64,000 nucleotides of DNA from a virus (IMGVR_UViG_3300001398_000004:18837-82836), one strand, 5' to 3'. Shown: positions 1 to 64,000, numbered from the stretch's first letter. The notes: generated by a model not told the origin, from the letters alone. A program made the numbers and translations.

Positions 1-2580
1 CCAATTTCGTCCCCTGCTTCAACTAGTACATCCCCTCAAGCAATTGGCGGGACCCTGGGTGCGGCTTTCAACACTGGAGTCACAGCCATCCACCCTGCGG
101 GCACAGGGTTCCAGCCTGGGGATATTATTACGATTTCACGGAGCCTATTCCTGAATTCGTTACCAGGCAGCGATTCGGATCAACTGCACCTACTGGCCGA
201 CAACACCTATTTCTCAATACGCTTCATGGGTGAGACAACAGATTGCTCGAACACGACATATTCGCTATCCAACGACGGATCGGGGAACCTACTCATCACG
301 TTTGGAGGCGGCTTCACGGTTCGCAATCTAGGAGCTTTCATCACCTTGTATGTGCAGTATGGTGCCGGACGTGGCATGAGCCGAAAACCCGACGCCATCC
401 ACAGCGTGGCTTACCTCTCTGCTTCACCCAACATCTTGGTACAGCAGCAGGGGCTACCAGCTGGCAATCAGCCAATTCGTACAACATGGGCCGCCCTATG
501 GTCTAAGTTCCAAGCTGGACCGTTCAACGGGCATCTTGCGTCGACTGCTGAGGCCTACGCGGATCCAGGCAGCAAGAGTGTTATCTTGACGCCGTTCCGT
601 CGGCACACCTTCAGTGGGCCGAATTTCAAGAGCACCCAGAAGTACGTGAATACCGGCAACCCCTCAGATGCCCAGTTCGGCGCTATGCCTGCTTATACTC
701 CAGGGGGTTCTCCAAAGTGGACGACAACGGACCCTCTAGGCGTGTTCTCTGGATACTCTGACCCGACGACAGCTAGGGCCAACATGTGCGTGATCCTACC
801 CAGGCGCCTCATGCCAGGTTACGGTGAAGTCCGTGTTCCAATCTTGTACTCAGACTCGGGGAACTTCGCTGAAGGTATCAACTTCGCTTTCAGCGCTCCC
901 AAGGGAGGCACTCCAGGTAATGACTATACGAACTTTGTGCCTCCTACGGACGGCAGCGGCGCAGCAACCTACGGTGTGTTCTCGACGCTGAACCTCACCA
1001 ACAGCACACCAGTCGCCTACAATACGGCGTACACAGACGGCCTCCTCATCGCTGGCATGAGGTTTTTCACAGATACACGGGGCTTGAACCGCCAGGGTCT
1101 AGAACTACCGCCATTCTACGGGATTGCTCGCCTATTCGCTGTATACGAGGCTCAGGACTACAAGGCGCACGGCAGTGCTTACAACCCCACTACTCGCGCT
1201 TTCGTGGGTACGGGCGCAACAAACCTACTTCGCCAGAACTTCTCTGGTCCGACCTTCTGGATTGAGTCCGATGTAGACGGCGACCCTACGTTCATCCTGA
1301 ACGCAGACGCTATCGATATCACGAAGTCCCCGAATGCGATCTCCGCGTTCAACTCGGCCCATTATGTGATCGAGTCCTCGATCTTCGGCTGTGACCGTGG
1401 GGCGTTCGACTTGTCCCAGGATTGCCGCATTGTCCTCAGTCGTACTCGCAATGAGGGTACGACTGCTGGAGTCACAATGGCTACGAACCCCTCGTTCGTA
1501 CTGCCGGGTGCTCCGGAAATCGGCGACGAAATAGCAATCAACTATAGCCGCACTCCTTACCAGGGTGATGCTTGGGGCTCTCAGCAAGCACAGTCTGACA
1601 TAGGGTACAAGCCTGGCCCGTTGGCAACTTCTGTTCGATACCAGCTATTGAACTCGGTATTAGACCAGGCCAACCTGACTCGCCCCAATCAGAAAACCCT
1701 TGAAGTCTTGGCGGGAGTCCACTTCGTCACGACCTTGGGTACAGGGCGTTTCTCTGGTTCTGTCCCGACCTCCAATGACGACTTCAGGAACGTAGGCTTC
1801 GAAAGCTGGCTACCTCTGCCGACAACTCCAGTGGATGCGCGACCAACGATTCAGCCCACGGCCTTGAATGCTCTAGAGCGTGTCATGACCTTGGGTACGG
1901 AGTACTTGGGGTGCATTGAGCGCCTGCCTTTGGGAGCCCTCTTCCGGGACAAGGACTTCCGAGGCAACTACGTCAGTGGTCTGACCCTCACCCAAAATGG
2001 GGTCAATGGCCCACTTTCGATGGGTTATGGGGCTCCAGGTCTGATGGGTGCAAGCATTGCTCCAGACAATAACCTGGAATACACGGTGATCCCAGCCCAT
2101 ACAGCCTCTATCTCTTCCGGCAGCGCTGGAGAAATAGTGGTGCATGTTGACGGCGACGCCGGTAACTACAATGTAGTCACCAACTTCCGAACCAATCGTG
2201 GTGGCTCCGCTTTCACTGCCTCTGGCTTTGCTGGTGGAGATATCGGCGGCATCCTTCCAGGTTCGTCAGGGAATACCACCTCGGGTGGCATCCTCTCTGG
2301 TATTGCGATGTTGGTTCGTAACGTACCGACCAGCATCGGGTCTACCGAAGTCAGTGCAGGTCAGGAACTGATGCTTCTGATCGCTACCACGGCTAGGGCT
2401 CAGAATAGTGGCGCTAATCTCAACACTGTTCAGGTGAGCACTTCCGGCACTGGCGAGGGTTACAGTGCCGTCGACCTGTACCGTATTAGTGGTCACCCAA
2501 TCACCAATGACTCCAGTCGTGAGATTGTCGATCCGACGATTATCAAACTGGCTCGCCCCTCCGACATTTTGAGCGTTTAA
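1..2580 (+). CDS. Large phage structural protein (5' end outside window)
   Basis: The frame is open from the first base of the window to the stop at 2580, so the gene starts upstream; the first ATG inside is at 226 but nothing favours it as a start. At least 859 residues, rich in Gly, Ser, Thr and Asn and with few Lys, as in secreted or virion surface proteins; no transmembrane segment or enzymatic motif seen. The stretch near residues 645-670 (GALFRDKDF) recalls structural proteins of large phages, from memory only. It is followed at 2 bp by a small gene and a membrane cassette on the same strand. Virion component such as baseplate, fibre or decoration protein is inferred. Confidence 0.6.
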   Translation, partial: PISSPASTSTSPQAIGGTLGAAFNTGVTAIHPAGTGFQPGDIITISRSLFLNSLPGSDSDQLHLLADNTYFSIRFMGETTDCSNTTYSLSNDGSGNLLITFGGGFTVRNLGAFITLYVQYGAGRGMSRKPDAIHSVAYLSASPNILVQQQGLPAGNQPIRTTWAALWSKFQAGPFNGHLASTAEAYADPGSKSVILTPFRRHTFSGPNFKSTQKYVNTGNPSDAQFGAMPAYTPGGSPKWTTTDPLGVFSGYSDPTTARANMCVILPRRLMPGYGEVRVPILYSDSGNFAEGINFAFSAPKGGTPGNDYTNFVPPTDGSGAATYGVFSTLNLTNSTPVAYNTAYTDGLLIAGMRFFTDTRGLNRQGLELPPFYGIARLFAVYEAQDYKAHGSAYNPTTRAFVGTGATNLLRQNFSGPTFWIESDVDGDPTFILNADAIDITKSPNAISAFNSAHYVIESSIFGCDRGAFDLSQDCRIVLSRTRNEGTTAGVTMATNPSFVLPGAPEIGDEIAINYSRTPYQGDAWGSQQAQSDIGYKPGPLATSVRYQLLNSVLDQANLTRPNQKTLEVLAGVHFVTTLGTGRFSGSVPTSNDDFRNVGFESWLPLPTTPVDARPTIQPTALNALERVMTLGTEYLGCIERLPLGALFRDKDFRGNYVSGLTLTQNGVNGPLSMGYGAPGLMGASIAPDNNLEYTVIPAHTASISSGSAGEIVVHVDGDAGNYNVVTNFRTNRGGSAFTASGFAGGDIGGILPGSSGNTTSGGILSGIAMLVRNVPTSIGSTEVSAGQELMLLIATTARAQNSGANLNTVQVSTSGTGEGYSAVDLYRISGHPITNDSSREIVDPTIIKLARPSDILSV

Positions 2581-2582
2581 TC

Positions 2583-2780
2583 ATGGCCATTGAGAGTATG
2601 ACCTATCTTGATATTCCGGTGGCCGCTCGCCAAGCGAACGCGGCCAAGGCCATCAACCGACTTGTGGAGCGCATGAACGAGGTCGGGGTGTCGGCTGAGC
2701 AGCGTGAGCTGATGGCTGCCCAAGTCAAGCGCATCGAACAATGGATGCAGGGGACACTCCCTGCTCCTGAAGGGATTTGA
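2583..2780 (+). CDS. Small hypothetical protein
   Basis: 65 residues, start ATG two bases after the upstream stop and stop three bases before the next gene, so clearly in the same operon. Predicted to be mostly helical and charged with regularly spaced hydrophobic residues. No family recognised. Confidence 0.6.
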   Translation: MAIESMTYLDIPVAARQANAAKAINRLVERMNEVGVSAEQRELMAAQVKRIEQWMQGTLPAPEGI

Positions 2781-2783
2781 GTC

Positions 2784-3461
2784 ATGGACCAAGCAGTACT
2801 AGCGTTTCTGACCAAAGGGACCTTCGTCCTTGCGGTTCTTGTCGTTGTCATCAACTTCTTCATTCGGCGGACTGTCCAGCTGATTCGTCCAGACTTTAAG
2901 CCTCTTGGCGGGGCCATGGACAAGAAGGCCATGTACGCAGATACTGCAGCGATGTGGTGGAACGAGATCGGCCTCTACGCTTTGCCTGTGGTCATTGGTG
3001 CGAACTTGGGTTTGGTCAAAGGCCTGGGATTCTTGTTCGATCCTTCGATCAAGACAGTGTCCGGTCACGTGTTTTATGCGGCAGTCGTGGGTTGGTTCGC
3101 GGACTTCTTGTACGAAGTGATTCAGAAGATCCTGTACAAGAGCACGGGTGTAACTTTGCCCAGTGCCAATGATTTGGGATCAGCCTCCTCCGAGGTTGTG
3201 GTCGTTCACGAAGAGCGCAAGGAACACCACGAGGATGCCCCCACAACGACTGTCGCAACCACGACTACGACAGTGACGGTGAAGACTCCTGAGCCGGTCC
3301 CAGAGGCGGAGCCTGCCACTATTCCAGTTCCTGCTGCGGTTCCAGCAGCCCCTGTAGAAGTCGTAGCTACAGTAGTTCCTGTTGCTGCTCCAGCTGAAGT
3401 TCCGCCGGGCCCAGCTCCTACTGCATTAGGCGGTGGCGAAGAGCCTCCGAAGAGTGGTTGA
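2784..3461 (+). CDS. Membrane protein with Pro/Ala/Val-rich tail
   Basis: 225 residues. A hydrophobic segment at about 10-30 and two more hydrophobic stretches between about 52 and 110 are membrane segments; the last about 90 residues are a low-complexity Pro/Ala/Val/Thr tail. It sits between a structural gene and another membrane protein. Holin or other lysis/membrane role is possible from context only; no family was recognised. Confidence 0.55.
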   Translation: MDQAVLAFLTKGTFVLAVLVVVINFFIRRTVQLIRPDFKPLGGAMDKKAMYADTAAMWWNEIGLYALPVVIGANLGLVKGLGFLFDPSIKTVSGHVFYAAVVGWFADFLYEVIQKILYKSTGVTLPSANDLGSASSEVVVVHEERKEHHEDAPTTTVATTTTTVTVKTPEPVPEAEPATIPVPAAVPAAPVEVVATVVPVAAPAEVPPGPAPTALGGGEEPPKSG

Positions 3462-3465
3462 TCCC

Positions 3466-3987
3466 ATGGCGCCTACTACTGAACCTACCTTTTGGTCAGC
3501 GGCTTGGGTTTGGACCAAGAAAGCGGCCCGCATGGTGGCCGCTCCCCTTCCGGCCTTGCTGTTGATGGCAGGGGCTATCGTCCTAGTCGTTCTAGGGGCT
3601 AAGAACATCCAAATCGGTGGTCTATTGGGCAAGTTGTTCGGTAAGGATCCAGCGAGCAGCAAAGCTGTGGACGTAGCCAACACCATTCCGGCTCATCGGG
3701 TGGATTCGAATGGTGCCATCATCCCGGTGGGTACCCCGGATGCAACAGGGCAGACCCAGGCGGTGGTTGTCCCGATCGCTACCCCCACCATGTTCTCTGA
3801 CCCGAACACGGTGACGATTACGCCTCCGAACTCAGCTCCCGTGGTCGTGGCGTTGCCTACCGGTGTAAAGTCATCCGACGTGGACAAGGTCGTGATAGTG
3901 AAGCCCGAAATCTACGCGGTTACCGTGAAGGACTCTTCTTCGGTGACCGGGTCCCATATCGACGACCTGCTGAAGAAGTATCAATGA
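3466..3987 (+). CDS. Single-pass membrane protein
   Basis: 173 residues from the ATG at 3466, five bases after the upstream stop. An in-frame GTG at 3433 would add 11 residues and overlap the upstream gene; I prefer the ATG. One strong transmembrane helix lies at about residues 25-45, followed by a Val/Pro/Thr-rich region and a small domain ending in a charged helix. It overlaps the next gene by ATGA. Function unknown; part of a membrane/secreted cassette. Confidence 0.55.
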   Translation: MAPTTEPTFWSAAWVWTKKAARMVAAPLPALLLMAGAIVLVVLGAKNIQIGGLLGKLFGKDPASSKAVDVANTIPAHRVDSNGAIIPVGTPDATGQTQAVVVPIATPTMFSDPNTVTITPPNSAPVVVALPTGVKSSDVDKVVIVKPEIYAVTVKDSSSVTGSHIDDLLKKYQ

Positions 3988-4592
3988 GAAAAATCCTCCT
4001 GATCCTGTTGACGCTATTTTTGGGCATCACGCCAATGGGGGCTCAGGCTCAGGAGTGTGCTCCTGGCAGCAAGTGTGTGTCCGCAGACGACCTAAACACT
4101 CTTCTCACAATAGCGAGAGAGAAGCAGTGCCTACTCAGCACCCAGCCTACCATCACGATGGATCCGGTCACACTGACTATCGATCGCCAGGGGCGCATCT
4201 TCTTCACAGGCTCGGCTCCGCACCCATACTCATTGAAGATGTCTTGGTGCAATTACACCTTGGCCGCCCAAGGAAAAGTCACTGTTGTGGCTGCTGTCGA
4301 AGAGCCGCCGGACTGGGGTTTCCGATTTCGGCCGAAAGCCTACATGGGTGTTTTGCCCCTGGAGCCTTTCCACACGGGCAACAACGCAAGGAGCGCAGTG
4401 GATGCGGGCCTCATGCTCGACCCGCTGTACTACAAGTTCCTGAACCTCAACGTTCACGTAGGATTCCGAGCTGTGGGCGCTGGCATTGGAGTAGATCTGA
4501 CTCGTAATTTTGGGGTGTATGCCGGCTACGCACTCACGTGGGACGGTTTCAGGCAGAATCCTGAAGCGGCACTCTGGTTTTCTTTCTTCTGA
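3984..4592 (+). CDS. Secreted protein with outer-membrane-like C-terminus
   Basis: 202 residues, translationally coupled (ATGA) to the gene before it. Residues 1-22 form a signal peptide, probably cleaved after AQA. The last about 60 residues alternate hydrophobic and polar residues and end in Phe (LWFSFF), a pattern known from outer-membrane beta-strands. Two Cys pairs in the N-terminal part could form disulphides. I infer export and possibly outer-membrane insertion, consistent with a Gram-negative host. A lysis role is possible but there is no spanin signature. Confidence 0.5.
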   Translation: MRKILLILLTLFLGITPMGAQAQECAPGSKCVSADDLNTLLTIAREKQCLLSTQPTITMDPVTLTIDRQGRIFFTGSAPHPYSLKMSWCNYTLAAQGKVTVVAAVEEPPDWGFRFRPKAYMGVLPLEPFHTGNNARSAVDAGLMLDPLYYKFLNLNVHVGFRAVGAGIGVDLTRNFGVYAGYALTWDGFRQNPEAALWFSFF

Positions 4593-4612
4593 GCGCAGAA
4601 GAATAGGTTGAT

Positions 4613-4656
4613 TAGCTGTTCGTTGGGCTCTGTTGAGACACAGTCCCCAACAGCTA
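4613..4656 (+). other. Compound hairpin between operons
   Basis: The gap 4593-4720 has no gene. TAGCT at 4613 pairs with AGCTA at 4652, GTTGGG with CCCAAC inside, and CTGT with ACAG at the tip. There is no U-tract, so it is a weak terminator candidate; it could also be a processing or mRNA-stability structure. Confidence 0.35.
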
Positions 4657-4701
4657 GTGATCACGAATCCAGCATTATTTCGCAGGGATCCTCTATTCGG
4701 C

Positions 4702-4708
4702 GGTGTAG
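4702..4708 (+). promoter_or_regulatory. Class 1 promoter-like motif (GGTGTAG)
   Basis: Lies 12 bases before the ATG of the helicase gene, the first gene of the replication run. Member of the recurrent GGTGTA set described in the findings. Confidence 0.45.
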
Positions 4709-4720
4709 ATACCTGCACCG

Positions 4721-7700
4721 ATGCCCGACGATATCAAGCTCAGTCCCGAACAGCAGAAACTCTATGAGGAGCTGAAAGCCGTCCGTGCTCGCACAGATGT
4801 GAAGCTGCCGCCCTCTCCCATTCTTCGTCAGGAAATAGCAGGGCTGGACGGTGTGCTCCAGCCTTTCACCTTCCGCTATTACCAAGTACAGGGCATCTAC
4901 CACATGCTTCGCCTGAAGCGTATGGTGCTAGGGGACAGCACTGGCTTGGGCAAGTGTACGACCCTTGATACTAGGCTCATTACGGACAGGGGGCAGATCT
5001 CCTTGGCTGCTTTGAAGCCCGAAGGGGACCTAGTCGAGGGGTTCTATGACCTCCCTTTCCCTGTTAATGTTTGGACTGGCCTAGAAACTGCCCCTGTCCG
5101 TCGGTTCTATTGGGGCGGCATCAAGCCCACGGTTAGGGTGACTACTAGAAACGGATTCGTATTGGAGGGCAGCCGAGTACATCCTGTGCTCATAAGAAGT
5201 GCCACTGGAGAGGTGTTTTCCAAACTACCTGCCCTCAATGAGGGGGACTTTGTTTGCATCGATCGCAATGAGGCGTACTTCCCAGAGACAGAACCAGAAC
5301 TCAAAGCATTGGACAAGGAGGTCAGTCCTAACAGGGGGTTCAAGTACCCTGAGCGACTCACTCCGGACTTAGCTGCACTATTGGGTTGGCACATAGCTGA
5401 AGGTTGTAGACACCCAACATCCGTGAATGTGGCTCAGTACATCGACTCCAACCCTGAATGTCATGCGGAGATAGAGCGCCTGTTTCAAGTTGTGTTCGGG
5501 TGGTTCAACTTGAATAAAAGGGACCTGGAGAAGGTTAACGTCTGCTCTCAGGACATACGTCGATTCCTGATTGGGTGTGGTTTAGCTGAAGTGCTGGCGG
5601 CTGGTAAAGAGGTCCCTGAGTGTGTCCTTAGGGGATCCAGGGAGTCCGTCCGTCGGTTTCTTAGTGCATACATGGAGGCCGAGGGGTCAGTGGCCTCTTG
5701 TGGGTTCGAGGTCAGCTCGGCTTCTGAGAAGCTGATTAAGCAGGTGCAAGGCCTACTGTTACGTTTTGGGGTGGTATCAACTAGGTCCCCAAAACACGTA
5801 AAAGGCTATGAGCACACCTATTGGCGCCTGTCCTTTTTTTCGAATGACGCCAGGACATTCCAGGAGAAGATCGGGCTGATCTCTACCCGAAAACGGGAGG
5901 CCTTCCGAGACACTCTACAGAAGGACTCAAATCCAAATAAGGATGTAATCCCTCACTCTATCGATCATGTGGGCGCCCTAAAAGCACTGCTACTTAAGGC
6001 TACTTCTAGGAGTGGGGCTAACGCTAATCGTAAGGGTTCTGGTATCAAGCAATTTGGACACTCTTTCCAATCCACTTTTACGCATATCCTAACGGGCGTC
6101 CGAGACCCAACTTATCAATGGCTGGACAAGCTCCTGGCTGTTGCTAGTGAGTTGGGCTTAGAAAAAGAGCCAGAATATCAAGAGGTGCAGAGGATTAGGT
6201 CCAACAACTACTTCTACGACCCTGTAGTCAAAATAGAACAGAGTGAAGCAGAGGTGGCTGACCTAGAGATTGAGCACCATTCCCACTGCTTCTCTGGGAA
6301 CGGCTTCATCAATCACAATACGATCGAGACAATTGGTACTCTTGCATACCTCTGGGAGAAGCGCCCAGAGACCAAGGTCATCGTCGTGGCCCCCAAGTCG
6401 GCTATCCGTCAGTGGTCTGATGAAATAGAACGCTTTACTAAGGGTGTGAAGGTCTACATCGCCACGGCCCCCAAAGAGAAGGGAGAGTCCCCCATTGAGG
6501 CGAGAGAACGCATCTACGAGGCTTGGGCTAACGCTCCCTCGGGGCCTAACGACCCGAAGGCAGTCCTCATTCTGAATTACGCCTTGTTGATCAGAGACTG
6601 GAATCACGGGGGTTTCCAGCCCCTAAAACCCAACGGGCAACCGGACCCGAAGGCCCCGGTTTTGCCAGGGTTGTTGGACAAAATAACCAAGAAGGTGGCC
6701 GAGAATCTGACTGTCATCTTCGATGAAGCCACTGCTTTCAAGTCAATGCGAACGAAGACTTGGGAGGTCGTTCGCTTCCTCTCGGATCGATCGAACCGTG
6801 TCTATGCGTTGACAGCCACCCTTCTCAAGAACAACCTCATGGAGGGCTACTGCATCTACAAGGCCATCCTACCGACGCTCTTTGGAGCCAAGACGAAGTT
6901 CATGGAGGACTACACCTTCTATGAGTTGAAGTCCGTGGGTAGGGCCAAAGTGCCAGTAATCAAGGGGTACAAGAACCTGGACCACTTCAAGGCGGCCATC
7001 GACCTGTACTTCCTAGGTCGACAGAAGCACGTCGTGTCCAAGGAACTGCCTGTACTGACCACACGAGAAATAACCTGCGAGCTGAATGAAGCCGAGGTGC
7101 TCAAGTACCGTGAGGCTCTGACAGGGATTCTAGAACTAGGGGACGGCCAGGTCAAAGAGTTCGAGGAGACGAAGGCCCTCACGAGCCTCATCTACTGCCA
7201 ACAGGTGGTCAACTCGCTCTCCCTCCTCAAGTTCAATGAGGGTGACGAAGTCGGCGGGTTCGACCTAGACCTGAAAGTCGCGAAAATAGGCAACCTTTGC
7301 AGTAAAGAGCAGGCCCTATTGGACCTGCTCACCGAGGACTTGGAGGGTGACAAGGTCATCGTCTATACTCGTTTTGAAAGCCTCGTGGCGAGATTGCAGG
7401 AGATCCTCAAGAAGAATGGGATCAGGAGCGCTCGAATCACAGGCAAAGAGAAGGACACGGATCGCCAGAAGGCTAAGGCAGCCTTCCAAGACCTGAAGTC
7501 AGATGTCAAGGTCATCTTCATCACAGCCGCTGGCAGCGAGGCCATCAACCTCCAAGCAGCCGCCGGCATGATTTTCTACGACCAGCCGTGGTCGTGGGGT
7601 GACTATGTCCAGTGTCTAGATATGGACACTGAGGTCTTAACCAAAAGGGGGTTCTTGAAACGGGTCGAGATTGGAGTGGAGGATTCTGTGGCAGCCCTTG

Positions 7701-8917
7701 ACCCTATCAGTTCAAGCATTACGTGGCAGCCAATCTTGTCACTGACAGATCGTGCCCTGGCTCCGGGAGAGTCGATGTATTCTATAAAAAACCAGCACAT
7801 TGACATACGTGTAACAGGTGGTCATCGCATGGTTTTCAAGAGAAAGACATCCAAAGATCATGAACCTGTTTGGCCCGATGAGTGGGAATTCGTTACCTGT
7901 GAAGAGCTGTCAAAAGAAAAGTCTGAATTCAGATTGCCAGTGAGTGGGCTGGAGGCCCTACCTACGACAGAAGCCCCCGTGACCGACTCAGAATTACGAT
8001 TCATTGGCTGGTTTATGTCTGATGGCACTTACAACAAGAAGATAGCGCAGATCCAGATTGTACAAGCTGAGCACCAACCCCAAATTCATGATTTGAGGGC
8101 CTGTCTACAAGAGTGTGGATTTGATTGGAAGGAGTACCGCAGGGACCCCTCGAAGATCAAGGGGTGCTATCCTAACGGCAAACCTCAAATCCAATTTGCC
8201 ATTCCTAAGGGTGTCGCAAAAGGGAGTCGGAAACGGAACGGCTGGAACCATTTGGCAGCATACCTGGATAAGGGCCTAGCCCCCATCATGGAGGATTTGA
8301 GCCCTAGGCAATTGGGTGTGTTTCTAGAGGCCCTCCATTTGGGGGATGGGGCAAAGAATTACGATTCGTCTTGGACACAAAGAACCTACCATATTTCTAC
8401 AGGGTCTAAGGTATTTGCGAACAGACTTCAGAGTTTATGCCTGAGGCGCGGGTATCATTGCAATCTATATGAGCCTCGTGAGAGCACGACTATTATCCGT
8501 ATCAAAGAGGTCACGCATCGAAGCTTGTCTGGAGGTAGGACAGCAGGCAGACCTAAGTTTGACGTTTCTCCCCATGTGGAGGGGGAGAGGGTGTGGTGTG
8601 TGGAGAATCCTGTGGGGACTTTAGTTACTCGTCGAAACGGGAAAGTAGCCATTGTAGGCAATTGTCTGGGTCGCATGATCCGCATCGGTTCGCCCCACAC
8701 GGGTGTAATGGCCTACCACCTTCTGGCTGAACTGCCGGAAGTGGCCAAGAAAGACCGTAAGACCATAGACCATCACGTCCTGGGCATGCTCAGGAAAAAG
8801 AAAAACCTCATCGACAAGGTGTTGGGCGAAGCCGCTATCGGCGCCCTGGAATTCGACAGCGAAGGCTCTTCGTCGTTGAAAGACCTCGTCCGTGCAATGC
8901 AAGGAAAAGCAACGTAA
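4721..8917 (+). CDS. SNF2-like DNA helicase interrupted by two inteins
   Basis: 1398-residue precursor. The extein is a superfamily-2 SNF2/SWI2 helicase: Walker A region GLGK-T at 75-78 plus the residue after intein 1, DEAT-type motif II (FDEAT), SALTAT-like motif III (LTATL), and motif VI with GRMIRIG at the C-terminal side. Intein 1 covers residues 79-533 and sits inside Walker A; intein 2 covers 965-1314 and sits inside motif VI. Removal of both leaves about 593 residues, a normal size for a phage SNF2-like helicase. Unspliced protein cannot bind ATP properly, so activity depends on splicing. First gene of the replication run; its stop overlaps the next start (TAATG). Confidence 0.9.
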   Translation: MPDDIKLSPEQQKLYEELKAVRARTDVKLPPSPILRQEIAGLDGVLQPFTFRYYQVQGIYHMLRLKRMVLGDSTGLGKCTTLDTRLITDRGQISLAALKPEGDLVEGFYDLPFPVNVWTGLETAPVRRFYWGGIKPTVRVTTRNGFVLEGSRVHPVLIRSATGEVFSKLPALNEGDFVCIDRNEAYFPETEPELKALDKEVSPNRGFKYPERLTPDLAALLGWHIAEGCRHPTSVNVAQYIDSNPECHAEIERLFQVVFGWFNLNKRDLEKVNVCSQDIRRFLIGCGLAEVLAAGKEVPECVLRGSRESVRRFLSAYMEAEGSVASCGFEVSSASEKLIKQVQGLLLRFGVVSTRSPKHVKGYEHTYWRLSFFSNDARTFQEKIGLISTRKREAFRDTLQKDSNPNKDVIPHSIDHVGALKALLLKATSRSGANANRKGSGIKQFGHSFQSTFTHILTGVRDPTYQWLDKLLAVASELGLEKEPEYQEVQRIRSNNYFYDPVVKIEQSEAEVADLEIEHHSHCFSGNGFINHNTIETIGTLAYLWEKRPETKVIVVAPKSAIRQWSDEIERFTKGVKVYIATAPKEKGESPIEARERIYEAWANAPSGPNDPKAVLILNYALLIRDWNHGGFQPLKPNGQPDPKAPVLPGLLDKITKKVAENLTVIFDEATAFKSMRTKTWEVVRFLSDRSNRVYALTATLLKNNLMEGYCIYKAILPTLFGAKTKFMEDYTFYELKSVGRAKVPVIKGYKNLDHFKAAIDLYFLGRQKHVVSKELPVLTTREITCELNEAEVLKYREALTGILELGDGQVKEFEETKALTSLIYCQQVVNSLSLLKFNEGDEVGGFDLDLKVAKIGNLCSKEQALLDLLTEDLEGDKVIVYTRFESLVARLQEILKKNGIRSARITGKEKDTDRQKAKAAFQDLKSDVKVIFITAAGSEAINLQAAAGMIFYDQPWSWGDYVQCLDMDTEVLTKRGFLKRVEIGVEDSVAALDPISSSITWQPILSLTDRALAPGESMYSIKNQHIDIRVTGGHRMVFKRKTSKDHEPVWPDEWEFVTCEELSKEKSEFRLPVSGLEALPTTEAPVTDSELRFIGWFMSDGTYNKKIAQIQIVQAEHQPQIHDLRACLQECGFDWKEYRRDPSKIKGCYPNGKPQIQFAIPKGVAKGSRKRNGWNHLAAYLDKGLAPIMEDLSPRQLGVFLEALHLGDGAKNYDSSWTQRTYHISTGSKVFANRLQSLCLRRGYHCNLYEPRESTTIIRIKEVTHRSLSGGRTAGRPKFDVSPHVEGERVWCVENPVGTLVTRRNGKVAIVGNCLGRMIRIGSPHTGVMAYHLLAELPEVAKKDRKTIDHHVLGMLRKKKNLIDKVLGEAAIGALEFDSEGSSSLKDLVRAMQGKAT
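4955..6319 (+). mobile_element. Intein 1 with LAGLIDADG endonuclease
   Basis: 455 residues starting with Cys (residue 79) and ending His-Asn, followed by Thr as first downstream extein residue. The N-terminal splicing block CTTLDTRLIT and the C-terminal blocks (VADLEIEHHSHCF, GFINHN) are typical Hint-domain motifs. Two LAGLIDADG-type motifs (LLGWHIAEG at about 5378-5404 and FLSAYMEAEG at about 5657-5685) mark a homing endonuclease, so it is a full mobile intein. The insertion point is the P-loop of the helicase, a frequent intein site. Confidence 0.9.
7613..8662 (+). mobile_element. Intein 2 with LAGLIDADG endonuclease
   Basis: 350 residues starting with Cys (residue 965) and ending Gly-Asn, followed by Cys as first downstream extein residue. 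LAGLIDADG-type motifs FIGWFMSDG (about 8000-8025) and FLEALHLGDG (about 8321-8350) are present. The penultimate residue is Gly instead of the usual His; some active inteins lack this His, so splicing may be slower but is not excluded. It interrupts helicase motif VI between Gln and the Cys-Leu-Gly-Arg run. Confidence 0.88.
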
Positions 8918-9855
8918 TGTCTGAAACCTGTACCCGCTGCGGGTTCGATGTTGTGGAGGGCTGCATGCCCAACGGCACTATCAAAGATGCCGAAGACCGC
9001 ATGCGTCACTGCCCCAACATGGCTCGTAAGCTGAAGATAGCCAACATCAGAGAACGTTTAGGCATCCTCTGTAAGGCTACATCAATCAAGACTAGCCCGC
9101 TATTCACGCCTTCAGTGAAAGAGGGGGCTCCATTGGTCGATTTAACCACTCAGAACCTCTTCATCCGAGGGGTGACCAAGAATGGGTTGCACCCACACCT
9201 CAAGCTAGCTCTGGCCGGCAAGATGTGGACCAATCCAACCTATGCCTACAAGATAGTGGAAGACCATCGTCTGAAGGACGTGTATCTAGGTGGCGAGTCT
9301 TTCAGGAACCGTACCCCGACACAACGGGAGCGTAATGAGACCACCAACATCATCTCTGACATAGTCGGGGAAGCCTTCGACCTAGTCATCATCATCTTGG
9401 GTACGCTGGGTTACAAGAACATCGCAGCTCCAGGCATCCTCAAAGAGGCTCTGATGGTTCGGGAGTCCTTGGGGAAAGCCACCTGGCTGTTTGAAAGCAA
9501 GGACCCTGCGATGCCCTGGAAATTCTCCAAGGACTCGGACATCGAACTCTATGTCGAACGTTTTCGACCTATCCAATTGGAGTCTGACGATGACTCTAGT
9601 GACTGGTCCTACGAAGCGAACGGGATCTCAGTGGATGAGCACGAGCCTCAGCAGCCGGACCTGAATCCCGCTGCCCACGAGGTTGATGAGGAGCCCCCTC
9701 CTCCCAGCCCCAGGAAGCCTCAGCGTACGGCATCCAGAGAAATCTATAGAGACGAGCCTCCCTGGAAGCCCTCTGGTGGTGTGGTCGATGACCTGTCTGG
9801 TCCCGGTGGGGGCCCCGACGGCAACCGTAAGAAGAAGTTCAAGGGGAAGTGGTAA
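8917..9855 (+). CDS. Zinc-finger protein of replication module, function unknown
   Basis: 312 residues, start overlaps the helicase stop. The N-terminus has a Cys cluster (CTRCG at 5-9, then Cys at about 16 and 32). The middle has a hydrophobic strand DLVIIILG and conserved-looking basic residues; the last about 90 residues are acidic, then Pro-rich, then end in a basic tail (KKKFKGKW). Position directly before a DnaB-like helicase suggests a helicase loader or ssDNA-binding accessory, but no intact Walker motif is visible, so this is only inference. Confidence 0.55.
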   Translation: MSETCTRCGFDVVEGCMPNGTIKDAEDRMRHCPNMARKLKIANIRERLGILCKATSIKTSPLFTPSVKEGAPLVDLTTQNLFIRGVTKNGLHPHLKLALAGKMWTNPTYAYKIVEDHRLKDVYLGGESFRNRTPTQRERNETTNIISDIVGEAFDLVIIILGTLGYKNIAAPGILKEALMVRESLGKATWLFESKDPAMPWKFSKDSDIELYVERFRPIQLESDDDSSDWSYEANGISVDEHEPQQPDLNPAAHEVDEEPPPPSPRKPQRTASREIYRDEPPWKPSGGVVDDLSGPGGGPDGNRKKKFKGKW

Positions 9856-11309
9856 TGTCTAGCCTACTACGTGGCATCATCGACTACGGAGACAAGAAGA
9901 TCTCCGAAGAATCCATCACTCTCAATTTCAACACCATCAAAGCGGCGAAGTTCGAATGGCACAACCCAGACGAGCGCAAGATCTTTGAGTACATCCTTGC
10001 CTACCACCAGGAAAGCTTGGAGCCTCCGAGTGCTCTCACCATTCGAGACTACTTCAATCGAGCCGACGACTTGGCGGTCATTGAACGCATCAAAGACATT
10101 CACGCGGCGCCCATCTACCAGCGCTCGGACTACCGCAACCTACTCAAGGCAGAGCTAGAGAAGCAGCACCAGACCAAGTTCTTGGCTTTACTCAAGGATG
10201 TCGAGGGGATCGTCACTAAGGGCCTCATTGTCGAGAAAGAGACCCTCAAGGGGACAGCCGCTGGTTTGAAGTACTTGGAACAGAAGGCCTACGAACTACT
10301 GCCCTCCGACACCAATGCAGTAACTAGGGGTGAGATCACTAGGGACGTTCAGGCAGAAAAAGACGCCTACAAGACCGCCAAGAACAACAAGTCCAAAGTC
10401 TACGGCTGTTTTACAGGCTTGGATGACATTGACAAGGTGTGTCACGGTATCAAGAGGGGGGAGCTGTGGATTCATGCCGCAGAGCCCGGCAATCTCAAGA
10501 CTGCCTTCGCTACCAACTGGGCTTACAATGGAGTTACCCGGTACAGATACAATACCTTGTACGTCAGTTTGGAGATGAAGTACGAGCATCTGCGGAAGAT
10601 CATGTGCGCCATGCATACTTCCAACGGTGCGTTCGCTAAGCAAGGCTACAATGCCTTGGATTACCGAAAAATCCGTGACGGAGAGCTGACCCCTGAAGAA
10701 GAAGTGTTCTACGACGCAGCTCTGAACGACCTGTCTACCAACCCCAACTACTGCCGTATGCATGTGTGGGTACCGGATCATGATGTGACGGTCAGGGATA
10801 TTAGAGCGTACACCGAGCAGCTACACAAGGAGCTAGAGATAGGTTTGGTCATCATCGACCAGGGCGAACTAGTCAAACCCCCGAAGAAGTACAACGACAC
10901 GACCTCGGAGCAGAACGCCGTCATTCGTGAGATGAAGCTCATGGCAATGCACTTCAACGGTGGCGAGGGGGTTCCGATCCTAGATCTTCACCAGATCAAT
11001 CGTACGGGTATGACCAACAACGAGAAGAACAAGAAGACTCCCGAGGAACTGGGGCAGTACAAGTACAGGGACTTGTCCTACGCGAATCAGGCGGAGCGCA
11101 GTGCGGACTACATCACGACGACCTATGCTCCAAAGGAACTCATCGAGCAGGGCTACGCGATCATCGGAAACATGAAGAATCGCGACAACCAGAAGTTCGA
11201 TGGTGGCCGCATTGGTGTGGACATGTCCTGTCACAGACTTCGCAATTGGGATGCCCACGCTGCCGGCTTCGGGGCCGACATGTCTCAAGACGACTACTGT
11301 GGGGTATAA
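9855..11309 (+). CDS. DnaB-like replicative helicase
   Basis: 484 residues from the ATG overlapping the upstream TAA; an in-frame GTG at 9849 would add two residues. An N-terminal helical region is followed by a RecA-fold core: P-loop AEPGNLKT at about 209-216 (degenerate against GxxxxGKT but with the Lys-Thr pair), LYVSLEM (motif H1a), and LVIIDQGEL as Walker B. LDLHQINRT matches the motif H3 position of DnaB helicases. Expected to unwind the fork ahead of the family-A polymerase. The primase zinc-finger gene follows with a TAATG overlap, so helicase and primase functions are split but coupled. Confidence 0.82.
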   Translation: MSSLLRGIIDYGDKKISEESITLNFNTIKAAKFEWHNPDERKIFEYILAYHQESLEPPSALTIRDYFNRADDLAVIERIKDIHAAPIYQRSDYRNLLKAELEKQHQTKFLALLKDVEGIVTKGLIVEKETLKGTAAGLKYLEQKAYELLPSDTNAVTRGEITRDVQAEKDAYKTAKNNKSKVYGCFTGLDDIDKVCHGIKRGELWIHAAEPGNLKTAFATNWAYNGVTRYRYNTLYVSLEMKYEHLRKIMCAMHTSNGAFAKQGYNALDYRKIRDGELTPEEEVFYDAALNDLSTNPNYCRMHVWVPDHDVTVRDIRAYTEQLHKELEIGLVIIDQGELVKPPKKYNDTTSEQNAVIREMKLMAMHFNGGEGVPILDLHQINRTGMTNNEKNKKTPEELGQYKYRDLSYANQAERSADYITTTYAPKELIEQGYAIIGNMKNRDNQKFDGGRIGVDMSCHRLRNWDAHAAGFGADMSQDDYCGV

Positions 11310-11923
11310 TGGCCAATAACGAGGAGATGATCAAGGCGTGGTACGCAATGCGGCGGGCCACGATCCACGAGCAGATCACGGCTCACGACATTCTACGCAT
11401 GAATGGGGTTACGTTCCGGCACACTTCGGATCGGGAGGAGCAGTTCTCCTGCCCGTTCCACGGTAAGGACGCCAAGCCTTCCGCCCGTGTGTACCCCGCC
11501 AAAGCGGACAGCCGATCACACGTTTGGTGCTACGTGTGCCAGAAGAGCTGGGATGCCATTTCCCTGTGGAAGAAGTACTCAGGGGACGAGAATGGGCATC
11601 ATCGTATCCTTACGGAGATGGAGAAGCATCTAGGTATCACACCTCCTAAGGTTCCCGAGGGCACTCACGATCTCCCACAGGTGGATACTAGGGCCAAGGA
11701 CCTGTTCACGACTTTGCTGGACCTTTGCGAGCATCGTTTGAGGACAGCTAGGGACAGCTACTTTTCCCAGGAGGACATGGCGGGCTTCCTAATAGCCGGC
11801 TCCATCTTGGATAAGCTGACTTTTCGAATCGCGGAGGGTAAGCTCGCTTATGAGAAGGCCAACGAGCTACTCAAGCAACTGATCGACAAGATCGGCGATA
11901 GGATTCGTGGCGAGGCACATTAA
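11309..11923 (+). CDS. DNA primase zinc-binding (CHC2) protein
   Basis: 204 residues from the ATG overlapping the helicase stop. Cys48, His51, Cys74 and Cys77 form a CHC2-type zinc finger like the N-terminus of DnaG. No TOPRIM catalytic domain is visible in this short protein; the C-terminal half is helical. It may be the zinc domain of a split primase, with the catalytic part encoded elsewhere, or a degenerate primase. Coupled to the DnaB-like helicase. Confidence 0.78.
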   Translation: MANNEEMIKAWYAMRRATIHEQITAHDILRMNGVTFRHTSDREEQFSCPFHGKDAKPSARVYPAKADSRSHVWCYVCQKSWDAISLWKKYSGDENGHHRILTEMEKHLGITPPKVPEGTHDLPQVDTRAKDLFTTLLDLCEHRLRTARDSYFSQEDMAGFLIAGSILDKLTFRIAEGKLAYEKANELLKQLIDKIGDRIRGEAH

Positions 11924-12332
11924 GCTCCCCACCCGTGAGATGGGTGAAGTACGTCTGCTGTTGATACAGCAAGAGGCGGGCGGCACCTGGGAGGACGAGT
12001 GGGAACTTCTACGGGAGACTCCCTTCGGCACCCAATTCAGCGTCATTTCCAAAGAGGTCTTAGACCATGCCTTGCATCGGTGGTCTAAGCCGCTGGTCGA
12101 TGCCCTAGGAATTCCTCCGGCGGGCGCACTCAAGAAGATTCCGAAAGTATCCAGAGAGTGTATCAAACGCAGTCATTGCATCCAGTACGAAGCGAAGAAT
12201 TGTTTCCCAGAGGCTAAGGCAATGCCCTGGTGCTACGAGCCCGACGGTGTAAATGACGAAACGGTTCGTCAGACGGCTACTAGAGCCATTCAAGAGTGGC
12301 GTGACGGTGTGCATTTGGTCGTGATTCAGTAG
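11907..12332 (+). CDS. Hypothetical protein of replication module
   Basis: 141 residues from GTG at 11907, overlapping the primase gene by 17 bases; an in-frame ATG at 11940 is an alternative. Contains four Cys in the second half (ECIKRSHC, NC, PWC), possibly metal-binding. No family recognised. Same operon as primase and polymerase. Confidence 0.6.
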   Translation: MARHIKLPTREMGEVRLLLIQQEAGGTWEDEWELLRETPFGTQFSVISKEVLDHALHRWSKPLVDALGIPPAGALKKIPKVSRECIKRSHCIQYEAKNCFPEAKAMPWCYEPDGVNDETVRQTATRAIQEWRDGVHLVVIQ

Positions 12333-12370
12333 TTGTGAACCCCTCTCTTTCCTGATTCCGAAGGACGCAT

Positions 12371-15193
12371 ATGCCTGAAGACGTAGAGTTCGAAGAAATA
12401 GACAGTTCAGTGGACTTGTTCGAAGCGGCTCCACTTGCTTTGACCAGGGCGCCGACCCCTCGACAAGCCACGGTGATCGCTGGGGATCGCCTAGACGAAT
12501 TCAGAGAGAGCTTGGTAGCTGAGGGCGAAACCGCTGTCGGCGATTTGACCAAGCCGTGGATGAAGTTCCACCAGTTTGTGCTCGTCAAAACGGTAGAGCA
12601 GGTGCGCCAAATAGTTGATTCTATGCTGGAGCACGGTCGCGGGGCTATAGACTTGGAGACCGAGGGGTTGGACAACCGCATCTACTACGATGAGGAGGAC
12701 AAGCCCTATACGGTGCACAAGATCGTAGGTTTCTGCCTAGGTTACAAGGGAATAGGGCACTACATCCCCGTTCGACATAAGTTCGACACGTTCTACGGAG
12801 AGAAGGACCCGAATGTGCCGTCCGCAGGAGTGGAGTCGGAAATACGACGCCTTTGCCTGGCCTCTCAGCCTGTCTTGACTGAGGAGGGCCTTCAAGAAGA
12901 CACTCTGGCTTCGCCCAAAATAGCAGTACCTCCTAAGGTCGTGCTGTACTTCTGGCACGCCAAGTTTGACCAGGAGTTCCTATACCCCATCACGGGTATA
13001 GACTTCTGGCACCCAGCCTCGTTTGAAGACGGCATGTTGGCGGCTTATACGACTTTCTCGGATGACGATTCCTTGGGCCTCAAGGACAAGGCTTTTCAGC
13101 GTCTTCAAATAGAGGACCCTGAACTTAAAGTCGATGGGAAGCCCGTACGGCATCCCTATGAGATGATCAAGTTCAAAGAGCTTTTCAGCAAGGGGAAGAG
13201 CAACAAGGACATGCACTTTGCCGACCTCTATCCAGAGGAGGGGAGTGCTGTAGTTAAGTACGCCTGTTCTGACGCTATCTGTACAGAGGCTCTCTGTGAG
13301 ACCAAGAAGGTCGATTGGGCGTTAACGCAACCCAATCTAAAGGTCCACTACAAGGAAGTACTCACAGCCATTACGGACAAGAAGTTCGCGTTCACCTATC
13401 GTTTGGAGAAACAAACGGCTCAGGCAACCCGAGTCATGGAGCGCCCTAGGGTCAAGATCGACAAGAAGGAGATCGTCGCCCTGTTGGCTAGGGCTGAGGC
13501 AGAACGGGACAAGTACTCGGCTCTGATCACTAGTATGGCCGAAAAAAGAGGCCTTGAGAACTTCAATGTAGGCAGCACCAAACAGCTATCTGACTTCCTG
13601 TTCACAAGTAAAGGTCTGGACATCAGTCCTAAGCCCGAGCAGAACGCCGCCTCAGGGCAGTACAAGACGGATGCCGCGACGCTTGAGAAGATGTCCGAGA
13701 ATCCGGACGCTCAGGAGGTCCTAGTTTGGATCGTCAAATATCGCCAGATCGACAAGATCATTGGGACATACCTGACTAGCATGTCCACGAACTGCGACGC
13801 CAACGACGAGCTACGGTTCGGGTTCAATCAGACAGGCGCTGCGACCGGTCGCTTTACAGCTTCGGCGGGTATGCCAGATCACGGCTACTCGGGTATCCCC
13901 ATTCACGGGATCCCTGCTAGGAGCGACCCTAAGAAGCCGGAGGTTGCCCATTCCCTGCGTCGAGCCTTCGTAGCTAGAAAAGGGTATACCTTGGTCAAGG
14001 TCGACTACGCCGGCCAGGAACTACGTGTTGTCGCCAACCTTTCCGGTGAGAAGGTGTGGATCGACGAGTTCCTTAACGGAACAGGAGACCTACACACTAT
14101 CACGGCCAAGGCCTTCTTCGGACAGCACATCACTAAAGAGGATAAAGTCGAACGTACTGCGGGGAAAACCGCGAACTTCGCTCTAATCTATGGTGGCGGA
14201 CCTCAAGCTATCATGCGGGCAACTGGGTGTGACAAAGTCGAGGGGACTAGACGTAAGGCCAACTTTGACAAGAGCGTACCAACGTTCGCTGGTTGGGTGA
14301 AGACTCAGCATGCCAATGTGAAAAAGACCAAGGGTGTCTTCACGGCTTTCGGTCGATTCATTGCCATTCCCGACGCTAATGTGAAGGCAGGAGACCTTGA
14401 TAACAAGGGGAATCCTATCATTGAGGCCGACGCCCGTAAGATTGGGGCGGCTTGTGAGCGGAAGTCCACTAATTTCCCGATCCAAGGTTCGGGAGCAGAT
14501 ATCATGAAGATATCCATGGTCAAGCTTGTGAAGGAGTTCACAAAGTTTGGCTGGCTACGTCATGGTGGGGACGATTCTGTTCGGATGCTCCTCACGGTCC
14601 ACGATGAAATCGTGTTCGAGGTCAAGCATGAGCGCCTTGCTCAGGCCATGCCCGTCATTATCGCTACCATGGAATTCCCTTCTAAGATGGCGAAATGGCG
14701 GGTCCCGCTAATTGTAGAACCCCTCATCAGCCAGACCTGGGAAGCTAAGCTTGATTGGCACGAAGTCATGGCCGGCAAGAAAGCGGACGGAACCCCTGTG
14801 CCGGTGCCTAAGTGGCTCGAAGGCACCCTCAAGCCTGGAGAGGAGCACGATACTCCAGAGGCAGTACCCCCTCATCAGGTGACCCCTCTAACGGTATCTA
14901 CTATCGTTCCCTCGGGGCCTGTCAATCCGACTAAGGGAACCCTTCCAACTTACATCTTCGCTTTGAACGATACCTACTTGACCCGTCGGTCGGTCGATCT
15001 GGTTTTTGAAGCCCTAGCGGCCTCTATCGACCCTGACAGCAGGGTGTTTCTGTGCCTCAAGGATAGTCAGCACAATATCTTGATTGACCCGACAAAGAGG
15101 AAAATACCAATAAATCCACAGACTTTCTCTATGAAGCTGCGGGACAAGAACCTGGGGTCGGGGGATCATATGTACAAAGAAGATCCTTTATGA
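12371..15193 (+). CDS. polA: Family-A DNA polymerase with 3'-5' exonuclease
   Basis: 940 residues. The exonuclease domain begins near residue 90 with the metal-binding DLE (D94, E96). The polymerase domain carries motif A (VKVDYAGQELRV), the O-helix region RTAGKTANFALIYGGG, and motif C VHDEIV. The 5'-3' exonuclease of bacterial Pol I is absent, as usual in phages. About 130 residues follow the polymerase core and look like a separate small domain after a Pro/Thr-rich linker; its role is unknown. Starts 38 bp after the previous gene and is probably part of the same transcript. Confidence 0.93.
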   Translation: MPEDVEFEEIDSSVDLFEAAPLALTRAPTPRQATVIAGDRLDEFRESLVAEGETAVGDLTKPWMKFHQFVLVKTVEQVRQIVDSMLEHGRGAIDLETEGLDNRIYYDEEDKPYTVHKIVGFCLGYKGIGHYIPVRHKFDTFYGEKDPNVPSAGVESEIRRLCLASQPVLTEEGLQEDTLASPKIAVPPKVVLYFWHAKFDQEFLYPITGIDFWHPASFEDGMLAAYTTFSDDDSLGLKDKAFQRLQIEDPELKVDGKPVRHPYEMIKFKELFSKGKSNKDMHFADLYPEEGSAVVKYACSDAICTEALCETKKVDWALTQPNLKVHYKEVLTAITDKKFAFTYRLEKQTAQATRVMERPRVKIDKKEIVALLARAEAERDKYSALITSMAEKRGLENFNVGSTKQLSDFLFTSKGLDISPKPEQNAASGQYKTDAATLEKMSENPDAQEVLVWIVKYRQIDKIIGTYLTSMSTNCDANDELRFGFNQTGAATGRFTASAGMPDHGYSGIPIHGIPARSDPKKPEVAHSLRRAFVARKGYTLVKVDYAGQELRVVANLSGEKVWIDEFLNGTGDLHTITAKAFFGQHITKEDKVERTAGKTANFALIYGGGPQAIMRATGCDKVEGTRRKANFDKSVPTFAGWVKTQHANVKKTKGVFTAFGRFIAIPDANVKAGDLDNKGNPIIEADARKIGAACERKSTNFPIQGSGADIMKISMVKLVKEFTKFGWLRHGGDDSVRMLLTVHDEIVFEVKHERLAQAMPVIIATMEFPSKMAKWRVPLIVEPLISQTWEAKLDWHEVMAGKKADGTPVPVPKWLEGTLKPGEEHDTPEAVPPHQVTPLTVSTIVPSGPVNPTKGTLPTYIFALNDTYLTRRSVDLVFEALAASIDPDSRVFLCLKDSQHNILIDPTKRKIPINPQTFSMKLRDKNLGSGDHMYKEDPL

Positions 15194-15214
15194 TCCTCCT
15201 ATTAGAGGCCGAAC

Positions 15215-15856
15215 ATGCCTAGCCAACCCCCGCGTCGAGATCTTCTCCAAGAATGCGATGAGAAGAAGGTGCCCCTGCAAGAGATCTTGCAGGGGTGGTG
15301 CCCTAGGTGTGTGAATCCTGGGTGTACCCGTAGTCAATGGGGGAAGAGCAAGTTTGAGGACAGGGTCATCCATTGGGAAGACCGCCTGTTCTTGAATCCT
15401 GCCAAGCTGGATCCGACCGACCCTCGATTCAGTCTCATTTCTGCGAAGAATTTCTTGACAATCGCTCCTGGGACCCCAGGGTCTCCGACCTCGGATTGGA
15501 TAGACCCCAGGCAGACCCGTGCTGAACCCGTAATGGTGCAGGTGCCGGTAACAGTGATGCCAGTCCCGACGCCTTACACCCCGCCTGTGGTCGTGGTGGA
15601 GGCGCCTAAGGCAGCAGAAGTCGAGGCGCAGGCTCCTACAGTCCTTGCTCCCGAGCCTGTAGTTGTGGTACAAAAGGCGCCGGTCACCCTACCTGCGCTC
15701 CAAAATACGGTAGTCAGACCTCAACAAATGATCGACGGTGGGCTCAGGTCGAGTCAAACTTCGGTGTTAGATCCCTGGGCACCAAAGCCTTCACTGAGCC
15801 CTAGCGGCGAACGGGTCGTAACACCTGGCGCCAAAATCAAGCTCGGCGGAGGCTGA
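15215..15856 (+). CDS. Zinc-motif protein with Pro/Val-rich linker
   Basis: 213 residues. The N-terminal part has a Cys cluster (CPRC, then Cys at about 35) and conserved-looking aromatic residues (HWEDRLFLNP). From about residue 100 a long low-complexity Pro/Val/Ala linker runs to a short basic C-terminus. No family recognised. Last gene of the replication run. Confidence 0.6.
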   Translation: MPSQPPRRDLLQECDEKKVPLQEILQGWCPRCVNPGCTRSQWGKSKFEDRVIHWEDRLFLNPAKLDPTDPRFSLISAKNFLTIAPGTPGSPTSDWIDPRQTRAEPVMVQVPVTVMPVPTPYTPPVVVVEAPKAAEVEAQAPTVLAPEPVVVVQKAPVTLPALQNTVVRPQQMIDGGLRSSQTSVLDPWAPKPSLSPSGERVVTPGAKIKLGGG

Positions 15857-15863
15857 CTCAGCC

Positions 15864-15870
15864 GGTGTAT
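15864..15870 (+). promoter_or_regulatory. Class 1 promoter-like motif (GGTGTAT)
   Basis: 31 bases before the ATG of the DUF2997-like gene, further than usual for this set. A Shine-Dalgarno AAGGAG lies between. Confidence 0.3.
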
Positions 15871-15901
15871 GAACCGTAGTTACCCCTAAGGAGATGAGCC
15901 C

Positions 15902-16066
15902 ATGAAATTCGAAGTCTTGATTTACCCCGACGGCAAGCGCACCCACGAAGTGATCGAACGTACGGAGGGTGAGAACTGCGAGAAGATTCTCCAGTTCAAC
16001 GCCGGCACGATGGTGTCCGATGAACGGACCGGCCCCGACTGCGATAAAGTCGAAGAAACCAACTGA
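15902..16066 (+). CDS. DUF2997-like small protein
   Basis: 54 residues with a strong Shine-Dalgarno (AAGGAG) before the ATG. The pattern MKFEVLIYPDGKR...GENCEKI fits the DUF2997 family, which in cyanobacteria is found beside DUF1257 (Ycf35) and Ycf46-type ATPases. The same three-gene order occurs here. Molecular function unknown. Confidence 0.7.
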   Translation: MKFEVLIYPDGKRTHEVIERTEGENCEKILQFNAGTMVSDERTGPDCDKVEETN

Positions 16067-16108
16067 TTCTCAAAGAAACAAAGAAACAAGGAAACGAAAG
16101 GAATAATC

Positions 16109-16432
16109 ATGTCGCACAAAGTGACTTTCAAGTCAGAGTTCAAGGATGCGGAGTTGGTCAAAAATGCCCTCACCGCCAAGAAGTACACGTTCAACCAAAC
16201 GGGCAACGTGTTCGCAATCACCAGTGGCCCGTTCAACCGCGCCACGCTCGACGCCAACACGGGCGAGCTGACTGGTGATACGGACTACCATCGCAAGGAT
16301 GAGCTAGGCGCATTCCGTCAAGCATACTCGGAAGCTGAGTTCCGTCGCCAAGCGGCCATCGAGGGTCTCACCATCGAAAGTCGTACGGAAACCAACGGCA
16401 TCGTTCGTATGCTTTGCTCTTCGTACGGCTGA
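16109..16432 (+). CDS. DUF1257 / Ycf35-like protein
   Basis: 107 residues. The start MSHKVTFKSEFKDAELVKNAL and the TDYHRKDELG...FRQAYSEAE segment match the DUF1257 (Ycf35) family, known from plastid genomes, cyanobacteria and some phages. Preceded by a purine-rich leader with AAAGGAA. Followed by a terminator. It probably works with the neighbouring DUF2997 and AAA ATPase proteins; the biochemical role is not known to me. Confidence 0.75.
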   Translation: MSHKVTFKSEFKDAELVKNALTAKKYTFNQTGNVFAITSGPFNRATLDANTGELTGDTDYHRKDELGAFRQAYSEAEFRRQAAIEGLTIESRTETNGIVRMLCSSYG

Positions 16433-16450
16433 TCTCTAGCTCTGGTCGTT

Positions 16451-16492
16451 AAACGGGCCCTGTCCTTTTTAGGATTAGGGCCCGTTTCTTTT
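16451..16492 (+). terminator. Rho-independent terminator
   Basis: AAACGGGCCC at 16451-16460 pairs perfectly with GGGCCCGTTT at 16478-16487, followed by CTTTT. It separates the DUF1257 gene from the AAA ATPase, which has its own promoter-like motif right after. Confidence 0.85.
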
Positions 16493-16501
16493 CCATGTCC
16501 C

Positions 16502-16508
16502 GGTGTAA
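16502..16508 (+). promoter_or_regulatory. Class 1 promoter-like motif (GGTGTAA)
   Basis: 14 bases before the ATG of the AAA ATPase and immediately after a terminator, which supports a promoter role. Confidence 0.5.
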
Positions 16509-16522
16509 AGCAGAGCACGATC

Positions 16523-18091
16523 ATGAACGAAGAACTCAAATTCCACCTAAGGTCCCTCACTCGGTTCATCTACTTCGTCACGGAGGAAGAAGACCGCTTC
16601 TTGCTGGATATCGAGAAGACCCTGGGTCCGCTTAAGAAGGCCGCCACCTTCGTCTACAATGCGGCCTTTGGGCTGCAAGCCCTCAAGGGTCTAGCTGATG
16701 ATTGGAAGTCCCGAGAGCACAAGGTCGACACCAACACCACGAATATCAACGAAGCCCTCATCAAGGTATACAAGGACGACCCCAGAGAGCTTCAGTTTTA
16801 CTACGTCATTACGGATCCTGATCGGTATCTGACGGATCCCCATGTCGTGCGGCGCCTGCTCAATATCGCCCACCAGCTCCACAACAATAACGAGATCATC
16901 AAGGTCATCATCTTCGCTGGTCCCCGCCTCGTAATCCCGCAGAAGTTGCAGAGGTACATCGAAGTCGTTCACGATAAGGGTCTGACTGACGATCAGCTCC
17001 AAGACACTGTCTCTGAGATCTGTAAGCAGCTGACCATCGCCCCCACAGCGAATATCGCGAAGACCTTCAAGGGATTGAATTCCTGGGAAGTTGACGCAGC
17101 CATTGCTCAGAGTGTCATCCTCAACCGTGTTCCCGGCAATAGCGAGAAGCGTATTGATGCCAAGCACATCGCTGAATTCAAGCGACGCCAGCTCAAGAAG
17201 ACCGACCTCGTCAGCTACATCGATACCAGCGAGTGGGGCTTCGACAGGGTCGGAGGAGCCGATCGGTTCAAAGCTTGGGCCAACAAGACCAAAGCTGCTT
17301 GGACTGATGCTGGGCAGAAGTTTGGCCTGGTGCCACCCAAGGGAGTCCTCCTGGCAGGGCTCTGGGGTTGTGGCAAAAGCATCTCGGTGAAAGCTCTTGG
17401 CAATGCCTGGAAGCTCCCAGTGGTTCAGCTAGAAATGGGCAAACTTCGTTCAAGTGGCGTCGGTGATTCCGAGGCCAACACCTATCGAGTACTCAATCTG
17501 ATTGAGTCGGTGGCCCCTTGCATCCTCTGGATTGATGAGGCTGAGAAGTCCCTGTCAGGCAGCGCTTCTTCGTCCCACAGCGATTCTGGAACGACCTCCC
17601 GCATGATCGGTATTCTCTCCACGTGGATGCAGGAGACGAAGGCCAGGGTCTGTACGGCCATGACCGCCAACACCCTGAAGAATCTGCCGACAGAATTCGT
17701 CAACCGCATGAACGAGCGCTTCTTCTTCGACCTCCCGGCCGAGGAGGAGCGCGTCGATATCCTCAAGATCCACCTGAAGGCCAAAGGTCAAGACCCCACC
17801 AGGTACAATCTGGCCAGCCTCTCGGAAGCCGCCAAGAACATGGTGGGTCGTGAGATCGAGCAGGCCATCGAAGCGGCAATGACGGAGTCCTTTGACGCCA
17901 ACAAGGAGGGTCTGGACGGGGAGATCCTGGAGAATGAACTCCAGCAGAAGCCCCGCATCTTCAAGACCATGAGTGACGAGATCCGGGAACTCACGGATTG
18001 GGTTGGCTACGATGACGAGGTAAACGACGGAATCCGTGCTAGGTTTGCGTCCTCCGAACGGATTTCCCTATACCGCCAAAACAAAGCCTGA
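16523..18091 (+). CDS. Ycf46-type AAA+ ATPase
   Basis: 522 residues. An N-terminal domain (1-225) of the Ycf46 kind is followed by an AAA+ core: Walker A GLWGCGKS at 279-286, Walker B CILWIDEAEKS near 330, an arginine-finger region (EFVNRMNERFF) and a C-terminal lid. Ycf46 proteins are FtsH-like in the AAA core but lack the protease and membrane parts. Neighbours DUF2997 and DUF1257, and a vWA protein further on, suggest an AAA/vWA remodelling system, comparable in layout to MoxR-vWA pairs; the substrate is unknown. Confidence 0.8.
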   Translation: MNEELKFHLRSLTRFIYFVTEEEDRFLLDIEKTLGPLKKAATFVYNAAFGLQALKGLADDWKSREHKVDTNTTNINEALIKVYKDDPRELQFYYVITDPDRYLTDPHVVRRLLNIAHQLHNNNEIIKVIIFAGPRLVIPQKLQRYIEVVHDKGLTDDQLQDTVSEICKQLTIAPTANIAKTFKGLNSWEVDAAIAQSVILNRVPGNSEKRIDAKHIAEFKRRQLKKTDLVSYIDTSEWGFDRVGGADRFKAWANKTKAAWTDAGQKFGLVPPKGVLLAGLWGCGKSISVKALGNAWKLPVVQLEMGKLRSSGVGDSEANTYRVLNLIESVAPCILWIDEAEKSLSGSASSSHSDSGTTSRMIGILSTWMQETKARVCTAMTANTLKNLPTEFVNRMNERFFFDLPAEEERVDILKIHLKAKGQDPTRYNLASLSEAAKNMVGREIEQAIEAAMTESFDANKEGLDGEILENELQQKPRIFKTMSDEIRELTDWVGYDDEVNDGIRARFASSERISLYRQNKA

Positions 18092-18093
18092 TG

Positions 18094-18111
18094 CCTCTGA
18101 GTATTCAGAGG
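18094..18111 (+). other. Intergenic hairpin
   Basis: CCTCTGA and TCAGAGG form a perfect 7-bp stem with loop GTAT, just after the AAA ATPase stop. No U-tract. It could slow nucleases or lightly attenuate transcription. Confidence 0.35.
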
Positions 18112-18126
18112 TGAATTGAAATAAAT

Positions 18127-19302
18127 ATGCCCGACGAACTCGTAACGACCGAACACCCCCACTCGGGTTTGGTTCAACGACTGAATCCACAGGTACTGTC
18201 CAAGGCCAATCCGGAGGTTGTAGACCTCCTTCAAGCCCGAGCAGACGTTCAAAGGGTGGAATCCCTCAAGGAGATTTTCCGAAAGTCCGTGACTGAGCAG
18301 TGGCCGGATGGTCGCCTTGAATCCGAGGTGACCGCCGGCCTGCGTCAGATCTGGCCTCACGGGGATCCTACGGAAGCGGCTCAGTTCCTAGCTGACGAGT
18401 ACCGCCAGCTAGGAGAGGGCATTCACCTAGTTTCCACAGAGACCGGTCGGGTGACCCTTGTCCTGACTGAGGCGGACATCCATCAGCCGGCACCAGTTCC
18501 CAGGGAGGGCGGCGGCATGGCCACTCCACTCCCCATCATCCGGCCGGATCTGTCGGCGGCATTGGTGACTTGGAACTACACCAATGCCAGGGAAGCTCAA
18601 GTACTGGAGGTGTTGGCTGCCAGAGGGCACCAAACAGAGCTTCTACGGGAATTGGGCGATCCCCGGCTCCTGGTTGCCTCCAGGGCGGGCCGCAAACACA
18701 TAGTCGAGTCCTTGGCTCAGATACCCCCCAAGGCCCTCTTGGAGTCAGCTGGCGGCACCTCGGCCGCGTTCCTTAAGTTCTTCCAGCTAGTGGACGAGCC
18801 TTTGACAGAGGTCCCGGCTGGTCATGCCCACTTGAAAGGAGCAACCTCCGCCAAATCGACCATGGGTATCCAGGACATGCTGACCACGAACCTGTCTTAC
18901 AACCGCCCTAGGGTTCTCCAGGGTGCCGTGACTCAGGGGTGGATCCGGGATATGGCCAAAGCTGTTTCTCAGTTCGCATACGCGCCCACGGCCGAAGAGG
19001 CTGAGCTAGATGACATTGTGTCATTGCCCGCACAGTTTTGGATTCTACCCCCACAGCTGACGCGCCCTTTCATGCACATTGACCGAAAGATAACTGTCCT
19101 ACCTGTAGATGACGCCCACCCAATGGGATTGGCTGGCTCTGCCGGTTACATCTACGTGCCTTCCCAGTTTCAGGCAAAGAGTAGGGAATTCTTCAGCCGC
19201 TGGGAAACAGTAGCTAACCTCGAATTCCAGATCTGGCTCCGTCTAGACGCCCTCCGACCCCTGACAATTACAGGTCAGGCTCACGAAGCCCAAGTGGTCT
19301 GA
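18127..19302 (+). CDS. Hypothetical protein
   Basis: 391 residues, starts 35 bases after the AAA ATPase with no clear Shine-Dalgarno. Mixed alpha/beta composition; no membrane segment, no Cys cluster and no motif I recognise. Its place between the AAA ATPase and the vWA protein makes a role in the same process possible. Confidence 0.6.
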   Translation: MPDELVTTEHPHSGLVQRLNPQVLSKANPEVVDLLQARADVQRVESLKEIFRKSVTEQWPDGRLESEVTAGLRQIWPHGDPTEAAQFLADEYRQLGEGIHLVSTETGRVTLVLTEADIHQPAPVPREGGGMATPLPIIRPDLSAALVTWNYTNAREAQVLEVLAARGHQTELLRELGDPRLLVASRAGRKHIVESLAQIPPKALLESAGGTSAAFLKFFQLVDEPLTEVPAGHAHLKGATSAKSTMGIQDMLTTNLSYNRPRVLQGAVTQGWIRDMAKAVSQFAYAPTAEEAELDDIVSLPAQFWILPPQLTRPFMHIDRKITVLPVDDAHPMGLAGSAGYIYVPSQFQAKSREFFSRWETVANLEFQIWLRLDALRPLTITGQAHEAQVV

Positions 19303-19330
19303 CCGTTCCTTTGATTGAATCTCACAGGGG

Positions 19331-19597
19331 ATGGCCCTGTATAGCTTCATCGTCATAGCCCAGAAGCCTAGCGGCATTGTTGATCCCATGGTCATGCTCG
19401 ACAAGGGCTTGAATGTGTTCACTGCTGAGATTCCAGACCTCGACGGCTTCCTGATCCAACTCAAGGATGAGGGCGTAGTCGTCAAAACAATGAATCGCCT
19501 CGATGACTTCGAAGCGGGCGATTCAAGTGATCTTCAATTACCGGGTGAAGACCTCTTCGCCCTGAATGGGAGTTTTGATGGCGAAGTCGAGACATGA
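19331..19597 (+). CDS. Hypothetical protein
   Basis: 88 residues, ATG preceded by CAGGGG. Acidic, with a beta-rich start (LYSFIVIAQ). No family recognised. Overlaps the next gene by 20 bases. Confidence 0.55.
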   Translation: MALYSFIVIAQKPSGIVDPMVMLDKGLNVFTAEIPDLDGFLIQLKDEGVVVKTMNRLDDFEAGDSSDLQLPGEDLFALNGSFDGEVET

Positions 19598-19859
19598 TTC
19601 TGCACCTCCTAGGCAGAAACTAGAAAAAGAGGACGCCAAGGCGGAGATCCTTATCCTATTCAACCGCAGTATGCGCCCTCTGCTCATTGGGACAGCAGCT
19701 CTTCATCTAGGAAGCTTCTGGTCTATCGACAAGACAGAGGCGCTCTTCCACGAACTTGTGGGAGAGGGCGAAATACGAGAACTGAATTCGACCGAACGGC
19801 AATCCCACGACGTGACCCACGGCTATGTGCTCGTGAAGCGTTTCAGGATGCCAACGTGA
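19578..19859 (+). CDS. Hypothetical protein, possible winged-helix
   Basis: 93 residues from the ATG at 19578, chosen because GGGAG lies six bases upstream; an in-frame ATG at 19566 is the alternative. Short basic N-terminus then a compact helical domain (ILILFNRSMRPLL...WSIDKTEALFHELVGEGEIREL) that resembles a winged-helix layout; weak inference. Confidence 0.5.
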   Translation: MAKSRHDSAPPRQKLEKEDAKAEILILFNRSMRPLLIGTAALHLGSFWSIDKTEALFHELVGEGEIRELNSTERQSHDVTHGYVLVKRFRMPT

Positions 19860-20020
19860 ACGGCAAGTTCAAGACAGAGCCACCGACAATTCCCTTCAGC
19901 AAAGAGCACCGAGCCGCAAAGCTTGTGAAGAATTGGGCGGCCTGCTCTACGGAGAGCCAGAAGCTGATTGAGCAAATGGCCGCTCGCCTAGCGTTGTTGG
20001 GACCCAAAGAGGCCAAGTAA
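19856..20020 (+). CDS. Small hypothetical protein
   Basis: 54 residues starting with GTG in a GTGA overlap with the previous stop. Helical and basic (KEHRAAKLVKNWAACSTES). The overlap and strong codon bias support it. Confidence 0.5.
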   Translation: MNGKFKTEPPTIPFSKEHRAAKLVKNWAACSTESQKLIEQMAARLALLGPKEAK

Positions 20021-20021
20021 C

Positions 20022-20028
20022 GGTGTAA
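20022..20028 (+). promoter_or_regulatory. Class 1 promoter-like motif (GGTGTAA)
   Basis: Eight bases before the ATG of the macro-domain gene and right after the upstream stop. Confidence 0.45.
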
Positions 20029-20036
20029 GGGCTGAG

Positions 20037-20498
20037 ATGCCCATTACGTACTTGAAGGGCGACGCTACTCGCCCGAAAATAGGTGGCCCCACGGTGATCG
20101 CACAGGTGGTCAACACGTCGGGAGGTTGGGGTCGCGGCTTCGTCCTCGCTGTCTCCGAACGCTGGGAGGAGCCCGAATATGCTTACCGTCGATGGTACGC
20201 CTCCAAAGTCGGTTTCGAACTAGGGGCGATCCAGGTCGTAGAAGTCGAGCCCGAACTATGGGTGTGCAACATGCTCGCTCAGCAGGGCTACTTGACCACC
20301 AAGAAGAATGGCCCGCCAATTCGTTACGAGGCGCTCAGGAAGTGCCTCGTACAGCTCAACGAGAAAGCTATTGAACTAGGCGCTAGTATTTGCCTTCCTA
20401 GGATCGGCTGTGGCCTCGCAGGTGGGTCGTGGAATGTGATCGGCCCAATGGTCGAGGAAACGCTGGCTTCGAGGCCGGTTTACGTCTACGACCTATGA
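20037..20498 (+). CDS. Macro-domain protein (ADP-ribose binding)
   Basis: 153 residues matching the macro (Appr-1''-p phosphatase type) fold: GDAT near residue 8, VVNTSGGWGRGF as the nucleotide-binding loop, and PRIGCGLAGGSW as the second phosphate-binding loop. Such proteins bind or hydrolyse ADP-ribose derivatives; in phages they may reverse ADP-ribosylation used in defence or handle NAD-derived metabolites. Single gene with its own promoter-like motif. Confidence 0.85.
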   Translation: MPITYLKGDATRPKIGGPTVIAQVVNTSGGWGRGFVLAVSERWEEPEYAYRRWYASKVGFELGAIQVVEVEPELWVCNMLAQQGYLTTKKNGPPIRYEALRKCLVQLNEKAIELGASICLPRIGCGLAGGSWNVIGPMVEETLASRPVYVYDL

Positions 20499-20528
20499 CA
20501 TATCCTGACCCACCTGTCTCTGACGGTT

Positions 20529-20535
20529 GGTGTAG
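20529..20535 (+). promoter_or_regulatory. Class 1 promoter-like motif (GGTGTAG)
   Basis: In the 108-bp gap before the vWA gene, 71 bases before its ATG, so this copy would give a normal leader with the AAGGAG ribosome-binding site. Confidence 0.35.
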
Positions 20536-20606
20536 TATGTGGTGCACGATGACAGCACACCCCATCGTTCGTCTGTGTGTGCAGTGATCCGCCAAAGGAG
20601 AAACCC

Positions 20607-23021
20607 ATGTTCAGCTACAAAGTTGCAGACGCTCTATTCCTCGTTCGCCAGGCCGTTTCCACCGAAAAGTCGAAGCCGGCTGTCGTGGAAGTCCCGACCA
20701 ACCATATTATGGTCATCGATTGCAGCGGTTCGATGAGTTACGAGCTGCCAAAGATTCGTGAGCAGCTCAAGAAGAAGCTCCCGAAGCTCCTCAAGGCCGA
20801 AGACACCATCAGCATCATCTGGTTCTCGGGCCGGAGAGAATGCGGGATTCTGCTAGAAGCGGAACCGGTAGCCTCCCTGACAGACCTCAAAGCCGTCGAA
20901 ACGGCCATCGACCGCTGGCTGAAGCCGGTGGGGCTCACGGGCTTCAAAGACCCACTGGACCTCATCCCAGGCCTGACCGCGAAGATCTCGAAGACTCGCC
21001 CCAATAGCGTGTTTTCGATATTTTTTATGTCCGATGGTTGTGATAATTGTTCGTCCCGTCCGGAGATCATCAAGGCCGTTGAAGTCGCTGGCCAGTCGGT
21101 GGCTTCTGCCACATTCGTCGAATACGGCTATTACGCCGATCGCCAGCTCCTGGCCCAAATGGCAGAGAAGGCAGGCGGCTCGACCATCTTCGCTCAGCAC
21201 TTCGACCAGTTCGAACCGGCCCTGGAAGCCAGTCTCCAGAAGCGCACCTCGGGTGCTCCCAAGGTCGAAGTCAAGATCACGGGTGACTCCATCTGTGGGT
21301 TCGCTTTCGGTTTCTCCGGAAACGACCTCTTGACCTTCGCCGTAGAAGGTGGCGCCATCCACGCTCCAAAGGACCTGCCAGAAGTCTGGTACCTGTCCTC
21401 GAACAGTGTCGGAACTCAAGAGCTGGACCTTGTGAAATTCTCCGAGGCAGCGACAGGCTCGACTAAGACAGCCCCGGCCTCGTATTCGTCGGTGATGGCG
21501 GCTACTTACGCTGCGATCTCCCTGTTCTCCAATCGCATGAAGTCGGACGTGGTCCTGTCCCTGCTCAAGTCGATGGGCGATGTCACCTTCATCGACGCTT
21601 TTTCTACGTGTTTTGGTAAGCAGAAGTACAGTGAATTCGTGGAGGCTTCGCAGAAGGCCGCCTTCGATCCCAGCGTTCGCTTTACCAATGGCCGTGACCT
21701 CAACCGCATCCCCAAGGATGACGCCTTCACGGTTTTGGACCTGCTCCGTGTACTGTCCTCGGACGAATCCAATCGCCTGCTTCTTGACAGCAAGGACTTC
21801 AAGTACAACCGCATTGGCCGTGGTCAAATCGACTCCAGCTCGTTGCTCACGGATGAAGAGCAAGCCGAAGTCGCTCGCCTGACCGCGGAAATGACCAAGA
21901 CCAAGGACGGCAAGAAGGTGGCGGACTTCGCTGCCAAGATCGCCACCATTACCAGCTCCAAGGACGCTCCCTTGAAGTTCGAGGCGACCCCGCTTCCGGA
22001 CGGTTGCGAGATCAGTGGTCTGGTCTACAACGAGGAACGCCCGAACGTCAGTGTCAAGGTCTTCCGCAAGGGTTTAGTTGACCTTACAGAACGTAGGGCT
22101 AAGGCCACCAATGCTGGCAATGGCGACCTAGGCAAGATCCCCGCGGTCATCGACACCAACATCTGGCGTAACTACACGATCATCAAGGATGGCCTAGTAA
22201 ATGTGGAGCAACTTCCGGTGCGTTTGACGGCTGGTACCATTCGCACCCTCAAGGACAAGGGGATGCCGATCGAGACCATCCTCGGTGTCGGTGGCGAGGC
22301 TCCTGAGACTGCACGTATCCGTGCTGCCAAGGCCTCGGACGATCGTGATGTCAACGTGGTGTTCGACCTCAAGGCCCTCCCCATCATCAATCGTCAGATG
22401 ATCAAGGAGGCCAGTGCCCAGGTGCTATTCGAGAAAGAATACGCCCTGTGCAAGGCCCGTGCGGCCCAGAAGGTCTTCTCAGGCTTCTTGAAGGAGAAGT
22501 TCCCCAAGGTGTCTGCTGGCCTGTCTGAGTCTTTTGGTGAGCCAGCAACCCTGTGGCTCAAGGAGCTGGGAATCACTGATGGTGGCTTCAACCCCAAGAG
22601 CGTACAGGCAGAATCGACTGACGTGTACATGGGCAAGGAATTGAAGACCAGCCTCAAGGGATTGTCGACGATCCCGTCCGTGAACGAGGCCAAGAAAAAG
22701 ATCGCAGCCGGAGGCAAGCTAACCCCCTCGGTAGCCCTCATGGCCCCGTATCTTAAGGAAGTCGACGATTACCTAGCCAGTCCCGAACACAAGGCCAACG
22801 AAGCCGGCTTGGAGCAGTGGGCCAAGGACAAAGCGGAGACCGCCACGAAGACCGTCCGGGGGTTGCTCTTCGACCTCGCCAACACGAAATTTAGTATTCT
22901 GGTAGGTCAAATCTGGTTCACGGAGTTCAAGAGTTTGGATGAAGATACTTTGACTATCACCGTGGACGGCCAACAGATTGAGGGCAAAGTCCAAATGCGT
23001 GAGGTAGAGGTAAAAATCTGA
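20607..23021 (+). CDS. von Willebrand factor A domain protein
   Basis: 804 residues from the ATG with a strong AAAGGAG upstream. A vWA domain occupies about 30-220, with the MIDAS metal site D38-x-S40-x-S42 (DCSGSMS) and the later SDG motif. The remaining about 580 residues are Lys-rich alpha/beta with no family recognised. vWA proteins commonly pair with AAA+ ATPases; the Ycf46-type ATPase is 2.5 kb upstream. Likely abundant, judging from codon choice and ribosome-binding site. A terminator follows. Confidence 0.82.
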   Translation: MFSYKVADALFLVRQAVSTEKSKPAVVEVPTNHIMVIDCSGSMSYELPKIREQLKKKLPKLLKAEDTISIIWFSGRRECGILLEAEPVASLTDLKAVETAIDRWLKPVGLTGFKDPLDLIPGLTAKISKTRPNSVFSIFFMSDGCDNCSSRPEIIKAVEVAGQSVASATFVEYGYYADRQLLAQMAEKAGGSTIFAQHFDQFEPALEASLQKRTSGAPKVEVKITGDSICGFAFGFSGNDLLTFAVEGGAIHAPKDLPEVWYLSSNSVGTQELDLVKFSEAATGSTKTAPASYSSVMAATYAAISLFSNRMKSDVVLSLLKSMGDVTFIDAFSTCFGKQKYSEFVEASQKAAFDPSVRFTNGRDLNRIPKDDAFTVLDLLRVLSSDESNRLLLDSKDFKYNRIGRGQIDSSSLLTDEEQAEVARLTAEMTKTKDGKKVADFAAKIATITSSKDAPLKFEATPLPDGCEISGLVYNEERPNVSVKVFRKGLVDLTERRAKATNAGNGDLGKIPAVIDTNIWRNYTIIKDGLVNVEQLPVRLTAGTIRTLKDKGMPIETILGVGGEAPETARIRAAKASDDRDVNVVFDLKALPIINRQMIKEASAQVLFEKEYALCKARAAQKVFSGFLKEKFPKVSAGLSESFGEPATLWLKELGITDGGFNPKSVQAESTDVYMGKELKTSLKGLSTIPSVNEAKKKIAAGGKLTPSVALMAPYLKEVDDYLASPEHKANEAGLEQWAKDKAETATKTVRGLLFDLANTKFSILVGQIWFTEFKSLDEDTLTITVDGQQIEGKVQMREVEVKI

Positions 23022-23042
23022 GTCTAATAGACTTAGACACGG

Positions 23043-23080
23043 AAAGGCCCCTCTCGACTTTCGGTTTGGGAGGGGCCTTT
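23043..23080. terminator. Bidirectional terminator
   Basis: AAAGGCCCCTC (23043-23053) pairs with GAGGGGCCTTT (23070-23080). A-tract on one side and T-tract on the other let it stop transcription both ways, fitting the convergent genes 20607-23021 and 23092-23787. Confidence 0.85.
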
Positions 23081-23091
23081 GTCGGCCTGAC

Positions 23092-23787
23092 TCACGCCTT
23101 TTGTAGGCCAGCCTCAATCAGTTGATCGACCGTGAAAGCTTCGGGCTCGTAGCTCACGGACATGAGACCCTGCTCACCTGTGTCGGGGCGTTGGGCCCAG
23201 GTATCGGTCACTTTCTTGCAGCCACAATGGGCACAGACTTCGTGGATGACAACTCCGCCGCCATGTCCCCAAACGCCAGGATTCTGCTTACAGCCGCCGA
23301 ACAGCTCATGGGACTGTTGCCAGTCATGCTCGCTTTCGGAGCAATCCGGCTTTCCCTCATACAGGGTCACGGTATCCTCGTCCTCCTCTCCGGTCTCGTC
23401 ACAGACTGCTTTCACGTCAATCCAGAGGGTACCCTTGGAGTCTGAGTAGTTGCTGCGGTCGCAATTTTCGCGGGCTGCATCGAGAGCCTCTTCAGAGGAG
23501 TCTGCGGTGACGGTATCGTATTCGTGACCGCCCTCCAATAGCCGCCACTCCCTAGGGCAGTAGGAGCCAGACAAGGCTTCGCGGGCTGCATCGAGCGTCG
23601 TCTGGGCAACGTCCTGGGCCGCCGTGGCCGCAATATAGAGAGGGTCATCGCCAGAGACTTCGTCGTCGTTATTCATCAAATCAACGAAATCTGTGGCCGT
23701 TTCTAACGCGGCAACGGCAGCCTCGACGGCCAAACGGAGGGGGTGGGTGAGGTCTTCGGTCTGAGTCGTTTCTTGATTGAGGTCCAT
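23092..23787 (-). CDS. Acidic zinc-motif protein
   Basis: 231 residues, very acidic N-terminal half with helical segments, then a C-terminal Cys/His-rich region (HDW, Cys, HEVCAHCGCKK, WAQRPDTGEQG) that probably binds zinc. No function known to me. The head of a one-gene unit with a class 2 promoter-like pair upstream. Confidence 0.7.
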   Translation of the reverse strand: MDLNQETTQTEDLTHPLRLAVEAAVAALETATDFVDLMNNDDEVSGDDPLYIAATAAQDVAQTTLDAAREALSGSYCPREWRLLEGGHEYDTVTADSSEEALDAARENCDRSNYSDSKGTLWIDVKAVCDETGEEDEDTVTLYEGKPDCSESEHDWQQSHELFGGCKQNPGVWGHGGGVVIHEVCAHCGCKKVTDTWAQRPDTGEQGLMSVSYEPEAFTVDQLIEAGLQKA

Positions 23788-23795
23788 GCCTAGTA

Positions 23796-23822
23796 CAACG
23801 GATCCTTAAGCGAGAAGTTAAG
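23796..23822 (-). promoter_or_regulatory. Class 2 promoter-like pair
   Basis: On the minus strand CTTAAC, 15 bases, CCGTTG; the second box ends eight bases before the ATG at 23787. Member of the class 2 set described in the findings. Confidence 0.55.
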
Positions 23823-23860
23823 GGAATTTTTAGAGTATTTTTTCAGGCCTAGTTGGAATC

Positions 23861-23867
23861 GGTGTAA
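23861..23867 (+). promoter_or_regulatory. Class 1 promoter-like motif (GGTGTAA)
   Basis: 26 bases before the ATG at 23894, in the divergent gap after the class 2 pair of the minus-strand gene. Confidence 0.4.
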
Positions 23868-23893
23868 CCCCCTTATGCAAACCGACAGAGGAC

Positions 23894-24274
23894 ATGACAA
23901 TGACATTCGTAGCAGTGCAGTTCAAAGAGAGTGAAACCGCCCACCAACTAGTGGAGCGTTTCATGCAGACCTCGGCTGACAAGGAGTCCCGTTTCAATCA
24001 GCTCGAAGTGCTGGGGGTCCTCCTGTTTGGCAAGAACAAGTACCTTCGCTTCCGTACAGACAGCAAAGACGTGCCGGAAATACTAGGGCAGCTTCTGCTT
24101 GAAGGTAGGGGCGTGGTTCACCAGGATGGGGGAGGGTACGCAGTCAAGCTGCCTACTGGCAAGAAGGGCCCAGCATCGGCATCAGCGATGCAATCCATCG
24201 GGGATCCCACCCTAAAGAGGACTTACAAGGGTACTGCCATCCAATTCTGGGATCGGCAATTTATGCCCAGTTAA
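23894..24274 (+). CDS. Hypothetical protein
   Basis: 126 residues; a second in-frame ATG follows at 23900. Beta-alpha pattern (MTFVAVQFKESETAHQLVERF) recalls small ferredoxin-like domains, but no family recognised. Followed by a hairpin and a homing endonuclease gene. Confidence 0.6.
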   Translation: MTMTFVAVQFKESETAHQLVERFMQTSADKESRFNQLEVLGVLLFGKNKYLRFRTDSKDVPEILGQLLLEGRGVVHQDGGGYAVKLPTGKKGPASASAMQSIGDPTLKRTYKGTAIQFWDRQFMPS

Positions 24275-24314
24275 GGGGCTTCAGGATAGGTTAGCCCTCG
24301 AATTTCCTTTGATT

Positions 24315-24338
24315 AAAGGGGTCTTGTATGACCCCTTT
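24315..24338 (+). promoter_or_regulatory. Hairpin holding the endonuclease start codon
   Basis: AAAGGGGTC (24315-24323) pairs perfectly with GACCCCTTT (24330-24338). The ATG of the GIY-YIG gene (24328-24330) lies at the loop/stem border and the purine-rich ribosome site is in the stem. It would block translation when folded, and with the T's after it could also terminate the upstream gene. Confidence 0.6.
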
Positions 24339-25269
24339 TGGACGGATCTACCTGGTGACGAACCTGACCAACGGAAAGCGCTATGTTGGCCAAACTACGA
24401 AGAGCGTCCGCCAGCGCTGGGTCCAACATAAATCTGAGGCAAGACGCGGTGGGACTATGCCTTTCCATAGAGCAATTCGGAAATACGGGCCGGATCGCTT
24501 TGAGGTGACCGTACTAGAAGAATGCTTCGATCTGAATTCGTTGAATTCAGCGGAGGCTCGCTGGATCTCGGTCCTTAAATCTAATATCGATGAAGGCTCC
24601 GGCTACAACTGTACCAGTGGTGGAGAGGGGTGCATTGTATCAGAGGCCACTAGGAAGCTTGCTTCGCTTCAACAGAAGCGTCGTGCTGAAAATCCCGTTC
24701 ATCGTGCCTGGCTGACTGAAATATCTAGGGCTTTCAATCAAAGTGTTGAGGGACGAGCTATACATTCAGAGATAGCACGTCAGGTGTTCTCCGACCCGGT
24801 AGTCAGAAAACGTATGTCTGAGGGTCAACTGAACAGACTTTGGACTCCTGAACAAAGGGCTCAACGACGTTCTATTGGCAAAGAAACTGGACTCCGCCGC
24901 TGGTCTAAGCATAGGGAAGAGCAGGGAGGGTGGATGCCAGAGGATGAGACCAGCTCTTTCATCCAAGGCTTAACCGTTAAGGAGTACGTTGTAAAGAGAC
25001 GGAGCAACCCCAGGCTACCTAAGCAAAGTGCCTTTCCGGCAGTGTATGGGAAGACCTTTCAAGAAGTACGTGATGGCTTTAGGCGAAGTTTGTTCGTCAC
25101 AGAGTCGGAGTTGAAGCTGGCTATTACAGGCATGGCTCAGACAGAGTATGTGAGACTCAAGAAAGAAAAGAGACTAGACACAAGGTATCCTCATACAGTC
25201 AGTTTCCCGAAAGTATACGGCAAGACCTACAAAGAAATACGAGACGGATCTCGAAAGGCGGGCTCGTGA
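24328..25269 (+). CDS. GIY-YIG homing endonuclease
   Basis: 313 residues. GIY-YIG domain at 5-95: GRIYLV and YVGQT, Arg at KSVRQRW, and Glu in NSAEARWI. Downstream are DNA-binding repeats of the NUMOD/IENR kind: SFPKVYGKTYKEIRDG near the C-terminus and the related SAFPAVYGKTFQEVRDG about 60 residues earlier. Codon use is less GC-biased at third positions than its neighbours, consistent with recent arrival. Its end overlaps the nitrilase start by GTGA. Confidence 0.85.
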   Translation: MTPFGRIYLVTNLTNGKRYVGQTTKSVRQRWVQHKSEARRGGTMPFHRAIRKYGPDRFEVTVLEECFDLNSLNSAEARWISVLKSNIDEGSGYNCTSGGEGCIVSEATRKLASLQQKRRAENPVHRAWLTEISRAFNQSVEGRAIHSEIARQVFSDPVVRKRMSEGQLNRLWTPEQRAQRRSIGKETGLRRWSKHREEQGGWMPEDETSSFIQGLTVKEYVVKRRSNPRLPKQSAFPAVYGKTFQEVRDGFRRSLFVTESELKLAITGMAQTEYVRLKKEKRLDTRYPHTVSFPKVYGKTYKEIRDGSRKAGS

Positions 25270-26018
25270 AAGTCGCTGTAATACAGACATCGCCGGTCCT
25301 TAAGGACATTGAGGGCAATCTCAGGACTCTGGCCAAGCTAGTGATTGAGGCCGCAGAAAAAGGGGCTGAGCTAATTACTTGCCCCGAGATGGCTCTCTCC
25401 GGATATGGCTACATGTCTACCGCTGAGGCAGACCCCTACGCAGAGGTCATCTCCAATTACATGCGTGAGGGAGTCGCGCCACCCAGGTCCATGGAGGTCA
25501 TGGGAGCAATCGCTAGGAAACATCAGGTAGCGATTGCTTGGGGTGTGATGGAAAAAGACTACGTGACCGGAGCCCTTCACAACAGTCAAGTCTTGATGCT
25601 TCCCAACCAAACGTATGTAACTACGCGAAAATTAAACGGATTTTCCAACGACCACCTCTGGTTTACACCGGGAACTGCTAGTCCTCCCATCATTGACTTT
25701 TTGGGGAAGCGCATAGGGTTGTTGATCTGTCGAGACATCCGCAACAAAGCTGACAAGTTCACCGACCTCTACGAGCCTGGTGATGCCGACATCGTCTGCT
25801 TCTCCTCCAACTTTGGGGACGGCGGGTTCCCCAGCAATTCTTGGCTGGACTTCGCCAAGGAAAACAAGGTCTGGTTGGCCGTTTCAAATCGCTACGGCCT
25901 CGAAGTTCCGAATAATTTCGGTGAAGGCGGGATCTGTGTGATCTCTCCCAGTGGCAAAGTCTACTGTGAGGGTCTTGTCTGGAGCCAATCCTGCATTGTC
26001 TACGCTGACGTACCCTGA
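25266..26018 (+). CDS. Carbon-nitrogen hydrolase (nitrilase family)
   Basis: 250 residues starting at GTG. The catalytic triad is visible: Glu41 (CPEMALSGY), Lys122 (TRKLNG) and Cys155 (LLICRDIR). Family members hydrolyse nitriles or amides, or serve as glutaminase domains; the substrate here cannot be told. Unusual but known in large phages, where NAD or amide metabolism is a possible role. It is coupled to the GIY-YIG gene, which probably invaded just in front of it. Confidence 0.85.
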   Translation: MKVAVIQTSPVLKDIEGNLRTLAKLVIEAAEKGAELITCPEMALSGYGYMSTAEADPYAEVISNYMREGVAPPRSMEVMGAIARKHQVAIAWGVMEKDYVTGALHNSQVLMLPNQTYVTTRKLNGFSNDHLWFTPGTASPPIIDFLGKRIGLLICRDIRNKADKFTDLYEPGDADIVCFSSNFGDGGFPSNSWLDFAKENKVWLAVSNRYGLEVPNNFGEGGICVISPSGKVYCEGLVWSQSCIVYADVP

Positions 26019-26022
26019 GATC

Positions 26023-26496
26023 TCAGACCCTGGCCAATACAGCTCGGACCAAGCGCATCATCGCCAATCCAGCAACATCGGTATCTGAGGTCGCCCGTTC
26101 GCTGACCATGTGCATGAGGTCGATACCCCCGGTCACTTTCATCGGAGTATAGCCAAAGAAGAGCGCGGCCTTTCCGTTGCGGATGGAAACGCCCATATTG
26201 AACGCATCCAGGGGCTGACGTGGGGCAAAGTAGTAGAATATCCTACCCTTGCTTTCGGTAGCCGTCATGTAGTAGCGATCCCCTTGATGCCGAAACAGCT
26301 GTTCCAGTATCTTGGGGAGGAACAGGTTGACGGATTCCTGGGCTTCTTGGAGTTCGAACCCGTCCTCGGAATCGAGGGCATAGGCCGTACGGCCTTCAAA
26401 GAAGAATTGCAGGACTTCTTTGGGGATTGGGGACCCGCCTTCGGAGGCCTTCTTGAAAGCCCAGGCAGCGGCGACGCGGCGTGTTAGCGGATCCAT
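26023..26496 (-). CDS. Hypothetical protein with N-terminal RRVA motif
   Basis: 157 residues from the ATG at 26496; a longer frame reaches 26547 only with a TTG that would overlap the divergent clpX start. The start MDPLTRRVAAAWAFKKAS resembles the N-termini of the proteins at 27868, 28010 and 42109. The rest is alpha/beta without known motifs. Confidence 0.6.
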   Translation of the reverse strand: MDPLTRRVAAAWAFKKASEGGSPIPKEVLQFFFEGRTAYALDSEDGFELQEAQESVNLFLPKILEQLFRHQGDRYYMTATESKGRIFYYFAPRQPLDAFNMGVSIRNGKAALFFGYTPMKVTGGIDLMHMVSERATSDTDVAGLAMMRLVRAVLARV

Positions 26497-26526
26497 CACC
26501 AAGGACGGGGTGAGAAAAGGAATTTC

Positions 26527-26533
26527 GGTGTAG
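26527..26533 (+). promoter_or_regulatory. Class 1 promoter-like motif (GGTGTAG)
   Basis: 13 bases before the ATG of clpX, in a divergent gap. Confidence 0.5.
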
Positions 26534-26546
26534 GATCCTGGAACCA

Positions 26547-27797
26547 ATGAGAAGCTGTAGCCTCTGCCAACGTCCTGAGAACGAAGTCAAACAGCTAGTC
26601 GAGATGACTGGTGGTGCTTGTATTTGCAACAGGTGCGTTGCCACAGCCGCTGGTTTGATAGGTGCATCTCCTAAGCAAAAGAAGGAGGAGGATGCTCCTC
26701 TGCTCAAGCCCAAAGAGATCCACGCTGCCCTAAGTGACTACGTGATAGGGCAGGAACACGCCAAAAAGGATATCTCCGTCGCCATATACAACCACTACAA
26801 GCGCCGCGAGGCCTTGAAGCATGGGATAAACTTCGAGGTTGAGATTCAAAAGAGCAACATCTTGATCTTGGGCCCTACAGGTAGCGGCAAGACCGAGCTG
26901 GCGCGGACCATCGCCAAGAAGCTGAAAGTGCCTTTGTTCGTGGGAGACGCCACAAAGCTGACTTCGTCGGGCTACGTGGGGGATGATGTTGAGTCATTGC
27001 TCCAGGGTCTAATGACCACTTGTGGCAATGACGTGGAAAAGGCTGAATGGGGCATCGTCTTCCTGGACGAGGTGGACAAGATCGCTCGTAAGTCCGGTAA
27101 ATCAGACTCTGGGTTCCGAGACGTGTCTGGGGAGGCTGTCCAGCAGGCGCTCCTGAAGATGCTCGAAGGTAACCAGGTCTCTGTTCCCCGAGCGGGCAAG
27201 TCAGGTATGGGTGGGGAATACGACATCCTCGACACCAGCAACATCCTCTTCATCTGCGCCGGCTCCTTTGCAGGAATCGAAGAATCTGTCAATCGCCGTA
27301 AGAACAGCGGGGCATCCCTGGGATTTGGTGGCCAATCCAGGACAAAGTTCACGGGAACGGACATCTACATGGCCGTGGAAGAGGACGACATCCTGGACTT
27401 CGGGATCATTCCGGAGATGCTGGGTCGCATTCCCGTGCGAACGACGACTGTACTCCTGACTGAGGACGAGATGGTGCGGATTCTCACAGAGCCTAAGAAT
27501 GCCCTAATCAAGCAATTCCAGGCCCTCTTTGAGATGGACGGGATCGACCTGCAATTCGACGAGGAAGCCCTTAAAGCGATTGGCCGGGAAGCTATCAAAC
27601 GGCCAACGGGGGCTAGAGCCCTACGAAGCATTGTCGAACGAATCCTCAAACCTTATGCCTACGACTCTCCCAGCGACCCCTCAATCAAGGGTATCAGGGT
27701 CACCAAGGAAGTGGTGGAGGGGACGGGAACGGCCGCTATTTTGACGGAATCCTCGGAGCAATCTGAAGTTCTTACGGTATTGACCGCGTCGATTTGA
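26547..27797 (+). CDS. clpX: ClpX-like ATP-dependent unfoldase
   Basis: 416 residues, full ClpX architecture: N-terminal zinc-binding domain with C4, C7, C27, C30; Walker A GPTGSGKT at 109-116; Walker B IVFLDEVDK at 170-177; sensor and lid regions (RIPVRTT, PTGARALRSI). It unfolds tagged proteins and normally feeds ClpP. No clpP is in this window, so it may use host ClpP, act alone as a remodeller, or pair with a phage peptidase elsewhere. Has its own class 1 motif. Confidence 0.92.
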   Translation: MRSCSLCQRPENEVKQLVEMTGGACICNRCVATAAGLIGASPKQKKEEDAPLLKPKEIHAALSDYVIGQEHAKKDISVAIYNHYKRREALKHGINFEVEIQKSNILILGPTGSGKTELARTIAKKLKVPLFVGDATKLTSSGYVGDDVESLLQGLMTTCGNDVEKAEWGIVFLDEVDKIARKSGKSDSGFRDVSGEAVQQALLKMLEGNQVSVPRAGKSGMGGEYDILDTSNILFICAGSFAGIEESVNRRKNSGASLGFGGQSRTKFTGTDIYMAVEEDDILDFGIIPEMLGRIPVRTTTVLLTEDEMVRILTEPKNALIKQFQALFEMDGIDLQFDEEALKAIGREAIKRPTGARALRSIVERILKPYAYDSPSDPSIKGIRVTKEVVEGTGTAAILTESSEQSEVLTVLTASI

Positions 27798-27815
27798 CGG
27801 GCTATATGGGTTCTT

Positions 27816-27835
27816 ATTGCTCAGTACGCTGAGAC
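27816..27835. repeat. 20-bp hairpin element, copy 1
   Basis: Minus-strand reading GTCTCAGCGTACTGAGCAAT. CTCAG/CTGAG stem with TACG (plus strand) or CGTA (minus strand) loop. Identical to the copy at 32915-32934. It lies in the 70-bp gap before the gene at 27868. Confidence 0.75.
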
Positions 27836-27867
27836 ACTTATTGGGTACACTTAGGCAGGGAGCCCAC

Positions 27868-28005
27868 ATGAGCCTGACCGCCAAGATCGTAGCCCGACAC
27901 AAGGAAGACCCCAAGCAGCTGTCCAACGTCACTTGGAGCAACTTCACTGACTGGCTGAACAAGAACAAGATCGGCTACGACATGCAGTTCTCCTCCTGGC
28001 ATTGA
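27868..28005 (+). CDS. Small hypothetical protein
   Basis: 45 residues, ATG with CAGGGAG upstream. Starts MSLTAKIVARH, sharing the VAR-type N-terminus with its downstream neighbour. Four bases separate it from that gene. No further function visible. Confidence 0.55.
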   Translation: MSLTAKIVARHKEDPKQLSNVTWSNFTDWLNKNKIGYDMQFSSWH

Positions 28006-28009
28006 GACA

Positions 28010-29359
28010 ATGACTGCCCCCACGCGCCTAGTAGCTCGATATCGTTTTGCGTTCGAGCACGCTACCGAGAAGGAGATGAACCACTATCTTCATCTCCATC
28101 CTCACGCGGACCCGAAGAACCATGTCGTGAAGAAGAACGATGAATCTGGGTCTGCGGAGGAAGACGAGCACGGGGGCCATGGCGAGCACGAGGAGAAGGA
28201 AGAGACAGCCGTCTCCAACAAGCAGAAGGTGAAGAACGTCTTCAAGGGCTTGTCAGACAAGGCTAAGGCGCTCGTAAAGAATGCCCCAGCTGTGGTCCAG
28301 AAGTTCGTAGTCGACGCAGAGCACCGTGAGAAGGTGATGATGGACGCGGCTAAGTCCGTCTTGAGGTCACCCAAGGGCTATGCTCGGAACTTGGTGAATG
28401 TGGCCAAGGAGGTCCACGAGTTCAAAGAGGCGGGGCTTGCCATCAAGGACGTGATCTCGGGTAAGAAACTCAACGATCACCAGAAGAAAGCTGTGAAGAA
28501 GGTCGCCATCCATATGGCGATCACAGCAGCAGCTGCGGCCATCTCGACCACAGGGATCTTTGCTGGGGCCGCCTTCATGGGCAAGGCCATGGCCAAAAAG
28601 ATCGCGATGAAAGCGGCTCTGAAGGCCATGGAGAAGGTCCACATCCTAGGTGAACTTCACCATATCAGCCATGAAGCTATCCATGGTATCGTCGAGCTGA
28701 TGGACAAGTTTGCAGCTGAGGAAGAAACCGGTGACGAAGAGCTGACTCCTGAAGAAGCCCTGGCCGCGTTGGTGATGAAGTGTATCACAGATGCCTTGGC
28801 TGAGTTCAACGAAGAGGACATTGGAGAAGCCCTGGAAGACGCCTCGGAAGAGAAGCAGAAGCTGTCTTGGAAGCGGACGACGGCCACCTCTAGTGACCTG
28901 CCCAAGTTGTTAACCGAAGCAGCGACGGCCATTCGAGAAGTGCAGGCAGTGCTGACACATTTCGATCGGTTGATGGTACTTTCCAGGCACAATGCAAGTC
29001 AGACGGGCCTATCAGAGGATCGTGTGTGGCAGACATCCTGGGTCAAGTACTTCACTGGGATCGAGCACCCTCTGACCATTCTTGAGCGTGTATCGGACTC
29101 TTTGGATGACATCTACTTGGATGTCCCAGCACAGGCGGACGTGGCCAACGATGCTAGAGGAGCGCTGATTCTCCCTCGTAAGGCTTTGGTTACCTACGCC
29201 ATTTCGGATATTGATTTCTCCCCCAACCCGGACACAGGTCGGGAGGGGATCTCCTACAGTGTTCCAGTACTCAGGGAGTGGTCGAAAGCTCTAGAGGTCT
29301 GGGCCAAGTCGTCCCTTACCAAGATCTCGGGGTTGGCTCGAATCAGTACTCGCTGGTGA
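28010..29359 (+). CDS. Helical protein with acidic/His-rich linker, likely virion-associated
   Basis: 449 residues. N-terminal motif TRLVARYRF, then an Asp/Glu/His-rich linker (about 38-70), a long helical part with a small hydrophobic Ala/Ile stretch (about 165-185, could be membrane-active), a second acidic part and a C-terminal globular domain. No family recognised. Composition resembles phage inner-virion or ejected proteins; this is speculation. Confidence 0.6.
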   Translation: MTAPTRLVARYRFAFEHATEKEMNHYLHLHPHADPKNHVVKKNDESGSAEEDEHGGHGEHEEKEETAVSNKQKVKNVFKGLSDKAKALVKNAPAVVQKFVVDAEHREKVMMDAAKSVLRSPKGYARNLVNVAKEVHEFKEAGLAIKDVISGKKLNDHQKKAVKKVAIHMAITAAAAAISTTGIFAGAAFMGKAMAKKIAMKAALKAMEKVHILGELHHISHEAIHGIVELMDKFAAEEETGDEELTPEEALAALVMKCITDALAEFNEEDIGEALEDASEEKQKLSWKRTTATSSDLPKLLTEAATAIREVQAVLTHFDRLMVLSRHNASQTGLSEDRVWQTSWVKYFTGIEHPLTILERVSDSLDDIYLDVPAQADVANDARGALILPRKALVTYAISDIDFSPNPDTGREGISYSVPVLREWSKALEVWAKSSLTKISGLARISTRW

Positions 29360-29368
29360 GGGGCCCCT

Positions 29369-29375
29369 GGTGTAG
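29369..29375 (+). promoter_or_regulatory. Class 1 promoter-like motif (GGTGTAG)
   Basis: Nine bases before the GTG of the DUF1848 gene and directly after the preceding stop. Confidence 0.45.
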
Positions 29376-29384
29376 GATCAAGGG

Positions 29385-30227
29385 GTGAACCTGATCCGCA
29401 GCGGTAAAGTCGAGAACCTCCCCTATTCGTTGTCTAGGTGGACGGATGTCCCTGGAAGTGCGAACAAATGGTCTTGGTTTCTCCAACAGATGAAGCAGGG
29501 CTGGATGACAGCCTTCGACCAACGCACTTCTATACCCCAGAAGTGGAGTCTCAAGCCTGAGGACACCTTGGGGTTGATGTTCTGGACGAAGAACGCTACC
29601 AACCTCCTCAACCATCGGGAGCTGTTCAAGCCCTACAACGTGAAGGTGCACGTCACTGTCACGGGGTGGGAAGAGGTCGAGAAGGGGGCCCCGGGTATTC
29701 TAGAGGGGGCGACCCTTCTTCGGGATACGGCCCGAGCCTTTGGGCGTGAGAACGTGACCTGGAGATTCTCGCCCGTACCCATCCTGGAGAGTGTGGCCCT
29801 GAGGTTCAAGGCCATTGCCTCAGTGGCAGCTGAGGCCGGCGTACAATCGGCCTACCTGTCGTTCCTACAACCCAATGACTTGGTGCCTGAGACCCGGTCT
29901 GAAAGCGATCGTAAAGCCCTCCTGCATAGCCTATCTGACATTGCCAAGGGCTATGGGATAGAGGTCCGGCTCTGCAATGAGGACTCCCTATTGACGGGGG
30001 AGCAGGACTATCCGAACCTGTCCTCTGGAGTCTGCGCAAAACCAGAGGATTTTGCCCTATCCTCACGGGATATGCCCCCGGCTGAGGGCTGTGGCTGCGT
30101 GATGGCTGTGGATCCGTTCACACTGAATGAGTCGTGCAACTACGGATGTGCCTACTGTTACGCCTCCGACAAGAGCCTAACACCCAAGAAGCGTAATACT
30201 ACTCGCAGCCTCCCTGTGGTAAGATAG
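29385..30227 (+). CDS. DUF1848 family protein
   Basis: 280 residues starting at GTG after AAGG. The opening segment (DVPGS, then FWTKN) and the C-terminal Cys cluster CGC...SCNYGCAYCYA match DUF1848, a family with a TIM-barrel radical-SAM-like relation to spore photoproduct lyase. The cluster probably holds iron-sulphur. A DNA-repair or RNA-modification role is possible; the reaction is not established to my knowledge. Has its own class 1 motif. Confidence 0.75.
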   Translation: MNLIRSGKVENLPYSLSRWTDVPGSANKWSWFLQQMKQGWMTAFDQRTSIPQKWSLKPEDTLGLMFWTKNATNLLNHRELFKPYNVKVHVTVTGWEEVEKGAPGILEGATLLRDTARAFGRENVTWRFSPVPILESVALRFKAIASVAAEAGVQSAYLSFLQPNDLVPETRSESDRKALLHSLSDIAKGYGIEVRLCNEDSLLTGEQDYPNLSSGVCAKPEDFALSSRDMPPAEGCGCVMAVDPFTLNESCNYGCAYCYASDKSLTPKKRNTTRSLPVVR

Positions 30228-30231
30228 GGCC

Positions 30232-30492
30232 ATGAAGCCCCCTCCTTTGGAAGACTCTGAGGATTTCACCGCAGAAGAAGCGGAGTACGCCATCCCCGCG
30301 GCTACCTCGCAGTTCGTTCTGGCATCGGCAGGCGAGGTAGCAGAGGCCCTACCCGGTAGGTCTATCCGGTACGAACTCCGTCGTCGCCGGCCTCACATGT
30401 ACTGCCGGACTCTGATAGGGACTCCGGGAAACCCGGATAAAGTCTTGGTTTTTCGCCTTGATTGGCTAAAGGAGATCCCAGATGGCGTGTGA
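30232..30492 (+). CDS. Hypothetical protein
   Basis: 86 residues, acidic N-terminus and basic Arg-rich centre (YELRRRRPHMYCR). Overlaps the next gene by 11 bases. No family recognised. Confidence 0.55.
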   Translation: MKPPPLEDSEDFTAEEAEYAIPAATSQFVLASAGEVAEALPGRSIRYELRRRRPHMYCRTLIGTPGNPDKVLVFRLDWLKEIPDGV

Positions 30493-30916
30493 AAATCCTA
30501 GTTGTTCATGTAGCGGCAGCTGCACAGAGAAGTTCCACGATACCTGTGGGTGCACTATTGACGGCGTGCAGGTAGTTAGTCCTGACCAACTGTACGAATT
30601 TCAGGGTGGGTCCGCTTGCAATCTCGACCGCAAGAACAACGTGTGGGTTGAGGGTCCCGTGGACTCGAACGGCGTTGGAGGCATCTGTTTGCTGGACACT
30701 CTGTGTGAGCAACAGATCGTCGATGTCCTTCAACGAGACGACCGGGCTAGAGCGGATCTAGTGCGGGTCACGACCCACCCTCGTCTATTGGAACTGGCAG
30801 CAACTGTGCCACATCTTCCGAAGACCAACGACGGGGACACTCTCCAGAAGGAGATGAATGCGGGAACGATCCCGTTTTACACTCAATTCCGCGGACAGCC
30901 GCCCTTCTCCCAATGA
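30482..30916 (+). CDS. Cys-rich hypothetical protein
   Basis: 144 residues; ATG with AAGGAG upstream inside the previous gene. The first 35 residues hold nine Cys (CENPSCSCSGSC, then CGC), a probable metal-binding cluster; the rest is mixed with two further Cys. No family recognised. ATGA overlap with the next gene. Confidence 0.6.
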   Translation: MACENPSCSCSGSCTEKFHDTCGCTIDGVQVVSPDQLYEFQGGSACNLDRKNNVWVEGPVDSNGVGGICLLDTLCEQQIVDVLQRDDRARADLVRVTTHPRLLELAATVPHLPKTNDGDTLQKEMNAGTIPFYTQFRGQPPFSQ

Positions 30917-31254
30917 GCAGCTTCGGACGTAAGGCCCAGCGAAAGAATCGCCCCAAATCTGCCGGCGCTTCGACGCAGTTAACGAAAGCGATTGAGGCTC
31001 TTGGGCAGATCCAAGCTCTGGGAAACCTAGGAGATCTTGCCCCACTAGTCGAGGAGACACACCGTTTGGTGGTGTTGGCCTCGGAAGACGTTCAGAACGT
31101 TTCCCGAGAGCTGGCTCATCATCGAGCGGTGCTGGAGATTTTGGCCAAGGGGAATGGGGAGGCGATCCAGTTGCTCAGCTTCAACGATGACGACGAACTG
31201 CCTCAGGTCCCTCAGCTTGAAATTGTAGACGTGAGGCATCGTGACCGAACATGA
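30913..31254 (+). CDS. Coiled-coil hypothetical protein
   Basis: 113 residues in an ATGA overlap. Basic N-terminus (GRKAQRKNRPK) followed by a long amphipathic helix (about 25-90) likely to form a coiled coil. No family recognised. ATGA overlap with 31251. Confidence 0.6.
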   Translation: MSSFGRKAQRKNRPKSAGASTQLTKAIEALGQIQALGNLGDLAPLVEETHRLVVLASEDVQNVSRELAHHRAVLEILAKGNGEAIQLLSFNDDDELPQVPQLEIVDVRHRDRT

Positions 31255-31768
31255 AGACCCGCCTTTTGATTCCACAGACAGCTCGACGAGCCCCAACCTC
31301 CCCAATCGAATGGGAGAGGCTGATGCAGGTGGTGCTCACAAGGGCGTCCGCGATCTCGGATCCTCGTCTGAGCATGTTGAAGGCGGCGATCCCTCAGGGC
31401 AAGACCGAGCAGGTGCTTCGTCAAATGGGGATCATCTGCGAAAACGACGTGCAGAGAGAGTTGCCACTCCCAACGACGTAGGCGTAATCGAAGATGCCTT
31501 GCTTGAGGCATTTAAGCAAGGCGACCCCGAGGCTGCGTACCAGCTCGTTCGCGACCTGGCTGATCTGGCTCTTAGTTCAGTGGTAGATGCGGCAAAGGCC
31601 AGATTTAAGGCTAACTTTGGCTCTAAACGTTGTCTGAGCTGTGAGGGCTTGGAGGTCAGTCCTGGGGTTGTGGCGACCTGTGTTCAGGTGAATCAATGCT
31701 ACTACACGAACTTCAAGCAGGGGGATCTGACACCGAAGCAGGCTCGCATCCTCCGTGTCCTGGGTTGA
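31241..31768 (+). CDS. Hypothetical protein, start uncertain
   Basis: 175 residues if started at the GTG at 31241. The part after 31481 is certainly gene-like: helical region (EDALLEAFKQGDPEAAYQLVRD) then a Cys pair (CLSC) and two more Cys. The first 80 residues are Ser/Gly/Asp-rich and share bases with the gene 31251-31481, so they are either a disordered tail in a true dual-coding stretch or an artefact, with the real start near the TTG at 31499, or the two frames are joined by a -1 shift. Confidence 0.45.
   Translation: MTEHEDPPFDSTDSSTSPNLPNRMGEADAGGAHKGVRDLGSSSEHVEGGDPSGQDRAGASSNGDHLRKRRAERVATPNDVGVIEDALLEAFKQGDPEAAYQLVRDLADLALSSVVDAAKARFKANFGSKRCLSCEGLEVSPGVVATCVQVNQCYYTNFKQGDLTPKQARILRVLG
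31251..31481 (+). CDS. Small hypothetical protein, overlaps next frame
   Basis: 76 residues, coupled by ATGA to the gene before. Third codon positions are mostly G or C as in other genes here, which supports it as coding. It lies wholly inside the longer frame 31241-31768. No family recognised. Confidence 0.5.
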   Translation: MKTRLLIPQTARRAPTSPIEWERLMQVVLTRASAISDPRLSMLKAAIPQGKTEQVLRQMGIICENDVQRELPLPTT

Positions 31769-31806
31769 CCCTTGCATTGGTGTGAGCTAGGTGTTAGGTA
31801 TATCAA

Positions 31807-31831
31807 GGGTGCTCTGCGAACCACAGCACCC
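31807..31831 (+). other. Leader hairpin
   Basis: GGGTGCT pairs with AGCACCC around an 11-base loop, 25 bases before the ATG at 31856 in an 87-bp gap. A GGTGTGA variant of class 1 lies at 31779. Could be a leader stabiliser or weak terminator. Confidence 0.35.
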
Positions 31832-31855
31832 ATATGTAAATCATAGGAGATAGAC

Positions 31856-32890
31856 ATGACGTTAGCGAAAGTGTTCCTGCAAATTGGGCAGGGCTTGGAC
31901 GAAGAGATCGCCAAAGCCGGCCGTACTCTCAATGCTGCGATTGCTAGCAGCCTCAACAATCTGATGGCTAGCACCAGCCAGGGCCCCGCCAAGCGAGGTC
32001 TGAAGCCAAAGACAGCCATTGCTGCTCCAGTGCCACAACGGGCGAAGCCCAAGACGACGACGGCGGTAGCTGCTCCCAAAGCTCCCAAAGCTGTCAGCGC
32101 AGCCACTCGTGCCGCTGTTTCTAGGGGACGCCAAGCAGTCGTAAACGGGACTAGGCCGAAGGCAGTAGATGCTCTGGCCACGGTCATGGGCAATGCCACG
32201 ATGAAGGCTGCGAGTATGGTGGCCGCCCTTGAGTCCCGTGGTTGGCTTCCAAACTCTGGCTCGCCACAGAACTACGTCAGCTATCTGCTCAGCTCAAACC
32301 CCGACATCTTTGAGCGGGTCAATCGCGGCGAATACAGGGTCATCAAGGGTGCCAACCTGGGAAAAGCGCCAAAGACTGCTCCCAAGGCAGCAGCTCCGAA
32401 AGCAGTTGCCAAAACGGCCAAAGCTCCGAAAACCCAAAAGTTGGGTGCTAAGGCACCCAAAGCAGCCCCGGTGATTAACGCCGGAACAGTCCCGGGCGGA
32501 AAACGGCCGAAGGCGGTCGATGCTCTGGCCACGGTCATGGGCAATGCCACGATGAAGGCGGAGGATGTGGTCGCCGGCCTGGAGTCCCGTGGTTGGCTCC
32601 CCAATTCAGGAAAACCGCAGAACTACGTCAGCTACCTGCTCAGTTCGAACCCCGACATCTTTGAGCGGGTCAATCGTGGTGAGTACAAGGTCATCAAGGA
32701 CGCCAACCTGGGAAAAGCGGCAGGGGTCTCTAGCAGCGAAAACGGAAGCTCGGAGGCGGTAATTCCGGCTCCGAGCGCTTCCGTAGCTAGTGGCCCAGCC
32801 CCTCAAGAACTGGACGAAGACCTTGTTGACCTGCTTGGTGTGGGCCAAACCAGCGAAGTTGCTGGGAACCCCTACCACGCCAGAACCTGA
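31856..32890 (+). CDS. DNA-binding protein with two HARE-type winged helices and Lys/Ala/Pro linkers
   Basis: 344 residues. Two nearly identical about 70-residue domains (about 101-170 and 218-287) each read ALATVMGNATMKA...GWLPNSG..QNYVSYLLSSNPDIFERVNRGEY, a winged-helix pattern close to HARE-HTH domains. They are joined and flanked by Lys/Ala/Pro-rich linkers like histone H1 tails. ATG preceded by AGGAGAT. A chromatin-like or DNA-compaction role is inferred. The second domain arose by a recent internal duplication. Confidence 0.7.
   Translation: MTLAKVFLQIGQGLDEEIAKAGRTLNAAIASSLNNLMASTSQGPAKRGLKPKTAIAAPVPQRAKPKTTTAVAAPKAPKAVSAATRAAVSRGRQAVVNGTRPKAVDALATVMGNATMKAASMVAALESRGWLPNSGSPQNYVSYLLSSNPDIFERVNRGEYRVIKGANLGKAPKTAPKAAAPKAVAKTAKAPKTQKLGAKAPKAAPVINAGTVPGGKRPKAVDALATVMGNATMKAEDVVAGLESRGWLPNSGKPQNYVSYLLSSNPDIFERVNRGEYKVIKDANLGKAAGVSSSENGSSEAVIPAPSASVASGPAPQELDEDLVDLLGVGQTSEVAGNPYHART
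32156..32721 (+). repeat. Internal tandem duplication in HARE-type gene
   Basis: 32156-32370 and 32507-32721 are near-identical at the base level with an offset of 351 bases (117 codons). Long stretches such as the run around 32172-32215 and 32523-32566 are the same. Confidence 0.85.
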
Positions 32891-32914
32891 TAAATTGGGG
32901 ATCTTTCAGATTCA

Positions 32915-32934
32915 ATTGCTCAGTACGCTGAGAC
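32915..32934. repeat. 20-bp hairpin element, copy 2
   Basis: Identical to 27816-27835. Here the element ends directly at the ATG of the next gene (32935), so its hairpin would sit at the very start of translation. Confidence 0.75.
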
Positions 32935-33276
32935 ATGGATGATCTCCTCTTTCGGACCACGGTAATGATCGCCAGACGGCTGCTCAAAAGCCGCCTCAGG
33001 CTGTTCTTGAGCCGGATCATGGAAAGTGGGCCGGATGGCGAAAACTGGAAACCCGTCATCACCTTCGAAGAAGGTGTAGAAGAGGAGGCCAAGCAAGCGT
33101 GGCGTAACGTCCGCGGGTGTTGGGCCACCTCTTCTACATCGAAGGCCATGCTGGAATTCGCTGCCAAGCAAGCCTACCGTCAAGCTAAGCTTGATGTTAT
33201 CGACTTGTTCCAGGCAGAGGTGGACGATAAGTGGCTGAAGTCTTCAATCCGCAGTTACCGCCCGACTCTGGAGTAA
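32935..33276 (+). CDS. Hypothetical protein
   Basis: 113 residues. Very basic amphipathic N-terminal helix (IARRLLKSRLRLFLSRI), then acidic and helical. No family recognised. Two bases separate its stop from the next start. Confidence 0.55.
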   Translation: MDDLLFRTTVMIARRLLKSRLRLFLSRIMESGPDGENWKPVITFEEGVEEEAKQAWRNVRGCWATSSTSKAMLEFAAKQAYRQAKLDVIDLFQAEVDDKWLKSSIRSYRPTLE

Positions 33277-33278
33277 AA

Positions 33279-33785
33279 ATGGAAATAGGTGATGTCACGC
33301 TCTACCAGAATCAGTACTGGAAGCTGGTTACACGGAACACGAACTTCCGCACGTGCGTGATCACGGACTTTGACGGCAACAAAGTCGAGATCCCAGATGA
33401 CCTAGACAAGTCCGACAAATTGGCTGTGCTATACAATCCGTCGAAGTCTTGGCCCTTCACTTCAGTCCCCGACAAAATCAAGGCAGGACCTCTTCGAAGA
33501 GTGTCTAGGGGTACAACGCTGCTACGTCCCATGGTCGACTGGATGCCCAGCGACTTCCTGAGGTCAGGGGGAGCAATTTTCTTCAATCCCGCCCTACGGT
33601 TGAGCACGGGCGAGATCCTAGTGGCCACCCACCAAAGCGGGGCCCTAAGCCGAATCACTATTACCAAAGCCTTCGGTACAGTGAGGCGTAAGATAGCTAG
33701 GGCTGAGAATAGGAGCGCCCCTCCGAAAGAGCCCATGTCCGTCTACGACCGCCTTATGGCCGGCGACATCTTTGAGGACAAGTAA
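33279..33785 (+). CDS. Hypothetical protein
   Basis: 168 residues from the ATG at 33279 with GGAG seven bases upstream; a GTG at 33231 would overlap the previous gene by 46 bases. Beta-rich first half. Its last codons touch the right end of the TnpB element, so the native C-terminus may have been altered by that insertion. Confidence 0.6.
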   Translation: MEIGDVTLYQNQYWKLVTRNTNFRTCVITDFDGNKVEIPDDLDKSDKLAVLYNPSKSWPFTSVPDKIKAGPLRRVSRGTTLLRPMVDWMPSDFLRSGGAIFFNPALRLSTGEILVATHQSGALSRITITKAFGTVRRKIARAENRSAPPKEPMSVYDRLMAGDIFEDK

Positions 33786-35000
33786 TCAACCCCATCCCTA
33801 AAGGGCGGAGTTTTGCAGATCAAGTCCATGGCTCACAACCACTTCAACCCTGTCCGCGTTTGGCCTGATTACGGTGGCCCGGCTAGCAATTACGCTAGCC
33901 GCGTTGGCGTCGGCATCCGCGCTGTGCCCACATGCAAGACAAGCAAACAGATCGCGAGTCTTACGGTTGGCCTTCTCGATATGACCGCAAACGCGGCATT
34001 CCCGGGAAGTATTGCGAGGATCGACAAAACAGACAGCAACCCCAGCACGCTTGGCTTTGTACCCGATCTTGCTTTGCAAGTCAGCGAAGGCCCAAGAGTG
34101 CAGAGAGCGTCGTTGCGACCTGGAAGCTCGGATCCGGGAGCGGATGCCATCGAGGTTTTCGATGGCTATACCGCGTCCGGTGCGTTCGGCAGCATCGACA
34201 ATCTGTTTAGAAATAACATGATTCACATGCGAAGAAAATCGGGATTCTTTGCGACGACGCTTCTTGAGCAGCCGTTTAGCGCTTTTGGTGCCTTTCGTTT
34301 GGAGCTTTTTGCGCAACCGGAATGCCCGTCCGCGGAGTGCATTAAGGTGTGTTCCGCTGAAATTCTGGCCGTCGCTAGTGGTAGCAATATTCACGATGCC
34401 AACGTCTACCCCGAGCCAGCCAAGCGTCTTATGCTCTTCGGTGTCAGGCACATCGACAGTGACAAACAGGTAGAATTTTCGGTCACGAAGGATGAGATCG
34501 GTTTCGCCACGCTCGTACTTGAGCAAGGCTCGCTGGTGGGTGCCACAAACGAACGGGATACGTTGACGGCCGTTGACTGTCCAGATATTGGTGGAATCTC
34601 CCCGCCACGACAGGATCCTAGCATCGTACGAGATGGCCCCCAGCGGCCGGAACGTTCGACGACAGATTTTGTCGAGTTTGTAGGAGTCAGCGACCTTGGC
34701 GATGCATCGCACGACTACCTGCGAGGACATTCCTGGAAATTCAGAGCGAGCGTCGTGATAAGCGAGCTTATGGAGGGCGAATTGCCGGAAGATCTGTCCT
34801 TCCCAGGCGCGGTCGGAAATCCAGTTGCAAGCAGCATTAGCTCGACGGATCGTAGCCTCAAGCGCAGCAAATTGCTCAGCCGTCGGCTTGAGCTGAACTT
34901 GCACCACGAGCTTCATTTCACAATGCTAGCAGTTTCTATACTTGAAGCAAGCCAAGCCGTAACAAGTCTGCGCTCCATCCCGAACGGTCGGGTTTCCGCC
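33786..35000 (-). mobile_element. IS200/IS605-type element with TnpB only
   Basis: Approximate limits. The right end (minus strand) is CCGCCC-TTTA-GGGATGG next to the TnpB stop, the usual place of the guide-RNA end and terminal hairpin. A left-end hairpin candidate CCCGA-ACGG-TCGGG is at 34979-34992. No TnpA transposase is present, so it would need one in trans. Confidence 0.6.
33798..34916 (-). CDS. tnpB: TnpB RNA-guided nuclease (IS605 OrfB family)
   Basis: 372 residues, normal TnpB length. RuvC motifs: D171 in GVDVG, E253 in IAIENLDG, D336 in DADANAA; zinc ribbon CRVC...CLAC (307-328). The N-terminal helix-turn region and the KLK pattern are typical. TnpB cuts DNA guided by an omega RNA from the element's right end and promotes element retention. 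The right-end RNA would read through the last codons toward 33786. Confidence 0.92.
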   Translation of the reverse strand: MKLVVQVQLKPTAEQFAALEATIRRANAACNWISDRAWEGQIFRQFALHKLAYHDARSEFPGMSSQVVVRCIAKVADSYKLDKICRRTFRPLGAISYDARILSWRGDSTNIWTVNGRQRIPFVCGTHQRALLKYERGETDLILRDRKFYLFVTVDVPDTEEHKTLGWLGVDVGIVNIATTSDGQNFSGTHLNALRGRAFRLRKKLQTKGTKSAKRLLKKRRRKESRFSSHVNHVISKQIVDAAERTGRGIAIENLDGIRSRIRASRSQRRSLHSWAFADLQSKIGYKAKRAGVAVCFVDPRNTSRECRVCGHIEKANRKTRDLFACLACGHSADADANAASVIASRATVIRPNADRVEVVVSHGLDLQNSAL

Positions 35001-35011
35001 TTGGAGACGGT

Positions 35012-35635
35012 ATGAAACGACGCCTTCCAGTGGTGAGTGAGCTACGCCTGGCCTCCGAGGAACTGGCGAGCAGCTACGAGCTTCAAATACAGTCAAAGCT
35101 CAGCGATACAGGGGATTCGATCTCCTGTCGGAAGGGCTGTAGCAACTGTTGCTCCCACCCTCTGTTGCTGACGATCCTCGAAGGACTTCACATCTACCAA
35201 TGGCTGGCAGAGCATCGTCTTTGGAGCGGCGCCCTGAAGAAGTCGTTGACAGAGCACTCTGATAAGACCTTAGGACTTTCCCTAGAAATATGGTTGATGA
35301 GCCGGATCCCTTGTCCGCTACTAACAGACAAGGGCCTTTGCCAGGCCTACCCTGCCCGTCCGTTTTCCTGCAAGGTCACGTATTCCGTGGGAGATCCTGC
35401 CGAATGCGAGCCACATGCAGTGAGTTCGAGTGTCAGCCTCATCCCTAAACGGGCTATCCTCGACGCCATTGCCTCGACGGAAGCGGCTTTGTTACATCGG
35501 CACAATCTGCCTCATGTACGAGTCCCCTTGTCGACGGCCCTGCTTTATGGGGAACGCATCGTCAAAGAAGAGCTGGATCTAGAGGACTTTCAGCGTTTCC
35601 TCAGTAAGGACATCGATGCCATCAACCAAAGTTAA
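35012..35635 (+). CDS. YkgJ-type Cys-cluster protein
   Basis: 207 residues. Two Cys groups, CRKGCSNCC (about 34-42) and PCPLL...GLCQAYPARPFSCK, match the zinc/iron-chelating YkgJ domain family (CxxCxxC-type cluster). The role in phages is unknown; a metal cluster used in redox or modification reactions is likely. Overlaps the next gene by 20 bases. Confidence 0.75.
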   Translation: MKRRLPVVSELRLASEELASSYELQIQSKLSDTGDSISCRKGCSNCCSHPLLLTILEGLHIYQWLAEHRLWSGALKKSLTEHSDKTLGLSLEIWLMSRIPCPLLTDKGLCQAYPARPFSCKVTYSVGDPAECEPHAVSSSVSLIPKRAILDAIASTEAALLHRHNLPHVRVPLSTALLYGERIVKEELDLEDFQRFLSKDIDAINQS

Positions 35636-35912
35636 GTGTCTGATCTGCTCTGGAGAGCGCAACCGATCTGCCTGTAAAGTCATTGTTTTGACCTCGGCCG
35701 AACGTTCGGTTACGCAAAATCCACTCGATGAGTACGTTTACTGCAACCCCTGCTGGAAGATTATGAAGAATCCGTCGACTGCGTCGGATTTGATGAGCGG
35801 GATTATGCTCATGCACCTCCAGCGGCTTGGTGTAAGTAACTCGAAGGAACTGGCTGCCAAGTACAAGGCTGGCCTTTTGCGTGGGATTACCGATGCCTCA
35901 AATGAAAGTTGA
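35616..35912 (+). CDS. Small zinc-motif protein
   Basis: 98 residues with paired Cys (CLIC near the start, then YCNPC) that probably form a zinc ribbon, followed by a helical C-terminus. No family recognised. Confidence 0.6.
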   Translation: MPSTKVKCLICSGERNRSACKVIVLTSAERSVTQNPLDEYVYCNPCWKIMKNPSTASDLMSGIMLMHLQRLGVSNSKELAAKYKAGLLRGITDASNES

Positions 35913-36534
35913 CGAAGTCATAGAGCAGATGCGTCAAATCCGCGAGAAGAGCGGTGAAGCCGCCTTCATCTCTGCTCGGGACAGCCTCGTGAGGATGCTG
36001 GTCAACACACCTAGGGGTGAGGACTTTCTGAAGACGGTGTTCCCGGACTTGGATCTGGAACCTTACAAGGGGCAAGCTTCTGCCACCGATGAGAGCATGA
36101 TGGCAGCTCTTCGGGCCAAGACTCCGAATCTGAAGACGAAGATGCAAATGCAGCTCCTGGTGACGGGCGCTGACGCCTACATGTTGGCCATGGATTGCCT
36201 GTTTGCTGGCAAGAAGGAAGAAGCCAAGCAGGCTATGAATGCTGTCATTGCTATCTGGGATGCCACTGAAAAGGCCACCGAGATCAGCGAGAAAGTAGCT
36301 GAGATCCCGGCAGAAGAACGTAGCGCCTCCGCCTCGGAGTTCGTGGATGCTCCCGATCAAGAGGAATACACGTACACTCAACTTATGTACGAAATGGCCC
36401 TGATCACCAGCAAGGAAGCTTTGGAGATCTGGTATCGGGACAAGCGCCAGGAGATGGAGAAGCTTCGGTCCCCAAAGTACCGCAATGGATTCTTCGATCG
36501 TATCCGTGACTTGAAGGGGTCATTTTCTAACTGA
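35893..36534 (+). CDS. Helical hypothetical protein
   Basis: 213 residues from the ATG at 35893 (a GTG at 35881 is in frame). Helical and charged throughout, with a Glu-rich centre. No family recognised. Overlaps its upstream neighbour by 20 bases. Confidence 0.55.
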   Translation: MPQMKVDEVIEQMRQIREKSGEAAFISARDSLVRMLVNTPRGEDFLKTVFPDLDLEPYKGQASATDESMMAALRAKTPNLKTKMQMQLLVTGADAYMLAMDCLFAGKKEEAKQAMNAVIAIWDATEKATEISEKVAEIPAEERSASASEFVDAPDQEEYTYTQLMYEMALITSKEALEIWYRDKRQEMEKLRSPKYRNGFFDRIRDLKGSFSN

Positions 36535-36537
36535 AAG

Positions 36538-37038
36538 ATGGATATGGAAAATCAAATCTGCATCGGCCTATTCGGTACTTGCGACAAGATACGCTGGCGA
36601 GACCCCTTCATGGCCGCCTACGATGCCAAGGGAGTCTCGTACTTCAACCCTATGGTCGACAACTGGCATCCAGGCATGGTCCCATTGGAAGCCCAGCACC
36701 TCGCTGAGGACCCGATCATTCTCTTCCCAATCCTCAAGGACTCCTACGGCCTGGGCTCGTTATCCGAGGTTGGCTTTGGACCCCTGAGGGCTCTACGTCA
36801 GAACAAGTACCGCTCCTTCGTGGTACTCATCGACGATGACGTGACCGATGCCCTCAAGGCAGATGCACTTCGTGCCAAGGATTCGACTAGGGGTCGGGCT
36901 CTCGTCAAAGGACATCTCAAGAACATGGGCATGTCCAACCTTTACCTGGTGGAGACTCTAGACCAGATGCTGGAGACCAGCCTGAAGCTCCACAAGATTC
37001 ACTCGAACTTGGAAGAACTTCAGGCTCTTCGAGCGTGA
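36538..37038 (+). CDS. Nucleoside 2-deoxyribosyltransferase-like protein
   Basis: 166 residues. The opening IGLFGTCDKIRWRDPFMAAY and YFNPMVDNWHPG match the nucleoside 2-deoxyribosyltransferase-like fold (Nuc_deoxyri_tr2 type). Such enzymes exchange or hydrolyse bases of deoxynucleosides; relatives act as nucleotide hydrolases. A role in nucleotide scavenging or in base modification is plausible. GTGA overlap with the next gene. Confidence 0.75.
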   Translation: MDMENQICIGLFGTCDKIRWRDPFMAAYDAKGVSYFNPMVDNWHPGMVPLEAQHLAEDPIILFPILKDSYGLGSLSEVGFGPLRALRQNKYRSFVVLIDDDVTDALKADALRAKDSTRGRALVKGHLKNMGMSNLYLVETLDQMLETSLKLHKIHSNLEELQALRA

Positions 37039-37235
37039 TCCATCTTCGAAAAGATGGCCGTCGTGCCAAGATCCCTACGACTTGGTGCGGCGCCGATCCA
37101 ACCTTAGAGATAGCGGTGCGTCAGGACGCCAAAGTTACATGCCTGAAGTGTCTTACCACTCTGAGCAGCTTTATTCTTGAGGCTGTTGAGAATGGTGAGC
37201 GTTTCCTCGCTACCTTTCCCGAAAGCAACCCATGA
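37035..37235 (+). CDS. Small zinc-motif protein
   Basis: 66 residues starting at GTG in a GTGA overlap. Contains WCG and CLKC, the sort of Cys pairing seen in tiny phage zinc proteins. It overlaps the next start (ATGA). Function unknown. Confidence 0.55.
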   Translation: MIHLRKDGRRAKIPTTWCGADPTLEIAVRQDAKVTCLKCLTTLSSFILEAVENGERFLATFPESNP

Positions 37236-38578
37236 TCGAAATAGATAAAATACGAGCAGTCAACCACATCCTCGTCCATGACAATTGTTCGGACGGGACT
37301 GCCAGCGCTATGATCCTCAGGAACGTCCTACCCAATGTGAAGGTCACCTTCATGCAGTACGAGACGGAAGCCCACAAGACGCTGGATCCAGAGCCTGGGC
37401 AGCTCTTCTGCGATCTCAGCCCCCACAGGGACCGTTACAAGGCCTTCTTGGAGGCCGGCGCCATCGTGCTTGACCATCACAAGACCGCCAAAGGCGTTGT
37501 TATGCCCTTCGTGGAGGCGGGCTTGGGAGCTTTCGGAGACGAAATAGCTAACCCAGGAGTGTGCGGGGCGGTATTGGCCTTTAGTGAGGTCTGGTCCGTC
37601 GTCAATGCTGACGAAATACTTCGGGAACATGTCGCCGACTTCTTGGAGGGGGCTCAAGACCTCCTAGATGAGGCGGAGACTGAAGCGGACCTGCTGTCTG
37701 TTCGGACGCTTCTGCTGGGCAAAAATGGGCCTATGACTGGGATTCTGAAAAGTTTGGGGACTGTGCTCGCCCCTAAGCGGGCTGAAATAGGCACCACAGT
37801 CAATGCTGCTAGGGATCACGTGGAAGCGCTATACAACCACCATCGAACCCGGATGCTGGGAATGCCCTATGGGGACACCCCTAGTACATACGGCCGAGGG
37901 ACTTCAGGTGTAGTCCGCGTCATGCAAGAACTCGCCACGTTGGCGGGCATCCGCGACACCTGGCAGAAGCAGGACCCACGGTTCCGCGAAGCCTGTGAGC
38001 AAGCTGACGCCCTGCATTGGTGGCCTTGGGAGAAAATAGACGGCACCAACTGGAGGGACTGGTCCAAACACCTGCTGGAAATAGGCCCGGTGCTCTACAA
38101 TCGTAGCCTCAAGCACGTCGACAAGGCGATTGCAGGATCCTACAAGTTCACTTCAGAGAAGGGTCGCAAGGTCACGGTGTTCGAAGGCACGAAGCCGACC
38201 TCGGACGCAGCTGAGAAGATGGGAGCCGACAACGATTTGACGATCGGTTTCGCCCTGTTCGTGGAAGACGGTAAGCAGAAGATGATCTTCTCCACCCGTT
38301 CCCGAGGGGACTTCGATTGTAGCGCCTTTGCCGCCGCTTACGGTGGGGGTGGGCACACCAAAGCTGCCGGCTTCAGCCGTGACCTCAAGCCCCTGGACTT
38401 GCAGCCCTTCGCCCTGATTCAGCGCCTGTTCGAGATCTACGAGGGTCTGGAGGCCGATTGGAAGGTCCTGTTCAACTCCGAGGAGTACAAGAACAAGACC
38501 TTACCCAAAGACACCTACCAGAAGATGGTTACGAAGTACCTCGATGACCGGTTTGGGTCTTCAAGGATTACCCTCTGA
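37232..38578 (+). CDS. DHH-family phosphoesterase
   Basis: 448 residues. HDNCSDGTASA (motif I), FCDLSP (motif II region) and LDHHKT (the DHH motif) mark the DHH domain; GGGGHTKAAGF near 370 marks DHHA1. Relatives are RecJ exonuclease, nanoRNase and cyclic dinucleotide phosphodiesterases. In a phage it could recycle nanoRNA or destroy cyclic-nucleotide alarm signals used in defence. An insertion of about 110 residues between the DHH and DHHA1 parts is unusual. Confidence 0.85.
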   Translation: MIEIDKIRAVNHILVHDNCSDGTASAMILRNVLPNVKVTFMQYETEAHKTLDPEPGQLFCDLSPHRDRYKAFLEAGAIVLDHHKTAKGVVMPFVEAGLGAFGDEIANPGVCGAVLAFSEVWSVVNADEILREHVADFLEGAQDLLDEAETEADLLSVRTLLLGKNGPMTGILKSLGTVLAPKRAEIGTTVNAARDHVEALYNHHRTRMLGMPYGDTPSTYGRGTSGVVRVMQELATLAGIRDTWQKQDPRFREACEQADALHWWPWEKIDGTNWRDWSKHLLEIGPVLYNRSLKHVDKAIAGSYKFTSEKGRKVTVFEGTKPTSDAAEKMGADNDLTIGFALFVEDGKQKMIFSTRSRGDFDCSAFAAAYGGGGHTKAAGFSRDLKPLDLQPFALIQRLFEIYEGLEADWKVLFNSEEYKNKTLPKDTYQKMVTKYLDDRFGSSRITL

Positions 38579-38907
38579 TTCTTCATCGGCAGTAGCTCCG
38601 ATGAAGATCTCCACCTCCATTCCCCGGATCTTGTTGAACAGGACGGGGTCTGGGGGCGGGATGTATTTGACGATCGGGTGCAGTTTACAACCCTCGTCCT
38701 GGCAAACTGAGGCCTCATCGTCCAGGGCATTGGGGTTGAAGATGCGAAGCTCCGCTTCTTATTGCTAGCCGTGAACCCCACCATCTCCCAATCAGCCCCC
38801 TCTGGAGGAACTGGATCAGAGGGTAGCGTATCGTATGAATCACCATCCCGATCCATGTACTCATGGTAGAGACTGCCGTGGGTTGTCTTGTATTCGTACT
38901 GTGTCAT
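38561..38907 (-). pseudogene. Frameshifted hypothetical gene
   Basis: The ATG at 38907 opens a clearly coding frame through WEMVGFTASN (to about 38762). From there the coding signal moves to another frame, reading EAELRIFNPNALDDEASVC...GATADEESEGNP and stopping at 38561. The two parts fit together as one about 115-residue protein if a single -1 shift occurs at AGC-AAT-AAG. Either an inactivating mutation, a sequencing or assembly error, or frameshifting; no classical slippery site is seen. Confidence 0.65.
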
Positions 38908-38916
38908 TTCCTATCC

Positions 38917-38943
38917 TAACGGCTAGATGCCGGCGGGGATAAG
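38917..38943 (-). promoter_or_regulatory. Class 2 promoter-like pair
   Basis: Minus strand CTTATC, 15 bases, CCGTTA; nine bases before the ATG at 38907. Confidence 0.5.
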
Positions 38944-38951
38944 GGGTTGCC

Positions 38952-39155
38952 TCACCAAAGAGGCTTCCCCTCGATGTGGGCAACGGCCAGGGTAGGGTGT
39001 CCACAATGGGCCTCGTTCTCCCAAACCAGTGTACCCTCAGTGCCCCTGGAAAATACATATTTTGGGTAGCGATACTCGATGGATTCCAAAGCCGCTGTGA
39101 CACTGCTGTAGAAAGCAGAGTCCTGCTTACCTTCCATGTACTTGATCTGATACAT
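38952..39155 (-). CDS. Small hypothetical protein
   Basis: 67 residues starting one base after the Ku stop (same strand), so probably cotranscribed with Ku. Mixed alpha/beta with single Cys and two His near the end. No family recognised. Confidence 0.55.
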   Translation of the reverse strand: MYQIKYMEGKQDSAFYSSVTAALESIEYRYPKYVFSRGTEGTLVWENEAHCGHPTLAVAHIEGKPLW

Positions 39156-39156
39156 C

Positions 39157-39945
39157 TTATTTCTTGCTCTTCTTCGGCGAGGTCTTCTTGGCGTCGTTCA
39201 AGCTCATCTTCAAGGCGTCGAAGAGGTCGACGATGGTTGCCTGGGTGGAGGTTGTGACGACGCTGATCTCCTTGCCGGCGACCTTCTCCTCGACAGCGGC
39301 CTTGACCGCCTTGGCGTACTCATCCTCGTACCGGTGGGACTCGAACGCCTTGGAGGTGAGGTGGGCCACCAGCTTCTCAGCCAGCTCCATCTCAGAGGGC
39401 GTCACCAGGCAGGGGATGACCGTGACTTCCTCGAAGTTCCGGACCTCATTGGCGTAGAACAGGACCTGAACCACCAGGCGATCCCCGTACGGGCGAAGGG
39501 CAACCAGGTGCTCCTTACCCTTGGTGCTCCACTTGGCGATGGCGACGACGCCCTTCTTCTTCATGACCTGGGCCAGGAGGCAATAGCCCTTGTCGCCACC
39601 CTTGTCGGGGCCGCAGTAATAGGACTTATCGACCTGAATTTGGTCAATATCGGAGGCGGGGACGAATTCCTGAATGGTGATCGTCTTGGTCGAAGGCAGA
39701 GCCAGAGTGTCCAGTTCATCGCTGGTGAAGGTCACGAACTGGCTTTTGGCGAATTCGTAGCCCTTGAGTAAGGAATCGTACTCGACCACATCTCCGGTCA
39801 CGGAATCGACGTTCTGCTGCTTAATGCGATTTTTGGAGGGGGTCAGGAGGTTGAATTTGAGGGCCTCGTCCGAAGCCGAAACGTACAGCTTCACTGGAAC
39901 GGAAACTAGACCGAAAACGATAGAGACACTGGCAGTCGAGCGCAT
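39157..39945 (-). CDS. ku: Ku-like DNA end-binding protein
   Basis: 262 residues, typical of bacterial Ku. The start RSTASVSIVFGLVSVPVKLY, YEFAKSQFVTFTSDEL and the LALRPYGDRLVVQVLFY block follow the Ku core fold; a Lys-rich tail (KKTSPKKSKK) resembles the DNA-binding extension of bacterial Ku. It bridges broken ends in non-homologous end joining, normally with LigD; no ligase is in this window. In a phage it could protect or circularise genome ends. Has a class 2 pair 35 bases upstream. Confidence 0.88.
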   Translation of the reverse strand: MRSTASVSIVFGLVSVPVKLYVSASDEALKFNLLTPSKNRIKQQNVDSVTGDVVEYDSLLKGYEFAKSQFVTFTSDELDTLALPSTKTITIQEFVPASDIDQIQVDKSYYCGPDKGGDKGYCLLAQVMKKKGVVAIAKWSTKGKEHLVALRPYGDRLVVQVLFYANEVRNFEEVTVIPCLVTPSEMELAEKLVAHLTSKAFESHRYEDEYAKAVKAAVEEKVAGKEISVVTTSTQATIVDLFDALKMSLNDAKKTSPKKSKK

Positions 39946-39980
39946 GGGGCAGATTCCTTTTGAGGGGTTGATGCCCTATC

Positions 39981-40007
39981 TAACGGATCCTCCCTGGGGA
40001 AGTTAAG
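39981..40007 (-). promoter_or_regulatory. Class 2 promoter-like pair
   Basis: Minus strand CTTAAC, 15 bases, CCGTTA, 35 bases before the Ku ATG. In the 94-bp divergent gap between Ku and topoisomerase IB. Confidence 0.55.
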
Positions 40008-40039
40008 GGCGCTAGGGTATTTATCGCCAAGCTCCTGTG

Positions 40040-41044
40040 ATGTCGTGCATTTGCCCAAGCTGCGGCTCTGATCTGACCTACGATGACGGTAGGGATGCCT
40101 GGACGTGCCTTAGCTGCGGCTTCTTGGGGCCGAATGACTCTGTGTGCCCCAAGCCTGGGGACGACCAGTCCTATAAATGGACCGGCCCGGATGCTGACGG
40201 GTTCTACAGAGTCAACACTGCCGCCGTTCGTAGGGTCGTGGCCAAGTACAAAGAGAAGAAGAAGAACCCGAATGGCGGCGACCCAATTTACCTCTACTCG
40301 GAGGGGGACGTAACCAAGCGAAATAAAGCCAAGGCTGAGCGGCTTGAAAAGCTCTCGGGCAACATCGAAAAGCTTCGTACTCAGTACAGGAAAGACCTGA
40401 AGTCTGATGACCTAAAGACAGCTTTGGTTAGCCTGGCCGTCGCCCTCATCGACGAAACGGCGGAACGTGTCGGCGGCGTTGAGAGCACCAAGGGGGACAA
40501 CGAAGATGGCAAGCCTCATTATGGTGTGACTACATGGAAGAAGAGTCATGTCCGCTTCAAGGGATCCGGAGCTACCATAGCCTATGTGGGTAAGAGTGGC
40601 GTTCCACAGAAAAAGCAAGTGACAGACAAGGCTATCGTAACAGCGCTTCGTAAGGCTCATAAAGAATGCTCTGGAGAGGATCTATTCTGTCATGACGAGG
40701 TGACCATAGACGCTTCAAAGGTGAACGCCTACCTCAAGGACCTGGACCTAGGAATCACGGCGAAGGATCTTCGCGGATTTCATGCAAATTTTGCGATGAA
40801 GGAAGAACTCAAGAAGGCCCGAGCCAAGGGCGGCAAGCTTCCCACTGACAAGAAGGAAAGGGAAGACAAACTCAAAAAAGAGTTCAAGTCTTGCTTAGAG
40901 ATCGTCGCAAAAGAGGTCGGAGGTCATACCGTTTCGACGCTCCAAAATCAGTACTTAGTCGACTCCATCGAAGAGGATTACCTGAAGGATGGGTCTGTCG
41001 GTGCTAAGATGACTGCTTCAGTCATGTCTAGGTTCAGGGGTTGA
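40040..41044 (+). CDS. DNA topoisomerase IB with N-terminal zinc ribbon
   Basis: 334 residues from ATG (GTG directly before is in frame). Residues 4-32 form a zinc ribbon (CPSC...CLSC). The core has LALIDETAERVGG, GVTTWKKSHV and FKGSGATIAYVGKSGV, typical of viral and bacterial topoisomerase IB; ITAKDLRGFHANFAM holds the active-site Arg and His, and the candidate nucleophile is Tyr in TLQNQYLVDS. It relaxes supercoils through a 3'-phosphotyrosyl link. Seven bases separate it from the inserted endonuclease gene. Confidence 0.85.
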   Translation: MSCICPSCGSDLTYDDGRDAWTCLSCGFLGPNDSVCPKPGDDQSYKWTGPDADGFYRVNTAAVRRVVAKYKEKKKNPNGGDPIYLYSEGDVTKRNKAKAERLEKLSGNIEKLRTQYRKDLKSDDLKTALVSLAVALIDETAERVGGVESTKGDNEDGKPHYGVTTWKKSHVRFKGSGATIAYVGKSGVPQKKQVTDKAIVTALRKAHKECSGEDLFCHDEVTIDASKVNAYLKDLDLGITAKDLRGFHANFAMKEELKKARAKGGKLPTDKKEREDKLKKEFKSCLEIVAKEVGGHTVSTLQNQYLVDSIEEDYLKDGSVGAKMTASVMSRFRG

Positions 41045-41050
41045 GACGCC

Positions 41051-42109
41051 GTGCCCAGCAAACTGACCATTGAAGAGATGAGATCCTTGGCCTCAGCTAA
41101 GGGTGGTAAGTGTCTGTCTTCGGAATACTCTAGTAATCGTGTCAAGCTATTGTGGACGTGCCATAAAGGGCATGAGTGGCTAGCTAAGCCCCAACACATA
41201 AAGGCCGGGAGTTGGTGCCCTAACTGCGCGTCTAATGCACCCGTATCTATTGAGGATGCTCGTAAGGCAGCGACATACAACAATGGTGAGTGCCTATCTG
41301 ATAGTATTCTAACTTCCAACCCTATTCTTAAATGGAGGTGCGCTAAAGGACATGAGTGGGAAGGCTACTTAGGTAAAGTTCGTCGCGGTGAATGGTGCCC
41401 CCGCTGTGCTGGGAAACGGAATACCTTGGATGATATGCAAGAATTGGCCGCATTATATGGCGGAAAATGCGTATCTCAAAAGTATGCCCCTAATACTAAG
41501 CTTAATTGGAAATGTCAATATGAGCACACATGGACGGCTTATCCCTATGTGCTAAAGCAGGGTTCATGGTGCCCCATTTGTGCTGGGCGTGGTAGTACCA
41601 TCGAGGACATGCAGAGGCTTGCCCATGCAAATGGGGGGTGGTGCCTCTCGACTAAGTACATTACATGTCAGAAACATTTAACATGGCAGTGTGCTAATAA
41701 GCATATTTGGTCCACAGCACCTCTGACTATACGTCACGGGGCGTGGTGTCCGGAGTGTAAGCAGAACAAGCGAGAACGTGCTTGCAGGGCAGTATTTGAG
41801 ACCTTGTTTCAGACTACTTTTGCGAAAGCCCGCCCACCTTGGCTTCGCAACTCTCGTGGAAACATGATGGAATTAGACGGATACTCTAATTCTCTCGCTA
41901 TTGCCTTCGAGTACCAGGGATTTCAGCATTACGAACAATGCTATTGGCATTCAGGGCCTGAGGATTTCGCTTGGCAGCAGCAAAAAGATCAGGAGAAACG
42001 TCTTTTATGTAAAGCCAATGGGGTCACTTTAATCGAGGTGCCTTGGCATACAAAGGATATCACGGCTTTCATTCGGGGGCAGACTCTGGGCCTAGCAAAG
42101 GCTTCTTGA
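41051..42109 (+). CDS. Zinc-ribbon repeat endonuclease (homing type)
   Basis: 352 residues starting at GTG. Four tandem about 55-residue modules, each with WxC-x-GHxW and WCPxC, are treble-clef zinc DNA-binding repeats. The C-terminal domain MELDGYSNSLAIAFEYQGFQHYE...QEKRLLCKANGVTLIEVPW has the D/E-xK layout of a Vsr-like PD-(D/E)xK nuclease. Codon use is AT-richer than its neighbours, so it is a newcomer. It is flanked by a 12-bp direct repeat and uses the start region of the metalloprotease gene behind it. Confidence 0.82.
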   Translation: MPSKLTIEEMRSLASAKGGKCLSSEYSSNRVKLLWTCHKGHEWLAKPQHIKAGSWCPNCASNAPVSIEDARKAATYNNGECLSDSILTSNPILKWRCAKGHEWEGYLGKVRRGEWCPRCAGKRNTLDDMQELAALYGGKCVSQKYAPNTKLNWKCQYEHTWTAYPYVLKQGSWCPICAGRGSTIEDMQRLAHANGGWCLSTKYITCQKHLTWQCANKHIWSTAPLTIRHGAWCPECKQNKRERACRAVFETLFQTTFAKARPPWLRNSRGNMMELDGYSNSLAIAFEYQGFQHYEQCYWHSGPEDFAWQQQKDQEKRLLCKANGVTLIEVPWHTKDITAFIRGQTLGLAKAS

Positions 42110-43758
42110 TGCCCAGCAAACGAATAGTAAATCGCTACCTTACGGCTCTTGCCTCTGTGAGAACGGCCTCAGTCTTAACTAAGGGGTGGATCTTAGGCTT
42201 GAGGAGGGGTTGGCTAAAGGTCTGGGAGCGTCATCCCCGGGACTGGCACGGCATCCACGAAGGGTTCCGGACCCTCAAGCAGTTCTTGCTCAATCTCAAG
42301 GAGCAGCTCTTCTATGCCCGTCGTGGACCCTACACGGGTACTCAGACGATGACTGAGGGGAAGAAGGTCTCGGACCTGATTGACCAGCTTCTACGGGAAG
42401 TCTCAGACGAGAGCAGCAAAGCAGATCATTGGGACAGCACTGCCAATGGCAGGAACATCCTTCCAGGCTTCCGTCAAGAAGACGGCGAGCACATGTATAG
42501 CCTCTACAAGAACAGCTTCTTCGAGACGGCTGGCGGTAAGGATATGCTTGTCACGTTCGATAAGCTTCTGAAGCTTCTACGGGAAGACGCTCAAAGGGTT
42601 GTCGACCACGATACGAAGACTCCAGAGGATCCGTTCCAAGACACCTCCGTCTACAAGGAATTCGACCTCTACGGGATGAAGGTCGTGGTGGACGACCGCA
42701 CTGTGACTCCTACCGAGATCAAGCAATACATCAAGTTCCTGGACGAGGCCCATGCCCGTATGAAGATCAAGGGCTTTGCCAAAGCCTGGTATGGAACGGT
42801 CTTCATATCTTGTGAATCATGTGGGGGAGAGAATTCGAACGGGGCCGACTTGGGGGTTGCTGGCGACTACCGCATAGGTCAGGACACCGTCCAGGTCTAC
42901 AATCGTCCCGGCCGATTCGTCGTCGAGTTGATGGCTCACGAGCTGGGACACCGGTACTGGTACAAGCAGATGTCCTCTGGCCAGCGGGAGAAGTTCCGGG
43001 CCTTGATCAGGGTCCGCAAGGGTCCTAAGCCAGAATGGCGAGAGAAGAAGAAGTACCCTGACGAGGGCAAGTGGGCGGTTGACAAGGCTGTAACCCCTCT
43101 ACGGGAGGCCCTGAAGGACTTCGCTGGGGAACGACCCAAGTGGTGGAAGGATGCCTACACCAAATTCGAGACGTTGATTCCAAACCTCGCTTGGGATATG
43201 AACAACACCGTCCTCGATGCAATGCACAAGCCAGGTGCGAATGCAACCATCAACGCTGAGGTCAAGGGTCTGTTTGATGACGCTCTGAAAGCTAGGGGAG
43301 AACTCCTCAGGGCTTGCCAGAACATGTCAGAGGGTATCCTCGACCCTCTGCACAAAGAGCCAGAGCCGGCGAAGCGTCCCAAGAGCCTGGACAAGTATTG
43401 GTGGGGCGTGTTCGATAAGGCTCGTGACAACTGGATCAAAGAGATCGAGCAGAAGATCGAAGCGGTTGTCACCACAGCCTACATCTACATTGACGCCTCG
43501 GTGGAGGCCTTCAACAAGGCTGAAGCCGACCGAGTTGAGCAGGCCACGAAGAAGTGGGAGACGGAGCTGGATGGCGATCCACGTTCGGTTCTTCCTGTCT
43601 CGGATTACGGCGGAAGTAACATTTCGGAGGCATTCGCTGAAGTCTTTGCCTATTATGTGATGGACAAGGACATGAGTCGTGATCAAATTGAATCCTTCAA
43701 GTCCATCCTCCCATCTTTGAAAGCTGCCTCAATTGTGGCTAGGTTCTTGGCTGGTTGA
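42109..43758 (+). CDS. HELGH-type zinc metalloprotease-like protein
   Basis: 549 residues from the ATG overlapping the upstream TGA. N-terminus SKRIVNRYLTALASVRTAS matches the VAR-type starts of other proteins here. Zinc site HELGH near residue 285 and a downstream SEAFAEVFAYY whose Glu is the likely third ligand, as in gluzincins. The N-terminal half is helical. Could be a virion protease or an injected effector. The same architecture recurs at 62070. Confidence 0.7.
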   Translation: MPSKRIVNRYLTALASVRTASVLTKGWILGLRRGWLKVWERHPRDWHGIHEGFRTLKQFLLNLKEQLFYARRGPYTGTQTMTEGKKVSDLIDQLLREVSDESSKADHWDSTANGRNILPGFRQEDGEHMYSLYKNSFFETAGGKDMLVTFDKLLKLLREDAQRVVDHDTKTPEDPFQDTSVYKEFDLYGMKVVVDDRTVTPTEIKQYIKFLDEAHARMKIKGFAKAWYGTVFISCESCGGENSNGADLGVAGDYRIGQDTVQVYNRPGRFVVELMAHELGHRYWYKQMSSGQREKFRALIRVRKGPKPEWREKKKYPDEGKWAVDKAVTPLREALKDFAGERPKWWKDAYTKFETLIPNLAWDMNNTVLDAMHKPGANATINAEVKGLFDDALKARGELLRACQNMSEGILDPLHKEPEPAKRPKSLDKYWWGVFDKARDNWIKEIEQKIEAVVTTAYIYIDASVEAFNKAEADRVEQATKKWETELDGDPRSVLPVSDYGGSNISEAFAEVFAYYVMDKDMSRDQIESFKSILPSLKAASIVARFLAG

Positions 43759-43761
43759 GCT

Positions 43762-43968
43762 ATGCCGAAAAGATACACAATCGAGGATATGCAAGCGCTG
43801 GCGATTAGCCGGGGTGGGTCCTGTCTTAGCCCCACTTATCTAGCAAAGAAGCATTTACATTGGAAGTGCTCAGAAGGACATGAGTTGGAAGACCAAAGCT
43901 CTCGACAATTCCGACTACATCTAGGTCTGTCATTTCAAATACTCACGTCACCACCAGCAGCTCTTTGA
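43762..43968 (+). pseudogene. Remnant of zinc-ribbon endonuclease
   Basis: The first about 45 residues (TIEDMQALAISRGGSCLSPTY...HWKCSEGHE) match one module of the endonuclease at 41051. After that the similarity stops and the frame runs on antisense to the Dam gene. No nuclease domain remains. Confidence 0.7.
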
Positions 43969-44794
43969 TGGCGCCTCGGCCATCGCCCTTGGAGTTGATG
44001 TTTCTACGGGCCATGATCTCCCGGATCTCGTAGGCTTGATACAGCTCACGGACCAGAGGCGTGTCCGAGTTCGAGAGGACGACTTTGACCTCCCGGTCGG
44101 CAAGCTCGTGGACGACATTGGCAAGGCGCTTCTGAGCTTCGAGCCCGAAGCCCACCTCTGTGTACGAGGCGAAGTTCGAGGTGATGTTCAGCGGCACGTA
44201 GGGCGGATCGAAGTAGACGAGGTCGCCCTTCTTCGCTACCTCTAGCTTATCTTCGAAGTCTCCGTTGTTGATCCAGGTGTCTTGCAGTGCCCGATGACAG
44301 GCGAGGATGTTCTCCTCGATGAAGAGAGTGGGTGGAGTCTTGTAGGACCCAAAAGGGACATTGAAGGATCCACTCTTGTTGACTCGGTAAAGCCCGTTGA
44401 AACCATTCCGGTTGAGGTAGATCATCCTTGCGGCTCGGGCCACGTCAGATAGTTCCTTGGGGACCAAGGCCCGTTGGGCAAGGAACACGTCCTTGGATCC
44501 GCTCTTCATCTTCCCCAAGGCATCCATCAGCGCCTTGGGGTCGTCCCGAACCACTCGATAGCAGGTGATGAGTTCGGTGTTCCAGTCGTTGATCCAGCCT
44601 TCCTTGAAGGCCTTCTTGCCTGCTAGGTGCCAGAACATGGCCCCACCCCCAACGAACGGCTCGAAATAGGTGTCGATGCTCTCTGGGAACGACTTGACTA
44701 TTTCAGGGATGAGCTTGGACTTCCCCCCTACCCATTTCAGGAAAGGGCGTGGAATTGAGCTTATTTCAGGGAGGAATTCGGTCAAACTTGACAT
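43943..44794 (-). CDS. dam: Dam-type DNA adenine methyltransferase
   Basis: 283 residues. AdoMet-binding FLKWVGGKSKL (18-28) with FEPFVGGG, and catalytic DPPY near 197, are the Dam (D12 class) motifs. It methylates N6 of adenine, probably in GATC or a related site, which can protect phage DNA from restriction or mark replication. Its start lies in the 41-bp repeated junction shared with 45082-45122. Confidence 0.92.
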   Translation of the reverse strand: MSSLTEFLPEISSIPRPFLKWVGGKSKLIPEIVKSFPESIDTYFEPFVGGGAMFWHLAGKKAFKEGWINDWNTELITCYRVVRDDPKALMDALGKMKSGSKDVFLAQRALVPKELSDVARAARMIYLNRNGFNGLYRVNKSGSFNVPFGSYKTPPTLFIEENILACHRALQDTWINNGDFEDKLEVAKKGDLVYFDPPYVPLNITSNFASYTEVGFGLEAQKRLANVVHELADREVKVVLSNSDTPLVRELYQAYEIREIMARRNINSKGDGRGAIKELLVVT

Positions 44795-45090
44795 ATCGCC
44801 ATCGCCTTGTTCATGTGCTGAGTAAATTCGTCAATCGAAAGGCCCGAGCCAGCTTCTCTGGGGCTCCCCATGATCATGTTGCCGCCGCCCCAGCAATCAG
44901 CTGGTTTGCAGCTCTCGACCTCGTTTAAGGTCTTGGTCAGTCGCAACAAATCGAGGGGGTTGAAGTGGTCCCTGCTGTGCGCAGTGCTTTTCATCTCGTT
45001 CAAAGTATTTGAGTCAGAGGGGGTCATGTACGTGGGTACTCCCGTGGAAGGATGTCTATTTCTTGTGGTGGGTTCTGCTAGACTTGACAT
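44782..45090 (-). CDS. Hypothetical protein
   Basis: 102 residues, ending 13 bases inside the Dam start. Begins MSSLAEP and ends MNKAMAICQV; both ends fall in the two copies of a 41-bp repeat. Charged and helical with two Cys. No family recognised. Confidence 0.5.
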   Translation of the reverse strand: MSSLAEPTTRNRHPSTGVPTYMTPSDSNTLNEMKSTAHSRDHFNPLDLLRLTKTLNEVESCKPADCWGGGNMIMGSPREAGSGLSIDEFTQHMNKAMAICQV

Positions 45091-45122
45091 ATTGACATTG
45101 CTCGATTCATGCCCTGGGTAAA
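44786..45122. repeat. 41-bp imperfect direct repeat at gene junctions
   Basis: 44786-44826 and 45082-45122 agree at 31 of 41 bases. On the minus strand each copy encodes the end of one gene (ICQV stop) and the overlapping start of the next (MSSL). Confidence 0.75.
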
Positions 45123-45955
45123 AGCGACCACGTTTGAGGATTTTCGAGCTGGTGTGAGATCTGAGCGATGTCGGAAAGGCCCGCTAGGTAATCCACCTTC
45201 TCGTAGTCGATAGTGCGCTGAACCAGAGGACTCAGGGATTCTTGGAAAGGGGTCATGATCGGTACTTTGAGACCGTGGACGAAGTCGTTGAAGGCGGCGT
45301 CATGCCAGGGTGGGGACCAGGCACTTGACCGACAGATATACACCATCTCGACATTGCCCGCGTATTCCGACACCTTGGGATCAGGCCATACACACGGCTC
45401 TGTGTACCGCCTCAGGGAAGCATCCAGTTCAGGGAAGCCCCCGTCTCCAAAGCTCCTAGTCCAATCGGCCATCCCCTTCCACGGGGGAAACACGATCAAA
45501 GACTTGAGCTGAAGCTGCGTCAGATGGGTCATGAGCAGCCAGTTCTCACAGGTGACGTTGCCTCGAAGGGCGTCCCGCTCGAACTGGGCCATGTTGTAGG
45601 TCAGGTCGTGGTGAGCGTCAAAGTTCACCAGCCGGGTGTCAGCTAAGGACGGGCCCTCACAATTCGAACGGGAAAACACCTTGTTCCCGTGCTGATGACT
45701 GTCCCCTACAATTACCTCACAGAGATCATCGAACCGATAGCCCAGACCTCGAAGGGTTTTCCAGAAGTCTCGTGGGTGGGGGTCGTCTAACTTGGCTGAC
45801 TCTTTGAGGTCGAGCCCCTGTGCTTTAGCTAAGGCCAGACGAACTTCCCATACAGAGCCGTAGTAGGTTTCAGTTTCTGCGTGAGCCCATTTCCACTCTT
45901 CTCGTTCAATAGCGAAGTAGTCCCAATCTATTGTTAGCCAGATATTTTTTCGCAC
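45107..45955 (-). CDS. UPF0489 (arginase-fold-like) protein
   Basis: 282 residues from GTG at 45955, chosen because AAGGAA lies five bases upstream. The open frame can be extended to 46039, but the added 28 residues would be encoded by a CRISPR repeat and spacer. LTIDWDYF near the start and LVNFDAHHD in the middle fit UPF0489, a family with an arginase/deacetylase-like fold and probable metal site. Reaction unknown. Its end overlaps a decayed copy of the ICQV gene end. Confidence 0.7.
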   Translation of the reverse strand: MRKNIWLTIDWDYFAIEREEWKWAHAETETYYGSVWEVRLALAKAQGLDLKESAKLDDPHPRDFWKTLRGLGYRFDDLCEVIVGDSHQHGNKVFSRSNCEGPSLADTRLVNFDAHHDLTYNMAQFERDALRGNVTCENWLLMTHLTQLQLKSLIVFPPWKGMADWTRSFGDGGFPELDASLRRYTEPCVWPDPKVSEYAGNVEMVYICRSSAWSPPWHDAAFNDFVHGLKVPIMTPFQESLSPLVQRTIDYEKVDYLAGLSDIAQISHQLENPQTWSLLPRA

Positions 45956-45975
45956 GATACTTCCTTGACGTTGTC

Positions 45976-46166
45976 GTGACCACTTGAAAGGGTTTCGTCT
46001 CCCTCTCTGACCCTTTTTGGGTCCGATTTTGATGGTCATTGGTTCTTACCTGGTGACCACTTGAAAGGGTTTCGTCTCCCTCTCTGACCTGTAAAAACGG
46101 GCGGCGTCACCAACACCCAGGTATCGGTGGTGACCACTTGAAAGGGTTTCGTCTCCCTCTCTGACC
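45976..46166. CRISPR. Mini-CRISPR array: three 37-bp repeats, two 40-bp spacers
   Basis: Identical 37-bp repeats at 45976-46012, 46053-46089 and 46130-46166 (exact 77-bp period). Each begins GTGACCACTTGAAAGGG and ends CTCTCTGACC on the plus strand. Spacers are 46013-46052 and 46090-46129, both exactly 40 bp and unrelated. Repeat ends and spacer size fit type V arrays. It lies 291 bp from the 3' end of the TnpB/Cas12-like gene and directly upstream of the UPF0489 gene. No cas1, cas2 or other adaptation gene is in the window. Direction of transcription is not certain. Confidence 0.88.
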
Positions 46167-46188
46167 TTACCCCTAGGCACCTCAAGCA

Positions 46189-46417
46189 TTTCGCGACCTT
46201 GCACAATGCTTTGCGAGAGGTCGCGAAATCGACCCTTTTTGAGGGAGGGCGATTTGGCAATAAACGCCTGGCTCCATCAACGATGGAGCCTAATTTGGCT
46301 GTTGCGAGAGCCTGCTGGCTTTTTGGCGCCACCGAACCTCTCGCAACGAGGAAGACGAATTGTCAGAGAACAGAGTGAGAGAAGAAACCCTCTTAAGTGT
46401 GGTGGACTCAACCACCA
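46189..46417. ncRNA. Structured RNA with anti-repeat, tracrRNA candidate
   Basis: The stretch 46167-46457 has no gene but has four strong hairpins: TTTCGCGACCT/AGGTCGCGAAA (46189-46228), GGCTCCATC/GATGGAGCC with a 3-base loop (46270-46290), GTTGCGAGAG/CTCTCGCAAC (46301-46347) and TGGTGG/CCACCA (46400-46417). Bases 46362-46400 resemble the repeat in inverted orientation: GTCAGAGA, an 8-base insert, then GAGAAGAAACCCTCTTAAGTG. The latter pairs with the repeat over 21 positions with two mismatches and one wobble. Plus-strand reading gives hairpins followed by anti-repeat, the usual order in type V tracrRNAs. Confidence 0.72.
46362..46401. other. CRISPR anti-repeat
   Basis: Inverted, imperfect copy of the array repeat next to the effector gene. 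Core complement at 46377-46397. A transcript containing it could form a duplex with crRNA from the same strand. Confidence 0.72.
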
Positions 46418-46454
46418 AAGTTGGGAATACGTAGGTACTCTCACGAGCCCCACT

Positions 46455-46474
46455 CAGCTAACTTTCGTTAGCTG
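46455..46474 (-). terminator. Hairpin at end of the effector gene
   Basis: CAGCTAAC and GTTAGCTG form a perfect 8-bp stem; the minus-strand loop is GAAA, a stable GNRA tetraloop. It overlaps the stop codon of the effector gene (46458-46460). No U-tract, so it may be a processing or stability element, or the start of the guide RNA rather than a terminator. Confidence 0.45.
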
Positions 46475-48407
46475 TCGTCCCTAGAGGAGCCACCGACACT
46501 GCGCCGCTATCGACACAGCCTTCCGGTTTGCCTTGCTTACGCTTGGCGCTCTTCCTATTGTGCTCAGGAGCTTTCGCTACTGAGTTTTGGGTCTGCTCTG
46601 CCCGAGCAGACCTTTCGGCCCACGCTGTTTGGCGTATGGCCAGAAATTCTGGATTGTCAAAGTCCCGGAGATTCATAGCTGCGTTCGCATCTCGATGATT
46701 CTCTGGGAGGTGCCCCCTACGAGGCTCTCGAACGGATCCTACACCGAAGCCGCAGCTCTGGCATCGGAAATATTCGTTAGAACCCAACTTCCTGTTGAGG
46801 ACCCCGCAGGCATGGCATTGCTGAGATGTGTATTGAGGCTCCTTGGCGTGGACTACCGCTCCTGCCCAGGTCGCCTTGTAGGTCAATTGCTGGCGAATTG
46901 CATAAGGTCCGATCTTGGCCCACATTTTGGCAAAGACCCGTCGCATGCGCTTGGATGCGTTCGAGCCAAGGTCTTGCTTCGCCATCATACCCTTGATGTC
47001 CAAGTCCTCGACATGGTAGGTGCTTGCGCCCTGATCAATCAGGCGTCGAGTGACCTGATGGCGTAGATCCCCCAACAGGTCCGTGATCTTGGAGTCAATG
47101 CGTCGGACTTGGCTCTCAACATCAAGGTAGCCGTTGGAGGGCTTTTGACGGATCGCTTTGCCTTTGGGGTCTAGGCGCACGCTGCCTTGATTGACGAGGA
47201 CGATACCGTTCTTGTTCGCGGCTTCGACTGCGACTCGACCTTGTCTTCTGGAGAGTCTCCTCTGGAGGACAGCTTTTTTGCGTTCGAGCTTCTCGACCGT
47301 CTTCATAGCCTTCAGGTAGAATTCCTGAGCATAAATCTTGGCATTGGAGTCAACGACAAATGTCCGTTTGCCCAGGTCGATGCCTAAGGTCTCGCCAGTG
47401 CGAGGTTTTGGGTCCGGGGCATCGATCTCGACTGTCAGAGACAGGTACCAATGAGTCCCTCGTTTTTGGACGGCGACCTGAGTGTGGTTGACGTGATGAA
47501 CCCCAATAGGGAAATACTTTGGACGAGCCAATAGGATCCACTCGTGACCTTTTCCAAAGAACTTGCCAGCTCCTTGGATTTTGATCCGATCTCCCTGTAT
47601 GGTAACTGTCGTAGACACTCGGACAGCACCAGCCTCCGTCGTATAGGCTTCCTCTGGAATTATTGGGAAAGCCGTCACCTTCCCCAATTCCTTGAATGTT
47701 GGCTGATTCATCCGGAATTTAGGAGGGCTCTTCCCAGCCGCCTTGAACTTAGGGTACCCACTAGCTGGAACTCCTGGGGGCGGCTTTACCATGCGATCAA
47801 AAGCAAAGTCCACATCCGCGAGTGCCTCACGACTTACATAGGCAGTAGCTTGGTCCTTCAGGGGCGTTTTGCCGTACAGTGCTTGGGCATTCCTAGGGAA
47901 TTTGACTATGGGGTCTTCGGCCCCAGGCTCCCATGCGTCTAGACCTAGGACTCGTGATGCCTGAGGTTGTAACTCCGAAAGATGCGATTCGAGCCATCGA
48001 ATCGCATTGTTTGGGTTCACACCCTTGTACTTGTCACCGATCTTTAGGGAACCTTCGATACTGGGGGTTAGAAGGACATCCCCTAGCGGGCCGGAGAACT
48101 TCCAACCGCTAGCTTTCTGGCCCTCTTCTCGGAATTTCTCGTGCGTGTACCCAAGAGCTGTGAACAGAGCTTCGACATCGTAAATGGTTTGAGGGCGCTT
48201 GGCCTTTAGCTCTTTTGCGGACAGGTCCACCCACCCTCGGCGTAGTCCCAGTAGGTAGAGCTGCACCTTGTATGCCTTGTACTCCGCTGTCCTTACTGCG
48301 ACACCGTGGTTATACGTTCGTCGAGTGACCCTGCACCAACGAGACAGTTCTTGTTCTTGCCTTGCTGTAGGGTAGATTCGACTTACGTAAGCTTTGTGGA
48401 TCCTCAT
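46458..48407 (-). CDS. TnpB/Cas12-like RNA-guided nuclease
   Basis: 649 residues, about 250 longer than ordinary TnpB. The N-terminal 35 residues (KAYVSRIYPTARQEQEL, YNHGV) are the TnpB/Cas12 wedge start. RuvC motifs: D344 in LGIDLGKRT, E467 in YHVEDLDIKG, D573 in HRDANAAMN; zinc ribbon C531, C534, C549, C552. Extra length lies in the recognition part (about 45-200) and in an insertion between RuvC I and II (about 390-430). A tail of about 70 residues follows RuvC III. All catalytic residues are present, so DNA cutting is expected. Its neighbours (array, anti-repeat RNA, receiver gene) point to a small type V effector; PAM and subtype cannot be read from sequence. Confidence 0.85.
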   Translation of the reverse strand: MRIHKAYVSRIYPTARQEQELSRWCRVTRRTYNHGVAVRTAEYKAYKVQLYLLGLRRGWVDLSAKELKAKRPQTIYDVEALFTALGYTHEKFREEGQKASGWKFSGPLGDVLLTPSIEGSLKIGDKYKGVNPNNAIRWLESHLSELQPQASRVLGLDAWEPGAEDPIVKFPRNAQALYGKTPLKDQATAYVSREALADVDFAFDRMVKPPPGVPASGYPKFKAAGKSPPKFRMNQPTFKELGKVTAFPIIPEEAYTTEAGAVRVSTTVTIQGDRIKIQGAGKFFGKGHEWILLARPKYFPIGVHHVNHTQVAVQKRGTHWYLSLTVEIDAPDPKPRTGETLGIDLGKRTFVVDSNAKIYAQEFYLKAMKTVEKLERKKAVLQRRLSRRQGRVAVEAANKNGIVLVNQGSVRLDPKGKAIRQKPSNGYLDVESQVRRIDSKITDLLGDLRHQVTRRLIDQGASTYHVEDLDIKGMMAKQDLGSNASKRMRRVFAKMWAKIGPYAIRQQLTYKATWAGAVVHAKEPQYTSQQCHACGVLNRKLGSNEYFRCQSCGFGVGSVREPRRGHLPENHRDANAAMNLRDFDNPEFLAIRQTAWAERSARAEQTQNSVAKAPEHNRKSAKRKQGKPEGCVDSGAVSVAPLGTTANES

Positions 48408-48772
48408 GATTTGATTGCTCGCTCCACTGCATCCAACAAGTCCGATTTGTGGGCTGGTTTGAACAAGACCTTGGCTTCTCCGATGTCTTGCAAAGCCGAC
48501 ATGACGGCTATAGGGGACCCTGTGTTGAATACGAAGCGCTTAGCCATCTTGGGCTTTGCTTTGATAGCAGCCTGCATGAGGGCGGGGCCGGACAGAACCG
48601 GCATCTCGCCGTCAGAGACCACACAATCGTAGTCCTTCGCCAGGAGCCCCTTCAGGGCCTTCTCGCTGTCGATGTAGGTGTCCACATCGTAACCCGAAAG
48701 ACGCAGAGTCCTGGACAGGGCCTCAGCCACTTCCGGACTGTCGTCTACGACTAGTACCTTTTTCATCGCCAT
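48404..48772 (-). CDS. CheY-like receiver domain protein
   Basis: 122 residues; a second in-frame ATG at 48766 could be used. Full receiver site: D10 and D11, phospho-acceptor D54, T84 and K105 (FKP). No output domain, so it acts by protein contact as CheY does or as phosphate sink. It ends in an ATGA overlap with the Cas12-like gene, so both are probably made together. A partner histidine kinase is not in this window; the host may provide it. Has a class 2 pair right upstream. Confidence 0.88.
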   Translation of the reverse strand: MAMKKVLVVDDSPEVAEALSRTLRLSGYDVDTYIDSEKALKGLLAKDYDCVVSDGEMPVLSGPALMQAAIKAKPKMAKRFVFNTGSPIAVMSALQDIGEAKVLFKPAHKSDLLDAVERAIKS

Positions 48773-48780
48773 GTTCTACA

Positions 48781-48807
48781 GTACGGCCCAAGAGGGGGCG
48801 GCTTAAG
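48781..48807 (-). promoter_or_regulatory. Class 2 promoter-like pair of the receiver/effector operon
   Basis: Minus strand CTTAAG, 15 bases, CCGTAC; eight bases before the ATG at 48772 and 14 before the ATG at 48766. Overlaps the last codons of the RNase HII gene. Confidence 0.5.
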
Positions 48808-49438
48808 GGAGAGCTTCCAGAATCTTACGGATGGGGGCGTAGCTGCGACGGTGTATGTCACACACCCCTAGTTTTTCTAGTCCAGCGATGTGTGCCGGAA
48901 CTCCGTAGCCAGAATTTTTCGCAAAATCGTACCCGGGGTACTTCTTGTCCATCTCGACCATGTACCGGTCCCGGGAGACCTTGGCGATGATGCTGCCCAG
49001 GGAGACGGCGGGGATGAGGTCATCAGCTTTGGGGAGACCTATGAGCCCGGGTATGTCGAATCTCTTCTCCTGCCCTTTGAAGCCGTCGACAATGACCAAG
49101 GTGTCAGCGGCCGTAGTCCCCTTCAAAAGCTCCGTGAGGACCCTCCTGTGCGCTGCAATGAGGGCTTCCCAGATACCTACCTTGTCGATGGTCTGGGAGC
49201 TGACAGCAACTCGGCAGTAGAGGACCGGAGTCGTCTCCGTCCACTTCTTGTAAGCGGCCTCTCGTTTGGCCTCGGAGAGCTTCTTGGAATCGCCCACCCC
49301 CGGGTCTTCCCAGCTCCTAGGGAGGCGAGTGCCTGCGACTACTAAATTTCCGGCCCAACAGCCGAACCCAACTTCGTCCGAGCCCACCACCCAAGAGGCG
49401 GTCGAATTGTCTATTTCAGGAACGCCCGTGGGTTTCAT
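48803..49438 (-). CDS. rnhB: Ribonuclease HII
   Basis: 211 residues. DEVG motif (D21, E22) in GSDEVGFGCWAG, GDSKKLS, IVDG (D118), and ADDLIPAVSLGSIIAKVSRD holding the last catalytic Asp; the Tyr of SGYG and the C-terminal HRRSYAP follow the family. Removes ribonucleotides and RNA primers from DNA, fitting phage replication with a Pol I-type enzyme that lacks a 5' nuclease. A class 1 motif is nine bases before the start. Confidence 0.93.
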   Translation of the reverse strand: MKPTGVPEIDNSTASWVVGSDEVGFGCWAGNLVVAGTRLPRSWEDPGVGDSKKLSEAKREAAYKKWTETTPVLYCRVAVSSQTIDKVGIWEALIAAHRRVLTELLKGTTAADTLVIVDGFKGQEKRFDIPGLIGLPKADDLIPAVSLGSIIAKVSRDRYMVEMDKKYPGYDFAKNSGYGVPAHIAGLEKLGVCDIHRRSYAPIRKILEALP

Positions 49439-49447
49439 CCACAGTTA

Positions 49448-49454
49448 TTACACC
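49448..49454 (-). promoter_or_regulatory. Class 1 promoter-like motif (GGTGTAA)
   Basis: Nine bases before the ATG of the RNase HII gene (minus strand). Confidence 0.45.
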
Positions 49455-49459
49455 GAATA

Positions 49460-49987
49460 CTACAGGTCGAAGTCTGACAGGCGTTCCCAAAATGACTTTG
49501 AGCCATAGGGATCTCTATCTTGTTTTTTACGGCAGGCCTGACAGATAGCGCCCGCTACCCTACCGGCTCTGCCAATCTCACTGCACCTAATCGCACAAGG
49601 GATCTTCTTCGAGATCGTAATCAATTCCGATACAGTCAATGAATTGGGGTCTAGGGTCCTCTCAGTCAGATACCTAGTAACCCATTCCTCTGCTGTCATC
49701 GCCGGCTCCGGCTCCCGCTCACGCTCCGGCTCCCGCTCACGCTCCAGCTCACGCTCCGGCTCACGCTCCGGCTCCGGCTCCCGCTCACGCTCCAGCTCCG
49801 GCTCCGGCTCCGGCTCCGGCTCCCGCTCCGGCTCCAGTTCCAGCTCCAGTTCCCGCTCCGGCTCCCGCTCCGGCTCCCGCTCACGCTCACGCTCCAGCTC
49901 CGGCTCCGGCTCCGGCTCCCGCTCCCGCTCACCAGGTATGCCTCGAACATTAAACAAGGGTTCATATCTGCTCCCTAGGCAATTCAT
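49460..49987 (-). CDS. Protein with Arg-Glu/Pro-Glu dipeptide repeats and zinc-finger tail
   Basis: 175 residues if started at 49987. About 20 residues are followed by about 75 residues of RE/PE/LE repeats, then a compact domain (MTAEEWVTRYLTERTLD...) with CAIRC...CQAC, a likely zinc finger. The domain alone could start at the ATG at 49700. The repeat part shares bases with a Ser/Gly/Arg frame that is better coupled to the gene upstream, so this N-terminus is uncertain. Confidence 0.45.
   Translation of the reverse strand: MNCLGSRYEPLFNVRGIPGEREREPEPEPELEREREREPEREPERELELELEPEREPEPEPEPELEREREPEPEREPERELEREREPEREREPEPAMTAEEWVTRYLTERTLDPNSLTVSELITISKKIPCAIRCSEIGRAGRVAGAICQACRKKQDRDPYGSKSFWERLSDFDL
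49696..49965 (-). CDS. Ser-Gly/Ser-Arg dipeptide repeat protein
   Basis: 89 residues from the ATG that overlaps the upstream stop (ATGA at 49962-49965). After 12 residues it is nearly all alternating Ser with Gly, Arg, Trp or Val. Similar Ser/Gly repeat proteins lie behind the same upstream gene in other large phages, from memory. Shares bases with the frame 49460-49987. Confidence 0.5.
   Translation of the reverse strand: MNPCLMFEAYLVSGSGSRSRSRSWSVSVSGSRSGSRSGNWSWNWSRSGSRSRSRSRSWSVSGSRSRSVSRSVSWSVSGSRSVSGSRSRR
49704..49932. repeat. Hexanucleotide-type minisatellite
   Basis: About 38 copies of 6-bp units GCTCCG, GCTCCC, GCTCAC or GCTCCA on the plus strand. It keeps all three minus-strand frames largely open. 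Confidence 0.9.
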
Positions 49988-50300
49988 GAGGCCATTTCAC
50001 ATGATCCAAAAATGTGCTCCGATTGAGGGTTACTTTCACCCCATCTGGGAATGGCTCGACTTCATCGAAGACCCCTGTTTTAAGCAGGTCTGCGAAGCGG
50101 CCGTCAGAAGCAATCCAAGCGGCCTCGTCCAACTCTAACTCTTCTTCGGACACTGCTGTCACTCTACCTGTATAGTGTGCTGTGATAGTTCTAACGAAGA
50201 TTTTCGTCCCAATTTCAATTGGTAGTCGACGTGAGGTGTTCATCCCAAATAGTAGGGCTATCTCGCGCAATTGTTCTAAAGTCAGATTTTGAATTTCCAT
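49962..50300 (-). CDS. Conserved phage/plasmid hypothetical protein
   Basis: 112 residues. IGTKIFVRTITAHYTGRVTAV, EAAWIASDGRFADLLKTG and VEPFPDGVKV follow a pattern I know from conserved hypotheticals in large phages and plasmids. Small beta-barrel-like protein; function unknown. A class 1 motif is eight bases upstream. Confidence 0.7.
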   Translation of the reverse strand: MEIQNLTLEQLREIALLFGMNTSRRLPIEIGTKIFVRTITAHYTGRVTAVSEEELELDEAAWIASDGRFADLLKTGVFDEVEPFPDGVKVTLNRSTFLDHVKWPHELPREQI

Positions 50301-50308
50301 AGAACCCT

Positions 50309-50315
50309 TTACACC
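50309..50315 (-). promoter_or_regulatory. Class 1 promoter-like motif (GGTGTAA)
   Basis: Eight bases before the ATG at 50300 (minus strand). Confidence 0.45.
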
Positions 50316-50324
50316 GATCCTAAG

Positions 50325-50537
50325 CTAAGTACAAGAGCAGGTGGTTTCTGGCCCCGGACCTTTGCCGCGATCACTGCAGGCTTCGCGTTTCAGCTCGTAG
50401 CACATGTTCCGGCACCCTCCCGGGTCGATTTGGGAGTGGCAGCGGACCAAGCATTTCGAGCAGGAACTCCTGATGTCAGCCGCCGTTCCTGCTGGCCAGG
50501 CGAACCCAACCAGCAGGAATAGGATAGCGGCTTTCAT
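50325..50537 (-). CDS. Small secreted Cys-rich protein
   Basis: 70 residues from the ATG in an ATGA overlap with the CCA-enzyme gene. Signal peptide at 1-20 (AAILFLLVGFAWPAGTAA). The mature part has ten Cys in about 45 residues, so a disulphide-bonded or metal-binding periplasmic protein. No family recognised. Confidence 0.6.
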   Translation of the reverse strand: MKAAILFLLVGFAWPAGTAADIRSSCSKCLVRCHSQIDPGGCRNMCYELKREACSDRGKGPGPETTCSCT

Positions 50538-51670
50538 AGGACACACTCTTGAGTGAGGGCCTCTTGGAGGGTTTCCGCAGTGATTGCAGGATCCTTGAGG
50601 ACCATCAGCCGGGCTTTAGCCACCGTCTGGGAGATGGCAGGACCGCTCAGCCCTGTATCCTTGATGAATTTCAAGGCGTCGAAGGGCGGTTTCAGGAACT
50701 TCAGGTAGTGTGCATCGAGTTCGGCATCGGAGTGGTGCCAGGAGAATTCCTGGAGCAAGCGGTATTCCTCTTGGCTGAGGGAGTGCCCCACCATCAACGG
50801 GCTGGTGAAGTTCATCAGCTTGAGGAGGGTACTGGTGTCTTTGACCGTGTTGTTGATGCCACGCCTCATTCGACCTTGGGGCACCATCATGAACACGATC
50901 TCCAACAAGCCTAGGTGGTGCATGGCATCCAGCGCCAGCTCCAATTGGGGCTTGGGTAGGGTCAAGATCTTCTCGATGAAGATCATGGCCACTACCTCGT
51001 AGGGCAGACGACGAAGCTCTTCCGCCTTGCTCTTGAAGGCAAGCCAGGTGTCTGCACTAGGGGTGAGACCGTACTTGGCCCAGAACCGAATGCCACGAAG
51101 AATCCTTGAGGGGTCTTCGTCGAAGGTTTCCTCGGGATGCAAAGGCGTACGCAAGATCTTCTCCTGCAAGTCGTAGAGGCCTTTGCCCAGCAGATCAATG
51201 ATCGGAGCCGATTCCGGCCCTTCCACGAGATCACCTAGACGCCACATGAGCGTACCGATTGTAAAATCGCGGCGGCTTAGGTCTTCTAAAAGTGTGCCGA
51301 CGGCCACTTCCGACGGCTTATGCCCATCCTTCTTGGACTTGTTGTACTTTTCTTTGCGAGAAGTGACGATCTCGACCTTTTGACCTCGGAGGCTGACCCC
51401 TTGGAAGACGATGTCCTCAGCCACGGGACCCAGGTGGACGACCCCGTACTGGTCAGGGTGACAGCCAACGTGAAGGCGCTTGGCAACTTCTTCGGCGAGA
51501 ACCACTGTGGTTCGGCCTTCGGCGGGTTCCACGACCACATCGAGGTCTTTGACCCCGAAGCCTAGGACGAAGTCTCGAACGGCCCCACCCACGATGTAGC
51601 TGTCCCGACCCATGCCTACGGCTAGGGCTGATTCAGCGAGGAGGCGTAGCATTGCTTCTTCAGGGGTCAT
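50534..51670 (-). CDS. cca: CCA-adding tRNA nucleotidyltransferase / poly(A) polymerase family
   Basis: 378 residues. GGAVRDFVLG and KDLDVVVE are the nucleotidyltransferase signature with the two catalytic Asp; RRDFTIGTL and EDPSRILRGIRF are the following family motifs. It adds or repairs the CCA end of tRNAs, useful for a phage with its own tRNA genes or for tRNA damaged by defence nucleases; none of those tRNA genes is in this window. Coupled by ATGA on both sides. Confidence 0.9.
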   Translation of the reverse strand: MTPEEAMLRLLAESALAVGMGRDSYIVGGAVRDFVLGFGVKDLDVVVEPAEGRTTVVLAEEVAKRLHVGCHPDQYGVVHLGPVAEDIVFQGVSLRGQKVEIVTSRKEKYNKSKKDGHKPSEVAVGTLLEDLSRRDFTIGTLMWRLGDLVEGPESAPIIDLLGKGLYDLQEKILRTPLHPEETFDEDPSRILRGIRFWAKYGLTPSADTWLAFKSKAEELRRLPYEVVAMIFIEKILTLPKPQLELALDAMHHLGLLEIVFMMVPQGRMRRGINNTVKDTSTLLKLMNFTSPLMVGHSLSQEEYRLLQEFSWHHSDAELDAHYLKFLKPPFDALKFIKDTGLSGPAISQTVAKARLMVLKDPAITAETLQEALTQECVL

Positions 51671-51939
51671 TTGATCTCGTAGGGGTGGTTGACACTATGC
51701 TCTTTGGCACGTTCTTCCATCTTGGGGACGATTGTGGCCAGGATTTCATCGGACAGTTTGCGAAGCAGCATCGCCTCGGAGTCACGCTTTTCAGAGAAAG
51801 CCTTCGTGGCTTTCTCCAACAAGAATCCTGCGACTGTCTGAGCACCAGCCTTATGCCCTTCCAACCACTTTTGGGTGGCCAGATTGTCGAAGGAGTAGCA
51901 GTTGCCTTCGTTGTCTTTGAGGAGGGTGTCTTGGCTCAT
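51667..51939 (-). CDS. Hypothetical protein
   Basis: 90 residues, first gene of the CCA-enzyme run, ATGA overlap with it. Helical and charged with a single Cys. No family recognised. Confidence 0.6.
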   Translation of the reverse strand: MSQDTLLKDNEGNCYSFDNLATQKWLEGHKAGAQTVAGFLLEKATKAFSEKRDSEAMLLRKLSDEILATIVPKMEERAKEHSVNHPYEIK

Positions 51940-51955
51940 ACTGTTCTAGACACCA

Positions 51956-51983
51956 TAACGGTTCGTGGCCGCCAAGATTAAGC
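51956..51983 (-). promoter_or_regulatory. Class 2 promoter-like pair
   Basis: Minus strand CTTAAT, 16 bases, CCGTTA; 16 bases before the ATG at 51939. Spacer is one longer than in the other members. Confidence 0.45.
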
Positions 51984-52003
51984 CTCCCCAACCGAATAAT
52001 TTG

Positions 52004-52010
52004 GTGTAAG
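52004..52010 (+). promoter_or_regulatory. Class 1 promoter-like motif (GGTGTAA)
   Basis: Ten bases before the ATG at 52021, in a divergent 81-bp gap together with a class 2 pair. Confidence 0.45.
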
Positions 52011-52020
52011 CTCCAGGGGC

Positions 52021-52584
52021 ATGGCCGAAATCGACGATCCCCTAGAGGCAGCTTGGGCAGAGGTCCGCGTCCCCAGGACGGAAGCCGATGGTCCAGATGC
52101 AGTCCCGGACTTCTCGTCCTTTGCGAGACCACAAGACCTTGTCATTGGTTCCAAGAACAACCCTCTAGCCATCATCAGGCCAGACGGCGGTGTTGCAATC
52201 CGTCCAGGGTACACTCCCGATCAAGTCGCTGCGGAATTCTGGGAGGTCATGGGCCAACGGCGGTTGGAGATGGAGGAGCGGCTTCTCCTGTTCGCCCACA
52301 TGGAGGCTGTATTCGTTCGTCTGGGTCAGGCTGACCTACGGGCCGAAGACCTCCGTCGTCGAGCTGCCGAAGAAACTGACGAAACTCGTGCCAGAGAGCT
52401 TACCCAATTGGCCGAGCTGGCCGTACGTCGTTTGGAAATGGTAGCTCACGAAGCAATCGAACTTGGCCGAGGTATGGCCCGCAGGGACATCCCGGCGCCT
52501 CCCGTACCTCCAGTGATCCCGCGAGTCATTCAGGAGAACGAGAACTCCACCTACAGTGGAGCAGAAGGGTTGGGAGAAACATGA
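52021..52584 (+). CDS. Hypothetical protein
   Basis: 187 residues. A beta-rich first half, then a long helix (about 85-155, RRLEMEERLLLF...LAVRRLEMVAHEAIELG) and a Pro-rich tail. No family recognised. ATGA overlap with a tiny membrane protein gene. Confidence 0.6.
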   Translation: MAEIDDPLEAAWAEVRVPRTEADGPDAVPDFSSFARPQDLVIGSKNNPLAIIRPDGGVAIRPGYTPDQVAAEFWEVMGQRRLEMEERLLLFAHMEAVFVRLGQADLRAEDLRRRAAEETDETRARELTQLAELAVRRLEMVAHEAIELGRGMARRDIPAPPVPPVIPRVIQENENSTYSGAEGLGET

Positions 52585-52700
52585 CCTACATTCCCCCATT
52601 CTGGCCCTGTTTCCTGGGTTTGGCCGTTCCCTGGGCCGTGGCGATGTGGTTCATCATCGGGCGTAAACCAGCTTCGTACTATTTGAGGAAACGCCCTTAA
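52581..52700 (+). CDS. 39-residue single-pass membrane protein
   Basis: Starts in an ATGA overlap with the gene before. One transmembrane helix at about 5-27 (FWPCFLGLAVPWAVAMWFII) and a basic tail (RKPASYYLRKRP), so the C-terminus is probably cytoplasmic. Function unknown. Confidence 0.55.
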   Translation: MTYIPPFWPCFLGLAVPWAVAMWFIIGRKPASYYLRKRP

Positions 52701-52722
52701 CTTCTTCGGGCGGTCTCCGTTC
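52696..52722 (+). promoter_or_regulatory. Class 2 promoter-like pair
   Basis: CTTAAC, 15 bases, CCGTTC; eight bases before the ATG at 52731. The only plus-strand class 2 copy I saw. Confidence 0.55.
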
Positions 52723-52730
52723 TATTGAGC

Positions 52731-52961
52731 ATGAAACTCACCAAATCGTATCTCGGAAACGACCTGACCATCGATTTCACTGCGCTCGCCGTGGCAAACA
52801 TCGAGGAGACCGGAATCGATTGGACCGACGATTACCACGATGTGCGCACTGGGCAGATCACCGAGGAGGCTCTCCGCGAGAAATGCCTCGACGGCTGCGA
52901 CCAGGACCGACACACCGGCTGGATTGACTATTGCGAGGAAATCGTACGCGCTGCTCATTGA
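52731..52961 (+). CDS. Small acidic hypothetical protein
   Basis: 76 residues from ATG at 52731 (a TTG at 52725 is in frame). Acidic, with ETGIDWTDDYHDV and two Cys. No family recognised. Single gene between opposite-strand runs. Confidence 0.55.
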   Translation: MKLTKSYLGNDLTIDFTALAVANIEETGIDWTDDYHDVRTGQITEEALREKCLDGCDQDRHTGWIDYCEEIVRAAH

Positions 52962-52974
52962 AACGAGAGAGTGG

Positions 52975-53751
52975 CTATTTGCCATCCGTCTTTTCCTTTT
53001 TCCCCCCAGAGGCAGGCCTCCCGTGGAAGGTCCTGCAATCGCACACAGGTTGCCAAGGTGTTCCAACCGTAGCACCGGCACCCCAGCATTTACGATTGCG
53101 GCCCCGCCCAATGTGCTCCTCCCGAATATGCCCGCACGTACACGTGTCTTGTGACGTTTGTAGCGTTGGATGTACGCGAGGGGGGAAATGCCGTTTGGGA
53201 GGGGGACCTGTGGTAGGTACCACTCTCTGTAGTGAGGGTGAGGTAGGACGCTCGCCCCATGCTTGGATGTAGCGTATAGCCCCCTGTAGAATTGTTATGT
53301 CTTCTCGGGACTGAGCGAGGACACGATTACAATGCCCATGCACGAATCCACGTACGCATTTCCCGCAAGCAAAGGCCCCTGGACAACAAGAACGGTCATG
53401 ATCGACCTGTGCACCTAGGGAACCCTTACCCCCTAGCAACATGGGTTGTTGGCAAACACCACACAAACCCTTCTGTGCCGCCCACAATGCTGCACAATCT
53501 ACACCGAAGGCCGCTGTCTTCTGCTTTAGAAGAAACTGATCACGATCGGTCTCGCGGCGTGTCTTGTTGTAAGCAGCATGTTGCTCACGATTGATGTTGT
53601 ATCGTTCGTGCAATCCAGCCAGGCGGACTAGATACTTGGGGTCGTCGGAGGCACACATACCACGTTGTGTACGACATTTATCGCAGAACCTGCCTCCACC
53701 ACGGCGGTTATCCTCGGTTAGTCCAACGCGACAATCCTTGCAATGCTTCAC
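52975..53751 (-). CDS. Recombination endonuclease VII-like
   Basis: 258 residues. N-terminal Cys pairs (CKDC, CDKC), then the endonuclease VII core: LWAAQKGLCGVCQQPM, QVDHDRSCC, CGKCVRGFVHGHCNRVL and an amphipathic helix. The HNH-type His-Asp-His set and four zinc Cys fit T4 gp49-like Holliday-junction resolvases. A second Cys-rich module (CTCGHIREEH...CWGAG) at the C-terminus probably binds zinc. It could debranch replicating DNA before packaging, or act as a free homing nuclease. Confidence 0.82.
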   Translation of the reverse strand: MKHCKDCRVGLTEDNRRGGGRFCDKCRTQRGMCASDDPKYLVRLAGLHERYNINREQHAAYNKTRRETDRDQFLLKQKTAAFGVDCAALWAAQKGLCGVCQQPMLLGGKGSLGAQVDHDRSCCPGAFACGKCVRGFVHGHCNRVLAQSREDITILQGAIRYIQAWGERPTSPSLQRVVPTTGPPPKRHFPPRVHPTLQTSQDTCTCGHIREEHIGRGRNRKCWGAGATVGTPWQPVCDCRTFHGRPASGGKKEKTDGK

Positions 53752-54017
53752 GGCTGTCTTCGCATCTTTCGAACGACTCGGAGCAAGATCAAGTAACCCA
53801 GCAAATCTTGCTCGACATCTTCCCCTGCCGCGCTGCCCCGCGACAACCGGGATAGCTTGTCATCCAGCCGAACACGAATCTGCTCTTCGGGGTCAGCTTT
53901 GCTGAAGATCCTGAGCGGGTCCGTAGCGCTGTCCCCGTATGCAGCATTCTTCGTGAGGAGCAATTTGCACAACGAATCACACTCAGCTTCGATGAGATCA
54001 CGAACGTTATCAGCCAT
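53748..54017 (-). CDS. DUF1599-like (nucleotide-modification-associated) protein
   Basis: 89 residues, ATGA overlap with the endonuclease VII gene. KNAAYGDSATDPLRIFSKADPEEQIRVRLDDKLSRL...DLLGYLILL follows the DUF1599 / nucleotide modification associated domain pattern of phage proteins. Helical, MazG-like folds are suggested for the group. Exact role unknown. Confidence 0.72.
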   Translation of the reverse strand: MADNVRDLIEAECDSLCKLLLTKNAAYGDSATDPLRIFSKADPEEQIRVRLDDKLSRLSRGSAAGEDVEQDLLGYLILLRVVRKMRRQP

Positions 54018-54022
54018 AACTT

Positions 54023-54051
54023 ATGGTAATATCCGCTGTCTAGGTTGTCAA
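54023..54051 (-). promoter_or_regulatory. Sigma-70-like promoter
   Basis: Minus strand TTGACA (54051-54046), 17 bases, TACCAT (54028-54023). The -10 ends five bases before the ATG at 54017, so transcription would begin at or next to the start codon. Unlike the class 1 and 2 motifs this matches host housekeeping promoters. Confidence 0.55.
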
Positions 54052-54055
54052 GTGC

Positions 54056-54069
54056 ACGTGCCGGCACGT
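54056..54069. promoter_or_regulatory. Perfect 14-bp palindrome upstream of -35, operator candidate
   Basis: ACGTG-CCGG-CACGT symmetric site, four bases upstream of the -35 box on the minus strand. Size and symmetry fit a dimeric regulator. Confidence 0.45.
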
Positions 54070-54073
54070 ACTT

Positions 54074-54949
54074 TCATTTGGGTCGACTTTCTGTGGTTCT
54101 GAGGAGCATTTTGCCAAGCTGTCTGTGTGCCCGCCCTATGCGAGCGATTGTGTCTGGGTGGGTGTAGGTGATTACGAATCCGACGGGGCTTCCTAGACGC
54201 GCCCAACGGTCAGCGGCTAGTACAAACTCATAGAGTTCTTGAAGGCCCGCCTTCCTCTGTACCAGACCCAAGTCTAAGACCTTGTCCAGGCCCTCCAGGG
54301 GAAGCACCAGGCGGTCAAGGAGGTTGTTCTGACTGGCTAGGGTCAGGAGCATGAACAGCACGTCTAAACGGGCGCTGGGCGTCGTCAGCTCGTTCGTGAT
54401 CTTCAGCTGCATCAGCTGCTCACGTTCTCTGATGAACAACATCCTGTGAGACACCCACTTGGACAACAGCTCCACCACCGGGGCGACGATATGACCTTCA
54501 GTCAGGAGGAAGCGTGCTTCCCAGACAGCTCGGAAGGCTTCCGTAAACAATGAGCCTTGGTCAATCAAAACCCGTAAGGCGTCGTTGGTCTCGATGTTGA
54601 AGTCGGTGAGGGTGAGTAGACTCCAGATGAGGTCCCACGGGTGGGAGATCAGAGAGCCCTTCATCTTCAGGCTGCTGAAACGCTGAGTAAGGTTCTCGAC
54701 CAGTCCCGAGGCGAGCCACGTTTCAGCTCCGACAGAGGAGTATGCCGGGTCCTCAACGCGCTCATAGAGTTCGAGGCTCTTCCGGTCGGATTCCTCTAGG
54801 AGTAAAATCGGGGAAGTCCCTGCCTGGCCGACTTTGGACGCCCAGGCAGCTACCCACGGGGCTACCTCACGCTCGGAGGATTCCGGCGATTTGAGACTGG
54901 GACGCAATTCCGCCCAAAAAGCCTCCAAATCTGTCTCAGACATCTCCAT
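54074..54949 (-). CDS. Helical hypothetical protein
   Basis: 291 residues, almost entirely helical with Leu-rich repeats of hydrophobic positions. No Cys cluster and no membrane helix. Seven bases from the gene upstream. No family recognised. Confidence 0.6.
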   Translation of the reverse strand: MEMSETDLEAFWAELRPSLKSPESSEREVAPWVAAWASKVGQAGTSPILLLEESDRKSLELYERVEDPAYSSVGAETWLASGLVENLTQRFSSLKMKGSLISHPWDLIWSLLTLTDFNIETNDALRVLIDQGSLFTEAFRAVWEARFLLTEGHIVAPVVELLSKWVSHRMLFIREREQLMQLKITNELTTPSARLDVLFMLLTLASQNNLLDRLVLPLEGLDKVLDLGLVQRKAGLQELYEFVLAADRWARLGSPVGFVITYTHPDTIARIGRAHRQLGKMLLRTTESRPK

Positions 54950-54956
54950 CGGAATC

Positions 54957-55490
54957 CTACCGGATCTCTCCGATGGGGTCGCCTAAAAAGATGTCGAACT
55001 CAACATCTTTTTCCAAGTCAACACACTTGAGACAAAAACGTCCAGCGATTTCAATAATCTCGTAGGTCACCTTACGGAGCCTTCGGGCCTTCTCAATGGC
55101 AATGACCGCGTGGATCCCAGAGGCGGGCCCACCTATGGCAGAATCACAGACACGTTCGATGAAGGTGTCTGGAAGAGCGACCAGGTACGCCCTCAAGTCC
55201 TTGGGGGATAGGTGTTGCCCTTCGAGGACTATCTCTATCAAGCCGGCCAGGTTCTGGTTCTCTAGGGCCTCCTTCCAGTGGCCTGTAAAACGTCGCACCA
55301 TTTCCGTCACGATCTCTTGGAGAACTTCGGGAGGCAGGGAGTGCTTGCGGAAGACCTGTTTTAGATCGAAGATGGTTTTCTCACAGGCAGCGTCCAGCAT
55401 CGACTCCAGATCCGAGGAACGAGTGGAGGCAATACGAATCGCTGACTTCTTACGGACAGCGTCCCAGTCGATGAGGAGTTCGTCGGTCAT
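54957..55490 (-). CDS. Hypothetical protein
   Basis: 177 residues from the ATG in an ATGA overlap with the gene before; a longer frame to 55517 is unlikely. Helical N-terminal half, alpha/beta end (RFCLKCVDLEKDVEFDIFLGDP). No family recognised. Confidence 0.6.
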   Translation of the reverse strand: MTDELLIDWDAVRKKSAIRIASTRSSDLESMLDAACEKTIFDLKQVFRKHSLPPEVLQEIVTEMVRRFTGHWKEALENQNLAGLIEIVLEGQHLSPKDLRAYLVALPDTFIERVCDSAIGGPASGIHAVIAIEKARRLRKVTYEIIEIAGRFCLKCVDLEKDVEFDIFLGDPIGEIR

Positions 55491-55945
55491 AGCACCAGCA
55501 GACCACTTCGTAGCCAAGCAGGCGCCGGGCTGTTAACTACGAAGCCAAAGGCCACCCAACGAGGGGGCTCTTCCGCTAAGGTGTGTGCTCTGTGACCTAC
55601 GTGCAGATTCTTAAAAGCCTCAGCGATGAGCTTGCCACCCTTTTTTCGAGTCTTAGGATCCAATCCTGCCCTTCGTTTGGAGATCACTTGGATCACTCGG
55701 TTCATGATTTCCACGGTGAAGCCTTCCAATGTCTTTGGAATTGCAAAAACGACCTCGTGGAAAATTCCAGGATCCGGCTCAAAAGCCGTGTGCAACCCCA
55801 GTACTAGAGTGCCTGTAAATAGCATGGCATCTCGACTATCATTGGAATATCCGTGGTGGATCTCCGTGGATTCATAGAGTTTTGATTGCTCAGGGGTGGG
55901 GTCCGACCCTAAGAGGTCCTTGTGGAATTTAGCGATGGTCGACAT
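55487..55945 (-). CDS. Hypothetical protein
   Basis: 152 residues, first gene of a three-gene minus-strand run. Alpha/beta with a central IHHGYSNDSRDAMLF segment. No family recognised. A palindromic class 1 motif sits 6-17 bases upstream. Confidence 0.6.
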   Translation of the reverse strand: MSTIAKFHKDLLGSDPTPEQSKLYESTEIHHGYSNDSRDAMLFTGTLVLGLHTAFEPDPGIFHEVVFAIPKTLEGFTVEIMNRVIQVISKRRAGLDPKTRKKGGKLIAEAFKNLHVGHRAHTLAEEPPRWVAFGFVVNSPAPAWLRSGLLVL

Positions 55946-55951
55946 CCACTT

Positions 55952-55963
55952 GGTGTATACACC
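55952..55963. promoter_or_regulatory. Palindromic class 1 motif
   Basis: GGTGTATACACC reads as the motif on both strands. On the minus strand it is 11 bases before the ATG at 55945; on the plus strand it faces the transglycosylase gene at 56042. Possible bidirectional promoter. Confidence 0.45.
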
Positions 55964-56041
55964 GAAGACAGAAGGCTTTTATGGCCCGCCTAGGATCCCA
56001 ATCCCTAATTTTGGGGACGACCCTTAAAAAGGAAGTGACTG

Positions 56042-56764
56042 ATGGACGTGTTTGCCTGGATTCTCTCTTTCATCATGTTGGTGGCCCCTCCCGGACGGAA
56101 GGTCCACTACCAGGATGCTGTCGAAACCCAAGAAGAAAGCGTCGCTCGATACCAGTCGATTGCCCATGACGTTGTGGCCGTCGTATACGACCCAGCAACC
56201 AAGCCCCTCTTCAAAGGCCCCGACGGGAGAGCCCGTACTGTGTCGGTGATCCTGAGCATCATGTTTCACGAGTCTAGCTTCATGAAGAATGTGGACTACG
56301 GCCTGGGCAAATACGCTAAGGGTGACGGTGGGCGCTCGGTGTGCATGATGCAGATCAAGGTCGGGGCTGGAAGGACTATGCCCTGGAACACAGTGTGGGA
56401 TCGCCCCATCAAGTGGAACGACCGCGAGGAAGAGATCTTCCGAGGATACACCGGAGATGAGCTGATTCAAGACCGAAAGCTGTGCATTAGCGAAGGCCTG
56501 AAGATCCTTCGTCTATCGTTCGGCCAATGCGGCAAGCTCCCCATCGAGGATCGCCTACGGTCCTATGCCTCGGGTAACTGCGAGGAAGGGGCCGCTGCCA
56601 GTCACAACCGCATGAACACGGCCATCAACTGGTTCTTCAAAAACTACAAGAAGGACTTGGCTGATGACAAGGTCATGTCAATGTTGAACCACTCCGGCTT
56701 CTTTGCACCGAAGGTTCTGGACTCGGACGAGAAGAAAGGGACCGACCTTCTGTCTCAGGAGTGA
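56042..56764 (+). CDS. Lytic transglycosylase-like protein
   Basis: 240 residues with an N-terminal hydrophobic signal or anchor (3-16). Catalytic Glu77 in IMFHESSF, CMMQIKVG as the usual second motif, and YASGNCEEGAAASHNRM as the third, follow the SLT family. It cleaves peptidoglycan glycan strands, either for DNA entry or for lysis. ATG preceded by AAGGA. Convergent with the endolysin-like gene, whose end it overlaps by 10 bases. Confidence 0.82.
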   Translation: MDVFAWILSFIMLVAPPGRKVHYQDAVETQEESVARYQSIAHDVVAVVYDPATKPLFKGPDGRARTVSVILSIMFHESSFMKNVDYGLGKYAKGDGGRSVCMMQIKVGAGRTMPWNTVWDRPIKWNDREEEIFRGYTGDELIQDRKLCISEGLKILRLSFGQCGKLPIEDRLRSYASGNCEEGAAASHNRMNTAINWFFKNYKKDLADDKVMSMLNHSGFFAPKVLDSDEKKGTDLLSQE

Positions 56765-57867
56765 AGTTTTCTCCAAGCAGCGCTGAGGGCAGCTCTGGTC
56801 AAAGGACCAGGGTTGCCATCGGATCCTAGCTTGTTGAGCCCTTGGAAGGTCATGAGGGCAGCCTTGGACTTGGGGCCAAAGTTTCCGTCGGCACCGGCTG
56901 GGCCCAGGTCGTAACCAAGAGCGATAAGAAGCGCTTGGATGTCCTTCGGGTCTTCGAAGGTGGGCTCGCCAGCGAATACCGGGGCAATGACCGCGTGAGC
57001 GTCTTGCCAGTCCTGTAGTTCTTGGGCGAAGTCGGGGAGGTCTACCCCGTATAGCTTTTCCATCATCGGCCGGATCTTGTTGTAGCGACCCGGGTAAATG
57101 GTGATGTTAGGCCCGAAAGTCAGGGCCTTCAGGATGTGGACACACCAGTCTTCGCTCCACTTGGGGGCGTTGGTCGTAGTCACCGCCTGTTCGAGGTACT
57201 TGCTGGCAACGGCTGGGAGGTTGGCGGCGAAGCTCAAGAACCCTGCTCGGAGAGCGCCCACCCAGCCATCGGCAGCGGCCCCGTCGAATAGGATAGCCTT
57301 GGCTTTGGCTGTAGCGAACGTTTTGATTCGGTCTGCTGTGAAGTCTGTCTGGACGTTCATTGCCGCCGGCTGGGACAACGTGTTGGCAAAAGACGCCACC
57401 CAGAGCTTGATGTGATCCTTCGAGGCGTCATCCCAGGAGCCTTTGAGGCCGGTCGAGTTCAAGAGGAACAGCTTCTTCTGTTCGTCCGCAGAATCGACCT
57501 CATTGTCTCCGATGAAGAAACGGTAGTTACCTCGGCCGGTCGCCTTGAATGACGCCCCAGAGGCTTCCAGGGCCGGCTGAAGGGGTGCCAGCAGTGTCGG
57601 CTCTCTGGAGACGATTCCTGCCAATAGGTTCGAGGTGAGGAACAGACCCCCTTCGCACCATTGAATGAGTCCGCAAGAAACAATGCAACGGTCGTAGGCG
57701 TTAACGGCGTCCATATGGGCCGATTCTGTTTGCGTCGTCACCGCCAAAATCTTCTGGTTCTCTGTGGGATTGGCAGGGAGTTGGAATGGTGCGGTGCCCC
57801 AACAATACGGGCCTTCAAACGATTGGTACGAACCCCAGCCTATGGTACTACTTGTTGCGGTCAGCAT
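56755..57867 (-). CDS. Endolysin-like protein with peptidoglycan-binding domain
   Basis: 370 residues. C-terminal PG_binding_1 repeat (about 305-365: DIQALLIALGYDLGPAGADGNFGPKSKAALMTFQ). The N-terminal part (TTQTESAHMDAVNAYDRCIVSCGLIQWCEGG) resembles lysozyme-like catalytic regions of large-phage endolysins, with Glu in TESAH as the likely acid. No signal peptide, so it would need a holin or be a virion enzyme. Works alongside the transglycosylase. Confidence 0.75.
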   Translation of the reverse strand: MLTATSSTIGWGSYQSFEGPYCWGTAPFQLPANPTENQKILAVTTQTESAHMDAVNAYDRCIVSCGLIQWCEGGLFLTSNLLAGIVSREPTLLAPLQPALEASGASFKATGRGNYRFFIGDNEVDSADEQKKLFLLNSTGLKGSWDDASKDHIKLWVASFANTLSQPAAMNVQTDFTADRIKTFATAKAKAILFDGAAADGWVGALRAGFLSFAANLPAVASKYLEQAVTTTNAPKWSEDWCVHILKALTFGPNITIYPGRYNKIRPMMEKLYGVDLPDFAQELQDWQDAHAVIAPVFAGEPTFEDPKDIQALLIALGYDLGPAGADGNFGPKSKAALMTFQGLNKLGSDGNPGPLTRAALSAAWRKLHS

Positions 57868-57890
57868 ACCCTGCCGCGTTTATGGGTAGA

Positions 57891-58196
57891 TTAGGCTTTC
57901 CGCTTACGCTGCTGGTGTTCGACCATGAGGCAGCCGCAGGATTTCACCTGCCCCGTCAGCAAGGCGTTGCTGGTCACGGGTTTTGTGTTTCCGCAGATAC
58001 ACTTACATTGCCACAGAGCCCGGCGGTTCTTGTCAGTGCCTAAGTACTCGCCTACGGTGAGTCGGGTAAATACTCGACCTTCCATGGGTATGCGTTTACC
58101 CTTAGGGCTACGTATGCGGCGTAGTGAGTCCCAGTCGGCGTCAAAATTGAGTAGGCTGTTCACTAGCGGCACCATTACTATATAGGTTTTGTACAA
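57891..58196 (-). CDS. Zinc-motif protein related to homing endonuclease N-domains
   Basis: 101 residues. WQCKCICGNTKPVTSNALLTGQVKSCGC is the zinc DNA-binding module usual at the N-terminus of phage HNH/AP2 endonucleases; the nuclease part is missing here. Either a decayed homing endonuclease or a small stand-alone DNA-binding protein. Confidence 0.65.
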   Translation of the reverse strand: MYKTYIVMVPLVNSLLNFDADWDSLRRIRSPKGKRIPMEGRVFTRLTVGEYLGTDKNRRALWQCKCICGNTKPVTSNALLTGQVKSCGCLMVEHQQRKRKA

Positions 58197-58484
58197 CTAC
58201 AGCTGAATCTAGCCATGCAAGCCGCAAGAGGTGGGTTATTGCAGACCCACTCAGGCTGTTCACATAGTAACTTTCATACTTGAGTAGGATAGCACGTTTG
58301 ATGGCGTTTCTGCGCAGGAAAGTGATGTTCAGGCTAGGGTGTTCACATGAGCGACCAGTATATAATTTATACGTAATATCCTATGAGCCAGTTTCCGGCG
58401 TAAATCATGCTGGATAGTAGTTTATAGGTTGGTATAACTCATAGGTTCCAGGCCGTGATCTGGCGTCGAAAACGGGCTGTTCAC
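58154..58484. repeat. Four copies of GGCTGTTCAC in a gene-free stretch
   Basis: Copies at 58154-58163, 58254-58263, 58338-58346 (one base shorter) and 58475-58484. The gap 58197-58522 holds no gene, is AT-richer than its surroundings, and also has inverted pairs GTGGGT/ACCCAC (58231-58250) and CCTATGAG/CTCATAGG, plus TATAAT at 58361-58366. Might be a regulator-binding region, a replication-origin-like iteron set or an RNA. Confidence 0.55.
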
Positions 58485-58522
58485 ACGCACTTAACCGTTA
58501 TTCAGTCTGTGAACTGATAACG

Positions 58523-60190
58523 TTACTCTGCTTCCCAGCCCGTCGAATCGACTTGACTGTCCTGAATCGGAATGATTTGGTCGGAGATGTACCCGCGTTC
58601 GGCAAGAACGGTCATGAGCTTCCTCACGCCAGCCATAACGCCAGGAGTAGGGGGGAGTGCGGTCCGGGGGTGGGGCATAAGGCTAGCGAGGTAGAAGGCT
58701 TCGTCAGGCTCAAGGGCCGCCGCTGGCTTATGGAAGTAGTGTTGGGCGGCGGGACCTATGCCATAGAGGTTTGGTCCGAACTCGACTGCATTGAGATACA
58801 GCTCCAAGATCTCCGCCTTGGTGAGGCAGGACTCAAGAGCGATCGTCAGTAGGGCCTCTTCAGCTTTGCGTCCTAGGGTCTTGGAACGTTGAAGCCAGAT
58901 GTTCTTGGCGAGCTGCATGGAGATGGTGCTTCCGCCTCGGAAGAATCGTCCTAGCTTGAGGTCTGCCTTGAGGGAATTTTCCAGCGCCTGGGGAATGATC
59001 CCGTTGTGGCTCTCGAAGCCCGGGTCCTCCAAGGTGACGAACGCCTTGGGGATGGTCGGGGGCAAAGACGAGATGGGGATCCAATCTTTGTTGAACTGGC
59101 CCAGGATTCGAGGGAATAGCGTATTGTCCATTCGATAGGCCATGTATTCGAAATGGCCTCCATTCAAGGAAGCGATCAGCTCTGACCCGCACTCGAATTT
59201 ACAGCTGTTTTTGATGCTAAGGGAGGGGACGGGTACTGTTCGGACTTCGAACGACAACCGTCCGTGGAAGTATCCAGCGGCGGACTTTAGGGCATCGGGA
59301 ATTGGCTTGGGCAGGGCTTGGACCCACGTGTTGCACTCTTCGTCTCCTTCAATGTGGTAGGTCGACGGATCGATTCGGACAGTGGCCGGTCCGATGGTAG
59401 CTAGAATGGTCCCTGCCTTAGTCTTGAACACGGACCTGGGGATTACCAAACCTACAGTCGGGAAGGTCACTAGATCCAAAGATATCCAAGGATGGTCGAC
59501 TGAAGTGGCTGCCAAGTCCACCAGCACGTCTTCATCTGTGAGCTTGACGGTTGATCGGCCTTTGACACTGACGAACGTGCCCAGCTTAGCCTCTTCGAAT
59601 GTTAGGATCTTGGCCTCAGGATCTGCTCCCAGACCTCTGAGGGCGATCTCTTGCGTGGCATCCAGCTTGGGGATGTTGAAGGGTAGGGGGACAACGACGG
59701 AGACACTATCAACTGTGACCCTCTTCGTGAGGCGATCGAGGCGGAAGCCGTCGAGGTCGACCGGCGTCCCGTGAACATAGACCGTACCCATGAGGAAGGA
59801 GACCTCTTTGGAGTCGAAGCTCAGGCTAGGCGTTTCGACTACGATGTCCCCTTTGCGAACCACGGCCCTGAGGTGTTCTCCGGAGATGTCAGAGGCCTCG
59901 GATCCCTTCTCATGAACGGTGTTCTCGTTGAGGATGACCGCGAGGCTGCCCCCATCCACGTGGACCCTCTTCGAGAGGTCGACGGTGACAGTGTTCAGCG
60001 TGCCACTGATGCCGGGGCGGTCCACGGACACATCCGTGAGCGTGATCGCGTGCAGACCTACGCGGACAGAGCCTCGTACGATAACGCCAGGATAGTGACT
60101 AGCAATGTAAGCTCGAACTAGGGGTGCTTTGATAGTGACCAGGCCTACAATCATCAGCAGGGCGATGAGCGCCCATCCTAACTTCTTCAT
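58523..60190 (-). CDS. Peptidoglycan glycosyltransferase (GT51) with AsmA-like N-terminal part
   Basis: 555 residues. One N-terminal membrane helix (5-23), then about 300 residues of beta-rich sequence resembling AsmA-like periplasmic domains, then a GT51 transglycosylase core: LEDPGFESH with the first catalytic Glu, RGGSTISMQLAKN, RKAEEALLTIALE, and KAEILELYLNAVEFG. No transpeptidase domain. The enzyme polymerises lipid II. A wall-building enzyme in a phage is odd; it may repair the wall, block superinfection or keep the infected cell intact. Confidence 0.85.
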   Translation of the reverse strand: MKKLGWALIALLMIVGLVTIKAPLVRAYIASHYPGVIVRGSVRVGLHAITLTDVSVDRPGISGTLNTVTVDLSKRVHVDGGSLAVILNENTVHEKGSEASDISGEHLRAVVRKGDIVVETPSLSFDSKEVSFLMGTVYVHGTPVDLDGFRLDRLTKRVTVDSVSVVVPLPFNIPKLDATQEIALRGLGADPEAKILTFEEAKLGTFVSVKGRSTVKLTDEDVLVDLAATSVDHPWISLDLVTFPTVGLVIPRSVFKTKAGTILATIGPATVRIDPSTYHIEGDEECNTWVQALPKPIPDALKSAAGYFHGRLSFEVRTVPVPSLSIKNSCKFECGSELIASLNGGHFEYMAYRMDNTLFPRILGQFNKDWIPISSLPPTIPKAFVTLEDPGFESHNGIIPQALENSLKADLKLGRFFRGGSTISMQLAKNIWLQRSKTLGRKAEEALLTIALESCLTKAEILELYLNAVEFGPNLYGIGPAAQHYFHKPAAALEPDEAFYLASLMPHPRTALPPTPGVMAGVRKLMTVLAERGYISDQIIPIQDSQVDSTGWEAE

Positions 60191-60199
60191 GACGACACC

Positions 60200-60206
60200 T
60201 TACACC
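60200..60206 (-). promoter_or_regulatory. Class 1 promoter-like motif (GGTGTAA)
   Basis: Nine bases before the ATG at 60190 (minus strand); it overlaps the end of the membrane protein gene upstream. Confidence 0.45.
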
Positions 60207-60553
60207 ACGAGGTCGTCATCCCTCAAGCGCTCAAGACGACCCTTTATAATCGGTCTAGGGGCCGGAGCCTCTTCTTCATACAGACGGAACATAGGGTCTG
60301 GTGGTAAGTCGTCCTTCAAAAACACTGCAAAGTTCAGAAGGAACGTAATCACCGAGATCATGCCCGCCCAAAAATCGGGGGCTATATGAAGAAGAGTCCT
60401 GTCCAAAAATATAGTTAGGATCACAGCGAAGGCCAGCCAGGCCAAGCAAGCGATCTGTTGCTTCAGCTTGTTCGTGACCCACAGGGAAACCCCAATTGAG
60501 ACTGCGAGCCCTACAGAGATCACTATCCAGACAGTGTGAGTAATCCCAGGCAC
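60200..60553 (-). CDS. Small membrane protein
   Basis: 117 residues from GTG at 60553. Longer starts (60607, 60634) would overlap the divergent gene and its promoter, and a class 1 motif lies eight bases before this GTG. Three or so transmembrane helices (HTVWIVISVGLAVSIGV, CLAWLAFAVILTIFL, GMISVITFLLNFAVF), then a charged Pro-rich tail. A holin-like role is possible because cell-wall enzymes lie near. Confidence 0.55.
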   Translation of the reverse strand: MPGITHTVWIVISVGLAVSIGVSLWVTNKLKQQIACLAWLAFAVILTIFLDRTLLHIAPDFWAGMISVITFLLNFAVFLKDDLPPDPMFRLYEEEAPAPRPIIKGRLERLRDDDLVV

Positions 60554-60561
60554 GCAAAGTA

Positions 60562-60568
60562 CTACACC
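60562..60568 (-). promoter_or_regulatory. Class 1 promoter-like motif (GGTGTAG)
   Basis: Minus strand, eight bases before the GTG at 60553. It forms a divergent pair with the plus-strand copy five bases away. Confidence 0.45.
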
Positions 60569-60572
60569 ATTC

Positions 60573-60579
60573 GGTGTAA
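60573..60579 (+). promoter_or_regulatory. Class 1 promoter-like motif (GGTGTAA)
   Basis: Nine bases before the ATG of the helix-turn-helix gene at 60589. Confidence 0.45.
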
Positions 60580-60588
60580 AAGGAAACG

Positions 60589-60900
60589 ATGCCGCCTCGA
60601 AACCCATTGCGTATACCAACGAAGATACAGACATTTGGAGAAGCTTTGCGCTGGGCCAGGCATGAGCGGGGCCTGACTCAGAAGGAGGTCGCTGAAAAGG
60701 CGGGGATGATCGCTACCTTCTACTGCGCCGTCGAGTGTGGTAAACGCCAGACCGACCAATTGAAGACCCTTGCCAGAGTTCTGGGCGTTCGTATAGCCGA
60801 TCTCGAAGAGCGAGCTGGGGTCACCAAAGATCTCATCAAGTGGCTCAAGACGAAACCGGCCGTGGTCAAAGCATTGTGGCGCACTAGGAGGCAAGGCTGA
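60589..60900 (+). CDS. XRE-type helix-turn-helix regulator
   Basis: 103 residues. FGEALRWARHERGLTQKEVAEKAGMIATFYCAVECGKRQTDQLKTLARVLGV is a Cro/C1-type helix-turn-helix (about 16-65). The C-terminal helix may mediate dimers. It starts between two divergent class 1 motifs, so autoregulation is possible. ATG overlap with the next gene (TGATG). Confidence 0.85.
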   Translation: MPPRNPLRIPTKIQTFGEALRWARHERGLTQKEVAEKAGMIATFYCAVECGKRQTDQLKTLARVLGVRIADLEERAGVTKDLIKWLKTKPAVVKALWRTRRQG

Positions 60901-61301
60901 TGTCGGCATTATCCGGAAAGGCGATGCTGGAAAAGCTCCTGAAGGTCGGAACGCTGACGGCCAAGGACAGAGAGACCTTCGAGGGCATGTGGGACGCTGT
61001 TCATCGTTACGGGGGGCTATCTAAAAAGCAAGTGGCTTGGGTCGAGGACGCATTTTACAAGCAGAAGTTTGAAGAGCCTGGACACACTCCGCAAAAGCGC
61101 TCGAAGAAGATCGGGTTCGTCATTGACCCTAAGGTCACAACCGTCAAGCGGGCCATCAACATCGACCACTTTCAGCTTACCTTCAAGGAATATCCCAAGG
61201 GAACTCCCGTTTACAAGGTAGCGGAGAAATTCTTCAGGGCTGGGGGAGAGATCTTTGAGATACGCCCATCCAATGCTCCCCCAGCATCCTCCAAAGCCTA
61301 G
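60900..61301 (+). CDS. Hypothetical protein
   Basis: 133 residues, coupled to the regulator. Helical first half (LEKLLKVGTLTAKDRETFEGMWDAV), beta-rich second half; basic. No family recognised. Its end overlaps the convergent gene by 68 bases. Confidence 0.55.
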   Translation: MSALSGKAMLEKLLKVGTLTAKDRETFEGMWDAVHRYGGLSKKQVAWVEDAFYKQKFEEPGHTPQKRSKKIGFVIDPKVTTVKRAINIDHFQLTFKEYPKGTPVYKVAEKFFRAGGEIFEIRPSNAPPASSKA

Positions 61302-62010
61302 GAGCGGTGTGGTGGGCGATGTACACGTGGTCTGGCCGGTCATCGCCTGAGTACTCTAGGCGGTAGAGGTTGCCAACGTTCTCCCAGTGCGCGAGGCTGT
61401 CCTTCGTCCAGATCTTGGTCTGAGCAGGCATGATGATAGTTCCGTTGGCGTCCCTTATGGCCTGCACGGTGACCTTAACTCCATCCGCTGGGATTACGGG
61501 GTTAAGGAGGTACTCTGGAAGCTGCTTGTACAGCATGCCTTCACCCGACGCCTCCCTGAAGATGTAACTGTTGGTCTCCTTTGCGGATATGTAGGGCGGC
61601 TTGATCTGGGTGTGAGCCATCACCATCCAGGCGTCTCCTGAGGCCGCCCGCTTGGCGAACTGAACCCAAGGATCTAGTTCTTTAGTGTGGAGCCCGTCCT
61701 CCAGGATGTAGGCATCAACCCTTGATTCCTCCTGAAGTAGAATCTGGTTGGCTAGCTGCCAACCACCACTGAGAGTCACTAGGCCCCTCCGGCGGATTTC
61801 GACATCTTTGAATTTAGGGGCCAGCTCCTGAAGAGCTGCTCGGAAGGCATCTCCTGAGGAGGCCCATTGGCGTCCTTTGCGGAAAAAGTTGCCATCAGAC
61901 CCCGGGACTACCAGGACAATCGGCTCTTCCATGAAAAATTGCTTCGCCCAGGTCGCACAAGGCGCCTGAGAGGAGCTGGCGTAAGCCGTGATGATGACAT
62001 CTCTTTTCAT
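61234..62010 (-). CDS. Hypothetical protein, hydrolase-like
   Basis: 258 residues from the ATG at 62010. VLVVPGSDGNFF, RRRGLVTLSGGWQLAN, YILEDGLHTKELDPW and VMAHTQIKPP are conserved-looking blocks; the pattern with Gly-Gly turn and Asp/His suggests an esterase or hydrolase fold, but I cannot assign it. Similar proteins near cell-wall hydrolases are known to me from large phages, from memory only. Confidence 0.6.
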   Translation of the reverse strand: MKRDVIITAYASSSQAPCATWAKQFFMEEPIVLVVPGSDGNFFRKGRQWASSGDAFRAALQELAPKFKDVEIRRRGLVTLSGGWQLANQILLQEESRVDAYILEDGLHTKELDPWVQFAKRAASGDAWMVMAHTQIKPPYISAKETNSYIFREASGEGMLYKQLPEYLLNPVIPADGVKVTVQAIRDANGTIIMPAQTKIWTKDSLAHWENVGNLYRLEYSGDDRPDHVYIAHHTAPRLWRMLGEHWMGVSQRSLPQP

Positions 62011-62069
62011 GGAACTACCCAAGGTGTCCCTATGCCTAATCTACTAAATGAAACCCTATTTCGAACCAG

Positions 62070-63407
62070 ATGACCGAACATTGGGCTGAAGATCTCCAGG
62101 CAACGCAGAACGCTCCCGACAAGCCGGCTCTAACCGATGAGTACAAGGCTGTCGACAAGAACCTGTGGGACATAGTGATGCAGGTTGCCAAGGGGGAACG
62201 CCACGACTTTACAAGAGGCGGGCCAAACGGGGATCGAACCATCAACGCTCCAAATGAAGGTCAGGGGTTCCGTAAGTGGCCCAGTCAGAAGGCAGTGGCA
62301 TGGGCCATAAAGCAGTACAAGGGGTTCGGTGGGCAGTGGAAGGGTGACGACGAGAAGAATGCTTCGGAAGACAATGAGTCCTTCGTACAAGCTGTAGCTC
62401 TGAGGTATGCGAGCGCAGATGTGTCACACACTGAGGCAATGCGCCACTACCAACGCAGCGTCCTCGACTTCATGCGGACGGGGTCGTTGATCACAACTGC
62501 AACAGGCACAGACGATCACTACTGGATGCTAGACCTCAGAGACCAAGCCCTGGTCAATCAGGTCCACGCAGCTGAAGGCAGTCACGTCTGGGACATCACT
62601 GCCAAGGGTGTTCGTGTGTTCGTCGCCGGTCTTGAACAGGACCTCGTGCACAAGATGGAACACCTGATCAACACCGAGCCCTACGATGGCAATGAAGCCA
62701 AGAAGATCGGTGAGTGGTTTGAAGCCAACTTCCGTTTCAAGTCTCCGAAGACTCCCAAAGGCCAGAAGGAACTCAAGACAAATTGTGAGCATCTCCATTG
62801 GGCTCTAGCGTACGGCAGCACGATGTACGCGGGCAGACCGGACGCTTACAAGAGCAATGTCGAGAACCATTGGACATATGTCAAGCTCCACATTGGAGAC
62901 CTAGTCAAGTACTTCTCTGATGAGGGCGGGAGGGTAGTCCCCAACGAGCTGAAGATTGGTGCCAATACCTATCTCAACAAGGCAGGACTCGACGAGAAGA
63001 CGTTGGAGAAATACGCCCATCGACTCAACACCGTGATTGAATCCCTTCGAGGATGGCGAGCCAAAGCCCTCAAGGGTGGTGTAAAAGTTATGCTTGTCAG
63101 CCCCAGAGACTTGGCGACTGGTGGCAAGTACAAGACTTCAGAGGACACCTTGATGGTTCGAGCTACGCCGGTCATTTTGAAGCGGGACGCGGGAACGTAC
63201 GCCAGCTTTGATTATATCGTAGTCCACGAGCTAGGCCATCGATACGAACATAAGAATTCAGTGCCACAAGACTTCGATAAACCAGAATGGTGGACCTCGA
63301 AATACAGCTCCAAGGAGGGCGAATCCTTTGCTGAGCTTTTCGCTATTGGTGCCTATAATTTGTCCGGACCTTGGGATCAGCTATTTTGGACCGTTTCGAA
63401 AAGATAA
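62070..63407 (+). CDS. HELGH-type zinc metalloprotease-like protein, possibly truncated
   Basis: 445 residues. HELGHRYEH near 390 is the zinc site and ESFAELFAI the likely third-ligand motif, the same pair as in 42109-43758. The protein ends 21 residues after that motif, while the paralogue runs on 32 residues, and the stop is four bases before a TnpB start codon; the C-terminus may be cut or rewritten by the insertion. The N-terminal 300 residues are helical. Confidence 0.7.
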   Translation: MTEHWAEDLQATQNAPDKPALTDEYKAVDKNLWDIVMQVAKGERHDFTRGGPNGDRTINAPNEGQGFRKWPSQKAVAWAIKQYKGFGGQWKGDDEKNASEDNESFVQAVALRYASADVSHTEAMRHYQRSVLDFMRTGSLITTATGTDDHYWMLDLRDQALVNQVHAAEGSHVWDITAKGVRVFVAGLEQDLVHKMEHLINTEPYDGNEAKKIGEWFEANFRFKSPKTPKGQKELKTNCEHLHWALAYGSTMYAGRPDAYKSNVENHWTYVKLHIGDLVKYFSDEGGRVVPNELKIGANTYLNKAGLDEKTLEKYAHRLNTVIESLRGWRAKALKGGVKVMLVSPRDLATGGKYKTSEDTLMVRATPVILKRDAGTYASFDYIVVHELGHRYEHKNSVPQDFDKPEWWTSKYSSKEGESFAELFAIGAYNLSGPWDQLFWTVSKR

Positions 63408-63411
63408 TGGC

Positions 63412-64000
63412 ATGATCCGCTCTTACCGCTATCCACTGCACCCGCTGAAGGACCAGGAAGTGATCCTGGTCTCCTGGATTGAGAGCTGCCGCCAGCTTTT
63501 CAATGGGGCATTGGAAGAGCGGAAGAGCCACTACTGGAAGTTCAATCGTGGGCTAACTCATTATGAGCAACAGAAGTCGCTGACTATTCTTAGATCTCAG
63601 GATTTGGAGTGGAAAGCGATTCCGGTCATGATTCTTAGATCTGCCCTTAAGCGCTTGGATCATGCCTACAATATGTTTTTCAGGCGAGTGAAGTCTGGAG
63701 AAGCCCCAGGCTTTCCACGCTTCCGGGGTCGTCATCGGTACGACTCTTTCTCGCTGGCGGCATACTTCAAAGTGAGTGAGAAAACCAAAGGGCATTCAGC
63801 TACAGTCTCAATCCCGAAGCTTGGTCCGGTCAAATTCAATCAGTACCGTCCTCACAAGGGTGTGATCAAAGACATCATCGTCAAGCGAGAGGCTGACAGA
63901 TGGTTTGTGATCTTCCAGTGCGATTTGGGAGTAGCCCCTGAGGTCGTGATCGACCCCACGAAGTCCGTCGGCATTGACCTAGGACTCACCCACTTCGGTA
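63412..64000 (+). CDS. tnpB: TnpB-family protein (3' end outside window)
   Basis: 196 residues visible. MIRSYRYPLHPLKDQEVIL and FNGALEERKSHY are the TnpB N-terminus; SVGIDLGLTHFG is RuvC motif I with its Asp. The rest, with RuvC II, III, zinc ribbon and right end, lies beyond the window. No TnpA is upstream. Confidence 0.88.
   Translation, partial: MIRSYRYPLHPLKDQEVILVSWIESCRQLFNGALEERKSHYWKFNRGLTHYEQQKSLTILRSQDLEWKAIPVMILRSALKRLDHAYNMFFRRVKSGEAPGFPRFRGRHRYDSFSLAAYFKVSEKTKGHSATVSIPKLGPVKFNQYRPHKGVIKDIIVKREADRWFVIFQCDLGVAPEVVIDPTKSVGIDLGLTHFG

Follow-up and report, generated by a model that had tools for sequence, protein, structure and literature searches.

Solitary repeat units and the CasPhi repeat

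To our knowledge, huge phages are the only source of CasPhi (Cas12j, type V-J), a compact enzyme for editing, and its role in these phages is not well understood. The Cas12j3 structure shows R338 in contact with C-1 and U-18, beside the G-17:A-2 pair (PMC8298400). Solitary repeat units in viruses are already known to act as RNA anti-CRISPRs (Racrs) (Camara-Wilpert et al. 2023, PMC10651486), and virus-borne mini-arrays are a further case of CRISPR pieces found in viruses away from cas genes (reviewed in PMC11656645).

The element described here is likewise a set of solitary repeat-like units in viral intergenic regions, away from cas genes. Racrs often lie just past a promoter, a placement that we see in two sibling contigs of the window's contig (G001 and G002) and at three copies in a related CasPhi phage (G008) but not at the two window copies. 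The element differs from Racrs in that only the handle is present, the effector is phage-borne, most copies lie in mRNA 5' leaders, and several copies can share one genome, effector-encoding phages included; inhibition is putative here. Among virus-borne mini-arrays, the nearest counterpart is one degenerate two-repeat case in G008, whereas each window copy is one handle with no second repeat. In the literature searched, we found no description of such a handle-only form for the phage-borne type V-J effector at transcript starts and gene leaders in many huge phages.

Two solo hairpins in the window

In the window (the whole 64-kb stretch of viral DNA analyzed), the 20-mer ATTGCTCAGTACGCTGAGAC occurs on the plus strand in two exact copies, 27816-27835 and 32915-32934. 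They are 5.1 kb apart, each a single copy, and form no array with spacers. No further match was found in the window at up to 3 mismatches, and dinucleotide shuffles gave a mean of 0.01, with none reaching 2. The functional strand is the plus strand, on which the 20-mer folds as ATTG-(CTCAG)-TACG-(CTGAG)-AC at -5.5 kcal/mol. The features of the region are as follows.

26547..27797, plus strand: ClpX-like AAA+ ATPase gene, upstream of copy 1 (Pfam AAA_2, zf-C4_ClpX)
27816..27835, plus strand: solo CasPhi-type crRNA-handle hairpin, copy 1 (ATTG-CTCAG-TACG-CTGAG-AC); exact pair in the window, 20-mer in two sibling contigs, covarying stem
27868..28005, plus strand: 45-aa ORF with a GGAG ribosome-binding-like site; no Pfam or PHROG match
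31856..32890, plus strand: 344-aa ORF, upstream of copy 2; no family match (Pfam, PHROG)
32915..32934, plus strand: solo CasPhi-type crRNA-handle hairpin, copy 2; ATG directly 3'
32935..33276, plus strand: 113-aa ORF, its ATG adjoining copy 2; no Pfam or PHROG match
33798..34916, minus strand: TnpB (IS605 OrfB / Cas12f-like) gene with RuvC acidic motifs; on the strand opposite to the hairpins

Both copies occupy short gaps between plus-strand genes. Copy 1 lies 18 nt past the stop of ORF 26547-27797 and 32 nt ahead of ATG 27868 of the 45-aa ORF; copy 2 lies 24 nt past the stop of ORF 31856-32890 and abuts the ATG of ORF 32935-33276 with zero gap. GAGAC with an immediate start codon, as at copy 2, is also present in L187 and L107. 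A preliminary description had reported identical 20-mers at these coordinates in the minus-strand reading (GTCTCAGCGTACTGAGCAAT), each just before a gene; an exact match search agrees, and the ATGs 0 and 32 nt downstream bear out the position. The element is also not one that recurs dozens of times per genome, as that description had considered for an ordinary intergenic element: the count in the whole 82.8-kb record that contains the window (G000) is 2, both in the window. Searching further across this phage, as it had proposed, gave four more copies in sibling contigs, and the search for a CasPhi gene over the whole G000 record yielded only the TnpB.

The TnpB gene was considered as a source of the hairpin. 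A TnpB guide RNA (omega RNA) was required to lie on the same strand as tnpB, overlapping or just past its 3' end; here tnpB is on the minus strand and copy 2 on the plus strand, 863 nt apart, and this candidate was rejected. A bacterial origin, or an ordinary bacterial element, was rejected as well: the sole match to the 19-mer among 257 Gb of genome sequence from bacteria and archaea lies within atpC, at chance level (~1.9 expected).

Contigs collinear with a CasPhi phage

The exact 20-mer occurs in IMG/VR beyond G000 only in G001 (51.6 kb, 1 copy) and G002 (155 kb, 3 copies). The three contigs have a common G+C content of 54% and a common tetranucleotide signature but hardly any shared gene content, and they are successively collinear with G008, a 323-kb CasPhi-encoding phage: G000 (reversed) with 0 to 80 kb, G001 with 81 to 135 kb, and G002 with 150 to 262 kb. 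From the composition, the small gene overlap, and the successive synteny, we infer that they look like three pieces of one huge phage, with single-sample origin not shown for G000.

No CasPhi gene is present in these three incomplete contigs (~290 kb together), and at least ~30 kb of the window's phage is missing from them relative to G008. The G002 region syntenic to the CasPhi locus of G008 contains HNH and GIY-YIG endonuclease-like genes, together with others, and no CasPhi. The hairpin copies of the two syntenic phages are at nonmatching positions.

The hairpin as the 3' end of CasPhi repeats

The solo hairpins and CasPhi repeats have a common handle architecture consisting of TTG, a 5-bp stem, a TNNG loop, and AC. 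Scanning with a wide pattern recovered three arrays whose repeats all terminate 3' in this handle (L055 in G008, L027 in G005, and L011 in G003), and a CasPhi gene adjoins each of them; the G008 protein scores 535 bits against CasPhi-2 (PDB 7lys). The CasPhi-2 repeat, as printed in PMC11048056, fits the same layout. The resemblance to a CasPhi repeat that the preliminary description had suggested therefore holds in kind, as the handle sequence and fold end the repeats of three arrays adjoining CasPhi genes. Like the 3' 20 nt of a type V-J repeat, the window copies comprise ATTG, a 5-bp stem, a 4-nt loop, and AC up to the spacer junction; unlike a repeat in its usual setting, they are single, without an array and without the 16-nt 5' half, in a phage whose known contigs have no CasPhi.

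Conservation in 38 solo copies spans positions -20 to -1 and ends at the repeat/spacer junction. The bases contacted in Cas12j3 (C-1, U-18, G-17, and A-2) are kept throughout these 38 copies, except for a single C-1 to T change. The CasPhi-1 repeat presumably ends in ...GATTGCTCAGTACGCTGAGAC, and the window 20-mer may be identical with this end; no CasPhi-1 array was present in the sequence collections searched, and no CasPhi gene was found in the INPHARED or plasmid collections.

Distribution of solo copies among huge phages

Solo copies were found in ~10 huge-phage lineages, mostly without detectable CasPhi and usually near gene starts, and in IMG/VR their carriers outnumber detectable CasPhi arrays. 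Single-copy matches that the initial wide pattern gave in small contigs were mostly left out of this count; most of these look like chance matches because their stems are unpaired. Two of the carriers are CasPhi phages. G008 has a 7-repeat array and ~10 dispersed copies with one phage-specific stem (CTCGC/GCGAG); of the dispersed copies, six lie within one large cluster of tRNA genes and two make up the degenerate two-repeat mini-array (194573/194643). G005 has an array and one copy in a tRNA cluster, and its array stem is the same as its solo stem. CasPhi was not detected in the records, possibly incomplete, of G013 (327 kb), G014 (406 kb) and its near-copy G010, G022 (363 kb), G021 (321 kb, with two copies 44 nt apart), G004/G011, G020, G023, and G024. 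The presence of handles in ~10 lineages, mostly without the enzyme, suggests either that phages counter or control CasPhi by RNA or that the repeat stems from an older phage RNA.

RNA fold and transcript context

Stem pairing was kept in 90 of 90 cells across 18 distinct sequences, with a covariation score of 0.58 versus 0.13 in shuffles; part of this set was gathered with pairing required. The pattern TTGCTC-N8-GAGA does not demand pairing; of its 32 occurrences in five contig sets, 30 are paired at both free positions, and the reversed control occurs once in the same sets. These compensatory stem changes indicate that selection acts on the fold and that the element works as RNA, not DNA, as judged from sequence comparison. 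Conserved structure was not significant in the 35 nt downstream of the handle (mean z, -0.29 ± 0.22), being strong in some copies only, and an Rfam covariance-model search with six loci was negative at thresholds up to E = 1.

In G008 and in G000 to G002, an ATG stands 9 to 12 nt past the motif YYGGTGTA far more often than at other distances (14, 16, 7, 7 versus ~1 to 2), and this spacing preference suggests that the mRNAs behind it are leaderless. The CasPhi gene of G008 itself has a GTG start 10 nt past such a motif. Seven copies (three in G002, one in G001, and three in G008) have a promoter of the TTGGTGTA type (YYGGTGTA) 10 to 12 nt 5' of the hairpin. In these copies the hairpin occupies the place of the ATG and should therefore be the 5' end of the transcript. 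One of the G002 copies is a standalone unit of promoter, handle, second hairpin, and terminator (~90 nt, -39 kcal/mol). At both window copies the YYGGTGTA promoter is absent (PWM scores, -5.3 and -5.8), and no sigma-70-like site is near either of them; they may be transcribed by read-through from the upstream genes.

Many copies lie 0 to 25 nt before the start codons of unrelated genes, and one G008 copy lies 23 nt 5' of a tRNA-Ser gene. The downstream genes form no coherent set, and several copies have no gene downstream or are inside tRNA clusters.

A possible decoy for CasPhi

Recognition by a CasPhi-family protein is the best single account of the element that the sequences suggest, because the handle is complete with sharp boundaries, the contacted bases are kept, and solo and array stems are shared in G008 and G005. 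We tentatively propose, at odds that we place below even, that these solo CasPhi crRNA handles are RNA ligands, probably Racr-like decoys against the CasPhi of competing huge phages. A decoy is favored because the window's phage has no CasPhi in ~290 kb, is kin to CasPhi phages, and has one standalone small RNA in a sibling contig. Under this proposal, transcripts would bear the CasPhi handle outside an array, at the start of a leader or small standalone RNA or close to it, and a CasPhi-family nuclease would bind it like its own crRNA, through U-18, G-17, A-2, and C-1, which flank a stem whose sequence is free. In place of a useful spacer there would be a second hairpin or the leader of an mRNA or tRNA, so that the captured enzyme would be occupied and the handle would serve as an RNA anti-CRISPR-like decoy. 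In CasPhi-carrying phages, the same handles could instead tune the resident CasPhi or the transcripts that bear them. Binding by CasPhi and decoy action are our inferences, as is the transcription of both window copies.

Several observations count against a decoy. The CasPhi phages G008 and G005 still have solo copies, which speaks against a pure decoy; many copies are in gene leaders rather than in dedicated small RNAs; and the window copies have neither type of promoter. If a natural CasPhi decoy RNA exists, it would serve tool makers as an off-switch.

Alternative explanations

We rank the solo-repeat or decoy reading slightly above that of a regulatory hairpin that was only later recruited into the repeat. 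The latter, which on balance is somewhat unlikely, would be a CasPhi-independent 5'-leader hairpin for RNA stability or translational control, intrinsic or via a putative phage RNA-binding protein, and would be the ancestor of the CasPhi repeat. Such a hairpin would fit the many copies just ahead of the start codons of unrelated genes, the copies that a general phage promoter places at the start of a transcript, and the occurrence in records of 321 to 406 kb without detectable CasPhi. The excess of carriers over CasPhi arrays also favors it and counts against a decoy. However, conservation stops exactly at the repeat/spacer junction, the downstream genes are incoherent, several copies precede no gene or sit in tRNA clusters, and in G008 and G005 the solo copies and the array have one and the same stem. 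In a related reading, which we likewise consider somewhat unlikely, a leader hairpin widespread in huge phages, with a regulatory or decoy function, is the very module that CasPhi uses as its crRNA handle, CasPhi having adopted or been countered by a pre-existing element. If true, this would allow the origin of a CRISPR repeat to be traced and would be the first conflict at the RNA level over a phage-borne CRISPR system. Control in cis appears improbable: CasPhi, encoded in the missing part of the genome, would process or occupy the handle of tagged transcripts, much as it treats pre-crRNA, and so tune their stability. In yeast, CasPhi-2 reduces the expression of an mRNA with its repeat in the UTR (PMC9943656), G008 combines an array and solo copies with one common stem, and the missing ≥~30 kb leaves room for the gene. 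Against this, no CasPhi is found in the ~290 kb of the window's phage or in G013, G014, and G022, and other genes fill the CasPhi position of G008 in G002.

Least probable of all is a mobile or decaying element, either REP-like hairpins that a Y1 transposase would have dispersed or remnants of former arrays. The dispersed, nonorthologous positions in two syntenic phages and the degenerate mini-array in G008 would fit, but the 5' half of the repeat is missing in most copies, the promoter spacing is fixed, and the compensatory changes imply selection on the fold. As in REP/RAYT systems, the hairpins are short, dispersed, intergenic, and uniform per genome; here, in contrast, most carriers have no Y1 transposase and promoter spacing is conserved. 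REP/RAYT was rejected, as PF01797 is present in only 2 of 16 carrier records and in none of G000 to G002 or G008. A poor prospect, too, is that the copies are solo crRNA genes with a working ~20-nt guide after each handle. A transcript would begin at the mature handle, and at the copy 23 nt upstream of a tRNA, tRNA processing would free the handle plus 23 nt. In the phage's own genome, the best seed match of the post-handle 20 nt is 12 nt, and in 1.37 Mb of collected phage sequence, nothing exceeded shuffled guides, both of which argue against guides, as does the extension of other post-handle stretches into coding sequence. When three post-handle 20-mers were scanned exactly in IMG/VR, that of window copy 1 had no match, and the other two matched unrelated viral genes over exactly 20 nt, ending at nt 20 (chance expectation, 0.02 to 0.05 matches per 20-mer, an estimate made without control 20-mers). 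The first of these matches a replication-initiation-like gene in six contigs with the 5' flank GAC, which is not a TBN PAM and weighs against a guide; the second matches a gene of no known function in L196 with the flank TGC, which is a TBN PAM. Both form hairpins (z, -3.9 and -1.9), a further point against guides. The two exact matches themselves fit a guide better than a decoy.

Sequences following the solo hairpins and promoter architecture

The 20 nt located 3' of two solo hairpins in the sibling contigs (G002:141655 and G001:31674) recur without mismatch, over all 20 nt, within viral genes that are unrelated (L177-L182 and L196), and these matches seem to exceed chance expectation. Genome-wide, in the record and its siblings (G000-G002) and in the syntenic CasPhi phage G008, a YYGGTGTA promoter motif is followed by an ATG 9-12 nt downstream, a spacing that suggests leaderless mRNAs as one general mode in these huge phages.

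Other elements

The window also carries a TnpB gene:

33798-34916, minus strand: TnpB, apparently intact

A relative (41% identical) is located at 224863-226014 in the huge-phage record G013, near another solo hairpin.

Very large tRNA clusters, each with about 40 tRNAs and a tmRNA, are present in G008 (220-248 kb) and G002 (74-105 kb). The G008 cluster contains a second CRISPR-like array (L097, ~3770-4010) of four repeats (CAACGGAAGCCCACCTCCATCAAGAGTGGGAC). A degenerate two-repeat CasPhi mini-array (L095, 2074-2144, minus strand) lies ~23 kb from the main G008 array, upstream of a RuvC-resolvase-like ORF. Also in G008 (L096, 11565, minus strand), a solo hairpin has immediately 3' of it a 47-nt tRNA-like fold with an acceptor (GTCAGGA/TCCTGAC) and a T-arm, lacking normal D and anticodon arms.
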